This document shows positions 1 through 64,000 of a DNA stretch of 64,000 bases, piece by piece; positions within the stretch are counted from its first letter, which is position 1; each line of letters begins with the position of its first letter. The stretch is taken from NCBI GenBank assembly GCA_001664005.1, contig CP016093.1, positions 4,021,031 to 4,085,030 on the forward strand. The letters are read 5' to 3'. A program made the position numbers and the translations under genes. This DNA comes from Rhizobiales bacterium NRL2. GTDB lineage: Bacteria > Pseudomonadota > Alphaproteobacteria > Minwuiales > Minwuiaceae. The notes below the pieces were generated by a model that was not told where the DNA came from, made no database searches, and saw only the letters and a program-made list of their open reading frames with translations.

Positions 1-392
1 TGCTTGTTTTCCGCCATCACCGAAAAATTCCGACGCATATCCGCGAGCGTCCCGGCATCCAGGGTCGGGACCACCCGACGCGCTGCACTCTGTTCCAGGG
101 AAGCGACAATGCAGTACATCTCGTCCAGTTCGTCGGGGCTCATGCGCGAAACGACGGCTCGGCGATGAGACTCCAGTGTCACCAGCCCTTCCGCGGCGAG
201 GACGCGTAGCGCATCGCGGACCGGCGCCTGACTAACGCTGAACTCGGTCGCCAACCGGCCCTGCAGCAGTGGCTCTCCCGGCGCGACATCACGCGCCAGG
301 ATACGATCGCGCAGGGTGGCCGCTATGGATTCCGCCAGCGTTCGTGGTCCCGCCCGCTCCAATTTGAAACTGGACCTGTTTGTATCTGCCAT
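1..392 (-). CDS. GntR-family transcriptional regulator, FCD/FadR type (C-terminus beyond window)
   Basis: Read on the minus strand from an ATG at 390-392, preceded by GGAG about 10 bases upstream. The protein opens MADTNRSSFKLERAGPRTLA and continues with a winged-helix signature (GEPLLQGRLATEF followed by VSQAPVRDALRVLAAEG), which is the GntR DNA-binding domain. The segment after it (RRAVVSRMSPDELDEMYCIV) matches the start of an FCD ligand-binding domain. About 130 residues are visible; the rest lies outside the window. It sits immediately downstream of, and in the same direction as, the acyl-CoA ligase gene, so it is probably co-transcribed. By position it is the likely regulator of this cluster, acting at the palindrome at 2151-2167. 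FCD regulators usually respond to small organic acids. The family call is strong; the target is inference. Confidence 0.88.
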   Translation of the reverse strand, partial: MADTNRSSFKLERAGPRTLAESIAATLRDRILARDVAPGEPLLQGRLATEFSVSQAPVRDALRVLAAEGLVTLESHRRAVVSRMSPDELDEMYCIVASLEQSAARRVVPTLDAGTLADMRRNFSVMAENK

Positions 393-470
393 ACGCGACT
401 CCGTAGCCGTTCCCTGCCGAAGCGAAATGAACGCGGTCATTAGCAGATTGTTTCGCCAAGGCGAAGCCTG

Positions 471-2090
471 TCAGGCGCCGCTCTTGGCCTGCGCCTGTGA
501 GCTAAGCCGGCCCATGACACGGTCGCGATCCCAGGCGTTCGCGTTCCCCCAGTCCTTTACCTTTCCCCGCTCGACTTCCCGCTTGGTCGCCGAACGCGGA
601 AAATCGTCGACGAACTCGATGAATCGCGGAATCTTGAATGCGGCCATGCGTGTCCCGCACCATTCTACGAGATCGACGGGATCAGGTGCCTCGGCTCTGG
701 CCATCACATAGGCCTTGACCTCCTCCTCCCCGAGTTCAGAGGGGACGCCAACGACGATGACCTCCTCGACTGCTGGATGCTGGCTCAGAATATTCTCGAC
801 CTCGTAGGCGGAGATGTTCTCGCCGCGCCGACGCAGCCAGTGCACCTGGCGGCCTTCGAAGAACAAATTGCCCGCTGAGTCGAGGCGTCCGATGTCACCA
901 GTGTGCAGCCACTGGTTCCGCATGACCTCAACCGTCAGGATCGCGTTGTTGTGGTAGCCCAGCATGAAGCTGAAGGGCACGGTCGGCCGCATGACGATTT
1001 CGCCCGAGACGTCTGCCGGCTGCGACTGGTCAAGTGCGTCGACGACTGCGACTTCGCACCAACCATGCGGCCGCCCCACGGAATCGGGTACCTGATATCC
1101 GAGCCGGTTGCTCGTCAGCATGCCACCCCCAGCCTCGGTCAATCCGTAGATATCAACGATGTCGATGCCAAAGCGCTCGGCGAAGCGCGCCGGCACCGAT
1201 TCGGGAAGTTGGCCGCTGACGCCCGTGGTAATCCGAACATGGTGATCTCGTTCGCCAGGCGTCTCCTCCTGCTGCGCCAGCACGGTCATCATCGTGCCGA
1301 TCGGGTCGATCACGTCGGCGTCAACCTCGATCACGCGCTGCCAATAGCCCGAGCCGCTGAAGCGGCGATCCATGACAACGGTCATGTCATTGAACAGCGG
1401 GCCAACGATGCCGAGCTGGACGCCGCCGGCATGGAACAGCGGCAATGTCGAATAGTGACGTTCTCCCGCCCGGGCCTCGAGCACCTCGCCATATCGCAGA
1501 CCAGCACAGACGTGGGCGAAGTGTGGCAGCACCACGCCCTTGGGCAGCCCCGTGGTACCGCCCGTGTAAATGATCATCGCCGGATCGCCGGGACCTATGT
1601 CGGTTTCGGGCAACGCGCCGCCCTCCAGGATCAATTCCTCGAAAGGCACGACGCCATTGACCTTGCCGCATTCACCGACACCAACCAGAACAAGGTTTTC
1701 GGGCAGCTTCTCCCGGATGGCAGCAATACGATCCCAGGTCTCGTCCTCGACGACAAGCAATGTGGCGCCAGCATCACGCACCGCATAGGCAAGGTCATCG
1801 CCGCTCAGCGCCGCATTTAGGGGCGCCCATATGGCACCCACCCGGCCCGCAGCGAACCAGCCGAACAGCTGCTCTGCGCAGTTGTACATGTAGCTGGCGA
1901 CACAGCCGCCCTTCTTGATGTCATGGGCGACCAAGCCGCACGCGACAGCCTGCGAAAGCCGGTCGAGTTCGGCGTAGCTCAATCGGCGGCCATATATCTC
2001 GCAGAAAAACGCGTCTCCGAAGCGCTCGGCCTTGTCGCGCAACAGCTCCGGGACCGTATTCCAAGGGATCTCTCGCCCTTTCACCAACAT
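471..2090 (-). CDS. AMP-dependent acyl-CoA synthetase/ligase
   Basis: A 539-residue ANL-superfamily adenylate-forming enzyme that would activate a carboxylic acid as acyl-AMP and then acyl-CoA. Visible motifs are the P-loop YTGGTTGLPKG, the A5-type motif IYGLTEAG, and HTGDIGRLD with a downstream hinge region (RRGENISAYEVE). A Lys-containing C-terminal lobe (AAFKIPRFIEFVDDFPRSATKREVERG) is also present. The ATG at 2088-2090 is preferred because AGGGGAGTGAG precedes it; an in-frame TTG lies one codon upstream. The gene diverges from the TRAP operon and precedes the GntR gene, so it probably activates the imported acid. Closest sequence types are crotonobetaine/carnitine-CoA ligase-like or fatty-acyl-CoA ligases; the substrate cannot be told. 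Confidence 0.93.
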   Translation of the reverse strand: MLVKGREIPWNTVPELLRDKAERFGDAFFCEIYGRRLSYAELDRLSQAVACGLVAHDIKKGGCVASYMYNCAEQLFGWFAAGRVGAIWAPLNAALSGDDLAYAVRDAGATLLVVEDETWDRIAAIREKLPENLVLVGVGECGKVNGVVPFEELILEGGALPETDIGPGDPAMIIYTGGTTGLPKGVVLPHFAHVCAGLRYGEVLEARAGERHYSTLPLFHAGGVQLGIVGPLFNDMTVVMDRRFSGSGYWQRVIEVDADVIDPIGTMMTVLAQQEETPGERDHHVRITTGVSGQLPESVPARFAERFGIDIVDIYGLTEAGGGMLTSNRLGYQVPDSVGRPHGWCEVAVVDALDQSQPADVSGEIVMRPTVPFSFMLGYHNNAILTVEVMRNQWLHTGDIGRLDSAGNLFFEGRQVHWLRRRGENISAYEVENILSQHPAVEEVIVVGVPSELGEEEVKAYVMARAEAPDPVDLVEWCGTRMAAFKIPRFIEFVDDFPRSATKREVERGKVKDWGNANAWDRDRVMGRLSSQAQAKSGA

Positions 2091-2139
2091 CAATTCTCAC
2101 TCCCCTTCTGGGCTCGCTGCGCCCGCAGACTCAAACACA

Positions 2140-2168
2140 TTGACACTAATTTATCGATAATCGATAAT
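2140..2168 (+). promoter_or_regulatory. Sigma70-like promoter of the TRAP operon
   Basis: TTGACA at 2140-2145 and GATAAT at 2163-2168 are separated by exactly 17 bases. This is a near-consensus housekeeping promoter pointing at the dctP gene (start 2315), leaving a leader of roughly 140 bases. Part of the spacer and the whole -10 box are covered by the palindrome at 2151-2167. That arrangement suits repression by steric block. Read directly from sequence; activity is inferred. Confidence 0.75.
2151..2167. promoter_or_regulatory. Palindromic operator candidate between divergent ligase and TRAP genes
   Basis: TTATCGATAATCGATAA is a perfect inverted repeat with 8-base arms around one central base. 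It overlaps the spacer and -10 box of the TRAP promoter and lies about 60 bases upstream of the ligase start. The size and AT-rich half-sites fit GntR/FCD operators, and a GntR/FCD gene closes this cluster. The regulator assignment is inference from neighbourhood. Confidence 0.65.
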
Positions 2169-2314
2169 TTTGAAAAGCGCCGCCGGTTCCAGGCTGAGGT
2201 TCCTTTAGCGGCCAATTGAATCGAACTGTTCGGGGAAACGCGTCGCATTGATGCGAAGCGACCGTACTGACGCCCACGAGCAGGCAGATAACGTCAACAG
2301 TGGGAGGAAATTTG

Positions 2315-3292
2315 ATGCGACGGATCATCACCGCGGCCGCCTTTGGCCTTGCGTTCGCAGCAACAAGCGCTTCGGCGGAGACAAACTGGACTGCCTACAC
2401 ATTCTCGCCAAGCGAGACGCTGGTGAACGTCCCCGCGATGCGAGAGCTCTTCACCGAGATCGAGAAGAAGACTGGCGGCGAACTGAAGATCAGCCTCAAG
2501 CTGGGCGGCCAACTTCCCATCAAGCACACCAACATCTCCCAGGCGGTCGGCGACAACATCGTCCAGTTCGGCGACGACGGTTTCGCCGCTGGCAATATTC
2601 CGCTCATCGGCCTGCTCAAGCTGCCGCTGCTATTGCAGAGCGAGGAAGATTTCCAGAAGGCGCGCGAGATCGCTGTCCCCTACATTCGCGAAGCCTATGC
2701 GGAGCAGGGCATCCTGCTATTGGCACCCTATTACTGGCCGGCGCAGATGGTATTTTCGACCGAGGAGTTTGACAGCCTCGACGACTTCCAGGGTCGGAAA
2801 GTGGAAACCGACTCGCCCCAGCAGTCGGCCTTCGTCGAAGCGTTCGGCGGTGCCGGCTTCTCCGTCAACTCCGCTGATGTGCCTTCGGCGCTGCAGCGAG
2901 GGACGATAGACACGGTGCTGACCGCGAGCTCCGGTGGCGGCAAGATCTGGTCGGACATGCTTGATTTCAACTACCGCATGCCCGTCACCGAGTTCCCCGC
3001 GATGCTGATCGTCAACATGGACGCCTTCGAGGCCCTGTCGAAGGAGCATCAGGAGATCGTGCTCAACGCGACGCAGGACGCGGCACCAGATGTGACTCAG
3101 GACTTCGTCGACGACGAGAAGAAGGTCGCCGCGCAGCTCGAAAAACAGGGCATGGTCATCACCGTGCCCACCGACGAAGAACTCCAGCGCGCGACAGAGG
3201 CAATGAAGCCCTACTGGGAAGAATGGGCCGAAGCTACCGGCCCCACGGCCCAGAAAGCGCTTTCTGAACTACGCGAAGCGATCGGACGCTGA
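2315..3292 (+). CDS. dctP: TRAP transporter substrate-binding protein, DctP family
   Basis: A 325-residue periplasmic solute receptor that would capture an organic acid for the DctQM permease. The N-terminus MRRIITAAAFGLAFAATSASAE is a clear Sec signal peptide with an ASA-type cleavage site. The mature chain has typical DctP features: GGELKISLKLGGQLP, the LDDFQGRKVETDSPQQ segment, and a C-terminal helix ending LSELREAIGR. The start at 2315 is chosen over an in-frame GTG at 2300 because GGGAGGAAA sits just upstream of 2315 and the signal peptide starts there. It is first in an operon with the two permease subunits (24-base gap to dctQ). Substrate unknown. Confidence 0.93.
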   Translation: MRRIITAAAFGLAFAATSASAETNWTAYTFSPSETLVNVPAMRELFTEIEKKTGGELKISLKLGGQLPIKHTNISQAVGDNIVQFGDDGFAAGNIPLIGLLKLPLLLQSEEDFQKAREIAVPYIREAYAEQGILLLAPYYWPAQMVFSTEEFDSLDDFQGRKVETDSPQQSAFVEAFGGAGFSVNSADVPSALQRGTIDTVLTASSGGGKIWSDMLDFNYRMPVTEFPAMLIVNMDAFEALSKEHQEIVLNATQDAAPDVTQDFVDDEKKVAAQLEKQGMVITVPTDEELQRATEAMKPYWEEWAEATGPTAQKALSELREAIGR

Positions 3293-3316
3293 CCCTCTGA
3301 TAGCGGGCTTGGAGCA

Positions 3317-3880
3317 ATGGCCTCTTCGCCGGTGCATGGCACGGGAGCGGACGTGGACGGCGATGTCGCCGTCCACGGCCCGCTTACAAGCCGACTACGG
3401 CCGTTGTTCAGAGCCCAACGGGCGATAGCAGGAGCGTTTATCCTCGCCATCGTCATACTCGTAACGATCGAAGTCTTCCTGCGCTCGGCCTTCGTTTACT
3501 CGCTCGGATTCGCTCACGACGTTTCGGGTTATCTTTTCGTCGGCGCCTCGTTCCTGGGCTTCGCCGTAGCCACTGCCGACGGACGACTCTTCCGCATTGA
3601 GTTCCTGATCGGCAATGTCAGCGATACGGTACGGCGGGCGATGCAGTTTGTCTTTGACCTGCTGAGCCTGACGCTCACGCTGATCATTGACTGGCATCTC
3701 GTCATGTTCGTGATCAGCTCGTTCGAGAGGGACGTGCGCGAGGCGACGGCCCTCGGGACGCCGTTGTTCGTTCCTCAGATCATGATGCCGGTAGGTGCAA
3801 CTCTGCTGGCGATCGTTTTGGCTGCCCGCCTGGCCGACACGGTCATTGTAGCCCTCGACGCGACACGCAGGGAGCGATAG
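3317..3880 (+). CDS. dctQ: TRAP transporter small permease, DctQ family
   Basis: A 187-residue membrane protein with four predicted hydrophobic helices, roughly residues 38-56, 66-86, 106-124 and 150-170. This is the usual DctQ layout. Features such as FAHDVSGYLFVGASFLGFAVATADG and the acidic or basic loops between helices match the family. DctQ pairs with the large DctM subunit in the inner membrane and contacts the loaded receptor. It starts 24 bases after dctP and ends 4 bases before dctM, so translation is probably coupled. The N-terminal 30 residues are hydrophilic, somewhat longer than usual, and the start could be slightly downstream. Confidence 0.9.
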   Translation: MASSPVHGTGADVDGDVAVHGPLTSRLRPLFRAQRAIAGAFILAIVILVTIEVFLRSAFVYSLGFAHDVSGYLFVGASFLGFAVATADGRLFRIEFLIGNVSDTVRRAMQFVFDLLSLTLTLIIDWHLVMFVISSFERDVREATALGTPLFVPQIMMPVGATLLAIVLAARLADTVIVALDATRRER

Positions 3881-3884
3881 CGAC

Positions 3885-5216
3885 ATGTCGCTGATCGTCC
3901 TCTTTGGTGTATTCTTGGCGCTATTGATCGCCGGAACCGCGATCCCTTTTGCCATCGGCATTGCCGCGCTGATCTCACTCTACATGCAGGGCGGCTTGAT
4001 ATCGTTCAATGCCCTCGGCCTGATCAGCTGGGGCAGCATGGACAATTTCTCGCTGACGGCCGTGCCGCTGTTCGTGCTCATGGCAGAGATCGTCATGCAA
4101 AGCGGCCTCAGCCATCGAGTCTATCGCGGGATGTACACGCTCGTGCGTCATCTGCCGGGCGGCCTGTTGCAGACCAACATCGCCGGCTGCGGCGTCTTCG
4201 CGGCGATCAGCGGCTCCAGCGTGGCGACCGCTGCGGCGATAAGCGCGGTGGCGCTGCCACATCTGAAGGAGCGTGGCTACAATCAGCGGCTCGCACTCGG
4301 CACGCTGGCTGCCGGGGGCACGCTCGGCATCCTGATTCCGCCAAGTGTCGCCATGATCATCTATGGCACCTTCACCCAGACTTCGATTGCGAAGCTGTTC
4401 ATTGCCGGCGTCATCCCCGGCATCGTGCTGGTGCTGCTGTTCATGGTCTATGTGGCGCTTTTGGCATGGATCCGTCCGCAGTGGGTGCGCGAGGCAGCTG
4501 CGGCGCAGACAACCACCGTCAAGCCTGAAGACGAGTCGGCGGAGCTCGACATGGGCAGCGGCAGCATGCTCGGCGCCGCGAACGATCTTTTGCCCTTCGC
4601 CATTCTTATCGCTTTCGTTGTCGGCTCGCTCTACTTCGGGTGGGCGACGCCGACCGAGGCTGGCGCCATTGGCGCCGTGGGCGCGACCGTGATCGCATAT
4701 ATCTGGTCCCCGCACGGCTTTCGCTCGCTGTGGCCGGCGTTGGTCTCAAGCGCCCAGATCACCGGCGCGGTCCTGTTCATCGTCTACGCTGCGTTCTTGT
4801 TCTCCTACGCCATCAACCTGTCAGGTTTCCCCGGCGAGGCGGCAACCTGGTTGGTCGGGCAGGAACTCAGCCGTCTGGAGTTCCTGATCGCGCTGTTCGT
4901 CCTCTACATCATCATGGGCTGCATCATGGACAGCCTGGCGATGATCGTAATTACGATTCCACTCTTGCAACCGGTGCTGATGGCGTACGGGATCGATCTC
5001 ATTTGGTTTGGCGTCGCTCTGGTGCTGCTCATCGAGTTGGGGCTGATCACGCCGCCGCTCGGACTGAACCTGTTCGTTCTTCAGAGCATCTCCAAGGGCA
5101 AGCTATCGGATGTCATCTGGGGCACGGCGCCGTTTTGCGTGATTGTCCTGATCATGCTGGCATTGCTGACCGTTTGGCCCGACCTTGCCCTTTATCTGCC
5201 ATCAACGTTGGAATGA
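3885..5216 (+). CDS. dctM: TRAP transporter large permease, DctM family
   Basis: A 443-residue polytopic inner-membrane protein, the sodium-coupled transport subunit of a TRAP importer. It is hydrophobic throughout, with about 12 helices. Recognisable DctM segments are SGLSHRVYRGMYTLVRHLPGG, AISGSSVATAAAISAVALPH, GTLGILIPPSVAMIIYG, ATPTEAGAIGA and LITPPLGLNLFVLQ. An acidic, charged loop (about residues 205-225, KPEDESAELDMGSG) is typical between the two halves. It follows dctQ by 4 bases. The downstream cyclase gene starts 34 bases later and is probably in the same transcript. Confidence 0.94.
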   Translation: MSLIVLFGVFLALLIAGTAIPFAIGIAALISLYMQGGLISFNALGLISWGSMDNFSLTAVPLFVLMAEIVMQSGLSHRVYRGMYTLVRHLPGGLLQTNIAGCGVFAAISGSSVATAAAISAVALPHLKERGYNQRLALGTLAAGGTLGILIPPSVAMIIYGTFTQTSIAKLFIAGVIPGIVLVLLFMVYVALLAWIRPQWVREAAAAQTTTVKPEDESAELDMGSGSMLGAANDLLPFAILIAFVVGSLYFGWATPTEAGAIGAVGATVIAYIWSPHGFRSLWPALVSSAQITGAVLFIVYAAFLFSYAINLSGFPGEAATWLVGQELSRLEFLIALFVLYIIMGCIMDSLAMIVITIPLLQPVLMAYGIDLIWFGVALVLLIELGLITPPLGLNLFVLQSISKGKLSDVIWGTAPFCVIVLIMLALLTVWPDLALYLPSTLE

Positions 5217-5250
5217 CCTGTCGATACGATCGGATGGGAGATGTACATCG

Positions 5251-6192
5251 ATGGAAAATGATCTGCCCGACTACGATGCCCTGCCATTGATCGAGCGGAT
5301 CGGCATGCGTCACGCTTGGGACGTGTTCGGTCGCGACGATCAACTTGGCACGATCAATCTGCTCACGCCTGATCGCGTACTTGCTGCAATCAAGACTGTC
5401 GAGCGCGGTGAGACAATCAATCTGTCGCTGCCCCTGACCGAGCCCGACCCGCCCCTTTATGGCCGCAGGCGACTGCAGCACGAGGTCTTTTCCATCGATC
5501 GCAACAACCTGGACGACCGCATGGACTCGTTCTATCCGCAGGCCTCGAGTCAATGGGACGGCCTGCGGCATGTTCGGGCCCGGGAGTTCGGATATTACGG
5601 CGGCATGACAGAGACACCGGAGGCCGGCGGCGGCCACCTCGGTATAGAACGTTGGGCCGAGCATGGCATGTTTGGCCGCGGGGTGTTGCTGGACATCGCG
5701 GGATACTTCGAAGGCTTGGGGGAGCCGCTCGATCCGCTCGAGCCGCGCCCGATAACCGCAGACGATCTTCGTGCCACGGCCGCCGGCCAGAACGTCCGGA
5801 TCGAAACAGGGGACATCCTGTGCCTGCATTTCGGCTGGATCGAGGGCTATCGCGCAATGGATCATCCCGGGCGCGAGCGCTACGCCCACGCCCCGTCCTT
5901 CCCCGGTCTCGAGGGCTCCGAAGCGATGGCTCGGCTGCTGTGGAATTGGCATGTGGCTGCGCTCGCTTGCGACAACCCGGCGGTGGAGATGATGCCGGGC
6001 GATCCGCAGGTCGGATCTTTGCATCGGCGGATTCTACCGCTGCTTGGCTTCTGCCTGGGGGAGATGCTCGACTTTTCGCGCCTCACTACCGAGCTGCGTG
6101 CGGCCGGCCGATGGACGTTTATGTTTGGGGCCGTCCCACTGAACCTGCCGGGAGGCGTCGGATCACCGGCGAACGCCATAGCGATTCTATGA
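5251..6192 (+). CDS. Cyclase family protein (kynurenine formamidase-like metal hydrolase)
   Basis: A 313-residue member of the cyclase family, whose members are metal-dependent amide or ester hydrolases. The N-terminal part MENDLPDYDALPLIERIGMR and DDQLGTINLLTPDRV are typical of the larger subfamily. SQWDGLRHVRAREFGYYGG occupies the place of the HxGTHxDxP metal motif and keeps Asp and His. GDILCLHFGW and LACDNPAVEMMP follow in order. The ATG at 5251 is chosen because it opens the conserved N-terminus; the in-frame upstream ATG at 5185 would overlap dctM. Neighbours suggest it hydrolyses a compound brought in by the TRAP system. Exact substrate unknown. Confidence 0.88.
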   Translation: MENDLPDYDALPLIERIGMRHAWDVFGRDDQLGTINLLTPDRVLAAIKTVERGETINLSLPLTEPDPPLYGRRRLQHEVFSIDRNNLDDRMDSFYPQASSQWDGLRHVRAREFGYYGGMTETPEAGGGHLGIERWAEHGMFGRGVLLDIAGYFEGLGEPLDPLEPRPITADDLRATAAGQNVRIETGDILCLHFGWIEGYRAMDHPGRERYAHAPSFPGLEGSEAMARLLWNWHVAALACDNPAVEMMPGDPQVGSLHRRILPLLGFCLGEMLDFSRLTTELRAAGRWTFMFGAVPLNLPGGVGSPANAIAIL

Positions 6193-6334
6193 CCAACCGA
6201 ATGAAGGCGGTTCCAGAACGGCCGCAGCTGAGTCTGGTTGGCCGCTACTCACGCATCATCTGGCGGTCGTACGATTGTGCGATCGGTGCGCCCCGGACGG
6301 AATGCGCAGTGAAGGGTGGGACTGGAGAAAAGAG

Positions 6335-7318
6335 ATGCCACTACCCCTCGAAAAGGGTCTGAAGTTCGGTATCCAGTCGATGTACCGTCGGACCGAGCCG
6401 GCGACTTCTGCCTGGCAGCCGTCGGTGGAAGACGGCCGGACTTTCGTCGAGCTTGTCGACGCGCTTGGTTTTGATTCGCTCTGGGTGGGCGACCATCTGG
6501 CCTTCGCACTTCCCATGCTTGATCCGCTGATACAACTGGCGCAGGCAGCAACATACAGTGATCGCCTCACGCTCGGCACGGCGGTCTACCTGTTGCCGCT
6601 CAGGCATCCGGGACCGGTGGCCAAGCAAGTCGCGACACTGGATCTGCTGTCCAGCGGCCGTTTCGTTTTCGGGGTGGGCGTCGGCGGCGAGTTTGTAACC
6701 GACTACGCCGTCGCGGGAGTGCCGAGAGGCGAACGCGGCGCGCGTCTGACCGAGTCGATCGACGTGCTGCGAAAACTGTGGCGCGGAGAACGCGTCAGTC
6801 ACCAGGGTCGCTACTTCAAGTTCGACGACATCCTGATGCAGCCACCGCCGCTACAGTCTGGGGGCCCTCCCATCTGGTGTGGCGGCCGGTCCGATGCGGC
6901 TTTGCACCGGGCGGGTCGCGTGGCGGAGGGTTGGATGAGCTACGTCGTGACCCCAGAGATGTACCGGGACGGACTGCGCAAGATCGAGACCACCTACGAC
7001 GAAGCGGAGCGCCATCTGGCGCACTTCACCACAGCTCATCTCGTCTTCGCGCGGCTCGACAAGGACTACGAGACCGCGCTCAACAAGGCGACAGAGACCC
7101 TGTCGATCCGCTATGACATGGATTTCCGTGCGGCGGCGAAGCGGTATTGCGCACTCGGTACCGCCGACGACATTGCAGCCCAACTCAACGGATTCCATGA
7201 GGCCGGTGTTCGCCACATCGTGCTCGATCTGGTCGGCGACTACGAGGAGCGCATCGACCACATGCGCGCTTTCGCCGATTCGGTTCTGCCACGTCTACGC
7301 AGTCTCGGCAGCCAATAG
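6335..7318 (+). CDS. LLM-class flavin-dependent oxidoreductase
   Basis: A 327-residue bacterial-luciferase-like TIM-barrel enzyme that would use FMNH2 (or F420H2) to oxidise a small molecule. The signature pieces are ALGFDSLWVGDHLAF near the start, LTLGTAVYLLPLRHPGPVAKQ, GVGVGGEF, GARLTESIDVLRKLW, and PIWCGGRSDAALHRAGRVAEGW. The length matches the family. GGAG lies about 8 bases before the ATG at 6335, which is preferred over an upstream in-frame ATG at 6275 whose extra 20 residues are not conserved-looking. It is the last gene of the dctPQM-cyclase unit, after a 142-base gap that may hold its own promoter. Monooxygenase activity is inferred from family. Confidence 0.92.
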   Translation: MPLPLEKGLKFGIQSMYRRTEPATSAWQPSVEDGRTFVELVDALGFDSLWVGDHLAFALPMLDPLIQLAQAATYSDRLTLGTAVYLLPLRHPGPVAKQVATLDLLSSGRFVFGVGVGGEFVTDYAVAGVPRGERGARLTESIDVLRKLWRGERVSHQGRYFKFDDILMQPPPLQSGGPPIWCGGRSDAALHRAGRVAEGWMSYVVTPEMYRDGLRKIETTYDEAERHLAHFTTAHLVFARLDKDYETALNKATETLSIRYDMDFRAAAKRYCALGTADDIAAQLNGFHEAGVRHIVLDLVGDYEERIDHMRAFADSVLPRLRSLGSQ

Positions 7319-7539
7319 CGGGCCTCTTCAGGTCAAGCAACGGCACCCTTCGAGCATGCCCCCTGCCGAACTGCAGGTGGTCGCCGCCGCCCGCCGCAGC
7401 GTGATGCTCCCGCATTCGCGTCAATGCGGCCAAGTCTTTCGTGCCTTTGCCGAGCGTTCGACACTCCGATAGGTTGCCACAACGCCTCCTCGCCTTCGAG
7501 ACGGCGCCGACACCACGCGTTAGTCAGGGCAGAGGGCCA

Positions 7540-8793
7540 TCAGATGACCGGGGCCGACCTCAGCACACCCCCGGCCTCGAGCTGCCCGATCTCTGCCGCC
7601 GACAGCCCGAGGTGCTCGGCGAGGATCTCGCCGTTGTGCTCGCCCAGATCGGGTGCGTTGCGGGAGGTCAGATCACCCCGGTCCGGGAGGCGGAACAGTG
7701 AGCCCGGAACCTTGAAGGGCCCGAGCGCCGGATCATCGATGTCGATGACGGTCTGGCGCTCGAGGAGTTGTGGATGGCGGATAGCGTCGGCGACGGTCAG
7801 CACGGGGGCGCAGGGCACGCGCTCGGCCTGCAGCCGATTGATTGCCGCCGCGTCGCTCGGCTGTTCGGCAAACCATGCCTCGATGATGCGGCGAATCTCG
7901 TCGCGGTAGGCATAGCGTGATGGGCTGTCATGGAACCGCTCGTCCTCGCCAAGGTCGGGGCGACCCATCGCCCGCAACAGCCGGCGCCACATGTCCTCGC
8001 CAACAGGCAGCAGGACGACATGCCCCTCGCGTGCCTTGAAGACGCCTGCCGGCGCGATCGCCATATGATCGGGGCCAGAGCGGCGATGTTCGATCTCGCC
8101 GCCGGACGCCGTATACGTCTCGAGGGCAACGGCATGGCCATGGAAGTAGAAGTCGAGCAACGAAACGTCGATTCTCTCTCCCCCACCGCCGCGCTTCATC
8201 CGGCCGTAAAGGGCAGCATTCAGTGCCGCGAGCGCAGATACACCGGCGCCAACATCGCCAATCGCCGCCCCGACAAAAGGCGGGGACGCGTCCGGATCGC
8301 CGATCAACGACATGATGCCGGAATAGGCTTGGCCAATATGGTCAAAGCCCGGAAGGTTGGCGAGCGGACCTTCCTGGCCGAAGGCCGAGATCTGGCACAG
8401 GATCAGGTCAGGATTCAGCGCGTGGACCACCTCCCAGCCGAGGCCGAGGCGCCCGATCACGCCGGGCGAGAAATTCTCGACCATGACGTCAGCTTTGACG
8501 ACGAGCCGCTGCACGAGATCGAGGCCGCGCTGCTGGTGAATGTCCACGCAGAGGCTCTTCTTGCCCAGATTCTGCTGGATGAAATAAGCGCTTCGGCCAT
8601 TGCGCAACACCGGCAGCCTACGCGCATGGTCGCCAGTCGGTGCAAGCTCGATCTTGATGACCTCGGCGCCCAGTTCGGCCAAAGCGCGGGTACAAACCGG
8701 TCCCGCCACAAACTGAGTGAAGTCGAGGACCAGAAGGCCTTCGAGCGGTCGGCTATCTAAGCTATCAACGCCCGGCGCCCGTGTCACCGTCAT
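7540..8793 (-). CDS. CaiB/BaiF family (class III) CoA-transferase
   Basis: A 417-residue class III CoA-transferase, expected to move CoA between carboxylic acids through an enzyme-bound anhydride. Visible family pieces are VLDFTQFVAGPVCTRALAELGAEVIKIE near the N-terminus, ADVMVENFSPGVIGRLGLGWE, and PGFDHIGQAYSGIMSLIG with the Asp expected in catalysis. PFVGAAIGDVGAGVSALAALNAALYGR also fits. Its ATG at 8793 overlaps the stop of the upstream deacylase-type gene (ATGA), so the two are translationally coupled. It may supply the CoA thioester for the acid handled by this cluster, next to the ATP-dependent ligase. A 221-base convergent gap (7319-7539) separates it from the LLM gene and shows nothing recognisable. 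Confidence 0.93.
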   Translation of the reverse strand: MTVTRAPGVDSLDSRPLEGLLVLDFTQFVAGPVCTRALAELGAEVIKIELAPTGDHARRLPVLRNGRSAYFIQQNLGKKSLCVDIHQQRGLDLVQRLVVKADVMVENFSPGVIGRLGLGWEVVHALNPDLILCQISAFGQEGPLANLPGFDHIGQAYSGIMSLIGDPDASPPFVGAAIGDVGAGVSALAALNAALYGRMKRGGGGERIDVSLLDFYFHGHAVALETYTASGGEIEHRRSGPDHMAIAPAGVFKAREGHVVLLPVGEDMWRRLLRAMGRPDLGEDERFHDSPSRYAYRDEIRRIIEAWFAEQPSDAAAINRLQAERVPCAPVLTVADAIRHPQLLERQTVIDIDDPALGPFKVPGSLFRLPDRGDLTSRNAPDLGEHNGEILAEHLGLSAAEIGQLEAGGVLRSAPVI

Positions 8794-10511
8794 CGCGTGG
8801 CAGGCGCCGCCTGGCCCCCGCGCACCAGCCGGCCCGGCATGGCTCCAGTCGCCTCGCCGTTCTCGAAGGTGACTTCGCCCCCGTTAACGATGGCGCGGAA
8901 GCCTTCGGCGCGCTGCACCAGCCGCCGGCCGCCAGCCGGCAAATCGTAAACCATTTCGGGCGCACACAGACGCAGGTGCTCGAAGTCGATCACGTTGAGG
9001 TCGGCCTTGTAGCCTTCGGCAACCCGGCCGCGGTCATTCAGGCCGTAGAGCGCGGCCGTCTCCGACGTCTGTTTCCGCACCGCCGCCTCAAGGGAAATCT
9101 TCGGCCCGCGGCTCCGGTCGCGCGCCCAGTGGCTCAGCATGTAGGTCGGGGTCGAGGCGTCGCAGATCAGGCCGCAATGCGCCCCGCCGTCGGAGAGACC
9201 GAGGATGGCGTTGGGATGCGCCATCATCCGCTCGATTGCCCCGAAATCGCCTTCCGCGTAGTTGAGTGCCGGCATGAACAGGAGTTCGTGACCATCGCGC
9301 TCCAGCAACACGTCGAGCGCGACCTCCTGTGGGTCCAGGCCCTCGCGCTCGGCCTTCGCTGCGATGCTCGCCTCGGCCGGCGGCTCGTAGTCCGGCGGGT
9401 CGCCAAGGCGGAACATCCGATCGAAGCGCGTGGTGACCGTGCGCATAATGTCGCTCTTGTGACTCCGCCGCTCGCTCATCAGCTGCGCGCGGAACTCTGG
9501 GTCGCGCAACGCTGTCACCCGCTCGGCGAGCGACAGGTTGGCGATCCGCTTGTAGCTCGGGCGGCTGATAAAGGGGTTGAGACTGCTTTCCAGTCCGAGC
9601 AGAAAGCCAATCGGCCGGCCGGCAACCTGGCAAAGGACCTCCTCCCCCTCGGCCGTCGACTGGGCCATACGGTCGAGCAGTCGGGCATATTTCTGCGGAT
9701 CGTCGTTCATCTGCGTGAGCAAGAACCAGACCGGCCGGCTCGAGACACGCTTCAGTCGGCGGAGCAAGCCGAAATCATCGTCCTCGTCGAGGAAGTCGAG
9801 ATTGACGCCTATCGCGCCCTTGCCGGTCTCGCCAACGGCCTGTGCCAACGCCACGAGTTCGTCAGCGCCGACCCCGTAGCCTGGGATGTGTGCGCCCTTC
9901 GAGGTGCGATGGACGTCGGCGCGGGAACTGGTGAGCCCGAGTGCTCCGGCGTGGATCGCCTCGCGGACCATTCGCGTCATCGAGGAAAGGTCGTCCGCAG
10001 TCGCTGGTTCGTTGGCCGCCCCCCGGTCGCCCATTACATAGGCACGCATCGCCGCATGGGTGGCTTGGGCGCCCACGTCGATCGCCCTGGGCACTCGATC
10101 CAGATGATCGAGATAATCGGGGAAGGTCTCCCACTCCCACGAAATGCCTTCGTGCAAAGCAATGCCGGGGATGTCCTCGACCCCCTCCATCATCTCGATC
10201 AGGAAATCATGCTGGTCGGGACGGACTGGCGCAAAACCGACGCTGCAGTTGCCCATGACGATAGTGGTAACGCCGTGCCAGGACGACGGCGCAAGCTGAC
10301 CATCCCATGTCGCCTGTCCGTCATAATGCGTGTGCACATCGACAAAGCCCGGGGTGATCAGTTGACCACCGGCGCGGATCTCGCGCCGGCCTGGGCCCGC
10401 CTGGCGCCCGACTTCGGCTATCCGACCGTCGCTGACTGCGACATCGCCCCGATATGCAGGCTTCCCCGTCCCGTCGACGATAAGACCATCGCGAATGACA
10501 AGATCAAACAT
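8790..10511 (-). CDS. N-acyl-D-amino-acid deacylase family amidohydrolase
   Basis: A 573-residue amidohydrolase of the D-aminoacylase type, a zinc-dependent TIM-barrel enzyme that removes an acyl group from an N-acyl amino acid or related amide. The opening [35 protein letters not shown] is the composite beta-sandwich. [16 protein letters not shown] contains the HxH metal pair. GNCSVGFAP matches the subfamily NC(G/S)VGFAP loop, and [11 protein letters not shown] carries the late metal Asp. The start at 10511 follows GGGGAGGAACC; an in-frame GTG-type extension upstream is less likely. It is coupled to the CoA-transferase gene by a 4-base overlap. In this cluster it may open an imported N-acyl compound or lactam; substrate unproven. 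Confidence 0.92.
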
Positions 10512-10526
10512 GGTTCCTCCCCGCAA

Positions 10527-10915
10527 CGCTGCTTGTTCCTAAGCTAGATATTAGCCGACATCGTTCTCCAGACAATGTCGGCAGCCCGCCTTCCCATCGG
10601 TCAACTTGATGCCACGGAACCTGGACAGGCTATCTTGCAGGCATTTCTGTACATTGCCGTGCACGATCCGGCCGCGTAGCCGTCTCGGCTACCGACCCGC
10701 CCGGAGGTCATCATACCGCCAGGCCGGCCGTCAGGCTCCGCTTCGCCAGCCAGCCGGCCTGACGGTAAAGCAGCCCATGCACTAACATTCCACCCGGACC
10801 AATCGCTCGGGGCTGGTCATCCCGTTTGAAATCGTCGCTGAAATTGGCCTTACACTTCTTGTCGCCTCCCTGCCTCAAAATCAGGGAAGAAGGCATCTAC
10901 GAATCCGGGGGCTAT
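10527..10915. other. Intergenic gap with a possible IS3-type OrfA relic
   Basis: No complete gene is seen. On the minus strand around 10800-10870 the reading KCKANFSDDFKRD resembles the first residues of IS3-family OrfA proteins (FSDxFKRDAV), after which similarity stops. This may be a short transposase relic marking the boundary between the catabolic cluster and the nuclease genes. The match is short and could be chance. No convincing terminator or promoter was read. Confidence 0.3.
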
Positions 10916-11821
10916 TCATTCCCAGAGGCGCTTCGAAAAACGTGTCCTCGCGTCGACGTTCTTCAGGGGCAGATGGACATCGTAGCCATACACTTCCGAA
11001 CGCAACCAGACAATCTCCTCGTCCGGTGAGCCGGTGAGCGTCCACCATGACTTGGGCCTTTCCGGCGTCCCGGGGTCCCAGCGATAGCCTCGGTTTCTGA
11101 GCAGATCTTTCGCCTCGAAGGGCGAATCCGTTGCCCGCAGAAGGCTGAGTTCTCTTCGCGCCGAATCCAGTAACGCAGCCATCGCGGTGCGTCCGCTGGC
11201 AGGCAGTTCCCTAGTGAGGGCGAAGGCCGCCGCGATACAGTCGTTCAGAGCCCTGTGCCCGTCGTAGAACCATCCCATCCGAAGCAGCAGGAACTCTAGC
11301 GCGCCGCCGGGGAACCCCTCGCCCCGCCAATCCACGTCGGCGAGCGAACAGGCCCAGGGAACCTGTTCGAAGACCTTCCAGGGGCGCTCGACCATGGGAC
11401 GGTCAAACGCGGCATTGTGCGAGATCACGAGATCGGCGCCCTTTACAAGGGATGTGAGCCGATCCTCGTCGACCACCTTGCCGGCGACCATCTCTTCGGC
11501 GATTCCATGGATCTCCAGGCTTGCCGGCGGGATGGGCATTCCGGGATCCCGCAGTTCATCGAGCGCTTCATCGAAAAAGATTGCCGTGATGCCGCCGCTC
11601 CGCAGATCATACTCGAAAGGAAGGATCGCGATCTCGATGACTTCATCGACTTCGATATCGAGGCCGGTGGTCTCGACATCGACGAACAGGCCGCGTCGGC
11701 GGGGACCTTCCGGGGAGGGCAAATTCCAGTCCTTCGGGTCCGGCAAGCGTTCCAGAACACGGTAGTCCGGGTGCGCATTCAGGAGCTGGACAGCAGCTGT
11801 GATGTCATCAAGGTCGGCCAT
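10916..11821 (-). CDS. DEDDh-type 3'-5' exonuclease (DnaQ/RNase T-like)
   Basis: A 301-residue protein with the three exonuclease motifs in order. Exo I is FVDVETTGLDIEVDEVIEIA, Exo II is ISHNAAFDRPMVER, and Exo III is GHRALNDCIAAAF, giving the DEDDh metal ligands. Members trim DNA or RNA from the 3' end. The N-terminal 40 residues and the C-terminal 90 (ending YGYDVHLPLKNVDARTRFSK) lie outside the core; the C-terminal piece includes a small PKSWWTL-type module seen in stand-alone DnaQ-like proteins. It lies 45 bases downstream of a putative PD-(D/E)XK nuclease gene in the same direction, suggesting one operon. It is not the replicative epsilon subunit by context. A role in defence or repair is inference. 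Confidence 0.88.
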   Translation of the reverse strand: MADLDDITAAVQLLNAHPDYRVLERLPDPKDWNLPSPEGPRRRGLFVDVETTGLDIEVDEVIEIAILPFEYDLRSGGITAIFFDEALDELRDPGMPIPPASLEIHGIAEEMVAGKVVDEDRLTSLVKGADLVISHNAAFDRPMVERPWKVFEQVPWACSLADVDWRGEGFPGGALEFLLLRMGWFYDGHRALNDCIAAAFALTRELPASGRTAMAALLDSARRELSLLRATDSPFEAKDLLRNRGYRWDPGTPERPKSWWTLTGSPDEEIVWLRSEVYGYDVHLPLKNVDARTRFSKRLWE

Positions 11822-11866
11822 GCAGCAGCCTAACCCGCCCTGCTACCGCAGGGCACCTGCCGGAGG

Positions 11867-12688
11867 TCAGATTTCAACCAGGTATCGCGCCTGGAGGTTG
11901 GCAACATGCGCGCGAAGCCAGTCGGGGCCTTCCCGATTCTGCCACGACTCCCAGAGCGCCGGGTAGGAAAGCGAGGCAAAGCGCGGGAATCCGCCCCCTG
12001 TGCGCCCGGCAAGGGCCTCGATCTCGGCTTGGTGCCAGGCAAAGACCGGGTCTGCCTCCGGGTTGGCGGGCTCCCAGTAGAGGTAAAGCAGCATCACCTC
12101 CTGGCCCGGGAAAGTGTACGCGAGGCCGAAGGCGTGCTTGATGAGCTGCGCCGCGTCGAGATGAACGTATCCGCGCGGGTCCCGCTTCAGCCGTTCCATT
12201 TCCGCGAACCAGGGGCTGTCGCGACGCTCGTCCCGAATCTTGTCCGAGTAGGCATCCGCGAACCTGGCCTCATGCGAAGCCAGGTACTCAGTGCACTTGG
12301 ACTCGACGGCAAGAACCTGGCCTCCCGCCTCTGCGACGAGGTCGAGGTTGGGGCTGTTGCCCCTGAGACCCGTCGGGCACTTATGTTCGAAGCCGAGCCT
12401 GGTGATTTCACTCACACCAGCCAGCGCGAGTTCTTCGGGCCGCGTCTTGAAGGGGCCAAAGCAGTTCGCCGCAAGCGCTGAAGAGGAATGGGCAGCCAGG
12501 AACTTGCCCTCCAGTTCGTTGCCATCACCCTGCTCGAAATCCTGCCTGAAATCATCCAGGCGGACGCCTTCGAGAAGATTGGCCTCCGCCGTCTCGCCGT
12601 AGCCTTTTCCGTCGAGTGGCCTGTCGGGACGGGTGCGCCTGTAAGCGGCTGCCAGAGCGTGCGCGGCACGAACCGATATGCTGGACAT
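11867..12688 (-). CDS. Putative PD-(D/E)XK restriction-endonuclease-like protein (PGN_0703-like)
   Basis: A 273-residue protein with a likely nuclease core: PNLDLVAEAGGQVLAVESKCTEYL places an Asp and an E-x-K pair about 15 residues apart, the PD-(D/E)XK pattern. Upstream SSSALAANCFGPF and downstream DAAQLIKHAFGLAY followed by LLYLYWEP resemble proteins annotated as PGN_0703-type putative restriction endonucleases; that resemblance is from memory and not verified. It starts at the ATG at 12686-12688 and is followed 45 bases later by the DEDDh exonuclease gene. No methyltransferase is nearby, so a classical type II restriction-modification pair is not supported. Confidence 0.65.
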   Translation of the reverse strand: MSSISVRAAHALAAAYRRTRPDRPLDGKGYGETAEANLLEGVRLDDFRQDFEQGDGNELEGKFLAAHSSSALAANCFGPFKTRPEELALAGVSEITRLGFEHKCPTGLRGNSPNLDLVAEAGGQVLAVESKCTEYLASHEARFADAYSDKIRDERRDSPWFAEMERLKRDPRGYVHLDAAQLIKHAFGLAYTFPGQEVMLLYLYWEPANPEADPVFAWHQAEIEALAGRTGGGFPRFASLSYPALWESWQNREGPDWLRAHVANLQARYLVEI

Positions 12689-12810
12689 GGATCATGTCTA
12701 CAGCGAGATGTCGCCCTATGCCAGAAACACGCGCCGCAGAGAGGACCGGTTTGGTCGAACTGACGATTTCTTGTTCCTACAACCCGCTGACGCGTCCGCG
12801 CCCGCGGTTG

Positions 12811-13248
12811 ATGGTCCTGGCAATGATGGCATTGGCCTTGATCATGGCTCTGGCCGTCTGCTTGCCAGGCATTCTGCAAGCGGCCGAACGGGAGGCCAGC
12901 GGAGCCGTCACGAAGGTCCGCGACGGCGACACGATCATAGTCGGCAATACCCCGGTGCGCTTCAACGGAGTTGCTGCCCCGGAACTGGCTGAACCTTATG
13001 GCCAGCAATCAAGAAGGGCGATGAGCGGCCTGGTGGCGGGCAAGCAGATCCGTTGCGAGCGCACAGGTCATCGAAGTTATGACCGTTGGGTCGGCACCTG
13101 CCATCTGCCCGACGGGACCAACCTGTCCGCCGCGATTATCTGGATGGGCCTCGCGAGGTATTATCCCCGCTACAGCGGCGGCCGCTACCAGGAGTTCGAG
13201 ACCGCCCGGAGCAAGCGCCTTGCCTTTCCGGGCTATTGCCGGAACTGA
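12811..13248 (+). CDS. Secreted thermonuclease-like (SNase family) protein
   Basis: A 145-residue protein with an N-terminal signal peptide (MVLAMMALALIMALAVCLPG, then ILQAAE) and a compact SNase-like OB fold. VRDGDTIIVGNTPVRFNGVAAPEL gives the DGDT and R.NGV.APE signature, and RSYDRWVGTCHLPDG covers the second half, ending FPGYCRN. Family members are calcium-dependent nucleases, although many short alphaproteobacterial members are uncharacterised. The start at 12811 is chosen because the signal peptide begins there; a longer in-frame reading to 12616 overlaps the divergent nuclease gene and looks non-coding. It would act outside the cytoplasm. The gene ends 7 bases before the stop of the convergent gene. 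Confidence 0.82.
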   Translation: MVLAMMALALIMALAVCLPGILQAAEREASGAVTKVRDGDTIIVGNTPVRFNGVAAPELAEPYGQQSRRAMSGLVAGKQIRCERTGHRSYDRWVGTCHLPDGTNLSAAIIWMGLARYYPRYSGGRYQEFETARSKRLAFPGYCRN

Positions 13249-13255
13249 CGTGCGC

Positions 13256-14380
13256 TCACCCCGTCAATCTTGCGGACTCGCTCATACGATGTGCTACAGA
13301 GAGGAAGCGATGCAGCACGCTAGGCTCAGACATCTGGTCCAGAGCAATTGCTGGAACACCTGAAGGGTTTGACGTTGTGGTCTGGATCCCGTCAATTGCT
13401 TGGATTTCGTCCAGAAAGCGTTGGCGTACGTCCACATCAGCCAATGCCGGCCGCGATTTGAGGTAATGGAAGGCTATTTCCAAGCGTCCGCCGGAGCGCC
13501 GGACAAATAGTGGCCACGCACGTTTGCCATCATTCGTTTGAACGCTTATCGCAATTGCATCTTGAGTGTTTGTAGGGGCGGCTTCGTAGCCCTGTTGTTC
13601 GGCCCATTCGACGATTTGCCCTGCGACAAACCCATGCTGCTCGCCATACTTGGCGGCAAGTTGAGCAATCCACTCAGCATTTGAAATGGGCGGCAGCTTG
13701 CTCCCGGACGCGGATTTGTTACTTGCGGCGCGGGCGGTTTTGCCGATGACGCCCGGCACGATCGTTCTGGTGCCCGCCTCATCCGTGAAATGAGCAACTT
13801 CGATCGCTAGAACTTCTGCCGGCCGCATTTGCTCGTTGAGAAACTCGATGATCCTACGCAGCTCTTTAGGGATCACGTCGGCCACGAACACCATTCGGAT
13901 CCGACCAGCTTTCAGATTCGCTTCCACGCGTTGCCAGAACTCCTCACCGTCGAGATCGTCGCCGAGGAAGTTCGACAATCTCTCGTTGGGCTCCACGCCA
14001 TCCGCTCGACAGGAGAGCTCGAACTCTTCAATGAATTCAGCGGCAGGCCAATACGCAACGCCGTTTGCCGCATAATCCAGCATTTGGGCCACAACTTCCC
14101 TACGCGCTCGCGTGTCCGACGCCCGCTTGACCTCCACCAGGATCGGAATGCCGTTCTCGTCCACGAACAGGTGGTCGAGAGACCATCGGGCACTACCACT
14201 ATCTTCATCGGGAACGGTCTTTTCCCGCTTGATCAGTAGGAGACCATTGGATTGGCCTGCAGCGCCGATCAGCTCCGGGAAACTGGCTAGCATCTCCTGC
14301 AGCACGTCCTCAGACTCGTAGGGTCGTGCATCGAGCCGGACGATGCTTCCTTCCCTGATGATGAAGATCGAACCGGACAT
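13256..14380 (-). CDS. Hypothetical protein with PD-(D/E)XK nuclease-like core
   Basis: A 374-residue protein. The N-terminal 115 residues hold a likely endonuclease fold: RWSLDHLFVDENGIPILVEVKR supplies Asp69 and the E83-V-K85 triad, followed by RREVVAQMLDYAANG, a helix often seen after this core in NucS/RecB-like proteins. The remaining residues include RIRMVFVADVIPKELRRIIEFLNEQM, a low-complexity stretch near 215-230, and a C-terminal domain (RRSGGRLEIAFHYLKSRPAL) with no recognised function. I do not know its exact family. It converges on the thermonuclease gene. Its company of other nucleases suggests a defence or genome-maintenance role, which is inference. Confidence 0.62.
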   Translation of the reverse strand: MSGSIFIIREGSIVRLDARPYESEDVLQEMLASFPELIGAAGQSNGLLLIKREKTVPDEDSGSARWSLDHLFVDENGIPILVEVKRASDTRARREVVAQMLDYAANGVAYWPAAEFIEEFELSCRADGVEPNERLSNFLGDDLDGEEFWQRVEANLKAGRIRMVFVADVIPKELRRIIEFLNEQMRPAEVLAIEVAHFTDEAGTRTIVPGVIGKTARAASNKSASGSKLPPISNAEWIAQLAAKYGEQHGFVAGQIVEWAEQQGYEAAPTNTQDAIAISVQTNDGKRAWPLFVRRSGGRLEIAFHYLKSRPALADVDVRQRFLDEIQAIDGIQTTTSNPSGVPAIALDQMSEPSVLHRFLSVAHRMSESARLTG

Positions 14381-14562
14381 GAATGAACGCCCCCTTGCTG
14401 CCTAGGCGCGCTCACGACAGCTGTTTCGCTGACGGTTGTCCAGTTTCAAAAGCCGAATTTTGGACACCGGAGAACGGGACTGGATTAGTCCCGCATGGAA
14501 ACCACGAATTTGCAGTACTGCGGTGAACCCTGGATCCACAGGTCGAGCCAGATCGGTCAGTG

Positions 14563-14892
14563 TGTCAATCGGCACGCAAAACTGACCCCCTATCGGCGTG
14601 CAATATTGACCCCCTCGATGGTCGGATGGCTGGCTCGATCCGGCATAGCTTGCAGCACGACAATGAAGATGAGAGTGCGGCGTCAATCAGGATGAGAATG
14701 CCGCCGGGCGGGAACGCAGGGAGGGCGTAGCCCGACCGGAGGCTCCGCCCGGCGGCAGTGGCCTTTTTGCGGACCTCACGCGCGTGTCTTGAATCGCCAG
14801 CTCTCGTTGCCGGTCTCTACGATGTCGCAGTGGTGGGTGAGCCGGTCGAGCAGCGCCGTCGTCATCTTCGCGTCGCCGAAGACGCTGGGCCA
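14563..14892 (-). mobile_element. IS21-family remnant: 3' tail of istB and right end
   Basis: On the minus strand 14892-14776 encodes a run like the IstB C-terminus, beginning [21 protein letters not shown] and ending [13 protein letters not shown] before a stop at 14776-14778. Beyond it, 14568-14590 and 14592-14614 are two direct copies (24-base spacing) of a 23-base motif with core ATCGGC-CGCAA-A-TGACCCCC, typical of the multiple transposase-binding repeats at IS21 ends. The tip TGTCAATCGGC starts at 14563. istA, most of istB and the other end are missing. The element abuts the truncated gene at 14894-15382. The rest of 14381-14562 shows nothing clear. Confidence 0.72.
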
Positions 14893-14893
14893 T

Positions 14894-15382
14894 TCAATCA
14901 ACGGCCAGCCCCTGGTTCTCGAAATCGACACGAATTCCGCGCTCACGCATCCAAAGGGCGCCCCAGAAATGAAGTACAGGCCCGAACTGCTTGACGCATT
15001 TGACCAGCATGGTCTTGTCGCTAGGGAAGTTGGGGTCCTCTGCATATTCCTCCACCAGGTCAGCGGCCGCGTTCCAGGATGCCTTTCGTGAATCCGAACA
15101 GCGAAGCGCGAAAAGCATCCAGAGTGTCGCGCCGGCGGCCGTGCCGCGCCGCCATCGCGTCGGCAGATCGTCGAGTCCGACGTTGATCGCACTATGGTTC
15201 CCCGACAGCCCCTCGTACCAAATCTCCCCAACCCGTCCCGGATAGGCAGAGAGCGCTGCCGCTGTGATCTGGCTTGCGCACGCGACAGCGATGCTGGTTT
15301 CAGGCGGCCGTGTACCCGGATAGAGCATTCTCCCGAAAAGCAGATTTGCGCCTTCCGGGCAATTGATATCCAGCATGGGCAT
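14894..15382 (-). CDS. Hypothetical protein, probably truncated by the IS21 remnant
   Basis: A 162-residue reading from the ATG at 15380-15382 ([20 protein letters not shown]). I do not recognise the family. It has a small-residue-rich segment ([21 protein letters not shown]), a tryptophan-containing middle ([20 protein letters not shown]) and ends [14 protein letters not shown]. Its stop falls within two bases of where IstB-like sequence begins, so the natural C-terminus has probably been lost and replaced. The gene is in the same direction as the FAH cluster but separated by about 190 bases that show nothing recognisable. It may be an inert fragment. Confidence 0.45.
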
Positions 15383-15572
15383 GATCGGACTCCGACGTCT
15401 GTGCGGCGGACATCAGGAGTTCGCCGCGGGGCACAGTTCGGAAAGATCTCGTCGGAGCAGTCTTTCCACTGAAAAGAAGTAAATCACATAGGCTGCTGTT
15501 TTTCCAGCCCGCCGAGGAGCGATGGCTTGAATGGTGGTCAAACCTGCGCAACGGAAGGAGAATAGGTCAGTT

Positions 15573-16412
15573 CTACCGATCTTCATCCACTACAGTGTTA
15601 GCAAGAGTTCCGATACTCGTAATTTCAATCTCTACTTGGTCCCCGGCTTTCATAAATAGTGGTCTCTCGCGCGTGGCACCAATCCCCAACGGTGTGCCAG
15701 TTGTGATGACGTCGCCCGGCTCCAGGACTGCAAAGGTGCTGATGTAGGCGATGAGGAAGGGCACCGAAAAGATCAACTCGGCAACGGACTCATGCTGCAT
15801 CCGCTCCCCGTTTAGGCGTGTTGTCAGTACCAGGTGAGCCGGATCCGGTATCTCGTCGGCAGTGACCAACCACGGTCCCATGGCACCGCTGTGTTGGAAA
15901 TTCTTACCTGCCGTCGCCTGGCTAGAATGTCTTTGCCAGTCCCGAACAGAATGGTCCCCGAAACAAGTGTAGCCCCCTACAAACGACAGGGCGGTCTCCT
16001 CTTTGACGCGGTGAGCGCGTCGGCCGATTATGACTGCCAGTTCGCCTTCGAAGTCGTATTGATTCGATACGCTGGGTCGAACGATCGACTGTCCATGGCC
16101 GACCACAGACGACGGAAACCGCACGAAAAGCGAAGGCTTCTCTGGAACGGAACGGCCTGCTGCCGCGACGTGGGGGCGGTAGTTCATACCCACGCAGATG
16201 ATCTTATCGGCATCCGGAACCGTCGGTTCAAATACGATCTCCGCGAGCGGTCGTGCTGCTCGCCCCTTCGCCGCCGCCTCAATCTCACTCGTTGAGGCCC
16301 TTCCCAGCGCGGCCCTCATAGAGGGCCAGCAGCTCGTCAAATCGACGACGCCTGCATCTGTTACAGCGCCAAAGCGCCGGTCAACTCCATCAAGGTAGCT
16401 CAACAATTTCAT
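15573..16412 (-). CDS. Fumarylacetoacetate hydrolase (FAH) family protein
   Basis: A 279-residue FAH-superfamily enzyme; members hydrolyse or decarboxylate acylpyruvates and related 2-oxo acids using a divalent metal. Landmarks are ICVGMNYRPHVAA, PSLFVRFPSSVVGHGQSI, the metal-binding YDFEGELAVIIGR (D.E.E pattern), VGGYTCFGDHSVRDWQ, and TFAVLEPGDVITTGTPLGIG near the C-terminus. Length is normal for the stand-alone family. It lies 23 bases downstream of the SDR gene in the same direction, in the order cupin-SDR-FAH. It probably carries out a late hydrolytic step in this pathway. The true reaction is undetermined. Confidence 0.92.
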   Translation of the reverse strand: MKLLSYLDGVDRRFGAVTDAGVVDLTSCWPSMRAALGRASTSEIEAAAKGRAARPLAEIVFEPTVPDADKIICVGMNYRPHVAAAGRSVPEKPSLFVRFPSSVVGHGQSIVRPSVSNQYDFEGELAVIIGRRAHRVKEETALSFVGGYTCFGDHSVRDWQRHSSQATAGKNFQHSGAMGPWLVTADEIPDPAHLVLTTRLNGERMQHESVAELIFSVPFLIAYISTFAVLEPGDVITTGTPLGIGATRERPLFMKAGDQVEIEITSIGTLANTVVDEDR

Positions 16413-16435
16413 GGCTGAGGGACTGGCGATTCAGA

Positions 16436-17227
16436 TCAATATGAAACAACGGGCACCGAGCCGCCGTCGACGGCTATCGCTTCACCGGTGATCGCCGCGG
16501 CCTGGGCAGATGCGAGAAATACGACCAAGGGTGCGATGTCGGATGGCTCGACCAACCGACCGATAGGGAAGTCCGAGATAAACGCCGCCTCTGCCTCTTC
16601 CTGGGTGCTGCCGAGCAGTTCGGCCTTAGCCTTAAGCCTGTCGTTGTAGCGGTCGGTCCTCGTGAACGGTGGATGTACTACGTTGACGGTGATTCCGTCC
16701 GGCGCTGTGTCGATGCTGAAGTGCTTAGCGAAATTCACCAGCGAAGAGTTGCCGAGTCCGCTCGGCAGAGAACGAGCGGCGGGTGTGCGCGCGGAAGTGC
16801 CTCCGATGCAGATAATTCGCCCTTGGCCGGATATTCGCAGATGCGGTAACGCCGCGCGCGCGCAACGCATGGTTGCCAGCGTCTTACCCATGACGCGTTC
16901 CATCAGAGCGTCGTCACTCAAGGTTTCGAGTTTGCCACTGATATTAGTCGACGCGTTGCTGATCAAGATGTCAAGACAACCGAGCGCGGCGGCCGCGTCC
17001 CCGACCACTTTGGCACAGCCCTCAGCCGTGAACAGATCGGTCACGAACGCTTCCACTTGGCCACCGTGGGCCGCAATGGCCAAGCGCGCTTTATCCAGCG
17101 CAGAACGGTCTCGCCCACAGATGGCTACCTTGGCACCCTCCTCGGCAAACGCCAGCGCAATGGCCAATCCGATCCCGCGGTTGCCCCCGGTGACGAGGAC
17201 CGCCCGTCCTTTAAGGCCCAACTTCAT
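16436..17227 (-). CDS. SDR-family protein with altered active site
   Basis: A 263-residue short-chain dehydrogenase/reductase fold. The Rossmann glycine motif is VTGGNRGIGLAIALAFAEEGA, ISNAST stands for NAG, and GTSARTPAARS marks the region of the catalytic Ser. C-terminal GRLVEPSDIAPLVVFLAS and ITGEAIAVDGG are classical. The usual YxxxK is missing: the aligned residues SGLGN (156-160) put Ser for Tyr and Asn for Lys, while the following LVNFAK aligns well. It may use a different chemistry or be a non-redox relative. It follows the cupin gene by 47 bases and precedes FAH by 23, consistent with one transcript. Confidence 0.88.
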   Translation of the reverse strand: MKLGLKGRAVLVTGGNRGIGLAIALAFAEEGAKVAICGRDRSALDKARLAIAAHGGQVEAFVTDLFTAEGCAKVVGDAAAALGCLDILISNASTNISGKLETLSDDALMERVMGKTLATMRCARAALPHLRISGQGRIICIGGTSARTPAARSLPSGLGNSSLVNFAKHFSIDTAPDGITVNVVHPPFTRTDRYNDRLKAKAELLGSTQEEAEAAFISDFPIGRLVEPSDIAPLVVFLASAQAAAITGEAIAVDGGSVPVVSY

Positions 17228-17274
17228 TGGTGATGGCTACTCCCGATCGGTCCGGTGATCAAACTTCATTGTCC

Positions 17275-17870
17275 CTACGCCTTGGCCGACTTAAGCATAT
17301 TGTTGCGCTTCAGATCCTTAGAGTTTCGCCGAACGTAGGACTTATTCTCGGGATCGAAGTAATTGCGGTCCGGCTTGTAGTGCCCCCCGACGATGGTCAC
17401 CGACCAAGTGTCGTCGGTCAGCGCCGTAAAGCTGTGAATTTCCGAAGGAGGGGCAACCATCATCATATCGCCAGTCTCGAGCATGCGGTCGTCCAGCATC
17501 TCGAGATCCGCGAACCCCTCCTTGGTCCCGTCGTCCTTGCGCTCGAACAGAGCATGATTCAACTGGCCACTGTAGATGCCCATAGCCTCCCAGACGCCGT
17601 GGTCGTGGGGGGGACATATTTGCCCTTAGGCAAGTGGTCGAAGGAGATATAGATCTCACCATCATAATATAGATAGCGCGATTCATCTATATGGTTGCCT
17701 TCGCGCTTGACACCGATTTCGGTCAGATCGCTGGCAAGAACTTTAGCCAACGACTCCCGCAGCCCGTCCATCAGCTTCGGGCCGTCCATGCCTACCAACG
17801 CCTTTTGACGCCGAACTTCGTCCGCCAAATCGCGAACGACGTGACTTGAGTGCCGTACTGTGTCAGGCAT
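17275..17870 (-). pseudogene. Cysteine dioxygenase-like cupin, frameshifted at a G7/C7 tract
   Basis: Two overlapping readings make one cupin of about 199 residues. The first starts at 17870 (MPDTVRHSSHVVRDLADEVR) and runs to DHLPKGKYVPP; the second continues as HDHGVWEAMGIYSGQLNHALFE and finishes at 17275. Joined, they give PPHDHGVWEAMGIYSG, the metal-binding HxH cupin motif of thiol dioxygenases, and EIHSFTAL with the later His. The frame break lies at seven Gs on the plus strand (17607-17613); eight would restore one frame. It could be a sequencing error, a true null mutation or slippage. Thiol dioxygenases oxidise cysteine or 3-mercaptopropionate to the sulfinate; the substrate here is unknown. 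Confidence 0.75.
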
Positions 17871-17919
17871 TGACCTATCTCCTCGTTATCAACATCTAGA
17901 TTATCGTAGCATGCGGTAA

Positions 17920-17935
17920 TATGTACGGACAAATA
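17920..17935. promoter_or_regulatory. Operator-like motif shared with the TAXI-TRAP promoter
   Basis: TATGTACGGACAAATA lies about 50 bases upstream of the cupin start and 170 bases upstream of the GntR/UTRA gene. Its reverse complement, TATTTGTCCGTACATA, matches the site at 19113-19128 (TATTTGTCCGGACATA) at 15 of 16 positions. Both contain a TGTnCGnACA inverted repeat. The two copies flank the GntR gene and face the two arms of the cluster, as expected for its operators. Binding is inferred. Confidence 0.6.
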
Positions 17936-18105
17936 ATTTCTGGAGCCTCCGCACTTTATCCGCAACTTGATGATCGGAAGAACCTCACCGCCATGTCCGG
18001 CACGGACACTCCACGCAAGGTTAGGGAACTAATGCAAAACCGGCCATCAATTGGCATGCATGCCGGAACCACAGAGAAACAGGTCGAGCTGTCAGGTTTG
18101 GTAGG

Positions 18106-18885
18106 ATGACGTCCACTGGAAATCGCGCTCAACTACCGCTAGACGATAATGTGGGATCTCCGCTCTACGCACGCCTGCGCGAAGATTTGCGCGCGTCGAT
18201 CGAGAAAGGCGAGTACGCGGTCGGCGACTACTTGCCGACCGAAGCGGAACTTTGCAGGACTTTCGGTGCGAGCCGGCATACGGTCCGCGAAGCGCTGCGC
18301 GGACTGGTTGAAGCCGGCATGATTGAACGCCGGCAGGGGGCGGGCAGCAAGGTAGTTCCGTTTTCCTTGGACAAGGTCCTCGTCCAATCCGTGGCCCATT
18401 CGTTCGCCGAGATCTGGGAAACGGCGAAGGCCACCCGGCTCACGGTTGGCAGCTCAGAGATCGCCGCGCTGGATGACGCTGAAAGCGATCTGATGGGGGT
18501 GCCGGTTGGAAGCCGCTGGCTTCGAATCGAGGCCGAGCGACGTACACTCGAGGGCAACCGGCTGATCAACACTATGGTCATATATGCCCACGCGCGTTTC
18601 AATCACATACTCAAGGATTTGGGTAACATCCAGATGCCACTGTTCGCGATTGTCGAAAGCCATTCCGGCGAACGCGTCGAGGAGGCGATCGTGGAAATCT
18701 CGACCTGTTATCTGACGAAACCAGAGGCTGAACGTCTCCATCAAGATGAAGGATCAGCGGCGCTCAAGATCGTGAGGCGGTACTTAGACGTCAGCGGCAG
18801 CACGATGTTAGTTGGTGTCAATTACCACCCGGCCGAAACCTTCACATACAAGATAAAGATGGAGCGCAAGCCTGATCGATCCTGA
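18106..18885 (+). CDS. GntR-family transcriptional regulator with UTRA domain
   Basis: A 259-residue regulator. Residues 15-90 form the GntR winged helix (PLYARLREDLRASIEKGEYA, then TEAELCRTFGASRHTVREAL and VEAGMIERRQGAGSKV). From about 110 on, a UTRA effector domain is recognisable (GSRWLRIEAERRTLEG, FAIVESHSGERVEEAIVEIS, AALKIVRRYLDVSG), the HutC type. The ATG at 18106 overlaps the stop of a 62-codon upstream reading by ATGA; that reading (from 17921) is probably not a gene. The regulator lies between the divergent cupin-SDR-FAH genes and the TAXI-TRAP genes and probably controls both through the motifs at 17920-17935 and 19113-19128. Confidence 0.92.
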   Translation: MTSTGNRAQLPLDDNVGSPLYARLREDLRASIEKGEYAVGDYLPTEAELCRTFGASRHTVREALRGLVEAGMIERRQGAGSKVVPFSLDKVLVQSVAHSFAEIWETAKATRLTVGSSEIAALDDAESDLMGVPVGSRWLRIEAERRTLEGNRLINTMVIYAHARFNHILKDLGNIQMPLFAIVESHSGERVEEAIVEISTCYLTKPEAERLHQDEGSAALKIVRRYLDVSGSTMLVGVNYHPAETFTYKIKMERKPDRS

Positions 18886-19089
18886 CGCCGGCCCCTTGTC
18901 CCTTCCCGGGGAGCCAGTGTCCAGTGTCGGGGGGTCACCGCGGGCCAGCACGGCTTTCCGGAACGGGCGCATGGGTTGCCATGCAAACGAAGCTCGACAG
19001 GAAGGTCTTTCGACACGCCGAAGGCGGCGCAATATTCTGCTGAAAAATCGTAGTTTTGCGATAGACCCCGCCCGAGCCGACCTGACAAA

Positions 19090-19128
19090 TTGACAAAAAT
19101 ACTGCATCGTGATATTTGTCCGGACATA
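19090..19128 (+). promoter_or_regulatory. Promoter with overlapping operator for the TAXI-TRAP operon
   Basis: TTGACA at 19090-19095 is followed 17 bases later by a weak -10-like TATTTG at 19113-19118, which is also the first part of the operator-like motif TATTTGTCCGGACATA (19113-19128, core TGTCCGGACA perfectly palindromic). The binding protein start is at 19153, so the leader would be very short. The design parallels the promoter at 2140-2168. The -35 is clear; the -10 is poor. Confidence 0.55.
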
Positions 19129-19152
19129 CATAAAGAACAGGGGGGAGCTAAA

Positions 19153-20184
19153 ATGAGCGGGCAATATCTTAGGATAAAAATTGGGCGAATGGTCGTCTTC
19201 GCGACCGTTTTGGTTGGCGCATCAATCACTGCGTCCTACGCAAGCGCGAATGATATCATCCGGTGGGGATCATCTGTCGTCGGCGCCGGATCGCAGGCAA
19301 CCATTGCGGCTATGGCTTCAGTCATCACTGCGAACACTGACCTGACCGTGCTGGAACAGGTCACGGGCGGCCCCGCGGAAAACATGCGGCTGTTGCCACG
19401 CGGCGAAATCGATGTAGGCCAGCTATCATCCGACGTCGCCTACCACGGCTATCGGGGCGAAGCCAACTACGCGAGCCAAGGCAAGTCGGATCTCATGGGG
19501 CTATTCACGCTCTACCCGGCCGGTTTGACCTTCATGACGGCGAAGAATTCCGGGCTGACACATATCGATCAGCTCAAGGGCAAGCGTATCGCCGTTGGCC
19601 CTGCCGGTTCCGCAGGGCCCCGGATCGTGGAGGCCTGGCTCAAAGCCTATGGGATTGCCGAGGGATCAGACCTGGTGGCCATCGGATATAGCGAGGGCGC
19701 GGACGCTCTTCGCAGCGGCACGGTGGATGCCGCCTTCATCGTGACCACCGGCAAAGGCCCGGCGGGCTTCACAAACAAACTCGATCTTTCGATGGACGCG
19801 GTGCCCGTCGAGTGGAGCTTCGATGGTCCTGGGTATGCCAATCTCCAGAAGAACTCGCCCGAGTTTGACGTGACAGCGACAATCGAGAAGGGTTGGCTGA
19901 AGCACCTTGATCGGGATATTCGAGTGCCGGCAACGTACTCCGCAGAATATGCGACAGGCCGCCTCTCGGAAGACAGCGCTTACAGGCTGGTGAAGGCCGT
20001 CTGGGAGCTGCGCGAAGAGATCAAGAGGCACGTCGCCAATGCCAAGTGGTACGCTGCCGATCCGGCGCGTCTCCTGCAGGGTCTGGCCCCCGCGGTTCCG
20101 GTCCATCCCGGTGCGGTTCGTTTCTACAAGGAAATCGGAGTCTGGGATCCCGAAGTCTACACCGTGGGTGTAATCCGCGAGTAG
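19153..20184 (+). CDS. TAXI-family TRAP transporter solute-binding protein
   Basis: A 343-residue periplasmic receptor of the TAXI type. The N-terminal segment (RMVVFATVLVGASITASYAS followed by AND) is a Sec signal peptide. The mature chain has the family pieces IRWGSSVVGAGSQATIAAMASVI, LEQVTGGPAENMRLLPRGEIDVG, and LKGKRIAVGPAGSAGPRIVEAWL. SGTVDAAFIVTTGKGPAG and the C-terminal HPGAVRFYKEIGVW are also typical. GGGGGAG precedes the ATG at 19153, which is preferred over the in-frame ATG at 19090 inside the promoter. It would hand its ligand to the fused permease encoded downstream. Ligand unknown; TAXI receptors often take acidic molecules. Confidence 0.92.
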   Translation: MSGQYLRIKIGRMVVFATVLVGASITASYASANDIIRWGSSVVGAGSQATIAAMASVITANTDLTVLEQVTGGPAENMRLLPRGEIDVGQLSSDVAYHGYRGEANYASQGKSDLMGLFTLYPAGLTFMTAKNSGLTHIDQLKGKRIAVGPAGSAGPRIVEAWLKAYGIAEGSDLVAIGYSEGADALRSGTVDAAFIVTTGKGPAGFTNKLDLSMDAVPVEWSFDGPGYANLQKNSPEFDVTATIEKGWLKHLDRDIRVPATYSAEYATGRLSEDSAYRLVKAVWELREEIKRHVANAKWYAADPARLLQGLAPAVPVHPGAVRFYKEIGVWDPEVYTVGVIRE

Positions 20185-20209
20185 CATTCTCCCGCTCTCA
20201 TTTGGATGG

Positions 20210-20246
20210 ACGTTACGCAGGCGCGCTCGGTGCGCCTGCGTAACGT
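20210..20246 (+). promoter_or_regulatory. Strong intra-operon hairpin between TAXI receptor and permease genes
   Basis: ACGTTACGCAGGCGC (20210-20224) and GCGCCTGCGTAACGT (20232-20246) form a perfect 15-base-pair stem with a 7-base loop. No T run follows, so it is not a standard intrinsic terminator. It lies 26 bases after the receptor stop and 54 before the permease start. A likely role is protecting the receptor mRNA 3' end or lowering permease expression, as is common between binding-protein and permease genes. Structure is read directly; function is inferred. Confidence 0.7.
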
Positions 20247-20299
20247 AGTTCCGAAGAGGATAACACGCGTGAGAGCCGGCAGGTAGATTTGGGATCGCG

Positions 20300-22252
20300 A
20301 TGTTTTCGAAGAGCCGAATTTTCAATGCGATGGTCGTCGCGCTGTCCGTTGCGATGGTGGTCTATCAGGTCTGGTATGTATTTCGCCCCACCATTTCACC
20401 CGTCGAAGCCGGCAACATACATCTGGGCTTCGGCCTAACCCTGGTTTTCCTCTACGCCTTGCGCCGCGCCGCGGGTTGGTTGGAAGCGTCGCTGATCGTC
20501 GTCTTCATTGTCGCCGGACTAGCGGTCACTGCCTATGTCGGCATCAATTACGAAGCGCTCATTGATCGAATGGGCGCGTCCACCAAGCTTGATTTCTATG
20601 TCGGAATCGTTCTCATCATCGTCGTGCTGGAAGGTGCCCGCAGGGCCTTTGGCTGGGCGATCCCGATATTCGCATTGATAATCTTGGCCTATGCTTACTG
20701 GGGCCCACATATGCCCGGGCTCCTGATGCACGGTGGCTTCTCCGTGACCCGTCTGGTCGGCAACATGACCACTTATCTCACCGGAGTTTACGGTTCCGTC
20801 CTTGCCACATCGACCTCGTTGATCGCCATTTTCATGATTTTCGGCGGCATACTCAATGCCTGTTACGCTAGCGATTTTTTCGTAAAGCTGGCGTTGCGTC
20901 TAACCCAAGGCACCCGCGCCGGTCCCGCACTTGCTGCTGTGAGCGCCAGCGCATTGTTCGGGTCGATCAGCGGTTCGCCGGTGGCCAATGCGACCACAAC
21001 CGGCATATTCACCATTCCGCTGATGCGGCGACATGGCTTCTCCGGCTCGTTCGCCGGCGCCACAGAGGCCGTCGCGTCGACCGGCGGCACCCTGATGCCG
21101 CCGATCATGGGCGTGGCGGCCTTCCTAATGGCGTCGATCACGGGAATTCCCTACATCGAGATCGCAGCGCATGCGCTGGTTCCATCTATCATCTACTTCG
21201 CGGCGGTCACAATCGCGGTGTATATTCAGGCGCGAAAGGCAAACCTGAAACACTCGCGCATCGAGATCGCCGCCGAACGGCGTTGGACAATGATACTCGA
21301 GGCCGTGACCTTCTTCGTTCCCTTCGGTCTGATCGTGTTCCTCATGATCGCCCGCTATCCTGTAACCATGGCGGCCCTGGTCGGCACCTCGGCACTGATC
21401 TTCCTCGTGATCTTGCGCGAAGCTCTTTACTGGCTACTACCAATCCCTCCGCCGACTCTATTGGGCGCGACGCAGCGAAATACAAGCCCAAACGAAGTGC
21501 GCGCCCGGCGCGAAGGCATAATTGGCCAGATGCTGAACGGCGCCGCTGACGGTGCCATCAACGCGGCACGCATCGGTGTGGTCTGCGCGACGCTCGGCAT
21601 GGTCATTCATGCCTTCACGATGACCGGGATGGCCGGGCGCCTTGTTCACAACATGTCAGCGCTCGCCGGGGATAATCTATTGCTGACGCTTTTTGTGGTG
21701 GCCGCCGTCTCCTTGCTGTTCGGCCTCGGTGTGCCGACCGTCGGCTCTTACGTGATCGTTGCGGTGCTCGCTGCGCCGCTGCTGACCATCTTGGGCGTCG
21801 AATTGCTCTCGGCCCACATGTTCGTTCTCTACTTCACTATGATGTCCGGCCTAACGCCGCCTGTTGGCACGACCGTTGTCGTGACAGCACAAATTGCGGC
21901 GGCCAATTACTGGAAGACCGCTCTAAAGAGCATTACAATGGCGATGCCGGGCTTCGTTGTTCCGTTTCTCTATGCCTACGAGCCAGCGCTACTGGGTTTC
22001 GGGAACATGACCGAAATTGTCTGGACTTCGCTTTCGGTCATAATCGGAGTTTTCGCTTTCACGGCCTGTATCGAGAACTTCACTGTCGCGCGCTGTAGTC
22101 TCCTTGAACGGGTGGTGTTACTTTTTGCCACGGCGCCGTTGCTACTTGCCGGTGTGATCGGCTTCTGGGCTGCGGTAGTTGGCGCGTGTATTGTCGCCCT
22201 GCTCCTGTTGATGCAGCAACGCCGCCTGCGTTTGCAACAGGCTAACGTATAG
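20300..22252 (+). CDS. TRAP transporter permease, fused 4TM/12TM (TAXI-associated)
   Basis: A 650-residue integral membrane protein combining the small and large TRAP permease subunits. The first four helices (about residues 10-110) replace DctQ. The DctM-like part has SASALFGSISGSPVANATTTG, a glycine-rich STGGTLMPPIMGVAAFLMASI, GLGVPTVGSYVIVAVLAAPLL and SGLTPPVGTTVVV, all classical. A C-terminal extension adds more hydrophobic segments before LLLMQQRRLRLQQANV. It forms a two-gene operon with the TAXI receptor. A basic loop near residues 310-330 splits the two halves. It is the last gene before the IS3 insertion, which begins about 17 bases after its stop, and it appears intact. Confidence 0.93.
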   Translation: MFSKSRIFNAMVVALSVAMVVYQVWYVFRPTISPVEAGNIHLGFGLTLVFLYALRRAAGWLEASLIVVFIVAGLAVTAYVGINYEALIDRMGASTKLDFYVGIVLIIVVLEGARRAFGWAIPIFALIILAYAYWGPHMPGLLMHGGFSVTRLVGNMTTYLTGVYGSVLATSTSLIAIFMIFGGILNACYASDFFVKLALRLTQGTRAGPALAAVSASALFGSISGSPVANATTTGIFTIPLMRRHGFSGSFAGATEAVASTGGTLMPPIMGVAAFLMASITGIPYIEIAAHALVPSIIYFAAVTIAVYIQARKANLKHSRIEIAAERRWTMILEAVTFFVPFGLIVFLMIARYPVTMAALVGTSALIFLVILREALYWLLPIPPPTLLGATQRNTSPNEVRARREGIIGQMLNGAADGAINAARIGVVCATLGMVIHAFTMTGMAGRLVHNMSALAGDNLLLTLFVVAAVSLLFGLGVPTVGSYVIVAVLAAPLLTILGVELLSAHMFVLYFTMMSGLTPPVGTTVVVTAQIAAANYWKTALKSITMAMPGFVVPFLYAYEPALLGFGNMTEIVWTSLSVIIGVFAFTACIENFTVARCSLLERVVLLFATAPLLLAGVIGFWAAVVGACIVALLLLMQQRRLRLQQANV

Positions 22253-22368
22253 TGGATAAAATCTAAGATTGAACCGCGCCGGTTGATCTACTCCCCTTCG
22301 GTTGGACAGGTTTGACCAGGATTTAAGCTACAGTCGGTGCCGGCCGATCGGGTTTTCCATCACTTCCG

Positions 22369-23235
22369 TCACGCTACCATGGCTGCCGGCTGGAGGTCCG
22401 GGCGGGAGCTCGGGCCGGAGGCCGACAGCGCATTTCGATATACCGAAGCCGGGGTCGCCCCGCCATGGGCGGTGTGCGGTCGTCGGTGGTTGTAGAAGCT
22501 GATCCAGGCTTCGATGCCCCGGCGCGCATCGCTGCCGCCGGCGAAGGCGTGCAGATAGACGCACTCGTACTTCAGCGACCGCCAGAGGCGCTCGATGAAG
22601 ATGTTGTCGAGGCAGCGTCCGCGCCCGTCCATCGAGATGCGCACACCGAAGTCCTTCAGGCGCTGCGTCCAGGCCCAGGCCGTGAACTGGCTCCCCTGAT
22701 CGGTATTGAAGATCTCCGGTGGCCCGTGGCGTTCCAGCGCTTCCTCCAGGGCATCAATGCAGAACTGCGCCTCCATGGTGTTCGACAGCCGCCATGCCAG
22801 CACCTTGCGGCTCGACCAGTCCATGATGGCGACGAGATAGAGGAAGCCCTTTGCCAACGGCACGTAGGTGATGTCGGCGCACCAGACCTGGTTCGGCCGG
22901 TCGATCATCATCCCGCGCAGCAGATAGGGGTAAAGCCGATGGCCTTTGGCGGGGATCGTCGTCCGTGGCCGGCGATAGATCGGCGTCAGACCCATCAGGC
23001 GCATCAGCCGGCGCACCCGCTTCACGTTCACAAGGCGCCCCGTGGCACGGAGATGCCAGGTCATCTGCCGGGCGCCGTAGAACGGGGCCTCCAGGAACTG
23101 GCGGTCGATCTCCGCCATCAGCGCCAGGTTCTCGGCGCTCTCGCCCCTGGGTACGTGGTAGTAGGTTGAACGGCTGATCGACGCCAGCCGGCATTGCCGG
23201 ACAATCGACAGCTTCGGGTGGTCGGGCTGGATCAT
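22369..23235 (-). CDS. IS3-family transposase OrfB (DDE catalytic part)
   Basis: The catalytic half of the transposase, about 288 residues from the ATG at 23233-23235. It carries an rve integrase core with the DDE triad: Asp in [15 protein letters not shown], Asp in [14 protein letters not shown], and Glu in [14 protein letters not shown]. An HTH_21-like region ([12 protein letters not shown]... type, here [19 protein letters not shown]) precedes it. The C-terminus has the normal [20 protein letters not shown]. The same frame stays open upstream through the slippery site, so the functional product is probably an OrfAB fusion made by -1 frameshifting. OrfB alone could also initiate by the ATGA overlap with the OrfA stop. 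Confidence 0.9.
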
Positions 23236-23540
23236 CGCCTTCCGCTCCTGCCGGGAAGCCGACGCAGCCCGTCGGCTAAAAAATCCCGTTCCACCGTCAG
23301 CTCGCCGATCTTGGCGTGCAGGTCCTTGATCCGTGCCGCGTCCGCCTCCGGGTCGGACGTCGCACGACCGCGCTGGAACAGCTCCGAAGCACCCTCCAGC
23401 AGCGCCTTCTTCCATTGATGGATCATCGTCGGGTGGACACCGAACCTGCTCGCCAGTTCCGAGACCGTTTGTTCGCCCTTCAGGGCCTCCAGCGCCACCC
23501 GCGCCTTGAACTCGGGCTTGTGCTGCTTCCGTTTCGTCAT
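23232..23540 (-). CDS. IS3-family transposase OrfA
   Basis: A 102-residue DNA-binding protein starting [20 protein letters not shown]. The helix-turn-helix is [30 protein letters not shown] leucine-rich coiled region follows ([25 protein letters not shown]) and gives the multimerisation segment typical of OrfA. The slippery heptamer lies within the ERDFLADGL codons. Its stop overlaps the first codon of OrfB (ATGA). Alone OrfA usually acts as an inhibitor or targeting factor; after a -1 shift it becomes the N-terminus of the active OrfAB transposase. Confidence 0.9.
23277..23283 (-). other. Programmed -1 frameshift slippery heptamer TTTTTTA
   Basis: On the minus strand the reading GAT TTT TTA in OrfA can slip to TTT TTT A, entering the OrfB frame. 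The joined sequence runs from OrfA ...VERD to [11 protein letters not shown] and on through QERKAMIQ, continuing into OrfB with no stop. This is the standard IS3-family mechanism for making OrfAB. The heptamer position is read directly; slippage is inferred from the family. Confidence 0.7.
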
Positions 23541-23727
23541 CGCTGATCTCCTCGTCTCGAGGATCAGCAGACACCGCCACCGTAGCCTACGTCACTGTCC
23601 GATTTACGGGGCACAGCTCAGTCCAAAGAGCTACCGCTCACTTACGCTACTCTCCGCCTGCGATTGCCCAGGTCACCAGGAAAGATTAGGCTCGGCCCGT
23701 GAGGCAGGGGAACCATCCGGTGGCAAA

Positions 23728-25788
23728 ATGGCGATAAATGAGGATGCGCTAAACGCGTTTTTTCAGACGCATCCCAAGCAGAAGGCGGCTGCTGCTGCGC
23801 TGGACGAAGCGTTCGATGTAACATACGGCGCCTACCAGTTCGGACAGGCGTTCTGGCTTTGCAAGCCGAAACCATTTGCAGCTGAGAGGTTTGGACTTCA
23901 GCGCGAGGTTATCGCGGTGTATTCGCCGCATGCGCGGGCCGACGCACGGCTGCTGACGGCGCTTGAGAATATATCTCGGGCGCCAGAGTTTCGCCATCGG
24001 GTGGAGAACGTCGTCGCGCTGGTGATCTACGAAGGTGATGAGGAGCCAATCGAGGGCTTGGTGGCCCAGAGCAAAGAATGGGTGATTGTTCCCCTTTCGG
24101 CGGAGGAACTGGAAAACAGAGGCAAGCGGACCTTCCTCATACGATTGAAGATGGCCGCAACGATCGGCCGCTTCGATCTTTTCGGGATGTCTTCGCCGAT
24201 CAAGCATGACAAATACTTCTATGGGCGTGATGCGATTGTCCAGGAACTGGTGCAAAGGGCGCTAGTCCGTAAGGAGCAATCTGGGCTGTTCGGGCTACGC
24301 AAGACCGGAAAGACGTCCGTACTGTTTGCGATCCAGCGACGGCTTTCCGAAAAGGGTGCAATCGCTGAATATGTTGATTGTCAGAGTCCCGGTATTTACG
24401 GCAGTCGTTGGTGGGCAGTGCTAGAAGAACTCTCGCGGCGAATGCTAGAGTCTGCAGCGAAAAGCGGGTGTCCAGCTCCTTCAGAACTCTCGTTCGATAC
24501 GGCTGGCGCGGCGAACTCGTTCATTCGAGCGGTGAAGTGGATCCAAGATAGATCCACGGTAGGGCAGATCGTGCTCCTCCTAGATGAGGTCGAGTTCATT
24601 ACGCCGGGCATCGCCAACCATCTCGGCCAGCATTGGGACGGCGACCACCTGCCGCTGTGGCAGACGATCAGGTCTGCATCGCAGGAGACGAAGGGGTTTC
24701 TTACCTTCTGCGTAGCCGGGGTCAACCCGTCAAGCGTGGAGCAGTCGCACTTCAATCAGGTTCCGAATCCAATCTTCCAGTTGGCGGTTCCATTCTATCT
24801 CGATCCGCTGACCCGTCCCAGCGTGCGAGAGATGGTTCGGTCCATCGCGAAGTATTCCGGTGCTGTGCTCGAGGAGAACTGCTTCGATCTACTGACCTCA
24901 GAATACGGTGGGCATCCCTATTTGATCCGGCTGGCATGCAGCGAGGTGTTACGTTCACTTGACGAATTGCCGGTGGACAAAAAGGTGAAGATTTCGAAGT
25001 CTAGATTCGATGCGGTTCAGCACAATATTGCCATCCGACTAGCTCAGCCAATCAAGGACATCATGCTGTCGTTGGTGTGGTGGTATCCAGACGAATATGA
25101 GCTGCTGTGCCTTTTGGCGGAGGGCGACACGGCCTTCGTTCAAGATTTTCTAGCTTCGGAACCTGAGAAGGCCTCTCGGTTCGCGCGCTACGGCTTGCTG
25201 GAAGCTGACAACGGCTCTTTCGCGATCAAGGAACTCCGAACTTTCCTCGTGAAATCTGGACTGGAATATAAGAACGCGATTTCACCATTTACCCGTGGCG
25301 ATCTCCCCTTAGAATACTTGCCAGAAGAGCCGAATATCAACGACCTCGCCGCGCTTTTTGAGCGCAGGACAGAGGTCGAATATGCGCTGCGGAAGTTGCT
25401 GATAACTGTTCTGGAGTACCGTTTCGCGTTCGACGACGCAAAGGTAGCAAATGCGATCACCGGAGCGTTGCCGAAGCATAATGGAAACAGAGCTCAGCTC
25501 TTTGTCGGCAGATTACCAAAGGATGCCGTCAGTGAGCTTTACATGAGTGATATGAAGCCTGTTTTTGTCAAGAACTGGGATAATTTTTCTGCCTATTTTG
25601 GGCAAAAACCTGAAAGATTTGAGATGAATCTCGACACGATTAATATCGCTCGACGGTATGAGGCGCATACAAAGCCGGTCAGCTCAAAAGATCTTGAGGC
25701 ATTTCAGAACAGCTATTTGTGGCTAAAAATACGGCTTCAAAAGATACCAGGGCTAATTCCGGAGGCTGCGGTGGCCAAGCCTTCCTAG
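23728..25788 (+). CDS. STAND-like AAA ATPase with N-terminal REase-like domain
   Basis: A 686-residue protein. Residues 1-160 form an alpha/beta domain (REVIAVYSPHARADARLLTA, VENVVALVIYEGDEEP) that may be a restriction-endonuclease-like or sensor fold. YFYGRDAIVQELVQRALVRK leads into Walker A FGLRKTGKTSVLF at about 188-200 and Walker B IVLLLDEVEFIT at about 281-292, followed by an arginine-rich sensor region (LTRPSVREMVRSIAKYSG) and a winged-helix stretch. This is the layout of nSTAND NTPases. The ATG at 23728 is chosen because the frame upstream runs back through the IS3 end. The C-terminus ends exactly where IS5-like sequence starts, so it may be truncated. A defence role is plausible but unproven. 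Confidence 0.7.
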   Translation: MAINEDALNAFFQTHPKQKAAAAALDEAFDVTYGAYQFGQAFWLCKPKPFAAERFGLQREVIAVYSPHARADARLLTALENISRAPEFRHRVENVVALVIYEGDEEPIEGLVAQSKEWVIVPLSAEELENRGKRTFLIRLKMAATIGRFDLFGMSSPIKHDKYFYGRDAIVQELVQRALVRKEQSGLFGLRKTGKTSVLFAIQRRLSEKGAIAEYVDCQSPGIYGSRWWAVLEELSRRMLESAAKSGCPAPSELSFDTAGAANSFIRAVKWIQDRSTVGQIVLLLDEVEFITPGIANHLGQHWDGDHLPLWQTIRSASQETKGFLTFCVAGVNPSSVEQSHFNQVPNPIFQLAVPFYLDPLTRPSVREMVRSIAKYSGAVLEENCFDLLTSEYGGHPYLIRLACSEVLRSLDELPVDKKVKISKSRFDAVQHNIAIRLAQPIKDIMLSLVWWYPDEYELLCLLAEGDTAFVQDFLASEPEKASRFARYGLLEADNGSFAIKELRTFLVKSGLEYKNAISPFTRGDLPLEYLPEEPNINDLAALFERRTEVEYALRKLLITVLEYRFAFDDAKVANAITGALPKHNGNRAQLFVGRLPKDAVSELYMSDMKPVFVKNWDNFSAYFGQKPERFEMNLDTINIARRYEAHTKPVSSKDLEAFQNSYLWLKIRLQKIPGLIPEAAVAKPS

Positions 25789-25960
25789 TCTCTGTTGACA
25801 AAGGTCGGTAGCCATAGTCTTGCGGCTGCGAGGTTCAGGAAGCCGAGGAACGACAGGGCGGTTTTGTCGTATCTGGTTGCAATGCCGCGGAACTGCTGGA
25901 TGCGGCGAACTGCTGGATGCGGCCGAACATGCGCTCAATCCGGTTTCGGTCCCTGTAGCT
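25785..25960 (-). mobile_element. IS5-family transposase 3' remnant
   Basis: On the minus strand the broken reading contains YRDRNRIERMFGRIQQF and, in another frame, FRGIATRYDKTALSFLGFLN followed by LAAARLWLPTFVNRD, the C-terminus of IS5-type DDE transposases (the Glu of the triad is in IERMFG). A 17-base tandem duplication (25890-25906 and 25907-25923) breaks the frame between the two pieces. Only about 55 codons remain; the rest and the ends are missing. The stop codons of this remnant and of the upstream ATPase gene overlap. The surrounding 25960-26109 also has a TGCAAAAGTGACCCC-like fragment that resembles IS21 ends. Confidence 0.7.
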
Positions 25961-26109
25961 GTGAACCGGCCTGCAAAAGTGACCCCTTAGCGGGGTAATC
26001 GGCGTCCTGCTCTGAGCCCCAACGTTGGACCGCCGGATCATGGAGTTTTCCGGCTCTGGTCACGGTGACGGGCTGGTATCGCCGCCGTGATCGTGCAGCG
26101 TGATCGGCA

Positions 26110-26235
26110 GGCGCTGCCAGAGCAAATTCCAAGCCGATGCGATAGGCTGGATGGATGCGCAACCCCTTCCGCTATTTCAACAGCTCGCTACCTTCAGTCG
26201 CCTCCTTGGCCGAGCAAATTTGCTCTGACAGCGCC
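26110..26235 (+). mobile_element. 126-base MITE-like derivative of an IS6-family element
   Basis: GGCGCTGCCAGAGCAAATT at 26110-26128 and AATTTGCTCTGACAGCGCC at 26217-26235 are inverted repeats with one mismatch in 19. Just inside the left repeat, at 26155, a reading starts MRNPFRYFNSS, the typical first residues of IS6-family transposases, then similarity stops. The interval therefore looks like an IS6 copy reduced to its two ends plus 11 codons. A similar end (15 of 19 bases) occurs at 31327-31345 on the degenerate IS6 copy in this window. No 8-base target duplication is obvious. Confidence 0.65.
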
Positions 26236-26371
26236 TTTCCGGGCTATTGCCGGGTCCGGTAAGTTCAATCCATGCCCCGCGCGGAGGAAGCAAGTGATGT
26301 TGCCCCGTCACGACCGGGCCAGGGATCCTCCAGTGCTCGCCAAAAGGCTGGAAGCGGAGACCGATTACCTG

Positions 26372-26425
26372 CAATGTTTCCGAAATCCGGTCATGCTCCA
26401 GAAGTTCGTCTCCGTCCACACATGA
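26372..26425 (+). pseudogene. IS6-family transposase C-terminal relic
   Basis: The reading QCFRNPVMLQKFVSVHT before the stop at 26423-26425 matches QRFRSPATLQKFVSAHA of the degenerate IS6 transposase at 30591-31288 at 12 of 17 residues. Nothing catalytic remains. It lies outside the 126-base derivative, so it probably came from a different copy. The remainder of 26236-26685 shows only short shadow readings and no gene I can support. Confidence 0.5.
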
Positions 26426-26685
26426 CAATGCCGTCTCTGGGCACGGACGCCGACAGCTGGTCCGCATCTGCTTCGCCATCCAGCCTATCGATGCGATTCG
26501 CGCCGGCGTCGCGAAGCTGGCCACCATCTGCCATGTGGAATGCGGCGTGGCGGAGATCGGCGGCAACCTGAAACGCTGAACCGGCGATCTTTCAGGCCAT
26601 CACCTGCATGGGTTACTATCGGGGTCACGCGCCCACCGAAGCACGGCAAACACGGCACCCGCGGACATGATCGAGAGGACCACCA

Positions 26686-27354
26686 ATGACCCAGCCACTG
26701 CGAATCGATATAGTGTCCGACGTGATGTGCCCCTGGTGCATCATCGGGTACCGCCAGTTGGCCGAGGCGCTGGACGCCACGGGCACAGCGCATGATATCC
26801 ACTGGCATCCGTTCGAACTGAACCCCGACATGCCGCCGGAGGGGCAGAACGTCCGGGAGCACATCGCCGAGAAATTCCGGGAGCACATCGCCGAGAAATA
26901 CGGCTCGACGCTGGAACAGTCCGACAAGAGCCGCAAGCAGATGACCAGCCTCGGCGCGGATCTCGGCTTCGACTTCCGCTACACCGACGACATGCGGATG
27001 CACAACACGTTCAACGCCCACCAGCTGCTGCACTGGGCCGATACCCAGGGTCGCAAACACGACCTGAAGCTAGCCCTGTTCACCGCCCATTTCACTAACG
27101 GCCGCGACCTCTCCGATGACACCGTGCTGGCCGACGTGGCGGGAGAGACCGGGCTCGACCGGGCCGAGGCACTAGCGGTTCTGGCCGATCAGCGCTTCGC
27201 ATCGGAAGTCCGCCAGATCGAGAACTTCTGGGTCCAACAAGGCATCCGCGGCGTCCCCGCCGTCGTGCTCGACCGCAAGCACCTGGTTACGGGCGCGCAG
27301 GGGATCGAGAATTACACGAGCATCCTGGGGCAGCTTCCGAAGGAGACTGGGTGA
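26686..27354 (+). CDS. DsbA-family oxidoreductase (FrnE-like)
   Basis: A 222-residue cytoplasmic thioredoxin-fold protein of the FrnE/2-hydroxychromene-2-carboxylate isomerase-like group. VSDVMCPWCIIGYRQLAEAL holds the CxxC active site at about residues 16-19, and GIRGVPAVVLDRKHLVTGAQ holds the cis-Pro loop. No signal peptide is present. The helical insert (HNTFNAHQLLHWADTQGRKH) is normal for the family. An 8-residue block, REHIAEK plus F or Y, is tandemly repeated near residues 57-72 because of a 24-base duplication. GAGAGGAC precedes the ATG at 26686. Family members act in disulfide exchange or oxidative stress. It appears to be a resident gene amid IS debris. Confidence 0.92.
   Translation: MTQPLRIDIVSDVMCPWCIIGYRQLAEALDATGTAHDIHWHPFELNPDMPPEGQNVREHIAEKFREHIAEKYGSTLEQSDKSRKQMTSLGADLGFDFRYTDDMRMHNTFNAHQLLHWADTQGRKHDLKLALFTAHFTNGRDLSDDTVLADVAGETGLDRAEALAVLADQRFASEVRQIENFWVQQGIRGVPAVVLDRKHLVTGAQGIENYTSILGQLPKETG
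26853..26900 (+). repeat. 24-base tandem duplication inside the FrnE-like gene
   Basis: 26853-26876 and 26877-26900 are direct copies differing only at the last base, with core CCGGGAGCACATCGCCGAGA. The reading frame is kept, adding eight residues to a helix. This appears to be a recent slippage duplication. Confidence 0.9.
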
Positions 27355-27485
27355 GGAGGCTTTGTCAGACTAATCTTGAGGCAGCACTGAGCGGCTTTCG
27401 GTAAGCTAGCCGTATGCGTAATTCTGGCATGTTGTTGCATCTCTTGATTACTGCCCAACGCGAACGGGCAATCGATAAGGTCTGA

Positions 27486-28205
27486 TCAGCTAATATCGCA
27501 CCCATCCGGCCGCGCCCAAGACTCGGTTGGCTTGGCACCCTTGTTGACTGCATCGAACGTCAGCCCCGTCACCGTCTCGATCGTCTCAACCGCCTCCAGC
27601 CACCCATCGAGGGAACTGCGCGGCGCTGCCCCGTTCGAGACGATCCACGCGTTCGCCTCGCGGTTATCCGCCCGGATCACGACCTTCCAGAAAGCAGAGG
27701 GGGTCTGGATACCATGCGTACCGACAAAGCGGTCATCCGCGAAGTTCGCGCCCCAGATCGGCCCGCCCCACACCTCGAGTGTCACCAGCTCCCGCAGGCA
27801 TTCGATAATGTCTTCCGTCTCCCGCCAGGCTCCTCGGTTCATGGATGCCGTCTGCGGTAGGAGGTTCGTCCAGTAATTCGTCTGCCGGATGGCGGTCTCG
27901 GAGCCATCCATGTGATTGGCGGGCACCTGGTGGCCAACGTCATAACGCGGGCCGCCGTCCGGAATGGTCGACTGGAATGTTTCCGTGCTCAGGGACTGGC
28001 AGTGCGCCGGGATCTCGGGATCGATCTCATAATCCGATTCCCGCTCTTCGTTCCCAGTGTCCGCCGCCGCCATATAGTGAAACAGCACGGCACCCCGCCG
28101 GCCGCAGTCCACCCAGACCGTGAAACCGTCATAGTCGATTTGCATGACCTGAGCAGGAACGACCTGAGGCAAGAGAAGTCCGACGCACAGCACCAGCGCT
28201 CGCAT
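27486..28205 (-). CDS. Secreted DNA/RNA non-specific endonuclease (NUC family)
   Basis: A 239-residue protein with a signal peptide (MRALVLCVGLLLPQVVPAQ) and a beta-beta-alpha-metal nuclease core. YDVGHQVPANHMDGS is the DRGH-type active site, with Val for Arg but the catalytic His kept. TNYWTNLLPQTASMNRGAWRETED supplies the metal-binding Asn and the helix. These enzymes degrade single- and double-stranded nucleic acid outside the cytoplasm. The start at 28205 is picked because the signal peptide begins there; an in-frame ATG at 28265 would add 20 hydrophilic residues. It stands alone between convergent and divergent neighbours. Its use may be nutrient scavenging or degrading foreign DNA. Confidence 0.88.
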   Translation of the reverse strand: MRALVLCVGLLLPQVVPAQVMQIDYDGFTVWVDCGRRGAVLFHYMAAADTGNEERESDYEIDPEIPAHCQSLSTETFQSTIPDGGPRYDVGHQVPANHMDGSETAIRQTNYWTNLLPQTASMNRGAWRETEDIIECLRELVTLEVWGGPIWGANFADDRFVGTHGIQTPSAFWKVVIRADNREANAWIVSNGAAPRSSLDGWLEAVETIETVTGLTFDAVNKGAKPTESWARPDGCDIS

Positions 28206-28418
28206 TCCCAACCCTCTGCAGTTCTCCGTTACCGTCATCGTGAAGCGCGACGCTATGGCAGACAAGCCCCCAGGCCATGCATGTTCTCATGGCGTTTGTT
28301 CGGCCCGACCCTTGTTTCCCCGGCATCAGCGTCTTCACCTACTGCGACAACTGTCGTCACGGCCGCCCAAAAAATCTCTCAGCGTCGCGCTCATTGATTG
28401 TTTATCTGCGACCAATTC

Positions 28419-30383
28419 TCAATCTAGAGAGGTGGCGCCGCAATCTATCAGTGCGGACACAACAGCGTCATAGGCCTCGGGTGGTCGCGTCTCATCTGCG
28501 GCGCTGCCACGCGGGACGAACAGAACCATCCCTTGCCGCGCACGCGTGAGCAGCACCCGATACGCGTTCTTAAGATAGAGCCGCTTCTCATCGGACCGGA
28601 CCTGCTGCCAGCGGCTGCCAACGAACCGAAAAGATCGCCAGGCGCCATCCACATATCGGAGATCCAAATCCCAACAAACGGCAGTCCAATCCAGCTCTAA
28701 TCCCTGGATATCGAACTCGGTGGCCACCTCTTCGAGCGCAAATGATGACCGGACATCTTCTCTCGGGTTTAAGAACCAGTTGGGCGGGTCGATTTTGACG
28801 CGCGGGTTGATGCCTTCCGATCTCAATCGGTAGCCACCTGACGAGGCGACCAGGCCAACTCGTTCAGTGCCACGCGCCTGGGCTCGGAGCCATTCTCGAG
28901 CGCGATTAAGATCCCGGGTGACATGGATCGGGTATCGCGCGCGGAAGCTACCAAATACCTCTCGAGCCTGGACGATCCGGTTCTCAAGCAGGTGTCCGAC
29001 AAAATCCGAAACGGTCTCTGCTCTGAAGGATCGCATCGATACGCCGAGGTGGAGCGCGGCTGAGGTTTCCACCTCAGGACGCTCGAGAGCGTTCTCCGCC
29101 GCTTGGGTCCAAATGTAGTCGGGGTCTTGAAGGCGATCGGAAACGAATATCCGCCAGTCTGGGAAGCTGTGCTGGAGTGCTGTCACCCATTCAGACAGAC
29201 CCGCCTCGCCCGTGTTGATCTCTTGGCCACCGCCGACCAGGCATATGATCACGCACCAATCTGCATGCCGATCCATCACGCTGATCAAAAACTCAGGCTC
29301 GGACATCTCAAAATCAGCGAGTCCGCGCTTCTCCTTCATGAACCGGCTTGCCTGATCCTTCGTCCAAGCTCGTTGTGCCTCGTCGAAAATAACGATGCGC
29401 TCGTGCGGGGGATTGGGGTCTCTAATCGCCTCATCTCGGAAATGATGAATATTCTGGATGAAGCTTGCGACGCGTCGGCGCGCGTCACCGATACGGAGGC
29501 TTTCTCGCGCGGACTGATCTCGAGCCAAAGCCTCCCGCAAAATCGAAACCAAAGGCCCATTGCCTGACAAAAAGACGGCGTGCTCGTCATCGGCCTCATC
29601 AGCACGCTGTGTCGCGATATTGAGTCCGGCCAACGTCTTGCCGGCGCCTGGGACACCGGTGACAAAGCAGATAGCGTGAAGACGCTCCGTTTGTGCCTGT
29701 CGAACGACATCATTGATGAAATCAGTTGTCGCGGCGAGGTTCTTTGCACCCGCGTCCGAGCGAGAGATTTCTTGCACATCGTGGTCACGATAGAGCGCTT
29801 GGGCCGCTTCGATGATTGTGGGCGTCGGCCGGTAGCCCGAGGAGAGCCAGGCTTCAGGGTCCAGATTCAAGTTCGGTGTCGCGTCCAGGACCGATCGGAT
29901 AGCGTCCGCCAGACCAAAACGCCCGACTTTGATGGGCTCGATGACATCGTCCGAAGCCAAATGAATGTTTGGTTCCTGAGCAGAAGCTGCATCGGTCGCC
30001 ACAAGAATGGGGGCGATAACGAGGCCATGGCTGCCGAGATGAAAGTTCTTGAGGTCCAACGCGTAGTCGTGGACCTGTTCAAGCGCCGATCGATCGAAGG
30101 TCTCGGATCCAACTTTGAACTCGATGACAAAGACGATTCCGCCAACGAGCAAGACAGTGTCTGCTCGCTTGCCCATTCTCGGGATGGCAAACTCGAGAAA
30201 CACCGTCGCGTCAGGCAGGGTCGCTATTTCTCCGCGTAGGTAATGGAGTTGCACAAGCCAGGCATTGCGTTGAGCAAGGTCAAGCGCGAAGCCATGTGCA
30301 GCAGCGAGTTGGCCCAATACGGCGTCATCAGACGCAGACGTGAACTCAGCCACATTTGATTGGAAATAGGCCTGGCGAAGCAT
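28419..30383 (-). CDS. DUF2075-type helicase with N-terminal PD-(D/E)XK-like domain
   Basis: A 654-residue protein. Residues 40-130 contain a nuclease-like core: RADTVLLVGGIVFVIEFKVG gives Asp75 and E88-F-K90. A P-loop follows at about 241-251 (VTGVPGAGKTLAGLN), then Walker B IVIFDEAQRAW and, near the end, YRVLLTRARQGMVLFVPRG, a superfamily-1 motif VI-like segment. This is the DUF2075 pattern of uncharacterised DNA/RNA helicases. The ATG at 30383 is chosen because the first 23 residues of a longer reading are unlike coding sequence; that choice is uncertain. Neighbours are IS elements and other nuclease proteins. Anti-phage function is plausible and unproven. Confidence 0.82.
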   Translation of the reverse strand: MLRQAYFQSNVAEFTSASDDAVLGQLAAAHGFALDLAQRNAWLVQLHYLRGEIATLPDATVFLEFAIPRMGKRADTVLLVGGIVFVIEFKVGSETFDRSALEQVHDYALDLKNFHLGSHGLVIAPILVATDAASAQEPNIHLASDDVIEPIKVGRFGLADAIRSVLDATPNLNLDPEAWLSSGYRPTPTIIEAAQALYRDHDVQEISRSDAGAKNLAATTDFINDVVRQAQTERLHAICFVTGVPGAGKTLAGLNIATQRADEADDEHAVFLSGNGPLVSILREALARDQSARESLRIGDARRRVASFIQNIHHFRDEAIRDPNPPHERIVIFDEAQRAWTKDQASRFMKEKRGLADFEMSEPEFLISVMDRHADWCVIICLVGGGQEINTGEAGLSEWVTALQHSFPDWRIFVSDRLQDPDYIWTQAAENALERPEVETSAALHLGVSMRSFRAETVSDFVGHLLENRIVQAREVFGSFRARYPIHVTRDLNRAREWLRAQARGTERVGLVASSGGYRLRSEGINPRVKIDPPNWFLNPREDVRSSFALEEVATEFDIQGLELDWTAVCWDLDLRYVDGAWRSFRFVGSRWQQVRSDEKRLYLKNAYRVLLTRARQGMVLFVPRGSAADETRPPEAYDAVVSALIDCGATSLD

Positions 30384-30537
30384 GGAGCGTCTGGCTCTCA
30401 ATCGAAAATGAGGATTCGAACGCTGGCATCCCGAAAGGCGTTGCCGCAACAACTTGGTTGCCGATGGCCTGTGGTCTGATCCCCACCGTGTCCGCGCCTA
30501 TGAGTTATAGCTGTTGAAGGCTTGGTCCTCTCCCGAC

Positions 30538-31345
30538 GGCATTGTCATACTAGCGCGGGCCGAGCGCGCGAAAGCTCAGTTTGCTCGATTTCAGGCGGCC
30601 AGTTGACGCCAATCTGCAAGCGCCGCATCGCGGCGCTGCCTGAAATCAGTCCGACGGATCAGCTGGCGATCGAGGTTTAAGTGATTGTGGATGGCGGCAT
30701 GGGCGGAGACGAACTTCTGCAGCGTGGCCGGGCTTCGGAATCGCTGCATGGATCGCTCTTGTCGTCGGAACGGCTGATGGGAGTTCTCGGCACGATTGTT
30801 CAGCCACCTCTTGGTGTCCTGGCGTCCCGCGATGCCGAGATCCGAAAGCGCCGCTCGGTAGGAGCGGAGGCGGTCGGTGACGATGGTGCGTGGTGAGCCA
30901 TGGCGTTTCAGCGCCCGCTTCAGGAAAGCCAGGGCAGCCCTGCGATCCCGCGTCTTCGTGACATAGAGCTCCAGGACCTCGCCTTCATGATCAACGGCTC
31001 GCCAGAGATAGCGTCGCTCGCCGTTGATGCGAACAAAGACCTCATCCAGGTGCCATCGCCACTGGATGTGCTGGTGAGCCGTCGTTCGCTGCCGCTTTCG
31101 GAGTTCGGCGGCAAAGACCGGTCCGAAACGGTTTCACCAGAAGCGGACGGTCTCGTGGCTGATATCAATACCCCGTTCGTGCAGCAGATCTTCAACCTGG
31201 CGCAACGATAGAGGGAAGCGAATGTAGAGCATCACTGCAGAGCGAATCACCGCTGGCGGCTGTCGAAATAGCGGAAGGGATTGCGCATTCCGACAGCCGA
31301 CCGGTCCCCAATCGGTGCGGCACAGAAATTTGGTCTGACACTACC
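30538..31345 (-). mobile_element. Degenerate IS6-family insertion sequence
   Basis: About 808 bases, the usual IS6 size. The minus-strand transposase reading (30591-31288) covers the full protein but is broken. One end, AATTTGGTCTGACACTACC at 31327-31345, resembles the 26217-26235 repeat. The opposite end is less certain; GGCATTGTCATACTAG at 30538 is a plausible partner. Short arms CCCGACGG and CCGTCGGG just outside are also inverted. No 8-base target duplication was found. Confidence 0.6.
30591..31288 (-). pseudogene. IS6-family transposase, frameshifted and with an internal stop
   Basis: The reading starts MRNPFRYFDSRQR from 31288, is frameshifted, and then runs VIRSAVMLYIRFPLSLRQVE. An in-frame TGA replaces a codon after RFW at 31134-31136. 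The rest is intact: WHLDEVFVRINGERRYLWRA, IVTDRLRSYRAAL, and RAENSHQPFRRQERSMQRF supply the DDE residues. It ends DWRQLAA at 30591. The product length would be about 232 residues, normal for IS6. Two lesions make it non-functional, although ends could still be used by a related active copy elsewhere in the genome. Confidence 0.82.
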
Positions 31346-31439
31346 ACCGTCGGGGCTTCCTCCTGAGCTCCTATGTCAATAAGGTAGCTGCAAAGAGGTG
31401 TGTTACATCTCGAACGCTCTAATTTCGAAGGCAATTTGC

Positions 31440-32117
31440 ATGGACGAATTTGACCAACAGCCATTCAGCGATGCTGAGTTCGCGGAAAACCCGGAACAAC
31501 GTTGCCCGGTAATACTTCTTCTGGACACGTCCTATTCCATGAGCGGCGCGCCTATTTCAGAATTGAACGAAGGGCTGGCCACATTGCGGCAAGAACTTAT
31601 GAACGATGCCATGGCCGCGAAGCGCGTGGAATTGGCGATGGTCACTTTCGGGCCGGTAGAGGTTAAATCCGACTTCGCTACAGCGGACCATTTCTATCCC
31701 GAAACGCTTGTGGCGGGCAACGCAACCCCGATGGGGGAAGCGATTGTGACCGGGCTTGACATGCTCCGCCAACGCAAGGACCGCTACCGCGAGAATGGCG
31801 TCAAGTATTACCGGCCGTGGGTGTTCCTCATTACCGATGGTGCTCCGACTGACAATTGGCAGGAGGCAAAGCAGCGCGTTCATCAAGGCGAAGAACGCAA
31901 GGAGTTCATGTTCTATGCCGTAGGTGTGGAACAGGCGGACATGAATGTGCTTGGCCAGATCGCCAAGCGTCAGCCGCTCAAGTTAAAAGGACTGGCTTTC
32001 AAGGAACTGTTCCAGTGGCTTTCCAGTTCACTTAGCGCCGTTTCGCAGTCCAATCCCGGCGATGCCGTTCCGCTCGAAAATCCGACCGCCCCAGATGGCT
32101 GGGCTATAGCAGGGTGA
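31440..32117 (+). CDS. vWA-domain protein, TerY-like
   Basis: A 225-residue von Willebrand factor A domain protein. The MIDAS metal site is [12 protein letters not shown] (DxSxS at residues 29-33), with the Thr in NATPMGEAI and the Asp in [10 protein letters not shown]. Length and sequence match TerY-like proteins that partner a PP2C phosphatase and a kinase. The ATG at 31440 is preferred over an in-frame ATG at 31398. Its stop lies 4 bases before the PP2C start, and the kinase follows 2 bases after that, making a tight three-gene operon. In such triads the vWA protein is thought to hold a complex together in a metal- and phosphorylation-dependent way; this is family knowledge, not shown here. 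Confidence 0.88.
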
Positions 32118-32121
32118 CACT

Positions 32122-32868
32122 GTGGCTTGGCGGTGGGCGTCCGCGTCCGTAATCGGTACGTCTCACATTCAAAGCGGCGATAGGTTGCAGGACGCCTACG
32201 CCGTTGCTGAATTGGGTGATGGGGGCATTCTCGCTGTTGTTTCGGACGGTGCAGGTACCGCCAAATTCGGCGCATATGGTGCTTGGCTCACGTGCCGTTT
32301 CCTGTCGGTTCGATTCCGCGGATGGTTTCGCGCTTATCCTGACCTGCCGCCAGACGAAGAACTGACGTGCTGGATAGATGAACTACGGGACCGAATATCG
32401 GCAACAGCTATCCGGCGGCAATCTACACCCCGCCAATTCGCCGCGACGCTGGCGGCAATCATTGTCACGCCGGATGAAGCCGCAACGCTGCACATCGGGG
32501 ATAGCGCCGTTGTGGGCCGGAAAGGCACCGAATGGGATGTACTGTGCTGGCCCGAGAATGGCGAGTATGCGTCCAGCACCTACTTTGTCACCGATGATCC
32601 CGAACCGCGCCTGAACATCACCCGCCACCCGAGCGGACACGATGCATTCGCGCTATTTTCCGATGGTGTTGGCGATCTGGCGTTGTCACATCTGGAGCAG
32701 GCCGCGCACCCCCGCTTCTTCGACCCCATGTTCCGCCCGGTTGATGCCGCATCGGGCGAGGGACGGCTTGTCGATCTATCGGAAAAGCTGGCCACATACC
32801 TTGCCGGACCATCGGTCTGCGAACGCACCGACGATGACAAGACACTCATTCTCATTTCCGGGGGCTGA
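32122..32868 (+). CDS. PP2C-family serine/threonine phosphatase
   Basis: A 248-residue PP2C-type phosphatase starting with GTG at 32122. The metal-binding residues are visible in SGDRLQDAYAV, VVSDGAGTAKFGAYGA, ALFSDGVGDLAL and ERTDDDKTLILIS. The catalytic core is complete without extra domains or membrane helices. It would remove phosphate groups put on by the kinase encoded 2 bases downstream, or counteract its action on the vWA partner. The gene position between TerY-like and kinase genes is the order seen in TerY-P triads. Translational coupling is likely given the 4- and 2-base gaps. Confidence 0.9.
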   Translation: MAWRWASASVIGTSHIQSGDRLQDAYAVAELGDGGILAVVSDGAGTAKFGAYGAWLTCRFLSVRFRGWFRAYPDLPPDEELTCWIDELRDRISATAIRRQSTPRQFAATLAAIIVTPDEAATLHIGDSAVVGRKGTEWDVLCWPENGEYASSTYFVTDDPEPRLNITRHPSGHDAFALFSDGVGDLALSHLEQAAHPRFFDPMFRPVDAASGEGRLVDLSEKLATYLAGPSVCERTDDDKTLILISGG

Positions 32869-32870
32869 CC

Positions 32871-35042
32871 GTGCAAGAAGTCGTCATCGGAAAGGATCGG
32901 GTTTCAGTTGCCGAATTAATCGGCAAGGGTGGCGAAGGCGAAGTCTACGCGATCAAAGGCCGCTCCGGGCAGGCCGTCAAAATCTACAACACCGGCTTGC
33001 GTGCCAATCGAGAAGACAAGATTCGGGTGATGGTAGGCGAGGGACTCGCCGTCAAGACCGACCTTGTTGCCTACCCCAGCGAGGTCGTGACTGACCGTCG
33101 CGGCAACTTTCTTGGGTTCGTCATGCGGCTTGTGTCGGACTATCGCCCACTGCATGAACTATACAGCCCGAAGTCTCGCCAGCGCCATTTCCCAAAGTCT
33201 GATTGTCGGTTCATCGTCCATGCTGCGCTGAACGTCGCCCGCGCTGTTGGGAGAGTGCACCAGACGGGATGTGTAATCGGCGATCTGAACCATTCCGGCG
33301 TGCTTGTGGCTCAAGATGGAACCGTTGCCCTAATCGACGCAGATAGCTTCCAGTTCAGCTTGAACGGCAGGTCATATCCTTGTGTCGTCGGCGTTCCTGA
33401 CTTCACGCCTCCCGAGCTACACGGGAAGAACCTCGCGTCCGTTCAGCGCACCATAGAGCACGATAACTTCGGGCTGGCAGTTGCGATCTTCCACCTGCTG
33501 TTCATGGGCCGTCATCCCTATGCCGGGCGCTACAAGGGACCGGACATTTCCATAGGGGAGGCAATTGCCCAAAATCGTTTTGCCTTCTCGCTAACTCGGC
33601 AAGCGGCAACACAGACAACTCCGCCACCCGGTGCACCGACACTCGACATATTCCCGGATTCTATTTCCCGCGCATTCGAAAACGCATTCGGACTGACACC
33701 AGGCGCGCGTCCGAGTGCGCTGGACTGGATTCAAGCCCTGAACACTCTCGAAGGCTCACTGAACCGCTGTAGCAAGGTCAAGACGCACTATTACCCCAGC
33801 GCCGCCGGTAGTTGTGTCTGGTGTAAACTGGCCGGCATCAGCGGCTTTGACATGTTCCCGGACCTGACCGCCGTGGAACCGAATATCCTGACCGATGCGC
33901 CCGGCACGGAACAGGCAATCCGCGAGATTCTGGCATTCCGGTTCCCAACGGTCGCGGACTTGCTTCCGGCTGCGTCTGCGCCGCGCAGTGCCAGCAATGC
34001 ACTGCGCGAAGCAAGGAGCGGAAAGCGAGGGCGGGCACTCATGGGCTTGTTGATGATGGGCGGTGCGGTAGCGGGTTTCATCTACGCCGCCCCGGCGTGG
34101 TTTGTGTGGATCGGGCTGGCAATCTGGGGGTGGTTCACATTCTCCAACCATGAAGTTGAAACTGGCCCGTTTCAACAGGCCTTCAAGGATGCCGATGAAC
34201 GCGTGCAGCGCGAGTTGAATGCCTTTGTTCAGCGCAACAACATGACTGAGGTTGTGAAGGTGCGCGCCGATTTGGACGCCACAATCGCCGCCTATAAGGG
34301 CCATGACGATGCACTCGCTCGCGAACTCATGGTGATGAAGTCCAACCGGGAGGCGCGCCAGCGACATGCCTATCTTGACCGTTTTTCCGTCCGGCGCTCG
34401 AATATCTCAGGTATCGGCCCGGCGAAAACGGCAACGCTGATTTCCTTTGGAATCGAGACCGCCGCCGATGTGAATCGTTCCGCTGTTCTGCGGGTGCCGG
34501 GGTTCGGTGACGTGATGACCGGCAGGCTGGTGGCATGGCGGCGCGGACATGAATCCCGTTTCAAGTATGAACGGACGCCAAACTCTCAGGACGTTGCCGA
34601 TGAAAGGGCATTACGTGGGCGGTTCGCGGTAGAAAAGGCGAAGCTGGAATCCACGATCCGCAACGGGCTGGGCACCCTGAGAAATGCCAAGGCCCGGTTG
34701 GACGCATTGCCCGCCAAGGCCCGAGGCGATAGGGCGCTGACCGACGCGCTTGCCACTCGCGCCCAAGCTGAACAAGATCTGCGAGAGTTGGGAGCAACGG
34801 TTCCGGCCTCTACCGTGGCGCTGACGGTGACGCCACCACAGCGACCAGCACCACAATCAGCTGGAACACCCCGCGTCACCACACCCACGCCGCCGCATGT
34901 GACCGCCACAACCGGCACGTCAACCTGCCCGCGTTGTGGAGCCCCAATGGTGCGCAGAACGGCGCGCCGTGGCCGGAATGTAGGCGGGCAATTCTGGGGC
35001 TGCTCGCGGTATCCTCGGTGCAAAGGAACGCGAAACCTCTAG
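32871..35042 (+). CDS. Protein kinase with TM helices, helix-hairpin-helix and topoisomerase-type zinc ribbon
   Basis: A 723-residue protein starting with GTG. Residues 10-300 are a eukaryote-like kinase: glycine loop IGKGGEGEVY, Lys37 in AVKIY, catalytic VIGDLNHSGVL with Asp138, DAD in place of DFG at 156-158, and TPPEL for APE. Two membrane segments lie at about 388-424. A coiled region follows to about 500, then a helix-hairpin-helix (ISGIGPAKTATLISFGIE and VLRVPGFGDVMTGRLVAW) at about 511-565. The C-terminus from about 684 is a zinc ribbon (TCPRCGAPMVRR, FWGCSRYPRCKG) like that of topoisomerase I. HhH and ribbon normally bind nucleic acid. It ends the vWA-PP2C-kinase operon; an HNH gene converges from the other side. 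Confidence 0.88.
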   Translation: MQEVVIGKDRVSVAELIGKGGEGEVYAIKGRSGQAVKIYNTGLRANREDKIRVMVGEGLAVKTDLVAYPSEVVTDRRGNFLGFVMRLVSDYRPLHELYSPKSRQRHFPKSDCRFIVHAALNVARAVGRVHQTGCVIGDLNHSGVLVAQDGTVALIDADSFQFSLNGRSYPCVVGVPDFTPPELHGKNLASVQRTIEHDNFGLAVAIFHLLFMGRHPYAGRYKGPDISIGEAIAQNRFAFSLTRQAATQTTPPPGAPTLDIFPDSISRAFENAFGLTPGARPSALDWIQALNTLEGSLNRCSKVKTHYYPSAAGSCVWCKLAGISGFDMFPDLTAVEPNILTDAPGTEQAIREILAFRFPTVADLLPAASAPRSASNALREARSGKRGRALMGLLMMGGAVAGFIYAAPAWFVWIGLAIWGWFTFSNHEVETGPFQQAFKDADERVQRELNAFVQRNNMTEVVKVRADLDATIAAYKGHDDALARELMVMKSNREARQRHAYLDRFSVRRSNISGIGPAKTATLISFGIETAADVNRSAVLRVPGFGDVMTGRLVAWRRGHESRFKYERTPNSQDVADERALRGRFAVEKAKLESTIRNGLGTLRNAKARLDALPAKARGDRALTDALATRAQAEQDLRELGATVPASTVALTVTPPQRPAPQSAGTPRVTTPTPPHVTATTGTSTCPRCGAPMVRRTARRGRNVGGQFWGCSRYPRCKGTRNL

Positions 35043-35075
35043 TTCGCTCCATAGACTTGAACGGTTGCACACATT

Positions 35076-36284
35076 TTAGAGCTGCCGTTTTCGGAAGTTT
35101 TCGAAATGAAAGCCGAGGCTCTTGGGGGAGACTTCATCGGAAACGGTCTTGCCGCGAAGGCTCTGGTAATCCGGAGATTCAATGTGGTCTGAAACCTCAA
35201 TTTTCTTGGTCTCGGGGTTGATCGAAATCAGGTGCGCATCAAAGAGTTTGTGAATGTCACTTCTCAATAGAAGACCATTCTCGGGCCTGTCACGGTCGGC
35301 AAACCGTTCCGCATAGGGGATGATGTGGGCGGCTTCCAGAACCGAAAGCTCGCTCGTGCCGGTGATCGCGCAGCAGTTTGGGCGCTTGCTCAAAAGGGCC
35401 TGCCGGAACGCGCTCTGGTATCGACGCAGGACCATTTGGCGAAGGGCGGTGGCGTCTTCGATCTTCTCGAGGTTCAGGGGTTCGTGCGGGTCCGGGTTCT
35501 GGTTCTCATATTCCGCGATCTTGTGGGCCTTCTCCCGAACGGCGGACAAAAGCGAGTCCACGTCGCTATCCGAGATCGGCCAAACCCGGCTGTGGCGGCT
35601 CGCTCCGACACTGGAAATGAAAGTCCCGTCATACTTGTGCGCCGCCAAGAGTTCCTTCCCAACGGGGCGCGCGAAGAACACGGCGTCAAGCACCTGGGCG
35701 CGACGATCCGGCTGCATGGGGCCGAACTCGACCACGGCCGTCAAGCCTCGCCCGCGCTCGCCGTCCTTCCCCTGTTCATGCAGCCATACGAGGCCCCGGA
35801 AGCCCTTGGACAGAATCTCGTCGGCATAGCTGTTCTCTTTGCGAAGCTCGGGCAGGGCTGCGTCCCGACCGACCCAGCTTTCGGCTGCGGACCGAACACC
35901 GTGCTCTCCGAATAGGTCAATTGCGCTGGATTTGACGAAGAACTGAATATCCTGCCGCTGGAACTGATTCACCTTGGTCGCACCAAGCTTCAACCGCTCC
36001 TGTGCGGCGGCGATCACGTCAGGGGTGAACCGATCCGGGTATTTGAGCACCAAGGCTTCATAGCTCTGATCCGGGTCAATCTCCTCGAACCCGGCGGAGG
36101 CGTTCAAGACCCGGCTGGAAATCATCTCTTCCGGGCCTTTCGCCCTTATGTCCCGGGGTTCATACCCGAGGCCCGCGCGTTGGCCTTGGCTTCGCTTGAC
36201 CTCTTGCCAATGATCGTAGACTCGGGCGAGATCGTTTTCCAACGGATCGGCGCTGCCTCTGAGGGCTTCCATGACTTCAGACAT
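35076..36284 (-). CDS. HNH endonuclease
   Basis: A 402-residue protein with a C-terminal HNH nuclease: NCCAITGTSELSVLEAAHII, then RPENGLLLRSDIHKLFDAHL, giving the His-Asn-His set at about residues 318-345. A single Cys pair (NCCAITG) may hold a structural metal. The N-terminal 280 residues hold an unrecognised domain (FQRQDIQFFVKSSAIDLFGE, GFRGLVWLHEQGKDGERGRG) that might recognise modified DNA or a partner; that is speculation. The gene converges on the kinase gene with a 33-base gap. A McrA-like restriction role is possible. Its link to the vWA-PP2C-kinase operon rests on proximity only. Confidence 0.85.
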   Translation of the reverse strand: MSEVMEALRGSADPLENDLARVYDHWQEVKRSQGQRAGLGYEPRDIRAKGPEEMISSRVLNASAGFEEIDPDQSYEALVLKYPDRFTPDVIAAAQERLKLGATKVNQFQRQDIQFFVKSSAIDLFGEHGVRSAAESWVGRDAALPELRKENSYADEILSKGFRGLVWLHEQGKDGERGRGLTAVVEFGPMQPDRRAQVLDAVFFARPVGKELLAAHKYDGTFISSVGASRHSRVWPISDSDVDSLLSAVREKAHKIAEYENQNPDPHEPLNLEKIEDATALRQMVLRRYQSAFRQALLSKRPNCCAITGTSELSVLEAAHIIPYAERFADRDRPENGLLLRSDIHKLFDAHLISINPETKKIEVSDHIESPDYQSLRGKTVSDEVSPKSLGFHFENFRKRQL

Positions 36285-36750
36285 GCGGCTCCCTGCACTC
36301 GGCTCCCCGGGGCGAGTTATTCAGGATTTCGGCAAACGCTCGGAAATTCAAATGGAAATCGGCTGTCCGGCGGTGAAGTCGCCCAAGGCGGCGGCCTTCG
36401 CCATGCGCAATGTCGTGAAGTGTTGAATCGTGCTCGCGGTGGCGATTCCGTGGCGATTTAGGCCAAAAGACGAGGGGGCGGTTGAAGCGATCTATCGCCT
36501 ATATCTCGGATTTTATTGAGAGGTTCTTGCTCCGACGGTAGTGATCGAAACTACGACCAATTGATCGACAGTCAGCTTTATCGGATTGCATTGGACTTTG
36601 CGCGGCAAGGAAGCATGCATGCTGTCGGGACCGGCGGCGCCCGCATGTGTGCAGCCGGCCCCGGCCCGGCCTCCGCATCGCGGTCCGGGCTTCTCCTGGT
36701 GACAGCGCCAGCATCGGGCCGGCGCGGGAACGAAACCACGGAGACCGACC
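36285..36750. other. Intergenic gap, no gene supported
   Basis: 466 bases between the HNH gene (minus strand) and the DUF3489 gene (plus strand). The first 300 bases are poorer in GC than the last 150, which may mark the boundary of a separate integrated module. No complete gene, transposase or tRNA was recognised. The promoter of the DUF3489 gene should lie here, but no strong -35/-10 pair was read. Confidence 0.5.
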
Positions 36751-37293
36751 ATGACCAAGCTCAATGACAAGCATATCGCCATCCTCGCCAACGCGGCAAA
36801 CCGTACTGACGGCTGCGTGCTGCCGCTGCCGGAAGACATGCGACTGCAGGGCGGCGCACTCACCGCCGTGCTTCGGTCTCTGGAGCGCCGCGGCCTTGTG
36901 GAGCGCTCACCGGACGACGTCTGGACCATCACCGAGGCCGGTCGTGCAGCGGTCCCGGGAACGGTCGCGACCGACGCCGACGAGAGCGAAGAAGAGAACA
37001 CGGCGCCGCAAGTCGCGACCGCGGACCCGAATGCAGGTGAGAACCATGACGCCCCGGCGCCGCTCTTCCGCCCGGGCACGCGGCAGGCGCAGGTCCTCGA
37101 CCTCCTGCAGCGGGAAGAGGGCGCCGACATCGACGAGATGATGCAGCTCACCGGCTGGCAGCCGCACAGCGTCCGGGCGGTGCTGACGGGCTTCCGCAAA
37201 CGCGGCGTGGACGTGACCCGCACCAAGGAAGGCAACGGCGTCAGCGTCTATCGGGCTCAGCTGCCGGCCAGCGCGGACGCGATGGCTGACTGA
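36751..37293 (+). CDS. DUF3489 domain protein
   Basis: A 180-residue protein with two winged-helix-like halves. The first (NDKHIAILANAANRTDGCVLP, LERRGLVERSPDDVWTITEAG) looks like a MarR-type fold, and the second (TRQAQVLDLLQREEGADIDE, then QLTGWQPHSVRAVLTGFRKR) is the DUF3489 domain. An acidic linker (ADESEEEN) separates them. The function is unknown, but DUF3489 genes are commonly found with DUF2924 and a large serine recombinase, as here. It may act as an accessory or control factor of the recombinase; that is inference. It is the first gene of the three-gene module (13-base gap to DUF2924). Confidence 0.85.
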   Translation: MTKLNDKHIAILANAANRTDGCVLPLPEDMRLQGGALTAVLRSLERRGLVERSPDDVWTITEAGRAAVPGTVATDADESEEENTAPQVATADPNAGENHDAPAPLFRPGTRQAQVLDLLQREEGADIDEMMQLTGWQPHSVRAVLTGFRKRGVDVTRTKEGNGVSVYRAQLPASADAMAD

Positions 37294-37306
37294 GGGCGCC
37301 GCGACC

Positions 37307-37996
37307 ATGCGAAGGGACAACTCCATCCGCGCGGGCGGCAGCGGCAACGTTGCCGCTGCCGCCCGCGACACGATTCCGAGGCCGTCCCCTTCCGATGCCG
37401 CAGCCGGCGCGGCGTCATCGGTCGCTGCGCAAACGCCAGCAGGAACCTTTGACGCCCGCGTCCGGGCCATGTCCCGCGACGAGCTTGCCGTGCTCTGGCA
37501 GCGGCGCTGGCGGCGCCCGCCGCCGAAGGGTCTCAGCCGCCGGCTGCTGGAATACAACGCCGCATGGCTGCTGCAGGCTGAAGCGCAGGGCGGGCTGACG
37601 GCCGCAACCCAACGCCGTCTCGACACGCTGGCGAGCGCCAGCCAGAGCAACGGCGATGGCGCAGCGGAAGGCCGACGACACCACGGCAATGATGACCGCA
37701 GGACGCCGCGCCGCGCCCTCCGTCCCGGCAGCCGGCTGGTCCGCCAGTGGCAGGGCCGCAGCCATGTCGTCGAAGTCATCGTTGGCGGGTTCGCCTATAG
37801 GGGGCGGTCATACACCTCCCTCACCGCCATCGCTTTTGAGATCACAGGCGCGCGCTGGTCCGGCCCGCGATTCTTCGGACTGAATGCCCCTGCACCGGAG
37901 AGGAAGTCCGTCAGGAACGGAGAAAAGCGGCACTCAGACGGCAAGGGAGGTCTCGCCGCTGCGATGCACGGGGGGCAGGGCGAGAGCGATGGCTGA
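37307..37996 (+). CDS. DUF2924 domain protein
   Basis: A 229-residue basic protein. The DUF2924 signature is LRPGSRLVRQWQGRSHVVEV followed by GFAYRGRSYTSLTAIAFEIT and ARWSGPRFFGL. An N-terminal helical half (MSRDELAVLWQRRWRRPPPK, LSRRLLEYNAAWLLQAEAQG) is also typical. The high Arg content suggests nucleic-acid contact. Its stop at 37994-37996 overlaps the recombinase start at 37989. Molecular role unknown; a recombination directionality or assembly function has not been shown. Neighbours on both sides match the usual context. Confidence 0.88.
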   Translation: MRRDNSIRAGGSGNVAAAARDTIPRPSPSDAAAGAASSVAAQTPAGTFDARVRAMSRDELAVLWQRRWRRPPPKGLSRRLLEYNAAWLLQAEAQGGLTAATQRRLDTLASASQSNGDGAAEGRRHHGNDDRRTPRRALRPGSRLVRQWQGRSHVVEVIVGGFAYRGRSYTSLTAIAFEITGARWSGPRFFGLNAPAPERKSVRNGEKRHSDGKGGLAAAMHGGQGESDG

Positions 37997-39794
37997 GCGC
38001 GGACGGCGGGAGGGCAATGGGTCGACGGCTCGGGGCGGGAAGCTCGACCGTTCATCGCTCGGCGGTTCAACGCGTACCGTTGGAGGCAGCCGTTCTGTCC
38101 GCTGCGCCATCTACACGAGGAAGTCCACCGAGGAGGGGCTGGAGCAGGCCTTCAACTCGCTGGGTGCTCAGCAGGAAGCCTGCGCCGCCTATATCCGCAG
38201 CCAGCAGCAAGAGGGCTGGAAGGAACTGCCCGCCCGCTACGACGATGGCGGCTTCTCCGGCGGTTCGATGGAACGGCCGGCACTGGCGGTGCTGCTGGAC
38301 GACATCCGGGCCGGCCGCATCGACACGGTCGTCGTCTACAAGGTCGACCGGTTGACCCGCTCGCTCGCCGACTTCGCCAGGATCGTCGAGCTGTTCGAGA
38401 ACCACGGCGTCTCCTTCGTTTCGGTCACCCAGCAGTTCAACACCACCACCTCCATGGGACGGCTGACGCTGAACGTGCTGCTCTCCTTCGCCCAGTTCGA
38501 GCGGGAGGTCACCGCCGAGCGTATTCGCGACAAGATCGCCGCCTCCAAAGCCAAGGGCATGTGGATGGGCGGCGCCGTGCCGATCGGCTACCGGGTCGAG
38601 GACCGCAAACTGGTCATCGACCCGGACGCAGCGGCGACCGTCCGGCGCATCTTCGGTCACTATCTGGAACTCGGGTCGGTCAGGGACGTGAAGGCCGCCT
38701 GCGACCGGGACGGCATCGCGACCGCCACCCGGACCAGCCGCTCGGGCCGCACGACCGGCGGCGGGAGCTTCAGTCGCGGCCATCTCTACTGGCTGCTCAG
38801 GAACCCGATCTACATCGGACGCGTGAAGCATCGCGGCCAGACATTCGATGGCGAGCACGAGCCGATCGTCGACATGGCCAAGTGGGAGGCGGTGCAGGCG
38901 ATGCTCGACCGCCATGCGAAGCACAGACAGGCGGCGGTCAATCTCCCCTCCCCGTCTCACCTGTTGAAAGGCCGGCTGTTCGACGAGGCCGGCGAGCCGC
39001 TCTATGCCACCCAGGCCAGCAAGCAGGGCCAGCGCTACTTCTACTACACCTCCAAGCATCTGGTGACGCGCAGGGGAACCAACGGCGCCGGCTGGAGATT
39101 GCCCGCGCCGGCATTCGACAAGCTGATTATCGACCAGCTCGAGGCCCTGCTGCGCGACCCGCTGCGGGTGATGGACCTACTGGTATCCGAACATGACGAC
39201 AGCATCGAAGTGACACGAGCTATCGATGCGGCCAACCGTGCAGCCGATGTCCTGACCGGCACGGACGGCAATGCGCGTCGGCGGATGCTCGATGCCCTGC
39301 TCGAACGCGTCGAGCTCCGGGAGAGCGGCATCGCCGTCCGTCTTCGACCTTCCGCCGTCGATTGCGGGTCTGACCCCGAAGGCCCGAGGGCCGGAGTCTC
39401 GGGCGATGGCGAATGGACCGAAGCCGTGGCCGTCGAGCTGCCGGTCCAGCTGACGCGACGCGCCAATGGCAGCCGCATCGTCCTAGCCGACCGCGAACAG
39501 GAAACCGGCGGGCCCGACCCGAAGCTCGTTCAACTGGTCGCGGACGCGCATCGCTGGAACCGGATGCTGGCGGAAGGCGATGTCATCTCACTGCGGGAGC
39601 TTGCCAAGCACGAACGGCTCGATACCAGTGACGTCAGCAGGGCGCTCAACCTCGCGTACCTGGCGCCCGACATCATCGAAGCCATTCTCGATGGCCGTCA
39701 GCCCGCAGGTCTGACGGCGAGGAAGCTCAAGCGGATGAACGAACTGCCGCTCGACTGGACCGCGCAACGCAAGATGCTTGGCTTCCCGGCCTGA
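37989..39794 (+). CDS. Large serine recombinase (resolvase/invertase-type site-specific recombinase)
   Basis: A 601-residue large serine recombinase. The catalytic domain (about residues 35-190) begins RCAIYTRKSTEEGLEQAFNS with the nucleophile Ser and includes VVVYKVDRLTRSLADFARIV. SFAQFEREVTAERIRDKIAA carries the conserved Arg-rich helix. A recombinase domain (PIGYRVEDRKLVIDPDAAA, RNPIYIGRVKHRGQTFDGEH) follows, then a zinc-ribbon-like region without obvious Cys pairs and a C-terminal helical part. The start at 37989 overlaps the DUF2924 stop. It would integrate and excise a mobile element at a short att core. It sits 197 bases from the 3' end of tRNA-Val. Confidence 0.93.
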   Translation: MAERGRREGNGSTARGGKLDRSSLGGSTRTVGGSRSVRCAIYTRKSTEEGLEQAFNSLGAQQEACAAYIRSQQQEGWKELPARYDDGGFSGGSMERPALAVLLDDIRAGRIDTVVVYKVDRLTRSLADFARIVELFENHGVSFVSVTQQFNTTTSMGRLTLNVLLSFAQFEREVTAERIRDKIAASKAKGMWMGGAVPIGYRVEDRKLVIDPDAAATVRRIFGHYLELGSVRDVKAACDRDGIATATRTSRSGRTTGGGSFSRGHLYWLLRNPIYIGRVKHRGQTFDGEHEPIVDMAKWEAVQAMLDRHAKHRQAAVNLPSPSHLLKGRLFDEAGEPLYATQASKQGQRYFYYTSKHLVTRRGTNGAGWRLPAPAFDKLIIDQLEALLRDPLRVMDLLVSEHDDSIEVTRAIDAANRAADVLTGTDGNARRRMLDALLERVELRESGIAVRLRPSAVDCGSDPEGPRAGVSGDGEWTEAVAVELPVQLTRRANGSRIVLADREQETGGPDPKLVQLVADAHRWNRMLAEGDVISLRELAKHERLDTSDVSRALNLAYLAPDIIEAILDGRQPAGLTARKLKRMNELPLDWTAQRKMLGFPA

Positions 39795-39990
39795 CCATAT
39801 TGTTGCTCACCGCTGCCCGATGGTTTGGACCCCGAAATCGGCCAGTAGAGACACTCCCGCATTCAGCCGGAAATCGTCTCCCCTTCGGCGTCTCCCGGGA
39901 ATCCAATCGCCGCCACGAGGCCCGCAAAGCCGGCAAAGCCGCGGGTCTCCGCCGGGACGCAGTGTGGACATGGGTTCGCGGAAGACCGGA

Positions 39991-40066
39991 TGGTGGGCGA
40001 TACTGGACTTGAACCAGTGACCCCTGCGATGTGAACACAGTGCTCTACCAGCTGAGCTAATCGCCC
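39991..40066 (-). tRNA. tRNA-Val (anticodon CAC)
   Basis: The minus strand gives a complete 76-base cloverleaf: acceptor stem GGGCGAT paired with ATCGCCC, D arm AGCTCAGCTGGTAGAGC, anticodon arm CTGTG-TTCACAT-CGCAG with anticodon CAC, a T arm containing GGTTCAAGTCC, and an encoded CCA end at 39991-39993. CAC reads GUG codons for valine. The 3' end faces the recombinase gene. No second copy of the tRNA 3' end was found by eye within the window. Confidence 0.95.
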
Positions 40067-40243
40067 CTACCGAGGCGCGGGATATAGGTTCGTCCGGCCG
40101 CGCCTGTCAAGCGCGAACGCCGCCGCCGCGCGCCCGTCACGGCCCATTATACGGTTGCGCGCGCGCGATCCCCTGTCATATGTGGGAACAGCCCCCGCGA
40201 AGGGGGCCGGAACAACAAGACGCGAACGATACTGGGGATGGAA

Positions 40244-41185
40244 ATGGCGCGGGCGTTTGTCTTTCCGGGACAGGGCTCTCAGGCGGTGGGCATGGGCGGC
40301 GAACTCGCGAACGCGTTCCGTCCCGCGCGGGAGGTCTTCGAGGAAGTCGACGAGGCCCTGGGCCAGCATCTCTTCCGCCTGATGCAGGACGGCCCCGAAC
40401 AGGAACTGGTCCTGACCGAGAACGCCCAGCCGGCGCTGATGGCCGTGTCGATGGCGGTCATGCGGGTGTTGGAGACGGAAGCCGGACTGGACATCGCGAA
40501 GGCGGCGAAATTCGTCGCCGGACATTCGCTGGGCGAGTATTCGGCGCTGGCCGCGGCCGGCGCGCTGGAACTGCCCGACGCCGCGCGGCTGCTGAAGCGC
40601 CGCGGCCTGGCCATGCAGCGCGCCGTTCCCGTCGGCGAGGGCGCCATGGCGGCGCTGCTGGGGCTCAGCCTGGAGGACGCCGCCGCGGTCGCCGAGGAAG
40701 CCGCGCAGGGCGAGGTCTGCAGCCCCGCCAACGACAACGCCAGCGGCCAGGTGGTGATATCCGGCTCGACCTCGGCGATCGACCGTGCGGTCGAGATCGC
40801 CAGGGGCCGGGGCGCGAAGAAAGCCATGCGCCTGAACGTCTCCGCGCCGTTCCACTGCGCCATGATGCGGCCCGCGGCCGAGGAGATGGAGACCGCGCTG
40901 GCCGAGGTCGCGATCGCCGCTCCGGCCGTGCCGCTTGTGGCCAATGTCACCGCCGAACCGGTCAGCGAGCCCGAACGCATCCGCGCCCTGCTGGTACAGC
41001 AGGTCACCGCCATGGTGCGCTGGCGCGAATCGGTGCTCTACATGAAGGAACAGGGCGTGGACGAACTGCTGGAAATCGGCGCGGGCAAGGTGCTGGCCAC
41101 CATGACCCGGCGCATCGACCGCGACGTCCAGGCCAGCGCCGTCAACACGCCCGAGGATATCGAGCGGCTCGTCGGCTCGCTCTGA
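40244..41185 (+). CDS. fabD: Malonyl-CoA:ACP transacylase
   Basis: A 313-residue enzyme that loads malonyl groups from CoA onto acyl carrier protein for fatty acid synthesis. FVFPGQGSQAVGMGGEL is the FabD start, FVAGHSLGEYSALAAAGAL contains the nucleophile in GHSLGEY, and MRLNVSAPFHCAMMRPA holds the catalytic His. The start at 40244 is chosen because GGGG lies about 6 bases upstream; an in-frame ATG at 40238 is possible. It opens the fabD-fabG-acpP-fabF group, with only 25 bases to fabG. The gap from tRNA-Val (170 bases) probably holds its promoter. Confidence 0.95.
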   Translation: MARAFVFPGQGSQAVGMGGELANAFRPAREVFEEVDEALGQHLFRLMQDGPEQELVLTENAQPALMAVSMAVMRVLETEAGLDIAKAAKFVAGHSLGEYSALAAAGALELPDAARLLKRRGLAMQRAVPVGEGAMAALLGLSLEDAAAVAEEAAQGEVCSPANDNASGQVVISGSTSAIDRAVEIARGRGAKKAMRLNVSAPFHCAMMRPAAEEMETALAEVAIAAPAVPLVANVTAEPVSEPERIRALLVQQVTAMVRWRESVLYMKEQGVDELLEIGAGKVLATMTRRIDRDVQASAVNTPEDIERLVGSL

Positions 41186-41210
41186 CCCACGGCAAGGCAA
41201 GGGGACCCGC

Positions 41211-41948
41211 ATGTTCGATCTGACTGGCAAGACCGCCCTGGTGACCGGCGCCTCCGGCGGCATCGGCCGCGCGGTCGCCGAAGCGCTGCACGGGGCCGGC
41301 GCCACCGTGGGCCTGCACGGCACCCGCGAAGCGGTGCTGAAGGAAGTCGCCGACGCGCTGGGCGGGCGGGCCCACGTGCTGCCCGCCAATCTGGGCGAGG
41401 CCGGCGCGCCCGCGGACCTGGCCAAGGCCGCGGAGGCGGCGATGGGCCAGGTCGACATCCTGGTCAACAACGCCGGCATCACCCGCGACAACCTGGCGAT
41501 GCGCCTCAAGGACGAGGACTGGGACGCGGTGATCCGGGTCAATCTCAACGCCGGCTTCCAGCTCGCCAGGGCACTGCTCCGGGGCATGATGAAGCGCCGC
41601 CACGGCCGTATCGTCTCCATCACCTCGATTGTCGGCCAGACCGGCAATCCGGGCCAGACCAACTACGCCGCCGCCAAGGCAGGCACCGTCGGCTGGTCCA
41701 AGTCCCTGGCCCAGGAAGTGGCCAGCCGCGGCATCACCGTGAACTGCCTGGCGCCGGGCTTCATCGAGACGGCGATGACCGCCGACCTGCCCGACGAACA
41801 GAAGGCGAAGCTGAACGAAGCCATTCCGGCCGGCCGCATGGGTACGGGCGCCGACATCGCCGCGGGCGTGATCTATCTGGCCTCCGACGAGGCCGCCTAC
41901 GTCACTGGTCAGACGCTGCACATCAATGGCGGAATGGCAATGATATGA
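41211..41948 (+). CDS. fabG: 3-oxoacyl-ACP reductase
   Basis: A 245-residue NADPH-dependent SDR that reduces 3-oxoacyl-ACP in each elongation cycle. The Rossmann motif is VTGASGGIGRAVAEALHGAG, followed by NNAGITRDN. The active site has ITSIVGQTGNPGQTNYAAAK with Ser, Tyr and Lys all present, unlike the SDR at 16436-17227. The C-terminal pieces CLAPGFIETAMT and VTGQTLHINGGMAMI match FabG. It sits between fabD and acpP as in most alphaproteobacteria. The 183-base gap to acpP shows no gene and probably carries the acpP leader. Confidence 0.96.
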   Translation: MFDLTGKTALVTGASGGIGRAVAEALHGAGATVGLHGTREAVLKEVADALGGRAHVLPANLGEAGAPADLAKAAEAAMGQVDILVNNAGITRDNLAMRLKDEDWDAVIRVNLNAGFQLARALLRGMMKRRHGRIVSITSIVGQTGNPGQTNYAAAKAGTVGWSKSLAQEVASRGITVNCLAPGFIETAMTADLPDEQKAKLNEAIPAGRMGTGADIAAGVIYLASDEAAYVTGQTLHINGGMAMI

Positions 41949-42131
41949 TGGGAATTACCGGTGATTCGACGGCCTGCGGTGCGCTTCCCCTGTTCTGGAA
42001 AGTGTGTTAAGAGCCGCCGGATTTCGGCACGGAACAGCCTTCAGTACGTGCGCAGGACGGGCTCGAACGCCCGGCGTACCGGGGACCTTCAACAGAGACA
42101 AACCGAACCGTAAGAGCAAAGGGAACGGACC

Positions 42132-42365
42132 ATGAGCGACATCGCGGACCGCGTGAAGAAGATCGTTGTCGAGCACCTCGGCGTGGAAGAAGACAAGGTC
42201 AAGGAACAGGCCCACTTCATCGACGACCTCGGCGCCGACAGCCTGGACACCGTCGAGCTGGTGATGGCGTTCGAGGAAGAATTCGGCATCGAGATCCCGG
42301 ACGACGCCGCCGAGAACATCCAGACCGTCAAGGACGCGATCGACTACATCTCCGCGAACACCTGA
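42132..42365 (+). CDS. acpP: Acyl carrier protein
   Basis: A 77-residue acidic carrier protein. [20 protein letters not shown] contains the phosphopantetheine attachment Ser in DSL. The rest ([20 protein letters not shown] at the start, [17 protein letters not shown] at the end) is a standard four-helix ACP. It carries growing acyl chains between the FabD, FabG and FabF enzymes encoded beside it. Length is normal. AAGGGAACG precedes the ATG. Confidence 0.97.
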
Positions 42366-42390
42366 GCGAGAAGAGGTTTCGGAACCCGAT

Positions 42391-43659
42391 ATGCGTCGAG
42401 TAGTCGTTACGGGGCTGGGGGCGGTCACGCCTCTGGCCTGCGGAGTGGAGGAAACGTGGTCCCGCCTGCTGAAGGGTGAATCGGGCTCCGCCACGATCGC
42501 CAAGTTCGAGACATCCGACCTGGCGACCAACTATGGCTGCGAGGTCAAGCCGAAGAGCGACGACCGGCCGGACGGCTTCGATCCCGACGAATGGGTCGAG
42601 CCGAAGGAACAGCGGCGCGTCGACGAGTTCATCGTCTACGGCCTGGCGGCCGCCAAGCAGGCGCTGCGTGACGCGGGCTACACGGCGGATACCGAGGAAC
42701 AGCAGTTCCGCACCGGCGTCCTGGTGGGTTCGGGCATCGGCGGGCTCTCCGGCATCGCCGAGGGCGCGATGACGATGGAGACTCGCGGGCCGCGGCGGCT
42801 CTCACCGTTCTTCATTCCCGGGCGGCTGATCAACCTGCTGTCGGGCTACATCTCCATCGAGCACCAGTTCAAGGGTCCGAACCACGCTGTGGTGACGGCC
42901 TGCTCGACGGGCGCGCACGCCATCGGCGACGCCGCCCGCATCATCGCCCTCGACGACGCCGACGTGATGGTCGCCGGCGGCGCCGAAGCCGCGCTGAGCC
43001 GCCTGGGCATCGCCGGCTTCGCCGCCGCCAAGGCGCTCTCGACCGGCTACAAGGATACGCCGGAGCGGGCCAGCCGCCCCTGGGACCGGGGCCGCGACGG
43101 CTTCGTCATGGGCGAGGGTTCCGGCATCGTCGTGCTCGAGGAACTGGAGCACGCGAAAGCCCGCGGCGCGAAGATCTACGGCGAGGTCATCGGCTATGGC
43201 ATGTCGGGCGACGCCTATCACATCACGGCGCCTTCCGAAGACGGCTCGGGCGCTTATCGCTGCATGCAGGCGGCGGTGAAGCGCGCCGGCATCTCGGCCG
43301 CCGACATCGACTACGTCAACGCCCACGGCACGTCGACGCCGCGCGGCGACGAGATCGAGATCAGAGCCATCCGGCGCCTCATGGGCGATGGCGCCCAGAC
43401 CAGCACCATGTCGTCGACCAAGTCGTCAATCGGTCATCTGCTTGGCGCCGCGGGCAGCGTAGAGGCCATCTTCTGCCTGCTCGCCCTGCGCGACCAGGTG
43501 GCCCCGCCGACCCTCAATCTCGACGATCCGGACGAAGCCACCCAGGGGCTCGACCTCGCCCCGTTCCAGCCGCGCGAGCGGAAGATCGACGTGGCGCTGT
43601 CCAATTCCTTCGGCTTCGGCGGCACCAACGCCAGTCTGATCTTCAGACGCCTGAACTAG
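42391..43659 (+). CDS. fabF: 3-oxoacyl-ACP synthase II
   Basis: A 422-residue condensing enzyme that elongates acyl-ACP with malonyl-ACP. The start RRVVVTGLGAVTPLACGVEE is typical. The catalytic Cys lies in VVTACSTGAHAIGDAARI, the first His in NAHGTSTPRGDEIE, and the second in KSSIGHLLGAAGSVEAIF. The C-terminus ends with NSFGFGGTNASLIF. It follows acpP by 25 bases. Nothing is unusual. Confidence 0.97.
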   Translation: MRRVVVTGLGAVTPLACGVEETWSRLLKGESGSATIAKFETSDLATNYGCEVKPKSDDRPDGFDPDEWVEPKEQRRVDEFIVYGLAAAKQALRDAGYTADTEEQQFRTGVLVGSGIGGLSGIAEGAMTMETRGPRRLSPFFIPGRLINLLSGYISIEHQFKGPNHAVVTACSTGAHAIGDAARIIALDDADVMVAGGAEAALSRLGIAGFAAAKALSTGYKDTPERASRPWDRGRDGFVMGEGSGIVVLEELEHAKARGAKIYGEVIGYGMSGDAYHITAPSEDGSGAYRCMQAAVKRAGISAADIDYVNAHGTSTPRGDEIEIRAIRRLMGDGAQTSTMSSTKSSIGHLLGAAGSVEAIFCLLALRDQVAPPTLNLDDPDEATQGLDLAPFQPRERKIDVALSNSFGFGGTNASLIFRRLN

Positions 43660-43669
43660 GCCGCGGTCC

Positions 43670-44647
43670 GTGAGGACGGCGCTGCGTCTGGCCCTGCTTC
43701 TCGCCGTGATCGCCGTTTTCGGCGCGGCGGTCGCAGGCTGGCTGGGCTGGGAACGCTACAACGAACCGGGACCGTTGGCGGAAGCCGCCACCGTCATCAT
43801 CCAACCCGGCGACGGACCGCGTCGGATCGCGTCGAAACTGGACGCCGCCGGGGTCATCGGGGATCCGATGCTGTTTATCGCCGCGGTCCGCCTCACCGAA
43901 CGGGGCGGCCGCCTGAAGGCCGGCGAATTCCGCTTCGAAGCCGGAACCAGCATGCGCACGGTGATCGGCGACATCGTCGCCGGCCGCACGGTCGTCCGCC
44001 GCATCACGGTGCCGGAGGGCCTGACCTCCTGGCAGATTGCAGCCCTGCTCGACGACGCGCCGGCCCTGGACGGCGAGACGCCCGTGGCCGAGGAAGGGGC
44101 GTTGCTGCCGGAAACCTACCATTACAGTCATGGCGACAGCCGGGCGGCGATCGTGGAACGCATGCGCGCCGCGCGCGACGCGGCCCTGGCCGACCTGTGG
44201 GCCGGGCGCGCCGAAGGACTGCCGCTGCGGACACCCGGGGAGGCCGTCATCCTCGCCTCCATCGTCGAGAAGGAAACCGGCGTCGCCGGGGAGCGCCCGC
44301 GGGTCGCGGCGGTGTTCGTCAATCGCCTGCGCAAGGGCATGCGGCTGCAGTCCGACCCGACCGTGATCTACGCGCTGACGGAGGGCAAGGCCGATCTCGG
44401 CCGGCCGCTCAGCCGCGCGGACCTGAAGACCGATTCCCCCTACAATACCTACGCCGTGAAGGGTCTGCCGCCGACAGCCATTGCGAACCCGGGACGAGCG
44501 GCGCTGGAGGCGGTTCTTAATCCTTCGCAAACGAACGAACTCTACTTTGTGGCCGATGGATCCGGGGGGCACGCGTTCGCGAAAACCCTGGCTGAGCACA
44601 ATCGAAACGTGAGACGTTGGCGCCGGCTGCAGCGAGAGAACGAGTAG
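43670..44647 (+). CDS. mltG: Endolytic murein transglycosylase MltG
   Basis: A 325-residue membrane-anchored lytic transglycosylase that cleaves nascent peptidoglycan chains. It starts with GTG at 43670, 10 bases after fabF. One N-terminal helix (LRLALLLAVIAVFGAAVAGW) is the membrane anchor. The YceG/MltG core includes LPETYHYSHGDSRAAIV, AVILASIVEKETGVAGERPR with the catalytic Glu, VAAVFVNRLRKGMRLQSDPT, and SPYNTYAVKGLPPTAIANPG. Its placement after fabF is common in alphaproteobacteria. The 3' end comes 38 bases before the histidine kinase start. Confidence 0.95.
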   Translation: MRTALRLALLLAVIAVFGAAVAGWLGWERYNEPGPLAEAATVIIQPGDGPRRIASKLDAAGVIGDPMLFIAAVRLTERGGRLKAGEFRFEAGTSMRTVIGDIVAGRTVVRRITVPEGLTSWQIAALLDDAPALDGETPVAEEGALLPETYHYSHGDSRAAIVERMRAARDAALADLWAGRAEGLPLRTPGEAVILASIVEKETGVAGERPRVAAVFVNRLRKGMRLQSDPTVIYALTEGKADLGRPLSRADLKTDSPYNTYAVKGLPPTAIANPGRAALEAVLNPSQTNELYFVADGSGGHAFAKTLAEHNRNVRRWRRLQRENE

Positions 44648-44685
44648 GCTTCGGACGGGACGGCGGCGGCGCTTCCGGCAAGGCA

Positions 44686-47451
44686 ATGGTGACCGACCGT
44701 CAGATCGACCGAAACGACGTATCCGTGATCCACGCGCTGGACGCCCTGGGTCATGCGGCCGCGCTGTTCGACGCCGAGGACCGGTTGGTCGCCTGCAACC
44801 AGGCCTATCAACAACTCTGGCAGGAAATGGCCGACGGCATCCGGCCGGGCATGTCCTATCGCGAACTCTGCGAAATCGCCTGGGACAGCGGCGTGGTGCC
44901 CCGACGCTCGCTTCAGCGCGCCGAATGGCTGGATCTGGTCCACAGCCAGCACCTCACGATGGACACCCCCGTCGACCGGCTGAGTTCGGATGGCCGCTAT
45001 CTGCGTTTCATCAACCGCGAGCTGCCGGAAGGCGGTATCCTGGCGCTGGTTTCCGACGTCAGCGACGAGCGGGCCGCCGAGAGCCGGGCCCGTCACGAAG
45101 CCAGGGTGCTGCGCGAGTTTTCCCGCGCCACTGCCGACTGGGTCTGGGAGACCGATGCCGAGCACCGCTTCGTCCGGCCCGCGCACGCCGACGCGGAGAG
45201 CGGCCGCCTGACGGAAGCCCTGCTGGGCAGGACCCGCTGGGAAGCCGCCGGCGATCCGGACACCCGCACAGAGTTCTGGCGGACCCACCGCGCGGTGCTG
45301 GATCGTCACGAACCGTTCCGCGAATTCCGCTACGAGCTCGACCGCGGCGATGGCGACCGGCGGCGCGTGCGCGTCGGCGGTGTGCCGGTCTTCGATGTGC
45401 ATGGCGTCTTCACCGGCTATCGCGGCACGGGCATCGACGAGAGCGCCCTGGCAGACGCCGACGCCCGCGCCAACCGGGCGGAGGCGGAACTGCGCGATGC
45501 GATGGAGGGCCTCGACCAGGGCGTCATTCTCTTTGATGCCGACGGCCGCGTCGAACTGTGGAACCGGTCCTTCGAGGAGGTGTTCGAGAAACGCCTCGAG
45601 CTGTTCCGCGGCATGCCCTTCGCCGAGCTGCTGGCTGGTATGGCATCCACGGGGCTGGTCGCCGGCGCGCGCGATACCGGAGAATGGGTGCGCGAGCGCC
45701 TGTCGGTGCCGCGTCCGGTACCCGAACTGCGGGAGCGTCAGATCGGCAGTCGCTGGTTTCAGCTCCGCGAGAGCGGCACGGGCGCCGGCGGCATGGTCCA
45801 TGTCTACTCGGAGATTTCCGCGCTGAAGCGACAGCAGACCGAACTGCTGGCGGCGCGGACGCAACTGGAGGAGCGGGTCCAGCAACGCACGCGTTCTCTC
45901 GCCGCCGCCTTCGATCGCGTGCGTGCCGAAATCCGGGAGCGCACCGACACAGCCGAACGCCTTCGCGAGAGCGAGCAGAAGTTCCGCGCCATCACGGAAG
46001 GCTCGATACAGGGCATCTTCGTCCACAAGAACCTGCGGCCGCTCTACGCCAACGCCACCATGGCGCGGATGCTGGGTTTCGACGACGCCGACCAGCTGAC
46101 CGCCCTGGACAGCGTCACGGAATTCTTCTCGGCGGAAGACCGCGAGCTTCTGGTCCGCCGAACGCACGAACGCTCTGCCGGCCTGGCGCCACCGGCGCGC
46201 TACGACGTGCGCTACCGCCGCCGGAACGGCGAGACCTTCTGGGTCGAGCTGTTCGTGTCGGAACTGATGTGGGACGGCCAGCCGGCCATCCTGGTCACGG
46301 CCGTCGACATCGACGAGCGCCGCCGGGCGGAGGATGCCCTGCGGAACGCGGAGCGCGACTACCGCAACATCTTCGTCAACGCCACCGAAGGAATCTACCG
46401 CACGAGCCTGGATGGCCGGGCGCTCAGGGCCAATCCCGCGCTGGTGGAGCTGAACGGCTACGAGAGCGAGGAAGCCCTGCTGGCCGACGTCAACGATCTG
46501 GAAAGCCGCTGGTACGTGGAGCCGGGACGCCGCACGGAGTTCAAGGGCGAGATCGAGGCCCATGGCCAGGTCACCGAGTTCGTCTCGGAGGTCTACCGCT
46601 ACCGGACCCGCGAACGGCTATGGGTGTCGGAAAACGCGCGGCTGGTGCGCGACGAGGACGGCAATCCGCTCTACTACGAGGGCAGCGTCCGCGACATCAC
46701 CGAACAGCGTACGGCCCAGGCGGACCTGCTTGAAGCCAAGAACGAGGCCGAACGGGCAAACCAGGCCAAGACCCAGTTCCTCGCCAAGATGAGCCACGAA
46801 CTGCGCACCCCGCTCAACGCCATCATCGGCTTCTCGGAGATCCTGCAGCAGCAGATCTTCGGCGAGATCGGCAATGCGCGCTATCTGACCTACGCCGCCG
46901 ACATCGCCGAGAGCGGCCGGCATCTGCTGGATCTGATCAACGATCTGCTCGACCTCTCCAAGATCGAGGCCGGCGCATTCGCCATCCGCCGGGAACCCGT
47001 CGATCTCGACGCCCTGGTGGCGGAATGCCTGGATATCGTGCGGCCCATGGCGGATCGCTCCCGCATCGCCCTCGCGCCCCCTGCCCTTCCGGCGCCACCC
47101 GGCCTGCGCGCCGACCGCCGGGCCATGAAGCAGATTCTGCTGAACATCCTTTCCAATGCCGTGAAGTTCAACCGCGAGGGCGGCCGGGTCAGCGTGACCT
47201 GTTCTCTCGAAGGCGGCGAGTACGCGATCGTGGTGGGCGACGAGGGGGTCGGCATCGCCCGCGAGGACATGCGGCGCATCTTCGAGCCGTTCGGCCAGAT
47301 CGAGAACCAGATGGTGGCCGGCCACAAGGGCACGGGCCTCGGCCTGCCCATCGTCCAGGCGCTGGTGGACCTGCATGGCGGACGTGTCGCCGTCGACAGC
47401 CGCCCCGGCTCCGGCACACGGGTGACACTCACCTTCCCCGCCGACGCTTGA
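44686..47451 (+). CDS. Cytoplasmic multi-PAS sensor histidine kinase
   Basis: A 921-residue histidine kinase with no clear membrane helix or signal. Five PAS-like units can be read: near 13-110 ([20 protein letters not shown]), 140-250 ([14 protein letters not shown]), 265-370 ([18 protein letters not shown]), 440-545 ([20 protein letters not shown]) and 565-675 ([20 protein letters not shown]). A coiled segment near 395-435 lies among them. HisKA has [19 protein letters not shown] with the phospho-acceptor His near residue 704, and the ATPase has [17 protein letters not shown] and GTGLGLPI. No receiver domain or response regulator gene is adjacent. It sits between mltG and yicC. The signal sensed is unknown. 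Confidence 0.9.
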
Positions 47452-47514
47452 TCGATCGCGGGCGCAGGTTAACTTGACCCGGCATTTCGACGCCGATTCT
47501 GAGGTTGCCCGCCC

Positions 47515-48393
47515 ATGACGCTCGCCAGCATGACAGGATTCGCCCGCACCGAAGGGACCGCCGAGGGCTGGACCTGGACCTGGGAGCTGCGCTCGGTCAA
47601 CGGCCGTGGCCTGGATGTGCGGCTGCGCCTGCCCGCCGAGGTGGGTGGGCTGGAATCGGCCGCGCGGCAGGCCGCCCAGTCGGCCTTCGCGCGCGGCAAT
47701 GTCACCGTCAACCTGCAGATGGAACAGGCCGGCGGAGCCGAAGGCTACCGCGTCAACACGGCGTGGCTGAATACCCTGCTGGACACCGCGCGTGCGCTGG
47801 CGCCGGAGGCCGAAGTTCGCCCCGATCAACTGCTCTCGGCGCGCGGCGTCATCGAAACCGCCACGGCGGCCCAGGACGCCGGACAGGCTGAGCGGCGCGA
47901 CGCCGAGGTCCTGGCATCGCTGGAACAGGCCGTGACGGCGCTGGACCGGTCCCGGCGCACCGAGGGCGCGCGCCTTGCCGAAATCCTCGGCGCGCTGATC
48001 GTCGACATCGAGACCCTGATCGCCCGTGCGGCGGCGACCGAAGGTGCCCGCGGCGGGCAGCGCGCGGCGCGGCTCCGGACCGTCCTGGCCGAACTGCTGG
48101 AAGCGGACCCGCCGGTCAGCGAGGAGCGGCTGACGCAGGAACTGGCTCTGCAGGCCGCACGCGCCGACGTACGCGAGGAACTGGACCGCCTGAAGGCCCA
48201 TGTCGCCCAGGCGCATGAACTGCTCGCCGCAGAAGAGCCGGTCGGACGCCGGCTCGACTTCCTGGCCCAGGAGTTCAACCGCGAGGCCAATACCCTCTGT
48301 TCGAAGTCCTCGGACATCGAACTGACCCGCATCGGCATGGACCTGAAGGTCGCCATCGACCGCATGCGCGAGCAGGTGCAGAACGTTGAGTGA
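47515..48393 (+). CDS. yicC: YicC-family endoribonuclease
   Basis: A 292-residue protein of the YicC family. The N-terminus LASMTGFARTEG and SVNGRGLDVRLRLP, and the C-terminal DUF1732-type end (GRRLDFLAQEFNREANTLCS, then SKSSDIELTRIGMDLKVAID) are diagnostic. YicC proteins are metal-dependent endoribonucleases involved in RNA turnover and stress survival in characterised species. The gene usually precedes gmk, as here, where the gmk ATG lies 10 bases after the yicC stop. Confidence 0.95.
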   Translation: MTLASMTGFARTEGTAEGWTWTWELRSVNGRGLDVRLRLPAEVGGLESAARQAAQSAFARGNVTVNLQMEQAGGAEGYRVNTAWLNTLLDTARALAPEAEVRPDQLLSARGVIETATAAQDAGQAERRDAEVLASLEQAVTALDRSRRTEGARLAEILGALIVDIETLIARAAATEGARGGQRAARLRTVLAELLEADPPVSEERLTQELALQAARADVREELDRLKAHVAQAHELLAAEEPVGRRLDFLAQEFNREANTLCSKSSDIELTRIGMDLKVAIDRMREQVQNVE

Positions 48394-48403
48394 GGCCGGA
48401 AGA

Positions 48404-49036
48404 ATGACGCGCCGGGGGTTGATGCTCGTCCTGTCCTCCCCTTCGGGTGCCGGCAAGACCACGATCTCGAGGCGGCTGCTGGAGGACGAGCGCGACCTCA
48501 GCATGTCGGTCTCCGTCACGACCAGACCGAAGCGACAGGGCGAAGTCGAGGGCCGGGACTACTACTTCGTCGACCGAGGAACCTTCGACAACATGGTCAG
48601 GGACAACGCGCTGCTGGAGCACGCCACGGTCTTCGACAACAGCTACGGCACCCCGGCGGGACCCGTCGAGGACGCTCTCAAGGCTGGCAGGGACGTCCTC
48701 TTCGACGTCGACTGGCAGGGCGCGCAACAGATGAAGCAGCGCCGCGAGACCGACATCGTCAGCGTGTTCATCCTGCCCCCCAGCACCGCGGAACTCGAGC
48801 GGCGGCTGCGCACCCGGGGCCGCGACCCCGATGACGTCGTGAAGCGGCGCATGGCCAAGGCGGCCGACGAGATCAGCCATTATGACGGCTACGACTACGT
48901 GGTCGTGAACGACGACCTGGAACGCTGCCTGACGCAGATCCGCGCGATCCTGGTCGCCGAACGGGTGCGGCGTCAGCGGCAGCCGGGACTAGCGGATTTC
49001 GTCGAGAAGCTCACCAGGCCCTATCGCGGCGACTGA
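48404..49036 (+). CDS. gmk: Guanylate kinase
   Basis: A 210-residue enzyme that converts GMP to GDP with ATP. The P-loop is [15 protein letters not shown], followed by [20 protein letters not shown], the GMP-binding region, and [10 protein letters not shown]. The ATG at 48404 with GAGG and GGAAG upstream is preferred over an in-frame TTG at 48386 that would overlap yicC. The 3' end overlaps the convergent rsmA stop by 16 bases. Length and motifs are normal. Confidence 0.95.
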
Positions 49037-49854
49037 AGCGTCCGGGCGAGGGCGCAGAACTCCTCGACAGTCAGCGTCTCTGCACGGCGGCGCGGATCGA
49101 TGCCGGCCTCGCCGAGCCAGGCTTCCGCGTCCGGCCTCAGCCCCTTCAGGCTCTGACGCAGCATCTTGCGGCGCTGGTTGAAGGCCGCCGCGACCACCCG
49201 CGACAGCGTGCCGGCGTCGGCCGGGGCCAGCGCCTCGGTCCGGGGCGTCAGGCCGACAACCGCCGAGGTGACCTTGGGCGGCGGCGTGAAGGCGCGCGGC
49301 GGCAGATCGAACAGCACACGCGTACTCCAGCGCCAGTTGGCCATCACCGCGAGCCGGCCATAGTGCTTCGTACCCGGACGGGCGGCGATGCGCTCGGCGA
49401 CCTCGCGCTGGAACATCAGGGTCATGGAGCCGAAATGATCCGGCCGGGCCAGCCAGCGGAACAGCAGCGGCGTACCGACATTGTAGGGCAGATTGGCGAT
49501 GATCGCTGCGCCCGGCCGCACGAGTTCGGCGGCTTCCGTCTCCAGGGCGTCGGCGCGGATGACCTCCAGCCGTCCCGGATAGACCGCCGCCAGCTGCGCC
49601 AGGGCAGCGATGCAACGCTCGTCCTTCTCCACGGCCACCACCCGAGCCGCGTCCGTCTCCAGCAGCGCGCGGGTCAGCCCGCCGGGCCCGGGCCCGACCT
49701 CAAGCACGTCCCGGCCCGTCAGAACGCCTGCGGCGCGGGCGATCTTGTCGGTGATGTTGAGGTCGAGCAGGAAATGCTGGCCCAGTCCCTTGCGCGCGTC
49801 CAGACCGTGGCGGCGGATCACCTCGCGCAGCGGCGGCAGACCCGGAACGCTCAT
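49021..49854 (-). CDS. rsmA: 16S rRNA (adenine1518-N6/adenine1519-N6)-dimethyltransferase
   Basis: A 277-residue SAM-dependent enzyme (KsgA) that dimethylates two adenosines near the 3' end of 16S r[23 protein letters not shown] is the N-terminal signature. [18 protein letters not shown] binds [21 protein letters not shown] carries the catalytic NLPY, and a C-terminal helical domain follows. Its ATG overlaps the pdxA stop by 4 bases. The order surA-pdxA-rsmA is widely conserved in proteobacteria. Confidence 0.96.
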
Positions 49855-50843
49855 CCCCGTCTGTGGCCGGCGATCTCGCCCGCCAGACGGATCGCCGAGA
49901 TGAGGCTGTGGGGCCGGGCGACGCCGCGCCCGGCAATGTCGAAGGCGGTGCCGTGGTCAGGCGAGGTCCGCACGATGGGCAGGCCCAGCGTGACGTTGAC
50001 CGCGCTGTCGAAATCCAGCGCCTTGACCGGGATCAGAGCCTGGTCATGATACATGCAGATGGCGGCATCGTACTCGGCCCGCGCCGGCGCATGGAACATG
50101 GTGTCCGCCGGCAGAGGACCGACGACGCTGTCGCCGCCCCGCGCCAGCTCGGCCACCGCGGGCGCGATGATGTCGATGTCTTCACGGCCCAGGGCGCCGT
50201 TCTCCCCGGCATGGGGATTGAGTCCGGCGAACGCCAGCCGCGGACGGTCGATGCCGAAGTCGTCCCGCAGGGTCCGGAGCACGATGCGGCCGATGGCGAC
50301 GAGATCGCCGCCTTTCAGCGCCCGCACGGCATCGGCCAGCGGCAGGTGGATCGTCGCAGGGACGACCCGGAGGCTGGGACCGGCGAGCATCATCACCGCG
50401 CGCGCGCCGCCGCAGAGATGGCCGATGAACTCGGTATGGCCCGGATGGGTGAAGCCCGCCCGGTAGAGCTCGGCCTTGTTGATGGGATTCGTCACCACGC
50501 CCGCGGCCCCGCCTTCGAGACACAGAGCCACCGCGCGCTCGATGGCCGCGATCACCAACGGCGCGTCGGCCGGATCGGGACGGCCCGGCCCGGCCGAAAC
50601 GCGGCCCTCGACCGCCAGAACCGGCAGCGCCTCCGCGAAGACCCCGGCCGCCTCGGAGGGGTCGCGGATCGGGACAACCGGCGCGTCGATCTCCAGACGC
50701 CGCGCCAGGCGTTCGAGCCGCGCGGGGTCGTCGATGACGAAGAACGGCGGCAGATCCATCCGCCCGCGGTCCCGCCAGGCGGCCAGGGTGATGTCCCCGC
50801 CGATGCCCGCCGGCTCCCCCATCGTGACCGCCAGCGGCTTCAT
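49851..50843 (-). CDS. pdxA: 4-hydroxythreonine-4-phosphate dehydrogenase
   Basis: A 330-residue enzyme of pyridoxal phosphate synthesis that oxidises 4-phosphohydroxythreonine. It opens [20 protein letters not shown], and includes [40 protein letters not shown] and [20 protein letters not shown], with several metal-binding His residues. [14 protein letters not shown] and [18 protein letters not shown] complete the pattern. It lies 3 bases after surA and overlaps rsmA, so all three are probably co-translated. Confidence 0.96.
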
Positions 50844-50846
50844 GGC

Positions 50847-52109
50847 CTATCTGTAGTCCACGATCGAATCCCGGCGCAGGTCGCGCAACTGGGCCTGGGC
50901 GCGAAGGTTCAGCTTGCGGTTCAGGATCGCGTTGCGGATCCGCTCCCGGTCGACGGTCGCATCCACCGGCTCCGAGCGGTCGCAGACGATCAGCAGGTGG
51001 ATGCCGGCCGCGGTGCGCAGCGGCGGGCTGACACCACCCACATCAAGGTCCGAGATGGCCGAGCGGAAATCGACGGGCAGGTCGCCGATGCGCAGTCGCC
51101 CGAGATCGGCCGCCTGCGCGCCCTGCACGTCCCCGGCCAGCCGTGCAGCGTCGGCGCAGCCTGCGATCCCGGGTCGGAGCGCGGCCGCCCGGGCCCGCGC
51201 CTCGTCCACCGCTTGCTGCGGCGCATTCCGCCCCAGCGGAATGAGGATCTGGCTGAGTTCGACCTGGACCTTCTCCGGCTGGCGCTGGCCTTCGATCCGC
51301 GTTTCGCGCAGCGCCACGATGGCGTAGCCGGTGTCGGTCCGGATCGGATCGGAAACCGAGCCCGGCGTCATGGTCGGCAGTACCTCGCCGATCTCCGGGC
51401 CGAGCTGTTCAGCGCGGATCCAGCCGACATCCCCGCCGCTCTGGGCAGTAGCGCCGGACGAGAACTGCCGCGCCAGAGCGGCAAAACTCGCGCCGGCCCG
51501 AATCTGGCGCACCAGGCGTTCGGCCGAGCCGCGCACCTCGTCCTCCTGGGACGGCTGTTCGACCGCCAGACGGATCTCGTTGACCAGATAGGATGTCTCG
51601 CCCTCGGCGGCCTTGAGCCGGGCGATCTCCTCATCGATCTCCTCGTCGGAGACATCGACGGTCCGCAGCAACCGGGCGCCGATGAAGCGCTGCCAGGCGA
51701 TCCCGGCCAGGACCTGCTGGCGGATGGCATGTTCGTCGACACCGGCGCGCTCCAGGTTCTGCACCAGTGCCGGGCCGCTCATGTTGTTGCGTTCGCCGAT
51801 GGCCTCGATCTCGGCGTCGATATCGCCGTTGGTGACCGTGATGCCGAGATTGCGCGCCGCCTTCTTCTGCAATTCCTCGTCGACCAGAGTGCGCAGCACC
51901 TGCGGGCGCAGCCGCTGCCGCGTCTCCTCCGTACGCGGCAGATCGGCGGTGACGATGATCAGGTCGATCCGCTCCTCCAGGTCGTAGGCCGAAATCACCT
52001 CGTCGTCGACCACGGCGACGATGTCCAGCACCTGCTGGGAAAACGCCGGCGCGGCGAACGCCATCCAGAGCGCGGCGGCGATGGCCGGCAGTATCAGCTT
52101 CACGTTCAT
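50847..52109 (-). CDS. surA: Periplasmic chaperone / peptidyl-prolyl isomerase SurA
   Basis: A 420-residue periplasmic chaperone for outer-membrane proteins such as LptD. The signal peptide is MNVKLILPAIAAALWMAFAA, cleaved near AFSQ. A SurA N-terminal domain follows (ILDIVAVVDDEVIS-like start, DLEERIDLIIVTADLPRTEE), then a PPIC parvulin domain (EVRGSAERLVRQIRAGASFA, SGGDVGWIRAEQLGPEIGEV, TGYAIVALRETR). The start at 52109 is set by the signal peptide; a longer in-frame reading to 52202 is not supported. It sits between lptD and pdxA, as in many relatives. Confidence 0.93.
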   Translation of the reverse strand: MNVKLILPAIAAALWMAFAAPAFSQQVLDIVAVVDDEVISAYDLEERIDLIIVTADLPRTEETRQRLRPQVLRTLVDEELQKKAARNLGITVTNGDIDAEIEAIGERNNMSGPALVQNLERAGVDEHAIRQQVLAGIAWQRFIGARLLRTVDVSDEEIDEEIARLKAAEGETSYLVNEIRLAVEQPSQEDEVRGSAERLVRQIRAGASFAALARQFSSGATAQSGGDVGWIRAEQLGPEIGEVLPTMTPGSVSDPIRTDTGYAIVALRETRIEGQRQPEKVQVELSQILIPLGRNAPQQAVDEARARAAALRPGIAGCADAARLAGDVQGAQAADLGRLRIGDLPVDFRSAISDLDVGGVSPPLRTAAGIHLLIVCDRSEPVDATVDRERIRNAILNRKLNLRAQAQLRDLRRDSIVDYR

Positions 52110-52212
52110 CGGGGCGGAACGCTGCCTCCTGTTCCATCGAATTCGCGCCTGCTCTAGCGCAGCACGGTGGTTCTTCCAACCGGCAAGTTGCAGCCCGGAC
52201 ACCGAGGCTGAG

Positions 52213-54348
52213 CTAGTTCAGCCCGGTGAGACTGATCCGCACGAAGACGGAGGTCGACGCCTCCAGATCGCGGTCGCTGGTGAAATCGCGGACGACGCCG
52301 AGCTGGAAGTCGAAACATTCGTCCTCGTAGCGCAGACCTCCCTCGAAGCGGATCGGCACGCCCCGGTCCAGGTCGCCGCGATAGGCGCCGAGGACCTGCC
52401 AGTTCTCGGCGAAGTTCAACGTGCCTTCGGTGGTCAGTTCCTGGGTGTTGCCGACTGCCACGGCGCCGCCCACACGCGGTACGGAGATGTAGCCGAGGCT
52501 GAAACTGTACCAGTCGTCGCGAAGGCTCAGGCGATGCTCGTGCCGATCCAGATCCGGCCCCTTCATATCGACCCGGAAACGGAATGTGTAGTCGATCGAG
52601 TCCGTCGGCGCGATGAGCAGCCGCCCGACCACGTCGGAGAGACGGTCGTCGAGTCCGGTCCCCGGCCCGAACGCACTGGTTTCGTTGAAGCGGAAGGACT
52701 GCCCGATCAGGAGCTCGCTCTCGCCCCCGCCGTCGCCATAGACACCCATCCGCACCCCGTAATTGACGCGGGAGCCACTCTCGACGCGGTCGAAGCCGAC
52801 GAAGCGGTTGCGGTCGAACAGGTTGGCGTCGGAGAACTCGAAACTGAGCGAGTCCTCGTTGGGAATATCGTTCGGGTTGGCGCCGCCCGGTGACCCGATC
52901 AGCTGCACCACCGGCTCGATCTTCTGGAAGTGCCCGTTGGCCGGTCGCACCAGCGGCAGACGCCAGTCGAGCGTCGCCTGCGGCCAGATGCGGCCCTCGT
53001 AGTAGTCGTTCTCGCTGGCGGTCGGGTCGGTGTCCTGGGCTTCCGAAACCATGTAGCCATCGGCGCGGAAATGCATGCCGAAGGTCGTCAGGCCGCCGAA
53101 GGGGTCGACGGCCTGGCGTTCCCAGGATCCGTCGAAGGACAGCCGGCGGGTGTCGCGACCGCTGGTGCGCTGCAGGGCCACACCGCTGAAGGTGTAGTCG
53201 ACCCGTCCGCCCAGCACGCCGGGGCTGAATGTGTCCTGCCATGTCGCCAGCGGCATCACCAGTGGCGTCTCGCCGTCGTCATCGTTCTCCTGCAGGCCCT
53301 GGAAGGAGAAGAACTCCAGCCCGCGGAACCGCCGGCCATCGTAATCGGTGACATAGGCCGTCGAGGTGAGTGTGTTGCCGCCGCCGATATCGTAGATGCG
53401 CAGATAGGTGTCGTCGCTGGTCCGGAACAGGTTGAAGCCCCAGTCGGCGCCATCGTCGATACGGAAGTCGCCCTTGGAGCGGAAATGACCGCGGAACTCC
53501 TTGTCGCCGGTCTGCGTGCGGCCGACCACCTCGTCGACATAGGTCAGCGAGACGTCGGTATCCCAGCGCCCGGCGTCGAACTGCTGGCGGTACTCCGCCC
53601 CCATAACCGGAAGTTCCTTGGTCAGGAAACGCGGCGTCAAGGTCATGTCCTTGTCCTCGTCAAGGACCAGGTAGACCGGCTGTGAGTACTGGAAGCCCAG
53701 TTCGGTGGACGAGCCGACGATGGGCGCTAGCAAGCCGGACTTCCGTTCGACCGTGGGGTCGGGATGATAGAAATAGGGCGCGTAGAAGACCGGCACGCCG
53801 AACATTTCCAGGCGCGCGTTCTGATATTCGACGATTTCCTTGTCCAGATCGCGCGTGACCCGGTTGGCCTTGATCTGCCAGATCGGCGGCCGGTCCGGAT
53901 GTTCGGGACATTCCTCGCAGCGCGTGTAGACCACGCGCTCGAGAATGGTGCGGTTCTCGCCTTCGCGGCGGGCGCGCCGCGCCGCCATGCGCGCCCGGTT
54001 GGCCAGGCGGATCTTGAGCTCCTCGACGACGCCCTGCTTGAAGTTGTCGGTCAGTTCCACGTAGTCGGCGAACAGCACGTCACCCGAAGGTTCCCGCAGC
54101 ACGACATTGCCGCTGGCGGTGACGACCTCGTCGCGTTCGTTGTAGGTGACGGTGTCGGCGAACAGCACCCGCTCGCCCTGCAGGATCTCGACTTCGCCCC
54201 GGGCCGTCACCACGCCCAGTTCCTGTTCGTAGATCATTTCCCGGGCCGAGAGCTCGACCGGCAGGTCGCTCACCTGCGCCGCCGCGGCGAGCGGCATCCA
54301 CAGAAGGGCGAACAGCAGCAGAATCGGGAGCGGCCTGCGCGGCGCCAT
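52213..54348 (-). CDS. lptD: LPS-assembly protein LptD
   Basis: A 711-residue outer-membrane beta-barrel that inserts lipopolysaccharide in the outer leaflet. After a signal peptide (PILLLFALLWMPLAAAA) comes the periplasmic OstA-like beta-jellyroll (SAREMIYEQELGVVTARGEV, TYNERDEVVTASGNVVLREP). The barrel begins near YFYHPDPTVERKSGLLAPIV, with PRFLTKELPVMGAEYRQQFD, and alternates polar and hydrophobic residues to the end. Cys pairs near residues 135-140 (TRCEECPEH) are notable. The gene starts 3 bases after lptG. It is shorter than the enterobacterial protein but within the range for this class. The 103-base gap to surA has no gene. Confidence 0.93.
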   Translation of the reverse strand: MAPRRPLPILLLFALLWMPLAAAAQVSDLPVELSAREMIYEQELGVVTARGEVEILQGERVLFADTVTYNERDEVVTASGNVVLREPSGDVLFADYVELTDNFKQGVVEELKIRLANRARMAARRARREGENRTILERVVYTRCEECPEHPDRPPIWQIKANRVTRDLDKEIVEYQNARLEMFGVPVFYAPYFYHPDPTVERKSGLLAPIVGSSTELGFQYSQPVYLVLDEDKDMTLTPRFLTKELPVMGAEYRQQFDAGRWDTDVSLTYVDEVVGRTQTGDKEFRGHFRSKGDFRIDDGADWGFNLFRTSDDTYLRIYDIGGGNTLTSTAYVTDYDGRRFRGLEFFSFQGLQENDDDGETPLVMPLATWQDTFSPGVLGGRVDYTFSGVALQRTSGRDTRRLSFDGSWERQAVDPFGGLTTFGMHFRADGYMVSEAQDTDPTASENDYYEGRIWPQATLDWRLPLVRPANGHFQKIEPVVQLIGSPGGANPNDIPNEDSLSFEFSDANLFDRNRFVGFDRVESGSRVNYGVRMGVYGDGGGESELLIGQSFRFNETSAFGPGTGLDDRLSDVVGRLLIAPTDSIDYTFRFRVDMKGPDLDRHEHRLSLRDDWYSFSLGYISVPRVGGAVAVGNTQELTTEGTLNFAENWQVLGAYRGDLDRGVPIRFEGGLRYEDECFDFQLGVVRDFTSDRDLEASTSVFVRISLTGLN

Positions 54349-54350
54349 TC

Positions 54351-55454
54351 CTAGCCGTCCTCCAGATGGAACATGGCCGCGATGGCCGTCATGGTGGTGA
54401 CCGCCGCCGGTGTCCAGGCGGCGAGCACCACGGGCAGCTTGCCCGCGGAGCCGAACGCCTCGACCACGTCGGTGACGAAGAATATCGCAAACCCCGCCAT
54501 GGTGCCGGCGAAGAACACAAGCCCGACGCCGCCGCGGCGCACGCTGAGCCGGATGCAGAAGGTGGCGGCCAGCAGAACCATCGAGGCCAGCATCAGCGGC
54601 AGGGACAGCAGCGAATTCCAGTGCAGCCGGTGCGCGAGCGCATTGAAACCCGACTTCTCCAGCAGCTCGATGAAGGCCGGCAGTTCCCAGAACGAGAGCG
54701 ATTGCGGCGGCGCCAGGCTGTCGATGATCTGCGCCACCGTCAGCCGGGTCGGCACCAGCATGGACTCGCGCTCCTGACGCGGACGGTCCAGCTCCGTCAC
54801 CACCGCGTTCTTCAGCCGCCACTGCCGGTCGAGCAATTCCGCACTCTCGGCGTCGATCCTGCGCACGAAACTGTTGTTGCGGGTAAAGGTGAAGAAGGTC
54901 GGGTTGTCCAGCGAAGTGCCCTGCGCCGAAGCGGACCAGGCATGGATCACCTGATGGCCTTCGGCGTTCACCTCCCGGAGCCAGAGGCCGGTCTTGTCGG
55001 AGACCGTGATGCGGCTGGTTTCGCCCTGGAACTTGGCGCTCGCGAGCTGCTCGTACTGTCCCGTCAGGGCGGCGGCCAGGGGATTCAGCACCGTTATCAG
55101 AATGCCGCCGATGATGGCCGCAGACAACACCAGGGGTGTCAGGATCTGCCAGATCGAGACACCGGCGGCCCGCGCCACGACCAGCTCGTTGGACCGCGAC
55201 AGCCGGGTCAGCGCCAGCATGCCGCCGAACAGCACAACGAATGGCCAGAGCTTCTCGATCACCGATGGCATCTTGAGCAGGGCGAATTGCACGATCAGCC
55301 CCAGCCCGATCTCGTCGACGCCGCTGGCGCGGCGCACATGATCGATCACTTCGGCCGTGAACATGACCAGCGACAGCAGCGCGAAGACGAGGCCGGCGCC
55401 AAGCAGGAACTGACGGATCAGATAGCGGGTCAGGGTAGGAAGCGTGCGCAGCAT
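54351..55454 (-). CDS. lptG: LPS export ABC transporter permease LptG
   Basis: A 367-residue inner-membrane permease of the LptBFG exporter. It starts MLRTLPTLTRYLIRQFLLGA. Three helices precede a periplasmic beta-jellyroll (about residues 130-260, with TSRITVSDKTGLWLREVN) and three follow (LLSLPLMLASMVLLAATFCI, GVGLVFFAGTMAGFAIFFVT). LSRSNELVVARAAGVSIWQI contains the coupling helix that meets LptB. ATG at 55454 is preferred; a GTG at 55460 overlapping the lptF stop is possible. lptB is not in the window. Confidence 0.93.
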   Translation of the reverse strand: MLRTLPTLTRYLIRQFLLGAGLVFALLSLVMFTAEVIDHVRRASGVDEIGLGLIVQFALLKMPSVIEKLWPFVVLFGGMLALTRLSRSNELVVARAAGVSIWQILTPLVLSAAIIGGILITVLNPLAAALTGQYEQLASAKFQGETSRITVSDKTGLWLREVNAEGHQVIHAWSASAQGTSLDNPTFFTFTRNNSFVRRIDAESAELLDRQWRLKNAVVTELDRPRQERESMLVPTRLTVAQIIDSLAPPQSLSFWELPAFIELLEKSGFNALAHRLHWNSLLSLPLMLASMVLLAATFCIRLSVRRGGVGLVFFAGTMAGFAIFFVTDVVEAFGSAGKLPVVLAAWTPAAVTTMTAIAAMFHLEDG

Positions 55455-55456
55455 GA

Positions 55457-56572
55457 TCACGCCGCCATCGGCGCCGGTCCCGGCGTCGGCATGCCCGCGC
55501 CGGCCCGCATCAGGAACAGGCTGCCGGCGATCGCGGCCAGCAGCAGCACATAGACCAGCGTATTGAAGAAAGGCTCCGTCGCCGCCGCCTGGGTCAGCCC
55601 CAGCACAGCCGCCTGCAACAGCCCCGCGCTGAGGCAGCCGACCCAGATACGCGCGCCAACGCCGCGCCGGTCGAACTCGCCATAAAGCACCGTCGCGATC
55701 GCCATCAGGGCAAAGGCGATGGTCAGCAGCGGCAGCGCCACGCGCTTGTGCCCTTCCGCCTGGATCCTGTGATAGGCGGCCCGGTCGAAATCCCCCGGAT
55801 CGACGAGGAACAGATCGTCGATCGTTCGTTCCTCGATCTTGGCCACACGCACCGGCGCACTGCTGCCTACCAGATCGATCTCGACGTTGTAGCGGTCGAA
55901 ATAGAGGACGTTGATGTTGCCGCTCTCGTGATCCTTCTCCTGGCGATTGCCGTTGAGCAGCAGAATTTTCGGTCCCTCTTCTGCGCGGATCAGGGTCCCC
56001 TGCTCCGCCATCATGGTCACCGACTTACCCGGCTCGCGCTCGTCGTGAATCAGCAGGCCGTGGAGTTCGCCGCCGGACCGCCGTTCGGCGACATAGACCG
56101 TCAGACGGGTCTTGAGCGGCGTGAACGCCCCCTCGCGCAGGACCACGGTGGAGTAGATGTACTTCCACGCGAACCGCGTGTCGCGCATGGTCGAGTTCGC
56201 CATCGGCATGAAGTAGAACGTCATCGACGCGACGAAAACCGCGCAGAATCCGGCCAGCAGCAGGCCGGGCCCGGCCAGCGCCATGCGGCTGAGACCGGCG
56301 GCGCGCATCACCACCAGTTCGCTGTCCGACGACATCCGCCAGTAGGCGTAGAGCATCCCGCAGAACAGGCCGATCGGCAGGGTCACCGGCAGAAGCTGCG
56401 GCAGCAGCAGGAAGGAGATGTAGAAGAATGCGCCCATCGACATGTCATAGTTGATGATCTCGTCGACGAAACGCAGCGCCTGAAGGATCCAGATGATCCC
56501 CGTCAGCACCATCGTCACGAAGGCCGTAGGGCCCGCGGCGGCGCGAATCATGTAGCCGGTCAGGTGACGCAT
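55457..56572 (-). CDS. lptF: LPS export ABC transporter permease LptF
   Basis: A 371-residue partner of LptG. It starts MRHLTGYMIRAAAGPTAFVT and has the same three-helix, periplasmic jellyroll, three-helix plan. RMSSDSELVVMRAAGLSRMA carries the coupling helix motif, and PLLTIAFALMAIATVLYGEF is the fourth helix. A longer reading to 57115 overlaps the divergent pepA gene and is not used. The gap to pepA (175 bases) has room for both divergent promoters. Confidence 0.93.
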   Translation of the reverse strand: MRHLTGYMIRAAAGPTAFVTMVLTGIIWILQALRFVDEIINYDMSMGAFFYISFLLLPQLLPVTLPIGLFCGMLYAYWRMSSDSELVVMRAAGLSRMALAGPGLLLAGFCAVFVASMTFYFMPMANSTMRDTRFAWKYIYSTVVLREGAFTPLKTRLTVYVAERRSGGELHGLLIHDEREPGKSVTMMAEQGTLIRAEEGPKILLLNGNRQEKDHESGNINVLYFDRYNVEIDLVGSSAPVRVAKIEERTIDDLFLVDPGDFDRAAYHRIQAEGHKRVALPLLTIAFALMAIATVLYGEFDRRGVGARIWVGCLSAGLLQAAVLGLTQAAATEPFFNTLVYVLLLAAIAGSLFLMRAGAGMPTPGPAPMAA

Positions 56573-56747
56573 GGCGGCGGAGTATAGCGACCTCAGCGGC
56601 CTGTGAAACCCGCTTGGGATGCCTTGCGGCATGCAACCGGGCCGCCTCTCCCGGCGCAGGCCGTAGCGAACGCAAACCGCGCCATTTACATGGCCCGGCA
56701 AAGCTTGCGATATATCTGTCCGACGGTTTTTCAATGGGATGAGACAG

Positions 56748-58253
56748 ATGGATATCTCGATTTCCGGCGCAAGCATTCCGGGCCGCGGCGTCGTCGTCGT
56801 CGGCGTCGCGAAGGACGGCAAACTGACGCCTGCCGCCAAGGCCCTGGACGAGAAGACCGAAGGCGTCATCCGCCAGGTGCTGCGCGCCAGCCGCTTCACC
56901 GGCGCAAGCGGGCAGAGCCAGACGATCGCCGCGCCGCGCGGCACCAGGCTGGACCTGATCGTCCTGCTGGGCCTCGGCGAGACCAAGTCCCTTTCTTCCC
57001 ATGACCTGGAGCTGATCGGCGGCCGCGCCTTCAAGGCGGTCGCCAGTTGCGGCGCGAAGCAGGCCAAGGTGATCATCGACGCCGAGGATCTGGCAGCGAA
57101 ATCGAAACTCACCAAGGGTGCGGCCCAGGCGCATATCGCGATGGGCGCGCGGCTGGCCAGCTACCGCTTCGATCACTACCACACGAAGCTGAAGGACGAG
57201 GACAAGCCCTCCCTGGAGCAGCTCGCCATCGGCGCCCGCGGCGCAGCCGCAGCGCGCGACGCCTTCGCCGCGCTGGACAAGGTCGTCGACGGCGTCTTCC
57301 TGACCCGCGATCTGGTCAGCGAGCCTGCCAACATCCTCTATCCCGCCACCCTCGCCGACCGCTGCCAGGAACTCACCAAGCTGGGCGTCAAGGTCGAGGT
57401 GCTGGGCGAAGCGCAGATGAAGAAGCTCGGCATGGGCGCGCTGGTGGGCGTCGGCCAGGGCTCCGAGAAGGAAAGCCGGCTGGTCGTCATGCAATGGAAC
57501 GGCGGGGCGAAGAACGACAAGCCGATCGCCTTCGTCGGCAAGGGCGTCACCTTCGACACCGGCGGCATCTCCATCAAGCCGGCCGCCGGCATGGAGGACA
57601 TGAAGTGGGACATGGGCGGCTCCGCCGCCGTCATCGGCGTCATGGCGGCGCTCGCCGGCCGCCAGGCCAAGGCCAACGTCATCGGCGTGGTCGGCCTGGT
57701 CGAGAACATGCCGGACGGCAATGCGCAGCGCCCCGGCGACGTGGTCACCTCCATGTCGGGCCAGACGATCGAGGTGCTGAACACCGACGCCGAAGGCCGC
57801 CTCGTGCTCTGTGACGCGCTGTGGTACACGCAGGACCGCTTCAAGCCCGAGTTCATGATCAACCTCGCCACGCTGACCGGGGCCGTCATCATCTCGCTCG
57901 GCGACGAGTACGCCGGCCTGTTCTCCAACAACGACCGGCTGGCCGGGCGGCTGATGGAAGCCGGCGAGGCCGTCGACGAAAAGCTCTGGCGCTTCCCGCT
58001 CCACAAGAACTACGACAAGAAGCTGAAATCCGAGATCGCCGACATGCGCAATATCGGCAACGCCCGCGGCGCCGGCTCCATTACCGCCGCGCAGTTCCTG
58101 CAGCGCTTCGTCAACGACGTGCCCTGGGCGCATCTCGACATCGCCGGCGTCACCTGGTCGGGCAGCGCGAAGCCGACAACGCCGAAGGGCGGCACCGGCT
58201 TCGGCGTCCGCGTCCTCGACGAACTGGTCCGCCGCCACTACGAGAGCAAATGA
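56748..58253 (+). CDS. pepA: Leucyl aminopeptidase (M17)
   Basis: A 501-residue M17 metallo-aminopeptidase, forming a hexamer that removes N-terminal residues from peptides. The first 160 residues are the regulatory domain. The catalytic part has VGKGVTFDTGGISIKPAAGM, KWDMGGSAAVIGVM, and NTDAEGRLVLCDALWY, covering the two-zinc ligands and Lys. The ATG at 56748 is preferred because GGGATGAG lies upstream; an in-frame ATG at 56739 is possible. The stop overlaps holC by ATGA. Confidence 0.95.
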   Translation: MDISISGASIPGRGVVVVGVAKDGKLTPAAKALDEKTEGVIRQVLRASRFTGASGQSQTIAAPRGTRLDLIVLLGLGETKSLSSHDLELIGGRAFKAVASCGAKQAKVIIDAEDLAAKSKLTKGAAQAHIAMGARLASYRFDHYHTKLKDEDKPSLEQLAIGARGAAAARDAFAALDKVVDGVFLTRDLVSEPANILYPATLADRCQELTKLGVKVEVLGEAQMKKLGMGALVGVGQGSEKESRLVVMQWNGGAKNDKPIAFVGKGVTFDTGGISIKPAAGMEDMKWDMGGSAAVIGVMAALAGRQAKANVIGVVGLVENMPDGNAQRPGDVVTSMSGQTIEVLNTDAEGRLVLCDALWYTQDRFKPEFMINLATLTGAVIISLGDEYAGLFSNNDRLAGRLMEAGEAVDEKLWRFPLHKNYDKKLKSEIADMRNIGNARGAGSITAAQFLQRFVNDVPWAHLDIAGVTWSGSAKPTTPKGGTGFGVRVLDELVRRHYESK

Positions 58254-58696
58254 CGGAAGTCGCGTTCTATCACCTGACCCGCAAGCCGCTGGAACGGGCC
58301 CTGCCCGAGCTGCTGGAAAAGGTGCTGGAGCGCGGCATGCGCGCAGTGGTTCTGACCGGCTCTGAGGAGCGGGTGCGCGCCCTGGACGCTCATCTGTGGA
58401 GCTATGACAAGGCCTCGTTCCTGCCGCACGGCGCGGCCGGCGATGGCGATGCCGATCGGCAGCCGATCTGGCTGACCGCCGAGCCGGAAAACCCCAATGC
58501 CGCCGACGTGCTGATCCTGGTCGACGGCCGCGACGTGGCGGACAAGTCAGGCTACGCCCGCTGTCTGGACATGTTCAACGGCCTGGACGAGGACGCCGTG
58601 GCCGCGGCCCGCACGCGTTGGCAGGGGGCCCGTGCGGCGGGCCACGCCTGTACCTACTGGAAACAGGGCGAGCGCGGCTGGGAACGAGGCGCGTAG
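58250..58696 (+). CDS. holC: DNA polymerase III subunit chi
   Basis: A 148-residue protein that links the clamp loader to single-stranded DNA-binding protein. The family pieces are EVAFYHLTRKPLERALPELL, RGMRAVVLTGSEERVRALDA, LWSYDKASFLPHGAAGDGDA, and QPIWLTAEPENPNAADVLIL. Its start overlaps the pepA stop by 4 bases, the usual pepA-holC order. The C-terminus (HACTYWKQGERGWERGA) is also typical. No anomaly. Confidence 0.95.
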   Translation: MTEVAFYHLTRKPLERALPELLEKVLERGMRAVVLTGSEERVRALDAHLWSYDKASFLPHGAAGDGDADRQPIWLTAEPENPNAADVLILVDGRDVADKSGYARCLDMFNGLDEDAVAAARTRWQGARAAGHACTYWKQGERGWERGA

Positions 58697-58772
58697 GAAG
58701 TCACGGGGCTTACGCTCCGAACCCGCCCTGTAATAGAATGGCCCGGACGCAATTTGCGGGGAGCAAAGAGCC

Positions 58773-59693
58773 ATGCGGGACTACAGCCATATCCGGGTCA
58801 TGCCGCTGACCGGCGTGCTGGGCGCGGAGATCGAGGGCGCGGACCTCACCAGGCCGCTGCCCGACCCGGTCTTCGAGGAGATCGAGCAGGCCTTCGCCGA
58901 TCATTCGGTGCTGGTCTTCCGGGACCAGGACATGTCCATCGAGGATCAGAAGCGCTTCACGCGCCGCTTCGGCGAGTTCGGCTTCGAGCCCTATGTCGAC
59001 ACGATGCAGGAGCACCCGGAAGTCATCGAGGTCCTCAAGGAAGCCAGCGAATCCGGCATGCTGAATTTCGGCGGCAACTGGCACTCCGACTGGAGCTTCC
59101 AGGAGGCGCCGCCCCGGGCCACCATCCTGCACGCCAAGGAGATCCCGCCCTTCGGCGGCGACACCTGCTTCGCCAGCATGTATCTCGCCTATGACACGCT
59201 TTCCGACGGCATGAAGGCCATGCTGGAAGGGCTGAACGTGATGCATTCGGCCCGACGTCCCTATGGCGTCGGCAACAAGCTGTTCGGCAAGTTCAACCGC
59301 GCCATGAAGATCCACAATACCGAGGAGGCGCATGCGGAACTGGCCCATCCGGCGGTCCGCACGGTGCCGGAGTCGGGCCGCAAGGCGCTGTTCGTCAATC
59401 CCGTCTATTCGATCCGGTTCGAGAACATGAGCGAACGCGAGAGCCGGCCGCTGCTCGAATTCCTGCACGCCCACGCGACCCGCATCGAGCTGACCTGCCG
59501 CGTGCGCTGGGCGCCGGGCACGCTGACTATCTGGGACAACCGCTGCGTCCAGCACAACGCCATGAACGACTATGACGGCTACCGCCGCCTGCTCCACCGC
59601 ACCACGGTCAGGGGCGAACGGCCCTGGCTGGAAGGCCGGGCGCCGGGCGGCGCGGGAGAGCGCGAACCGTCTCTGGCCCAGTCCGCCGGCTAG
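58773..59693 (+). CDS. TauD/TfdA-family Fe(II)/2-oxoglutarate dioxygenase
   Basis: A 306-residue non-heme iron oxygenase. GGNWHSDWSFQEAPPRATIL has the HxD pair, and NRCVQHNAMNDYDGYRRLLH holds the distal His with the 2-oxoglutarate-binding Arg in RLLHRTTVRG. MPLTGVLGAEIEGADLTRPL is the standard N-terminal segment. Such enzymes hydroxylate taurine, chlorophenoxy acids or other small acids; the target here is unknown. It stands alone between holC (76-base gap) and the convergent DUF3800 gene. A short region 59694-59886 has nothing I can support. Confidence 0.93.
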   Translation: MRDYSHIRVMPLTGVLGAEIEGADLTRPLPDPVFEEIEQAFADHSVLVFRDQDMSIEDQKRFTRRFGEFGFEPYVDTMQEHPEVIEVLKEASESGMLNFGGNWHSDWSFQEAPPRATILHAKEIPPFGGDTCFASMYLAYDTLSDGMKAMLEGLNVMHSARRPYGVGNKLFGKFNRAMKIHNTEEAHAELAHPAVRTVPESGRKALFVNPVYSIRFENMSERESRPLLEFLHAHATRIELTCRVRWAPGTLTIWDNRCVQHNAMNDYDGYRRLLHRTTVRGERPWLEGRAPGGAGEREPSLAQSAG

Positions 59694-59886
59694 GACGCCC
59701 CGCACCCGCACGACAGCAAATGAAAGGCTCTATTCTACTTGTCGTACCCGCACTTTGAATTCCCTCTGGCTTCAGCCGGTCTACCTCATTTGCGCCCGCA
59801 AGAATGGCATCAGCAGCAATCGGCTTCACCGCATCATGGCAGGACGGTTTGAGCGGGCGGTGCAAAAAGTTGCCGATCGAGGTGAA

Positions 59887-60642
59887 CTAACGCGCTTCAC
59901 GAAAAGGGTCGTTCAGGATCGGCTTGATCTCTTCAACCATCTCGGAGATTTGCCGCGGTCCTAGCCACCGAGCTTGCGCGTCATGCGCACCCCTGAAGAG
60001 CTTTTTGAGGTGCACTTCTGGCTCTGAAGCGGCGCTCCCTGCATAGGCATCGAAGAACCGATAGGTTTCATGCGCAACAAGGTCGGCGGCTTGCAACGCG
60101 CAACTTTCACGTACCGAGATGAAGGCAATAGAAGGTTCGGGGTCGGCGCCCGCGGCTTCAAGAGCTGGCAATATCATGCTGTCCAGCTTTGGGGTTTTCC
60201 GACCAAGGTCAAACCGCAGTGAGCATCTCTCTTGTTCGTTCTTCGCTGCTTCACAGCAGAATTTGATCACCATTCCAAACAGCGCACGCTCGTGGTCGCC
60301 AAGCGCATGCCGCATATTTGCGGGCACCAACCGCTCCCAATCATTGACTGAAATTCCGAACGACAAGACGGTCAGACCCGCGTTTTCGATCACTTCGCGG
60401 AAAAGATACCTCGAACGATCAGATTCAGCCCGATTGTAACCACGAAACTCGCCCGACCCCGACATCAAGTTGGTAGAATGAAAAGCGCTAACGGGCGGCT
60501 TGCCCTCGCACGGTGCGTTTAGTCGCTCCTTCCAGGCATTCTCAAACTTGTCAAAAAAAACGCTGTGGCCGAGGACGCCTCCCCATACCATCACGGACGA
60601 TCCATCATGCGTTCCGCTATCGTCAAAATAGCATTCTAGCAT
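59887..60642 (-). CDS. DUF3800 domain protein
   Basis: A 251-residue protein. YFDDSGTHDGSSVMVWGGVL at the N-terminus and CALQAADLVAHETYRF near residue 195 are the DUF3800 signature (FxDxSG and QxADLxA), which may form an RNase-H-like fold with acidic residues. DUF3800 proteins are uncharacterised and often turn up in mobile or defence regions. Codon use is visibly less GC-rich than in its neighbours, a sign of transfer. It sits between the core TauD-like gene and the atp operon terminator. The start at 60642 gives a complete N-terminal motif. Confidence 0.88.
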   Translation of the reverse strand: MLECYFDDSGTHDGSSVMVWGGVLGHSVFFDKFENAWKERLNAPCEGKPPVSAFHSTNLMSGSGEFRGYNRAESDRSRYLFREVIENAGLTVLSFGISVNDWERLVPANMRHALGDHERALFGMVIKFCCEAAKNEQERCSLRFDLGRKTPKLDSMILPALEAAGADPEPSIAFISVRESCALQAADLVAHETYRFFDAYAGSAASEPEVHLKKLFRGAHDAQARWLGPRQISEMVEEIKPILNDPFREAR

Positions 60643-60706
60643 GAGGAACTTCCCCCTACGCCGCGCGAAAAGGACGAGAAGCGGGCCAGTGGTCGCAGCA
60701 AATGAA

Positions 60707-60735
60707 AAGGGCTCCGGATCAACTCCGGAGCCCTT
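60707..60735 (-). terminator. Intrinsic terminator of the F0 ATP synthase operon
   Basis: AAGGGCTCCGGA (60707-60718) and TCCGGAGCCCTT (60724-60735) form a perfect 12-base-pair stem with a 5-base loop. Read on the minus strand it is followed by TTTTCATT. It lies 28 bases after the atpF stop, so it ends the atp transcript. Confidence 0.85.
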
Positions 60736-60762
60736 GTTCGTTCGTGCCGGATTTCCGGAAGC

Positions 60763-61248
60763 TCAGTGCAGGTGGCGTCCGACACTGCCGATGGCGTCGT
60801 CGATCAACCGGTTCCCCGCATCGCCCTTCAGTTCCTCGCGCAGGATGCGCGCCGCCGCGGCGGTGGCGATTTCGACGGCGCGGTTGCGCACCTCGTCGAT
60901 CGCCTGCTGCTCGGCCTGGGCGATCTTGGATTCCGCCTGGGTCTTGCGGCGTTCCAGCGCGGCCTCCATGTCGGCGCGCATCTTCTCTGCCGTGCGCTCG
61001 GCTTCCTCGCGGGCGTGCTCGACGATGCGGTCCGCTTCCTGGACCGCTTCCTCGGCCTTGCGCTGGTAGTCGGCGTAGAGGGACTGCGCCTCCTCCCGGA
61101 GCCGCTTGGCCTCCTCCAGCTCGCCGCGGATGCGGTCCGCGCGGGCGTCGAGCTGCGCCACGATCTTGCCCGGCAGCTTCAGATAGATCATCAGCGCGAA
61201 GAAGAGGACGAAGGCGACGGCGACCCAGAATGTCGGATCTGCGAACAT
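60763..61248 (-). CDS. atpF: ATP synthase F0 subunit b
   Basis: A 161-residue stalk subunit. A single N-terminal helix (FWVAVAFVLFFALMIYLKLP) anchors it in the membrane, and residues 35-140 form the long charged coiled coil (LDARADRIRGELEEAKRLRE, RKTQAESKIAQAEQQAIDEV) that links F0 to F1. Its ATG overlaps the b' stop by one base (TGATG). It is the last gene before the terminator. Together with the b' gene it makes the b-b' heterodimer used in alphaproteobacteria and cyanobacteria. Confidence 0.94.
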   Translation of the reverse strand: MFADPTFWVAVAFVLFFALMIYLKLPGKIVAQLDARADRIRGELEEAKRLREEAQSLYADYQRKAEEAVQEADRIVEHAREEAERTAEKMRADMEAALERRKTQAESKIAQAEQQAIDEVRNRAVEIATAAAARILREELKGDAGNRLIDDAIGSVGRHLH

Positions 61249-61739
61249 CAGCGGCCTCCCTCGCGCGCGGCCGAAACCGCCTGGTTGACCCGGTCGTCCG
61301 ACGGCGCCGCGCCCGAAAGCTTCTGGACCAGAGCCGCGGTGACGCTGCAGGCGACGTCATCCAGCGAGGCCAGAGCCGCGTCACGCTGCTGCGCGATCTG
61401 CTTTTCCGCCTCGGTCTGACGCTGGTCCAGCTCCGCCTCGATCTCCTGGCGGCGCTTGTCGATCTCGGCGTTCATCTCCGCCTTCATGCCGGCGACGATA
61501 TTCCCCGCCTTCGAGCGCGCTTCGGCCAGCCGGGCCTCGTAGTCCCGGATCGCCTTGTCGGTCTCCGACTTCAGCTCCTCGGCCTTGTCGAGGTCCGACC
61601 GGATACGCTGCTCGCGGTCTTCCAGGATCCCGCCGATCCGCGGGATGACCACCCGCGCCATGATCAGGTAGAGGATCACGAAAGTGATCGCGAGCCAGAC
61701 GATCTGGGATGCAAAGGTTTCTGCAGCAAGCTGCGGCAT
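61248..61739 (-). CDS. atpF': ATP synthase F0 subunit b'
   Basis: A 163-residue relative of subunit b. It starts MPQLAAETFASQIVWLAITF with a membrane helix (IVWLAITFVILYLIMARVVI), then a charged coiled coil (DREQRIRSDLDKAEELKSET, EAELDQRQTEAEKQIAQQRD). The name atpX or atpG' is also used. It lies between c and b genes, after a 71-base gap from the c-subunit stop. The presence of separate b and b' genes supports an alphaproteobacterial origin of the window. Confidence 0.93.
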   Translation of the reverse strand: MPQLAAETFASQIVWLAITFVILYLIMARVVIPRIGGILEDREQRIRSDLDKAEELKSETDKAIRDYEARLAEARSKAGNIVAGMKAEMNAEIDKRRQEIEAELDQRQTEAEKQIAQQRDAALASLDDVACSVTAALVQKLSGAAPSDDRVNQAVSAAREGGR

Positions 61740-61810
61740 GAGCCCGTGGCCTCGCTGTTGACGTTACGTGTTCGAGTTCGCGGAAAGGGACGCGCCCGAA
61801 GGCGCGCCGA

Positions 61811-62038
61811 TCAGAATGCGAACAGGATCAGGAACGCGATGACCAGCGCGAACAGCGCAACGGCCTCGGTGAGCGCGAAGCCCAGGAGCACGTTGCCGAA
61901 CACACGGCCGGCAGCGCCCGGATTGCGCAGCGCGCCCGCGACGAAGTTGCCGAAGATGTTACCGATACCCACGCCCACACCGGCGAGCGCGATGGTGGCC
62001 AGACCGGCGCCAATCAGCTTTGCGGCTTCAGCTTCCAT
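61811..62038 (-). CDS. atpE: ATP synthase F0 subunit c
   Basis: A 75-residue two-helix protein of the rotor ring. The first helix has [20 protein letters not shown], the loop [10 protein letters not shown], and the second helix [20 protein letters not shown] with the proton-carrying Glu in ALTEAV. The lack of sodium-binding extras fits a proton-driven ring, though that is an inference. It sits 70 bases after atpB. Confidence 0.96.
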
Positions 62039-62108
62039 TTTCCTAAGTCCCTCTTCAATTCAGGTTGAGGATGATGATCGAAGTTCGAAGTTTCCGGCTC
62101 TCTCCGGC

Positions 62109-62846
62109 TCAGTGCCCGGGATGCAGGGCGTCGTGGAGATAGAGACAGCTCAGAATGGTGAACACATAGGCCTGGAGCAGCGCGATGCCGATCTCCAGAC
62201 CGGTCAGCGCGACGATGAAGAGCAGCGGCGCCCAGCCGGCGATGATGCCCAGAGAGACGACGAAGCTGCCGAAGACCTTCAGCATGGTGTGGCCAGCCAT
62301 CATGTTCGCGAACAGTCGCAGGCTCAGGCTGATCGGCCGCACGAAATAGGAGATGATCTCGATCGGCACCAGGATGAACATCAGCGGCAGAGGCACGCCG
62401 GAAGGGACGAACAGCTTCAGGAAGCCGATGCCGTGCTTGAAGATGCCGATCAGGGTCACACCGATGAAGACCACCAGCGCCATCGCGAAGGTGACGATGA
62501 TGTGGCTCGTCGGCGTGAAGCTGTAGGGCACCATCCCCAGCAGATTGCAGAACAGGATGAAGAAGAACAGCGTGAACAGGAACGGGAAATAGGGCCGGCC
62601 TTCGGATCCCGCGTTGTCCCGCACCATGTTGGCGATGAATTCGTAACTCATCTCGGCCACCGACTGCAGCCGCCCCGGCACCATGGCCCGGCCGCGCATG
62701 CCGACGGTCAGCAGCACCGTGGTGACGATCACCGCGATGACCATCCACAGCGCGGAATTCGTGAAGGATACGTCGACGCCGCCGATCTCCAGCGGGACGA
62801 TCGGGGTGATCTCGAACTGATGCAGAGGGCTTTCGCCTGCGGCCAC
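62109..62846 (-). CDS. atpB: ATP synthase F0 subunit a
   Basis: A 245-residue membrane subunit that forms the proton half-channels against the c ring. The essential Arg is in SLSLRLFANMMAGHTMLKVF. LLGMVPYSFTPTSHIIVTFA and the C-terminal LEIGIALLQAYVFTILSCLY are typical. It begins one base after atpI and leads the structural genes of the F0 operon. Length and helices are normal. Confidence 0.96.
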   Translation of the reverse strand: MAAGESPLHQFEITPIVPLEIGGVDVSFTNSALWMVIAVIVTTVLLTVGMRGRAMVPGRLQSVAEMSYEFIANMVRDNAGSEGRPYFPFLFTLFFFILFCNLLGMVPYSFTPTSHIIVTFAMALVVFIGVTLIGIFKHGIGFLKLFVPSGVPLPLMFILVPIEIISYFVRPISLSLRLFANMMAGHTMLKVFGSFVVSLGIIAGWAPLLFIVALTGLEIGIALLQAYVFTILSCLYLHDALHPGH

Positions 62847-62847
62847 G

Positions 62848-63186
62848 CTATCCGTCCTCTCGTTCCTCGGCGGCCTTCTGGAACTTCATGGCCACCCTGT
62901 ACACGTTCCTGATACCCACCGCGCCGCCAATCAGCAACCCGGCAAGGAAGACCCAGGGTCGCGTTCCGATCCACTCGTCGATCCACCAGCCGACGAAGCC
63001 GCAGACCAGGAACGCCGCCACCAGCTCGGCGGAGATCCGCCAGGCGATGCCGTCCGCCCTCGACCTTTCCCGCGCCTCGGCCCGCTCCCGATCCCGTCCC
63101 ACGTGTCCGGACTCGCGCGCCGCCTTGATGCGGGCTTCCAGCGTCCCCACACGATCGCGCCACTTTCCGCGCTCATCGTCGCTCAT
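62848..63186 (-). CDS. atpI: AtpZ/AtpI-family protein
   Basis: A 112-residue membrane protein encoded first in the F0 operon. Two helices (SAELVAAFLVCGFVGWWIDE and PWVFLAGLLIGGAVGIRNVY) follow a charged N-terminus (DRERAEARERSRADGIAWRI). AtpI/AtpZ proteins help c-ring assembly or magnesium supply in other bacteria. Its stop lies one base before atpB. The 238-base divergent gap to the next gene should hold the atp promoter; none was read with confidence. Confidence 0.9.
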   Translation of the reverse strand: MSDDERGKWRDRVGTLEARIKAARESGHVGRDRERAEARERSRADGIAWRISAELVAAFLVCGFVGWWIDEWIGTRPWVFLAGLLIGGAVGIRNVYRVAMKFQKAAEEREDG

Positions 63187-63424
63187 CGACCGGTCCCGCC
63201 GGCCGACGCCGCGCCCCGCTCAAGGCGATGATTGATGATCACGGTACCCATGGCCCGAACGTGATCCGGTTCGGAAGCGGGCGCAACCTATGACGCGCCC
63301 GGGGGGTGGTCAACGCGGCCCCAGCGGACCAAATGACGCACCGATCCGCACTTTGGCCGCGCAGCTCCCGGGGTCCACGATGGCCCGCAGGAGAAGCCCG
63401 CAAGCCAGCGAGGAGCACCCAGCC

Positions 63425-63835
63425 ATGGCCACCGTCCGACCGCCCCGAGACGCCGAGACCGACCCCCGCGTGAAGGCCGTCTTCGACGACATCCGAAAGA
63501 CGCGCGGCACGGACTTCATCAACAACTTCTGGCGTTATCTGGCGTTCGATCCGGGCCTGCTGGAGCAGGTCTGGACCGACGTCCGCGACGTCATGGCGAA
63601 GGACAGCGCGCTCGACGGCAAGACCAAGGAAATGATCTACATCGCCGTCTCCATCGCCAATTCGTGCGACTACTGCATCCATTCGCACACCGCGTCCGCA
63701 CGCGCCCGGGGCATGACCAGCGCGGAGTATGCGGACCTCCTGCGGGTGGTCTCCACCGCGGCGCGGACCAATCACCTGGTCAACGGCATGAAGGTGCCGG
63801 TCGACCCCGAATTCGACGCCGATCCCGCAACGTAG
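63425..63835 (+). CDS. Carboxymuconolactone decarboxylase (AhpD-like) family protein
   Basis: A 136-residue all-helical protein. IANSCDYCIHSHTASARARG holds the CxxC and downstream His of the AhpD/CMD fold, so peroxidase-like redox activity is possible. VRPPRDAETDPRVKAVFDDI and NNFWRYLAFDPGLLEQVWTD are typical of the group. The ATG at 63425 is preceded by AGGAG; an upstream in-frame extension to 63290 is not used. It diverges from atpI. True substrate unknown. Confidence 0.88.
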   Translation: MATVRPPRDAETDPRVKAVFDDIRKTRGTDFINNFWRYLAFDPGLLEQVWTDVRDVMAKDSALDGKTKEMIYIAVSIANSCDYCIHSHTASARARGMTSAEYADLLRVVSTAARTNHLVNGMKVPVDPEFDADPAT

Positions 63836-63843
63836 CGCGGGAC

Positions 63844-64000
63844 CTACGCCGGTCCGCAGGCGATGTCGGCGCGCTCGCGCTCGACACTCTCCCAGTCGGC
63901 CGGGCGCCGGACCAGACGGCGGATCAGGACCACGCCCCTCTCGCCCGGAGCAACGACTACCCGGCCGCCGAGATCCGCCACCTGCGCCTCCGTGGCGAGC
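63844..64000 (-). CDS. C-terminal fragment of an unrecognised protein (continues beyond window)
   Basis: An open minus-strand frame enters at the window edge and ends at a stop at 63844-63846. The last 52 residues include ATEAQVADLGGRVVVAPGER and GVVLIRRLVRRPADWESVER, then ERADIACGPA. High GC and a codon pattern like the neighbours support a real gene. I do not recognise the family. It converges on the CMD-family gene with an 8-base gap. Confidence 0.5.
   Translation of the reverse strand, partial: LATEAQVADLGGRVVVAPGERGVVLIRRLVRRPADWESVERERADIACGPA

Follow-up and report, generated by a model that had tools for sequence, protein, structure and literature searches.

A TerY-P-like vWA–phosphatase–kinase triad with a plausible nucleic-acid-contacting kinase tail on a probable mobile island

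Organization of the locus

The window, the whole 64,000-nucleotide stretch of Rhizobiales bacterium NRL2 DNA that was analysed, contains three plus-strand genes for a TerY/YegL-like vWA protein (positions 31440–32117, 225 residues), a PphC-like PP2C-type Ser/Thr phosphatase (32122–32868, 248 residues) and a YegI-type membrane Ser/Thr kinase (32871–35042, 723 residues). The genes are separated by 4 and 2 bases in the list of open reading frames. The vWA reading frame has two candidate starts, GTG at 31398 and ATG at 31440, and the ATG is favoured because DNA homology to relatives begins at 31433–31446. An HNH_2 nuclease gene on the minus strand (35076–36284; Pfam HNH_2, 6e-17) converges on the kinase gene with a spacing of 33 bases; it is judged to lie outside the system from its conservation. 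Further to the right, genes for a DUF3489 protein (36751–37293) and a DUF2924 protein (37307–37996) precede a plus-strand serine recombinase gene (37884–39794; Pfam Resolvase and Recombinase) that probably marks the island edge. A 59-bp repeat (39938–39996) touches the 3′ end of a minus-strand tRNA-Val (CAC) gene (39991–40066), which was identified by ARAGORN and Rfam. At gathering cut-offs, Rfam matched tRNA only.

The vWA protein matches Pfam VWA (1.5e-9) and shares 59% identity with E. coli YegL over 217 residues. Its MIDAS is intact, and the residues D29, S31, S33, T96 and D133 are invariant in an alignment of 14 vWA proteins that includes that of the window. The vWA motif pattern fitted 80 of 82 vWA matches, and no PDB sequence matched the window protein at 0.01. 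The phosphatase matches Pfam PP2C_2 (1.1e-44), shares 37% identity with E. coli PphC over 253 residues and contains the PP2C motifs DGAG, SDGVGD and DDKT. The PP2C motif pattern fitted 74 of 83 PP2C matches. A vWA protein with an intact MIDAS, an adjacent PP2C phosphatase and an adjacent Ser/Thr kinase are the components that define TerY-P, and the window triad has all three. An earlier note on this DNA had described such a triad, with a complete PP2C, the same 4- and 2-base gaps and an HNH nuclease gene converging after 33 bases. The reading frames, the coordinates, the Pfam matches and the gene order in relatives agree with that description.

The kinase and its C-terminal tail

The kinase contains a kinase lobe (Pfam Pkinase, 1.9e-8) and a C-terminal topoisomerase-type C4 zinc ribbon (residues 686–717, positions 34926–35021; Pfam Zn_ribbon_Top1, 2.6e-10), and it is 32% identical to E. 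coli YegI over 639 residues. The structural model of the kinase has a mean pLDDT of 88.6, and fold searches with the whole protein returned protein kinases only. Right after the kinase lobe, C300, H306, C315 and C318 (33768–33824) are invariant among 42 aligned kinases, including that of the window, and are also present in E. coli YegI; they could form a metal site. Two membrane helices are predicted at residues 376–425 (33996–34145), where hydropathy peaks at residues 388–422 and the model adopts a helical hairpin (residues 376–405 and 407–425). The tail that follows this hairpin probably returns to the cytoplasm.

A candidate helix-hairpin-helix (HhH) in the tail (residues 505–561, 34383–34553) is indicated weakly by sequence and modestly by fold. 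The HHH_5 profile matches the window kinase at 0.097, under the Pfam cut-off, and matches E. coli YegI at 9.3e-4 and the kinase of relative L072 at 1.3e-4, both below the curated cut-off. The nearest PDB folds to an AlphaFold2 model of the tail alone are the HhH regions of Rad51/RadA, Y-family polymerases and DisA, with a modest best Z of 7.1. Foldseek with the tail model returned nothing at E 0.001, and a tail profile produced six weak matches to PDB sequences (0.06–0.08), among them ribosomal eL32 in the HhH part and TOP3A in the ribbon. An OB-fold is absent from the tail, which has no such Pfam match and is modelled as helices with only three strands, all in the ribbon. The two membrane helices, the HhH and the ribbon named in the earlier note are thus recovered by hydropathy, the model and Pfam, the HhH through a weak HHH_5 match and fold neighbours. 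The tail plausibly contacts nucleic acid.

The end of the tail varies among relatives. A zinc ribbon was recognized by pattern match in 50 of the 81 rows of the kinase tree, in which L016 is labelled as ribbon-bearing from a reading in another frame, and nine tail changes occur along the tree. In L018, a kinase that is 86% identical elsewhere has a WYL domain in place of the ribbon, and this replacement at the linker makes the tail look like an exchangeable sensor. This natural swap could show directly whether the signal sensed by the kinase depends on its tail. In L072, Pfam identifies PG_binding_1 on a longer tail. By eye, tails were labelled as peptidoglycan-binding in L075, L080, L081, L082 and L094 and as SWIM in L089; the Pfam scan covered two of these and gave neither a PG_binding match in L080 nor a SWIM match in L089. 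The zinc ribbon is missing from many relatives, and one carries a peptidoglycan-binding tail, so sensing of nucleic acid need not extend to the whole family.

Conservation of the triad and the neighbouring HNH gene

The vWA–PP2C–kinase order and strand are kept in 82 of 84 relative loci, and the remaining two (L036 and L058) are cut by contig starts. Counts over the 84 loci are not all independent because near-duplicates are present (L019/L020, L040/L041, L049/L050, L073/L074, L077/L078 and L034/L095). In the six close relatives, DNA homology to the window sets in at the vWA start codon and runs no further than the kinase stop, where it ends in L015 and L016; no conserved DNA was found outside the coding unit in these six. 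Identity to the L015 proteins is 94% for the vWA protein, 85% for the phosphatase and 81% for the kinase. No conserved fourth gene was seen over the 84 loci; the most widespread family of neighbours, tyrosine integrases recognized by eye, lies near only 6.

The earlier note had also proposed that the kinase senses nucleic acid and unleashes the adjoining HNH nuclease via the vWA protein. The 33-base convergent spacing in the window favours this model, as does a convergent HNH_2 gene at L018. The latter is the sole HNH_2 gene found within 2 kb downstream of a triad (1 of the 61 loci having at least 2 kb downstream) in a scan with a home-made profile built from 21 domains, the window's own among them. 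It lies 522 bases past the end of kinase homology and ∼160 bases past the actual stop, its product has no similarity to the window HNH protein at E 1e-3, and the L018 kinase carries WYL instead of the ribbon. At L062, an HNH_2 gene is 6.7 kb off. Against the model, none of the 84 loci contains a homologue of the window HNH protein, and the DNA homology described above never reaches the HNH gene. Moreover, HNH_2 proteins are common, occurring somewhere in the genome in 22 of 45 triad genomes, and convergent genes are not one operon. The only near-full-length relative found of the HNH protein (76%) adjoins ABC-three-component genes, with no triad among 15 listed features of a gene table that may be incomplete. 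No viral relatives of the HNH protein were found, and its PDB search matched a single HNH enzyme (0.0019), with the match confined to the HNH part. The HNH nuclease was rejected as a partner or output of the triad because it is not conserved beside it in the 84 loci and homology to the six close relatives ends by the kinase stop. The gene is most likely a chance neighbour, and activation of the nuclease by the kinase is highly improbable. The 2-kb survey that the earlier note had suggested yielded a single HNH_2 gene with no detectable similarity to that of the window, and its outcome illustrates that even a nuclease gene converging at a distance of 33 bases may be next door by chance in an island.

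Kinase relatives were sampled at 80 of 423, and a tree was built by a quick method from the first 620 residues of 81 rows (80 loci and the window). Eighteen of 98 loci were omitted by hand as duplicates, fragments or non-kinase matches (L002, L005–L011, L031, L036, L041, L050, L060, L068, L073, L090, L092 and L095). The window sits in a 12-row clade that spans four phyla with an SH-aLRT of 99 and includes the isolates L018 and L028. Triad identity across phyla in this branch is 68–86%; some of the phylum spread could reflect mis-binning because four of the six non-Pseudomonadota rows in the clade are titled as metagenome assemblies. None of six other genomes of the window's genus contains the triad.

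Genomic context of the triad

The triad probably sits on a mobile island. A second copy of the 59-bp repeat, identical at 57 of 59 positions, is located 58.4 kb upstream and outside the window (G000:C1:4002520–4002578), and the two copies are the putative island ends. The left part of the island looks largely catabolic and transport-related, with an FAA hydrolase, an SDR and TRAP components identified by Pfam and further reading frames assigned by eye. Triad relatives also occur on conjugative plasmids. Genes near triad loci include Phage_integrase (5), Resolvase (2), Gp3-like (2) and YqaJ (2); none of these four families appears among the 25 control families listed out of 151, so that single control matches could be hidden.

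Defence genes were compared with PADLOC. At 1e-25, 62 models found matches in 123 proteins neighbouring 21 triad loci (drawn from 156 proteins of 25 loci under a residue limit, with those longer than 1500 residues excluded) and 10 models found matches in 116 proteins from 20 control regions (drawn from 119). Because many models match one protein, the matches were recounted as protein types. About six types were obtained on the triad side among the listed families, which cover 25 of the 62 models (GajA, E1-E2, RTasSbcB, REase_I, MTase_II and a 2TM effector), versus five on the control side (LmuA, LmuB, MkoA, MkoC and ZorB). At 1e-70, the counts were five and two (LmuA and LmuB), respectively. 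The control regions were placed by hand in triad-bearing genomes under 18 handles, two of which denote one genome, and their defence content may be raised because they lie mostly on contigs bearing an HNH_2 gene. Mobility genes separate the triad from the control regions more clearly than defence genes do. Within the triad, PADLOC, whose library may or may not hold TerY-P models, matched neither the vWA protein nor the phosphatase and matched the kinase in its kinase domain only.

This context bears on whether the triad is a housekeeping or envelope-stress module, that is, an ordinary regulatory Ser/Thr phosphorylation system, perhaps like E. coli YegI-PphC, with no dedicated defence role and merely carried by the island. 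In E. coli, 5360 of 5426 genomes have yegI, and this near-core status suits housekeeping better than patchy defence, and the L072 tail resembles those of periplasmic sensors; the catabolic and transport-like genes on the left of the island point the same way. The patchiness of the triad in the window's own genus, its spread across phyla at 68–86% identity and its surroundings of integrases, resolvases and plasmid genes argue against this role, which is possible but rather doubtful. An island-borne addiction module is distinctly unlikely. In such a module, a kinase toxin and a PP2C antitoxin would stabilize the island or plasmid rather than act against phages. The two-base gene spacing and the triads on conjugative plasmids are consistent with this idea, as is KKP (PfkA, PfkB and PfpC) of Pf and other prophages, described as a tripartite kinase/phosphatase toxin–antitoxin system (PMC11341870). 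However, the vWA protein, which would be superfluous to a bare kinase/phosphatase pair, is the best conserved of the three in L015, and E. coli has a chromosomal version that is near-core.

Proposed mechanism

The best reading, with a probability of roughly 0.5, is a phospho-switch that works on its own, is tuned by nucleic acid and is turned off by PP2C; it probably acts in stress or defence. The triad would be a phosphorylation switch of the TerY-P/YegL-PphC-YegI kind that is complete in itself and spreads horizontally. Near the membrane, the kinase tail may bind DNA or some other nucleic acid and thereby tune the kinase, which would phosphorylate itself and its targets, perhaps including the vWA protein. 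The vWA protein may serve as a metal-dependent adaptor or substrate, and the phosphatase would keep the system off or reset it. Because no effector gene was found to be conserved, phosphorylation of proteins of the host or the invader is itself the likely output, as it is in KKP, which is a precedent for kinases as toxin with a PP2C antitoxin.

A narrower version of the phospho-switch, restricted to the branch with zinc ribbons, is speculative and on balance unlikely. It describes a membrane-tethered DNA-sensing kinase system with no need of a nuclease. The kinase would read nucleic acid at the inner membrane, such as incoming DNA, through an exchangeable end module (a zinc ribbon or WYL, and in one case a SWIM-like finger recognized by eye), and its phosphorylation would shut down either the cell or the invader; PP2C would act as the antitoxin and the vWA protein would be a metal-dependent adaptor. 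In the interpretation of the earlier note, the TerY-P-like triad and the plausible nucleic-acid tail hold, and the HNH partner is not supported.

Comparison with known systems

All three window proteins are homologous to E. coli YegL, PphC (YegK) and YegI and are encoded in the same order, although yegJ interrupts the K-12 cluster. The E. coli trio is little understood. YegI is reported to be a membrane-bound autophosphorylating kinase that is dephosphorylated by PphC (PMC13232886). The window kinase fits this family by its predicted membrane helices and HhH, for which YegI has a hydrophobic segment and an HhH at matching positions. YegI stops before the proline-rich linker and lacks a zinc ribbon, whereas the window kinase has one; yegI is a near-core chromosomal gene, whereas the window triad is island-borne.

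A C-terminal zinc ribbon on the kinase is shared with CoCoNuT-linked TerY-P (type II/III-A), as stated for the latter (PMC11090510). By the same source, the defence-validated TerY-P of Gao et al. 2020 has an OB-fold tail (PMC11090510), in contrast to the HhH and zinc ribbon that follow the membrane hairpin in the window kinase. No McrBC/CoCoNuT genes (McrB/McrC-type, CnuH/CnuE) were found among 19 window proteins scanned with Pfam. A tellurite (ter)/TerD link was rejected, with no TerD-family match in the window's genome.

KKP and the window triad both combine a Ser/Thr kinase with a PF13672 phosphatase on mobile elements, as described in the KKP paper (PMC11341870). KKP is described there with two kinases and with CSD and FHA fusions (PMC11341870), whereas the window has one kinase with an HhH and a zinc ribbon, plus a vWA protein; the term ‘vWA’ does not occur in the text of the KKP paper (PMC11341870). 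The window contains one kinase gene and gave no Pfam match to CSD or FHA at E 0.1. Phage records yielded four weak kinase matches among 50,697. PD-T4-6 (a PADLOC name) is a single-gene kinase defence, and its similarity to the window is weak and restricted to the kinase domain (3.5e-7), a generic kinase match in a different architecture. On sequence grounds, the window triad appears to be another example of the already known TerY-P/YegL-PphC-YegI kind rather than a new system.

Architecture of the triad genes and the kinase

The four ORFs claimed in the earlier note were found at the positions given there, and their identities were backed by Pfam. The vWA (31440–32117), PP2C (32122–32868) and kinase (32871–35042) genes lie on the forward strand, and the HNH gene (35076–36284) lies on the reverse strand. 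The model of the whole kinase (mean pLDDT 88.6) comprises a kinase lobe, a helical hairpin (residues 376–425), a helical stalk, a helix-hairpin-helix (HhH) region and a zinc ribbon. Because the hairpin consists of two helices, the kinase lobe and the tail are probably both located on the cytoplasmic side of the membrane. A C-x5-H-x8-C-x-W-C motif resides directly behind the kinase lobe (33768–33824); its C, H and W residues are invariant in 42 aligned kinases, and it possibly forms a zinc site.

The HhH region of the window kinase is a weak sequence match (Pfam HHH_5, 0.097). The match is better in E. coli YegI and in the kinase of locus L072 but is still below the curated cut-off. In a tail-only structure model (mean pLDDT 86.6), the closest PDB folds are the HhH regions of Rad51/RadA, Y-family polymerases and DisA, with a modest best Z score of 7.1. 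The Zf-GRF of NEIL3 appears among the weak Foldseek matches to this model.

Extent of the conserved unit

A genome-contig scan with the kinase yielded 423 relatives. The best 80 of the 423 were taken and, together with four loci from viral contigs, make up a set of 84 loci (L-numbered, in other genomes or plasmids). Of the 84 loci, 82 carry all three genes in the order of the window, and the remaining two are interrupted by contig starts. No widely shared further neighbor gene was found among 1123 neighbor ORFs of the 84 loci; the commonest neighbor family, a tyrosine integrase identified by eye, is near six of them. DNA homology to six close relatives begins at 31433–31446, which corresponds to the vWA start. 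In L015 and L016 it extends as far as the kinase stop (35040); in L018, L022, L028 and L030 it ends sooner, within the kinase tail, and it continues into the HNH gene in none of the six. Homology thus runs at most from the vWA start to the kinase stop, and with no widely shared neighbor the triad alone looks like the transferable unit.

The HNH gene is not conserved beside the triad, an outcome that the earlier note had named as counting against its proposal: no homolog of the window HNH protein occurs in any of the 84 loci. Downstream sequence of 1 kb or more is available in 67 of these loci, and of 2 kb or more in 61. A home-made HNH_2 profile detected two HNH_2 genes in these loci. The one in L018 is convergent and lies 522 bases past the end of kinase homology (∼160 bases past the actual kinase stop), and the one in L062 is 6.7 kb distant. 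HNH_2 proteins are common and are present somewhere in 22 of the 45 triad-bearing genomes that were searched, out of 80. Among 385 genomes of the class, the window HNH protein was found at 1e-20 in one, the genome of the window itself. It matches 732 plasmid records, one of which, a 76% match from Rhizobium gallicum, covers at least 80% of the protein. This relative (L140:10001-11208) is split into two annotated genes and faces ABC-three-component/DUF3732 genes; the 15 listed features that lie within 10 kb of it include no triad.

Exchange of the kinase tail

The tails of 81 kinases on the tree, assigned by pattern match and by eye, comprise 50 zinc ribbons, 20 without a recognized further domain and the rest with other tails; parsimony gives nine tail changes. 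The L018 kinase from Desulforhopalus (L018:10001-12349) matches the window kinase at 86% identity as far as the proline-threonine linker, past which the ribbon is replaced by a WYL domain that scores 27.8 bits in Pfam (cut-off 21.8). DNA homology to L018 stops at 34903, immediately ahead of the ribbon. The L072 kinase carries PG_binding_1 on a longer tail. These swaps behind a conserved kinase suggest that the end module is an exchangeable sensor. Literature searches limited to open-licence papers listed none on a YegI-type triad whose kinase ends in a WYL domain.

The Chlorobiaceae kinases of L027 and L028 (81–82% identity to the window kinase) end ahead of the ribbon. In both loci, a similar unassigned stretch is readable beyond the kinase stop.

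Mobility and defense context

The smallest well-supported clade containing the window kinase (SH-aLRT 99, quick tree) has 12 rows: five from Pseudomonadota, three from Thermodesulfobacteriota, two from Chlorobiota, one from Verrucomicrobiota and the window. Four of its six non-Pseudomonadota rows (L023, L027, L030 and L032) are titled metagenome assemblies, and the other two, L018 and L028, come from isolates. None of the six other genomes of the genus has the kinase. In the phylum sample it is rare: at 1e-60 it was found in 6 of 398, the window's genome among them. GC content is 0.57–0.60 across 28–36 kb and 0.65–0.70 across most of the window right of 36 kb, recombinase genes included. A 59-bp direct repeat (39938–39996) lies just before tRNA-Val and beside a serine recombinase, and a second copy, identical at 57 of 59 positions, lies 58.4 kb upstream (G000:C1:4002520-4002578, the same genome outside the window). 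This arrangement suggests that the repeats are the likely ends of an island. Some triad relatives are located on conjugative plasmids, and yegI is present in 5360 of 5426 E. coli genomes; the wider family therefore has both core and mobile forms.

The probable island contains an SLFN-g3 helicase gene (28419–30452, reverse strand; PADLOC candidate PDC-S41, 3e-284), a STAND-like NTPase (23506–25788, forward strand) matched weakly under Pfam cut-offs, a DNA/RNA non-specific endonuclease (27486–28265, reverse strand), and catabolic and transport genes. Matching PADLOC models number 62 near triads versus 10 in control regions placed by hand, with many of the models hitting one and the same protein. 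Against the same hand-placed controls, visible defense protein types number about six versus five at 1e-25 and five versus two at 1e-70.

His-Xaa-Ser genes (hxsA, hxsB or hxsC matches) occur within ∼5 kb of the triad in L057, L059, L072, L073/L074, L091 and L143 and in none of 20 control regions. These loci fall on four kinase-tree branches (L057 with L074; L059; L072; L091), with L143 not placed. In Sphingomonadaceae (L040, L041, L141 and L142), a cluster of an AbiE toxin gene, an exonuclease and an SMC-like ATPase precedes the triad; on the two plasmids among these loci, the cluster is followed by a 396-residue protein and a HerA-type ATPase. In Pseudomonas (L048, L049 and L050), a ∼1205-residue gene and a 440-residue gene are directly upstream of the triad. 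One neighbor-set protein, by eye that of L048, matches IcmF-related models.

Proposed mechanism and comparison with known systems

WYL domains and zinc ribbons are known as nucleic-acid-binding modules. The architecture, homology, cassette integrity and tail exchange of the triad are observed. The proposed mechanism as a whole is given a probability of about 0.5: the tail would bind nucleic acid, the vWA protein would serve as an adaptor or substrate, and phosphorylation itself would be the output.

The triad belongs with high confidence to the family of E. coli K-12 YegL, PphC and YegI, which share its gene order and are homologous to all three proteins (59% over 217, 37% over 253 and 32% over 639 residues, respectively). 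No Pfam Pkinase match was found in E. coli YegI, in agreement with the title of one primary paper on YegI, which reportedly includes the words 'lacking conserved motifs'. YegI and PphC are described as acting antagonistically in E. coli (PMC13232886). In KKP, a kinase toxin is paired with a PP2C antitoxin, and a phage protein triggers the system by inhibiting the phosphatase, according to PMC11341870. TerY-P is defined in PMC11090510 as a TerY-like vWA protein, a PP2C and a kinase with a C-terminally fused zinc ribbon; the window triad has this composition. TerY-P is reported to be active against T7-like phages (PMC7699616). The stand-alone antiphage TerY-P of Gao et al. 2020 has, as described in PMC11090510, an OB-fold in place of the zinc ribbon, whereas the window kinase carries the ribbon.
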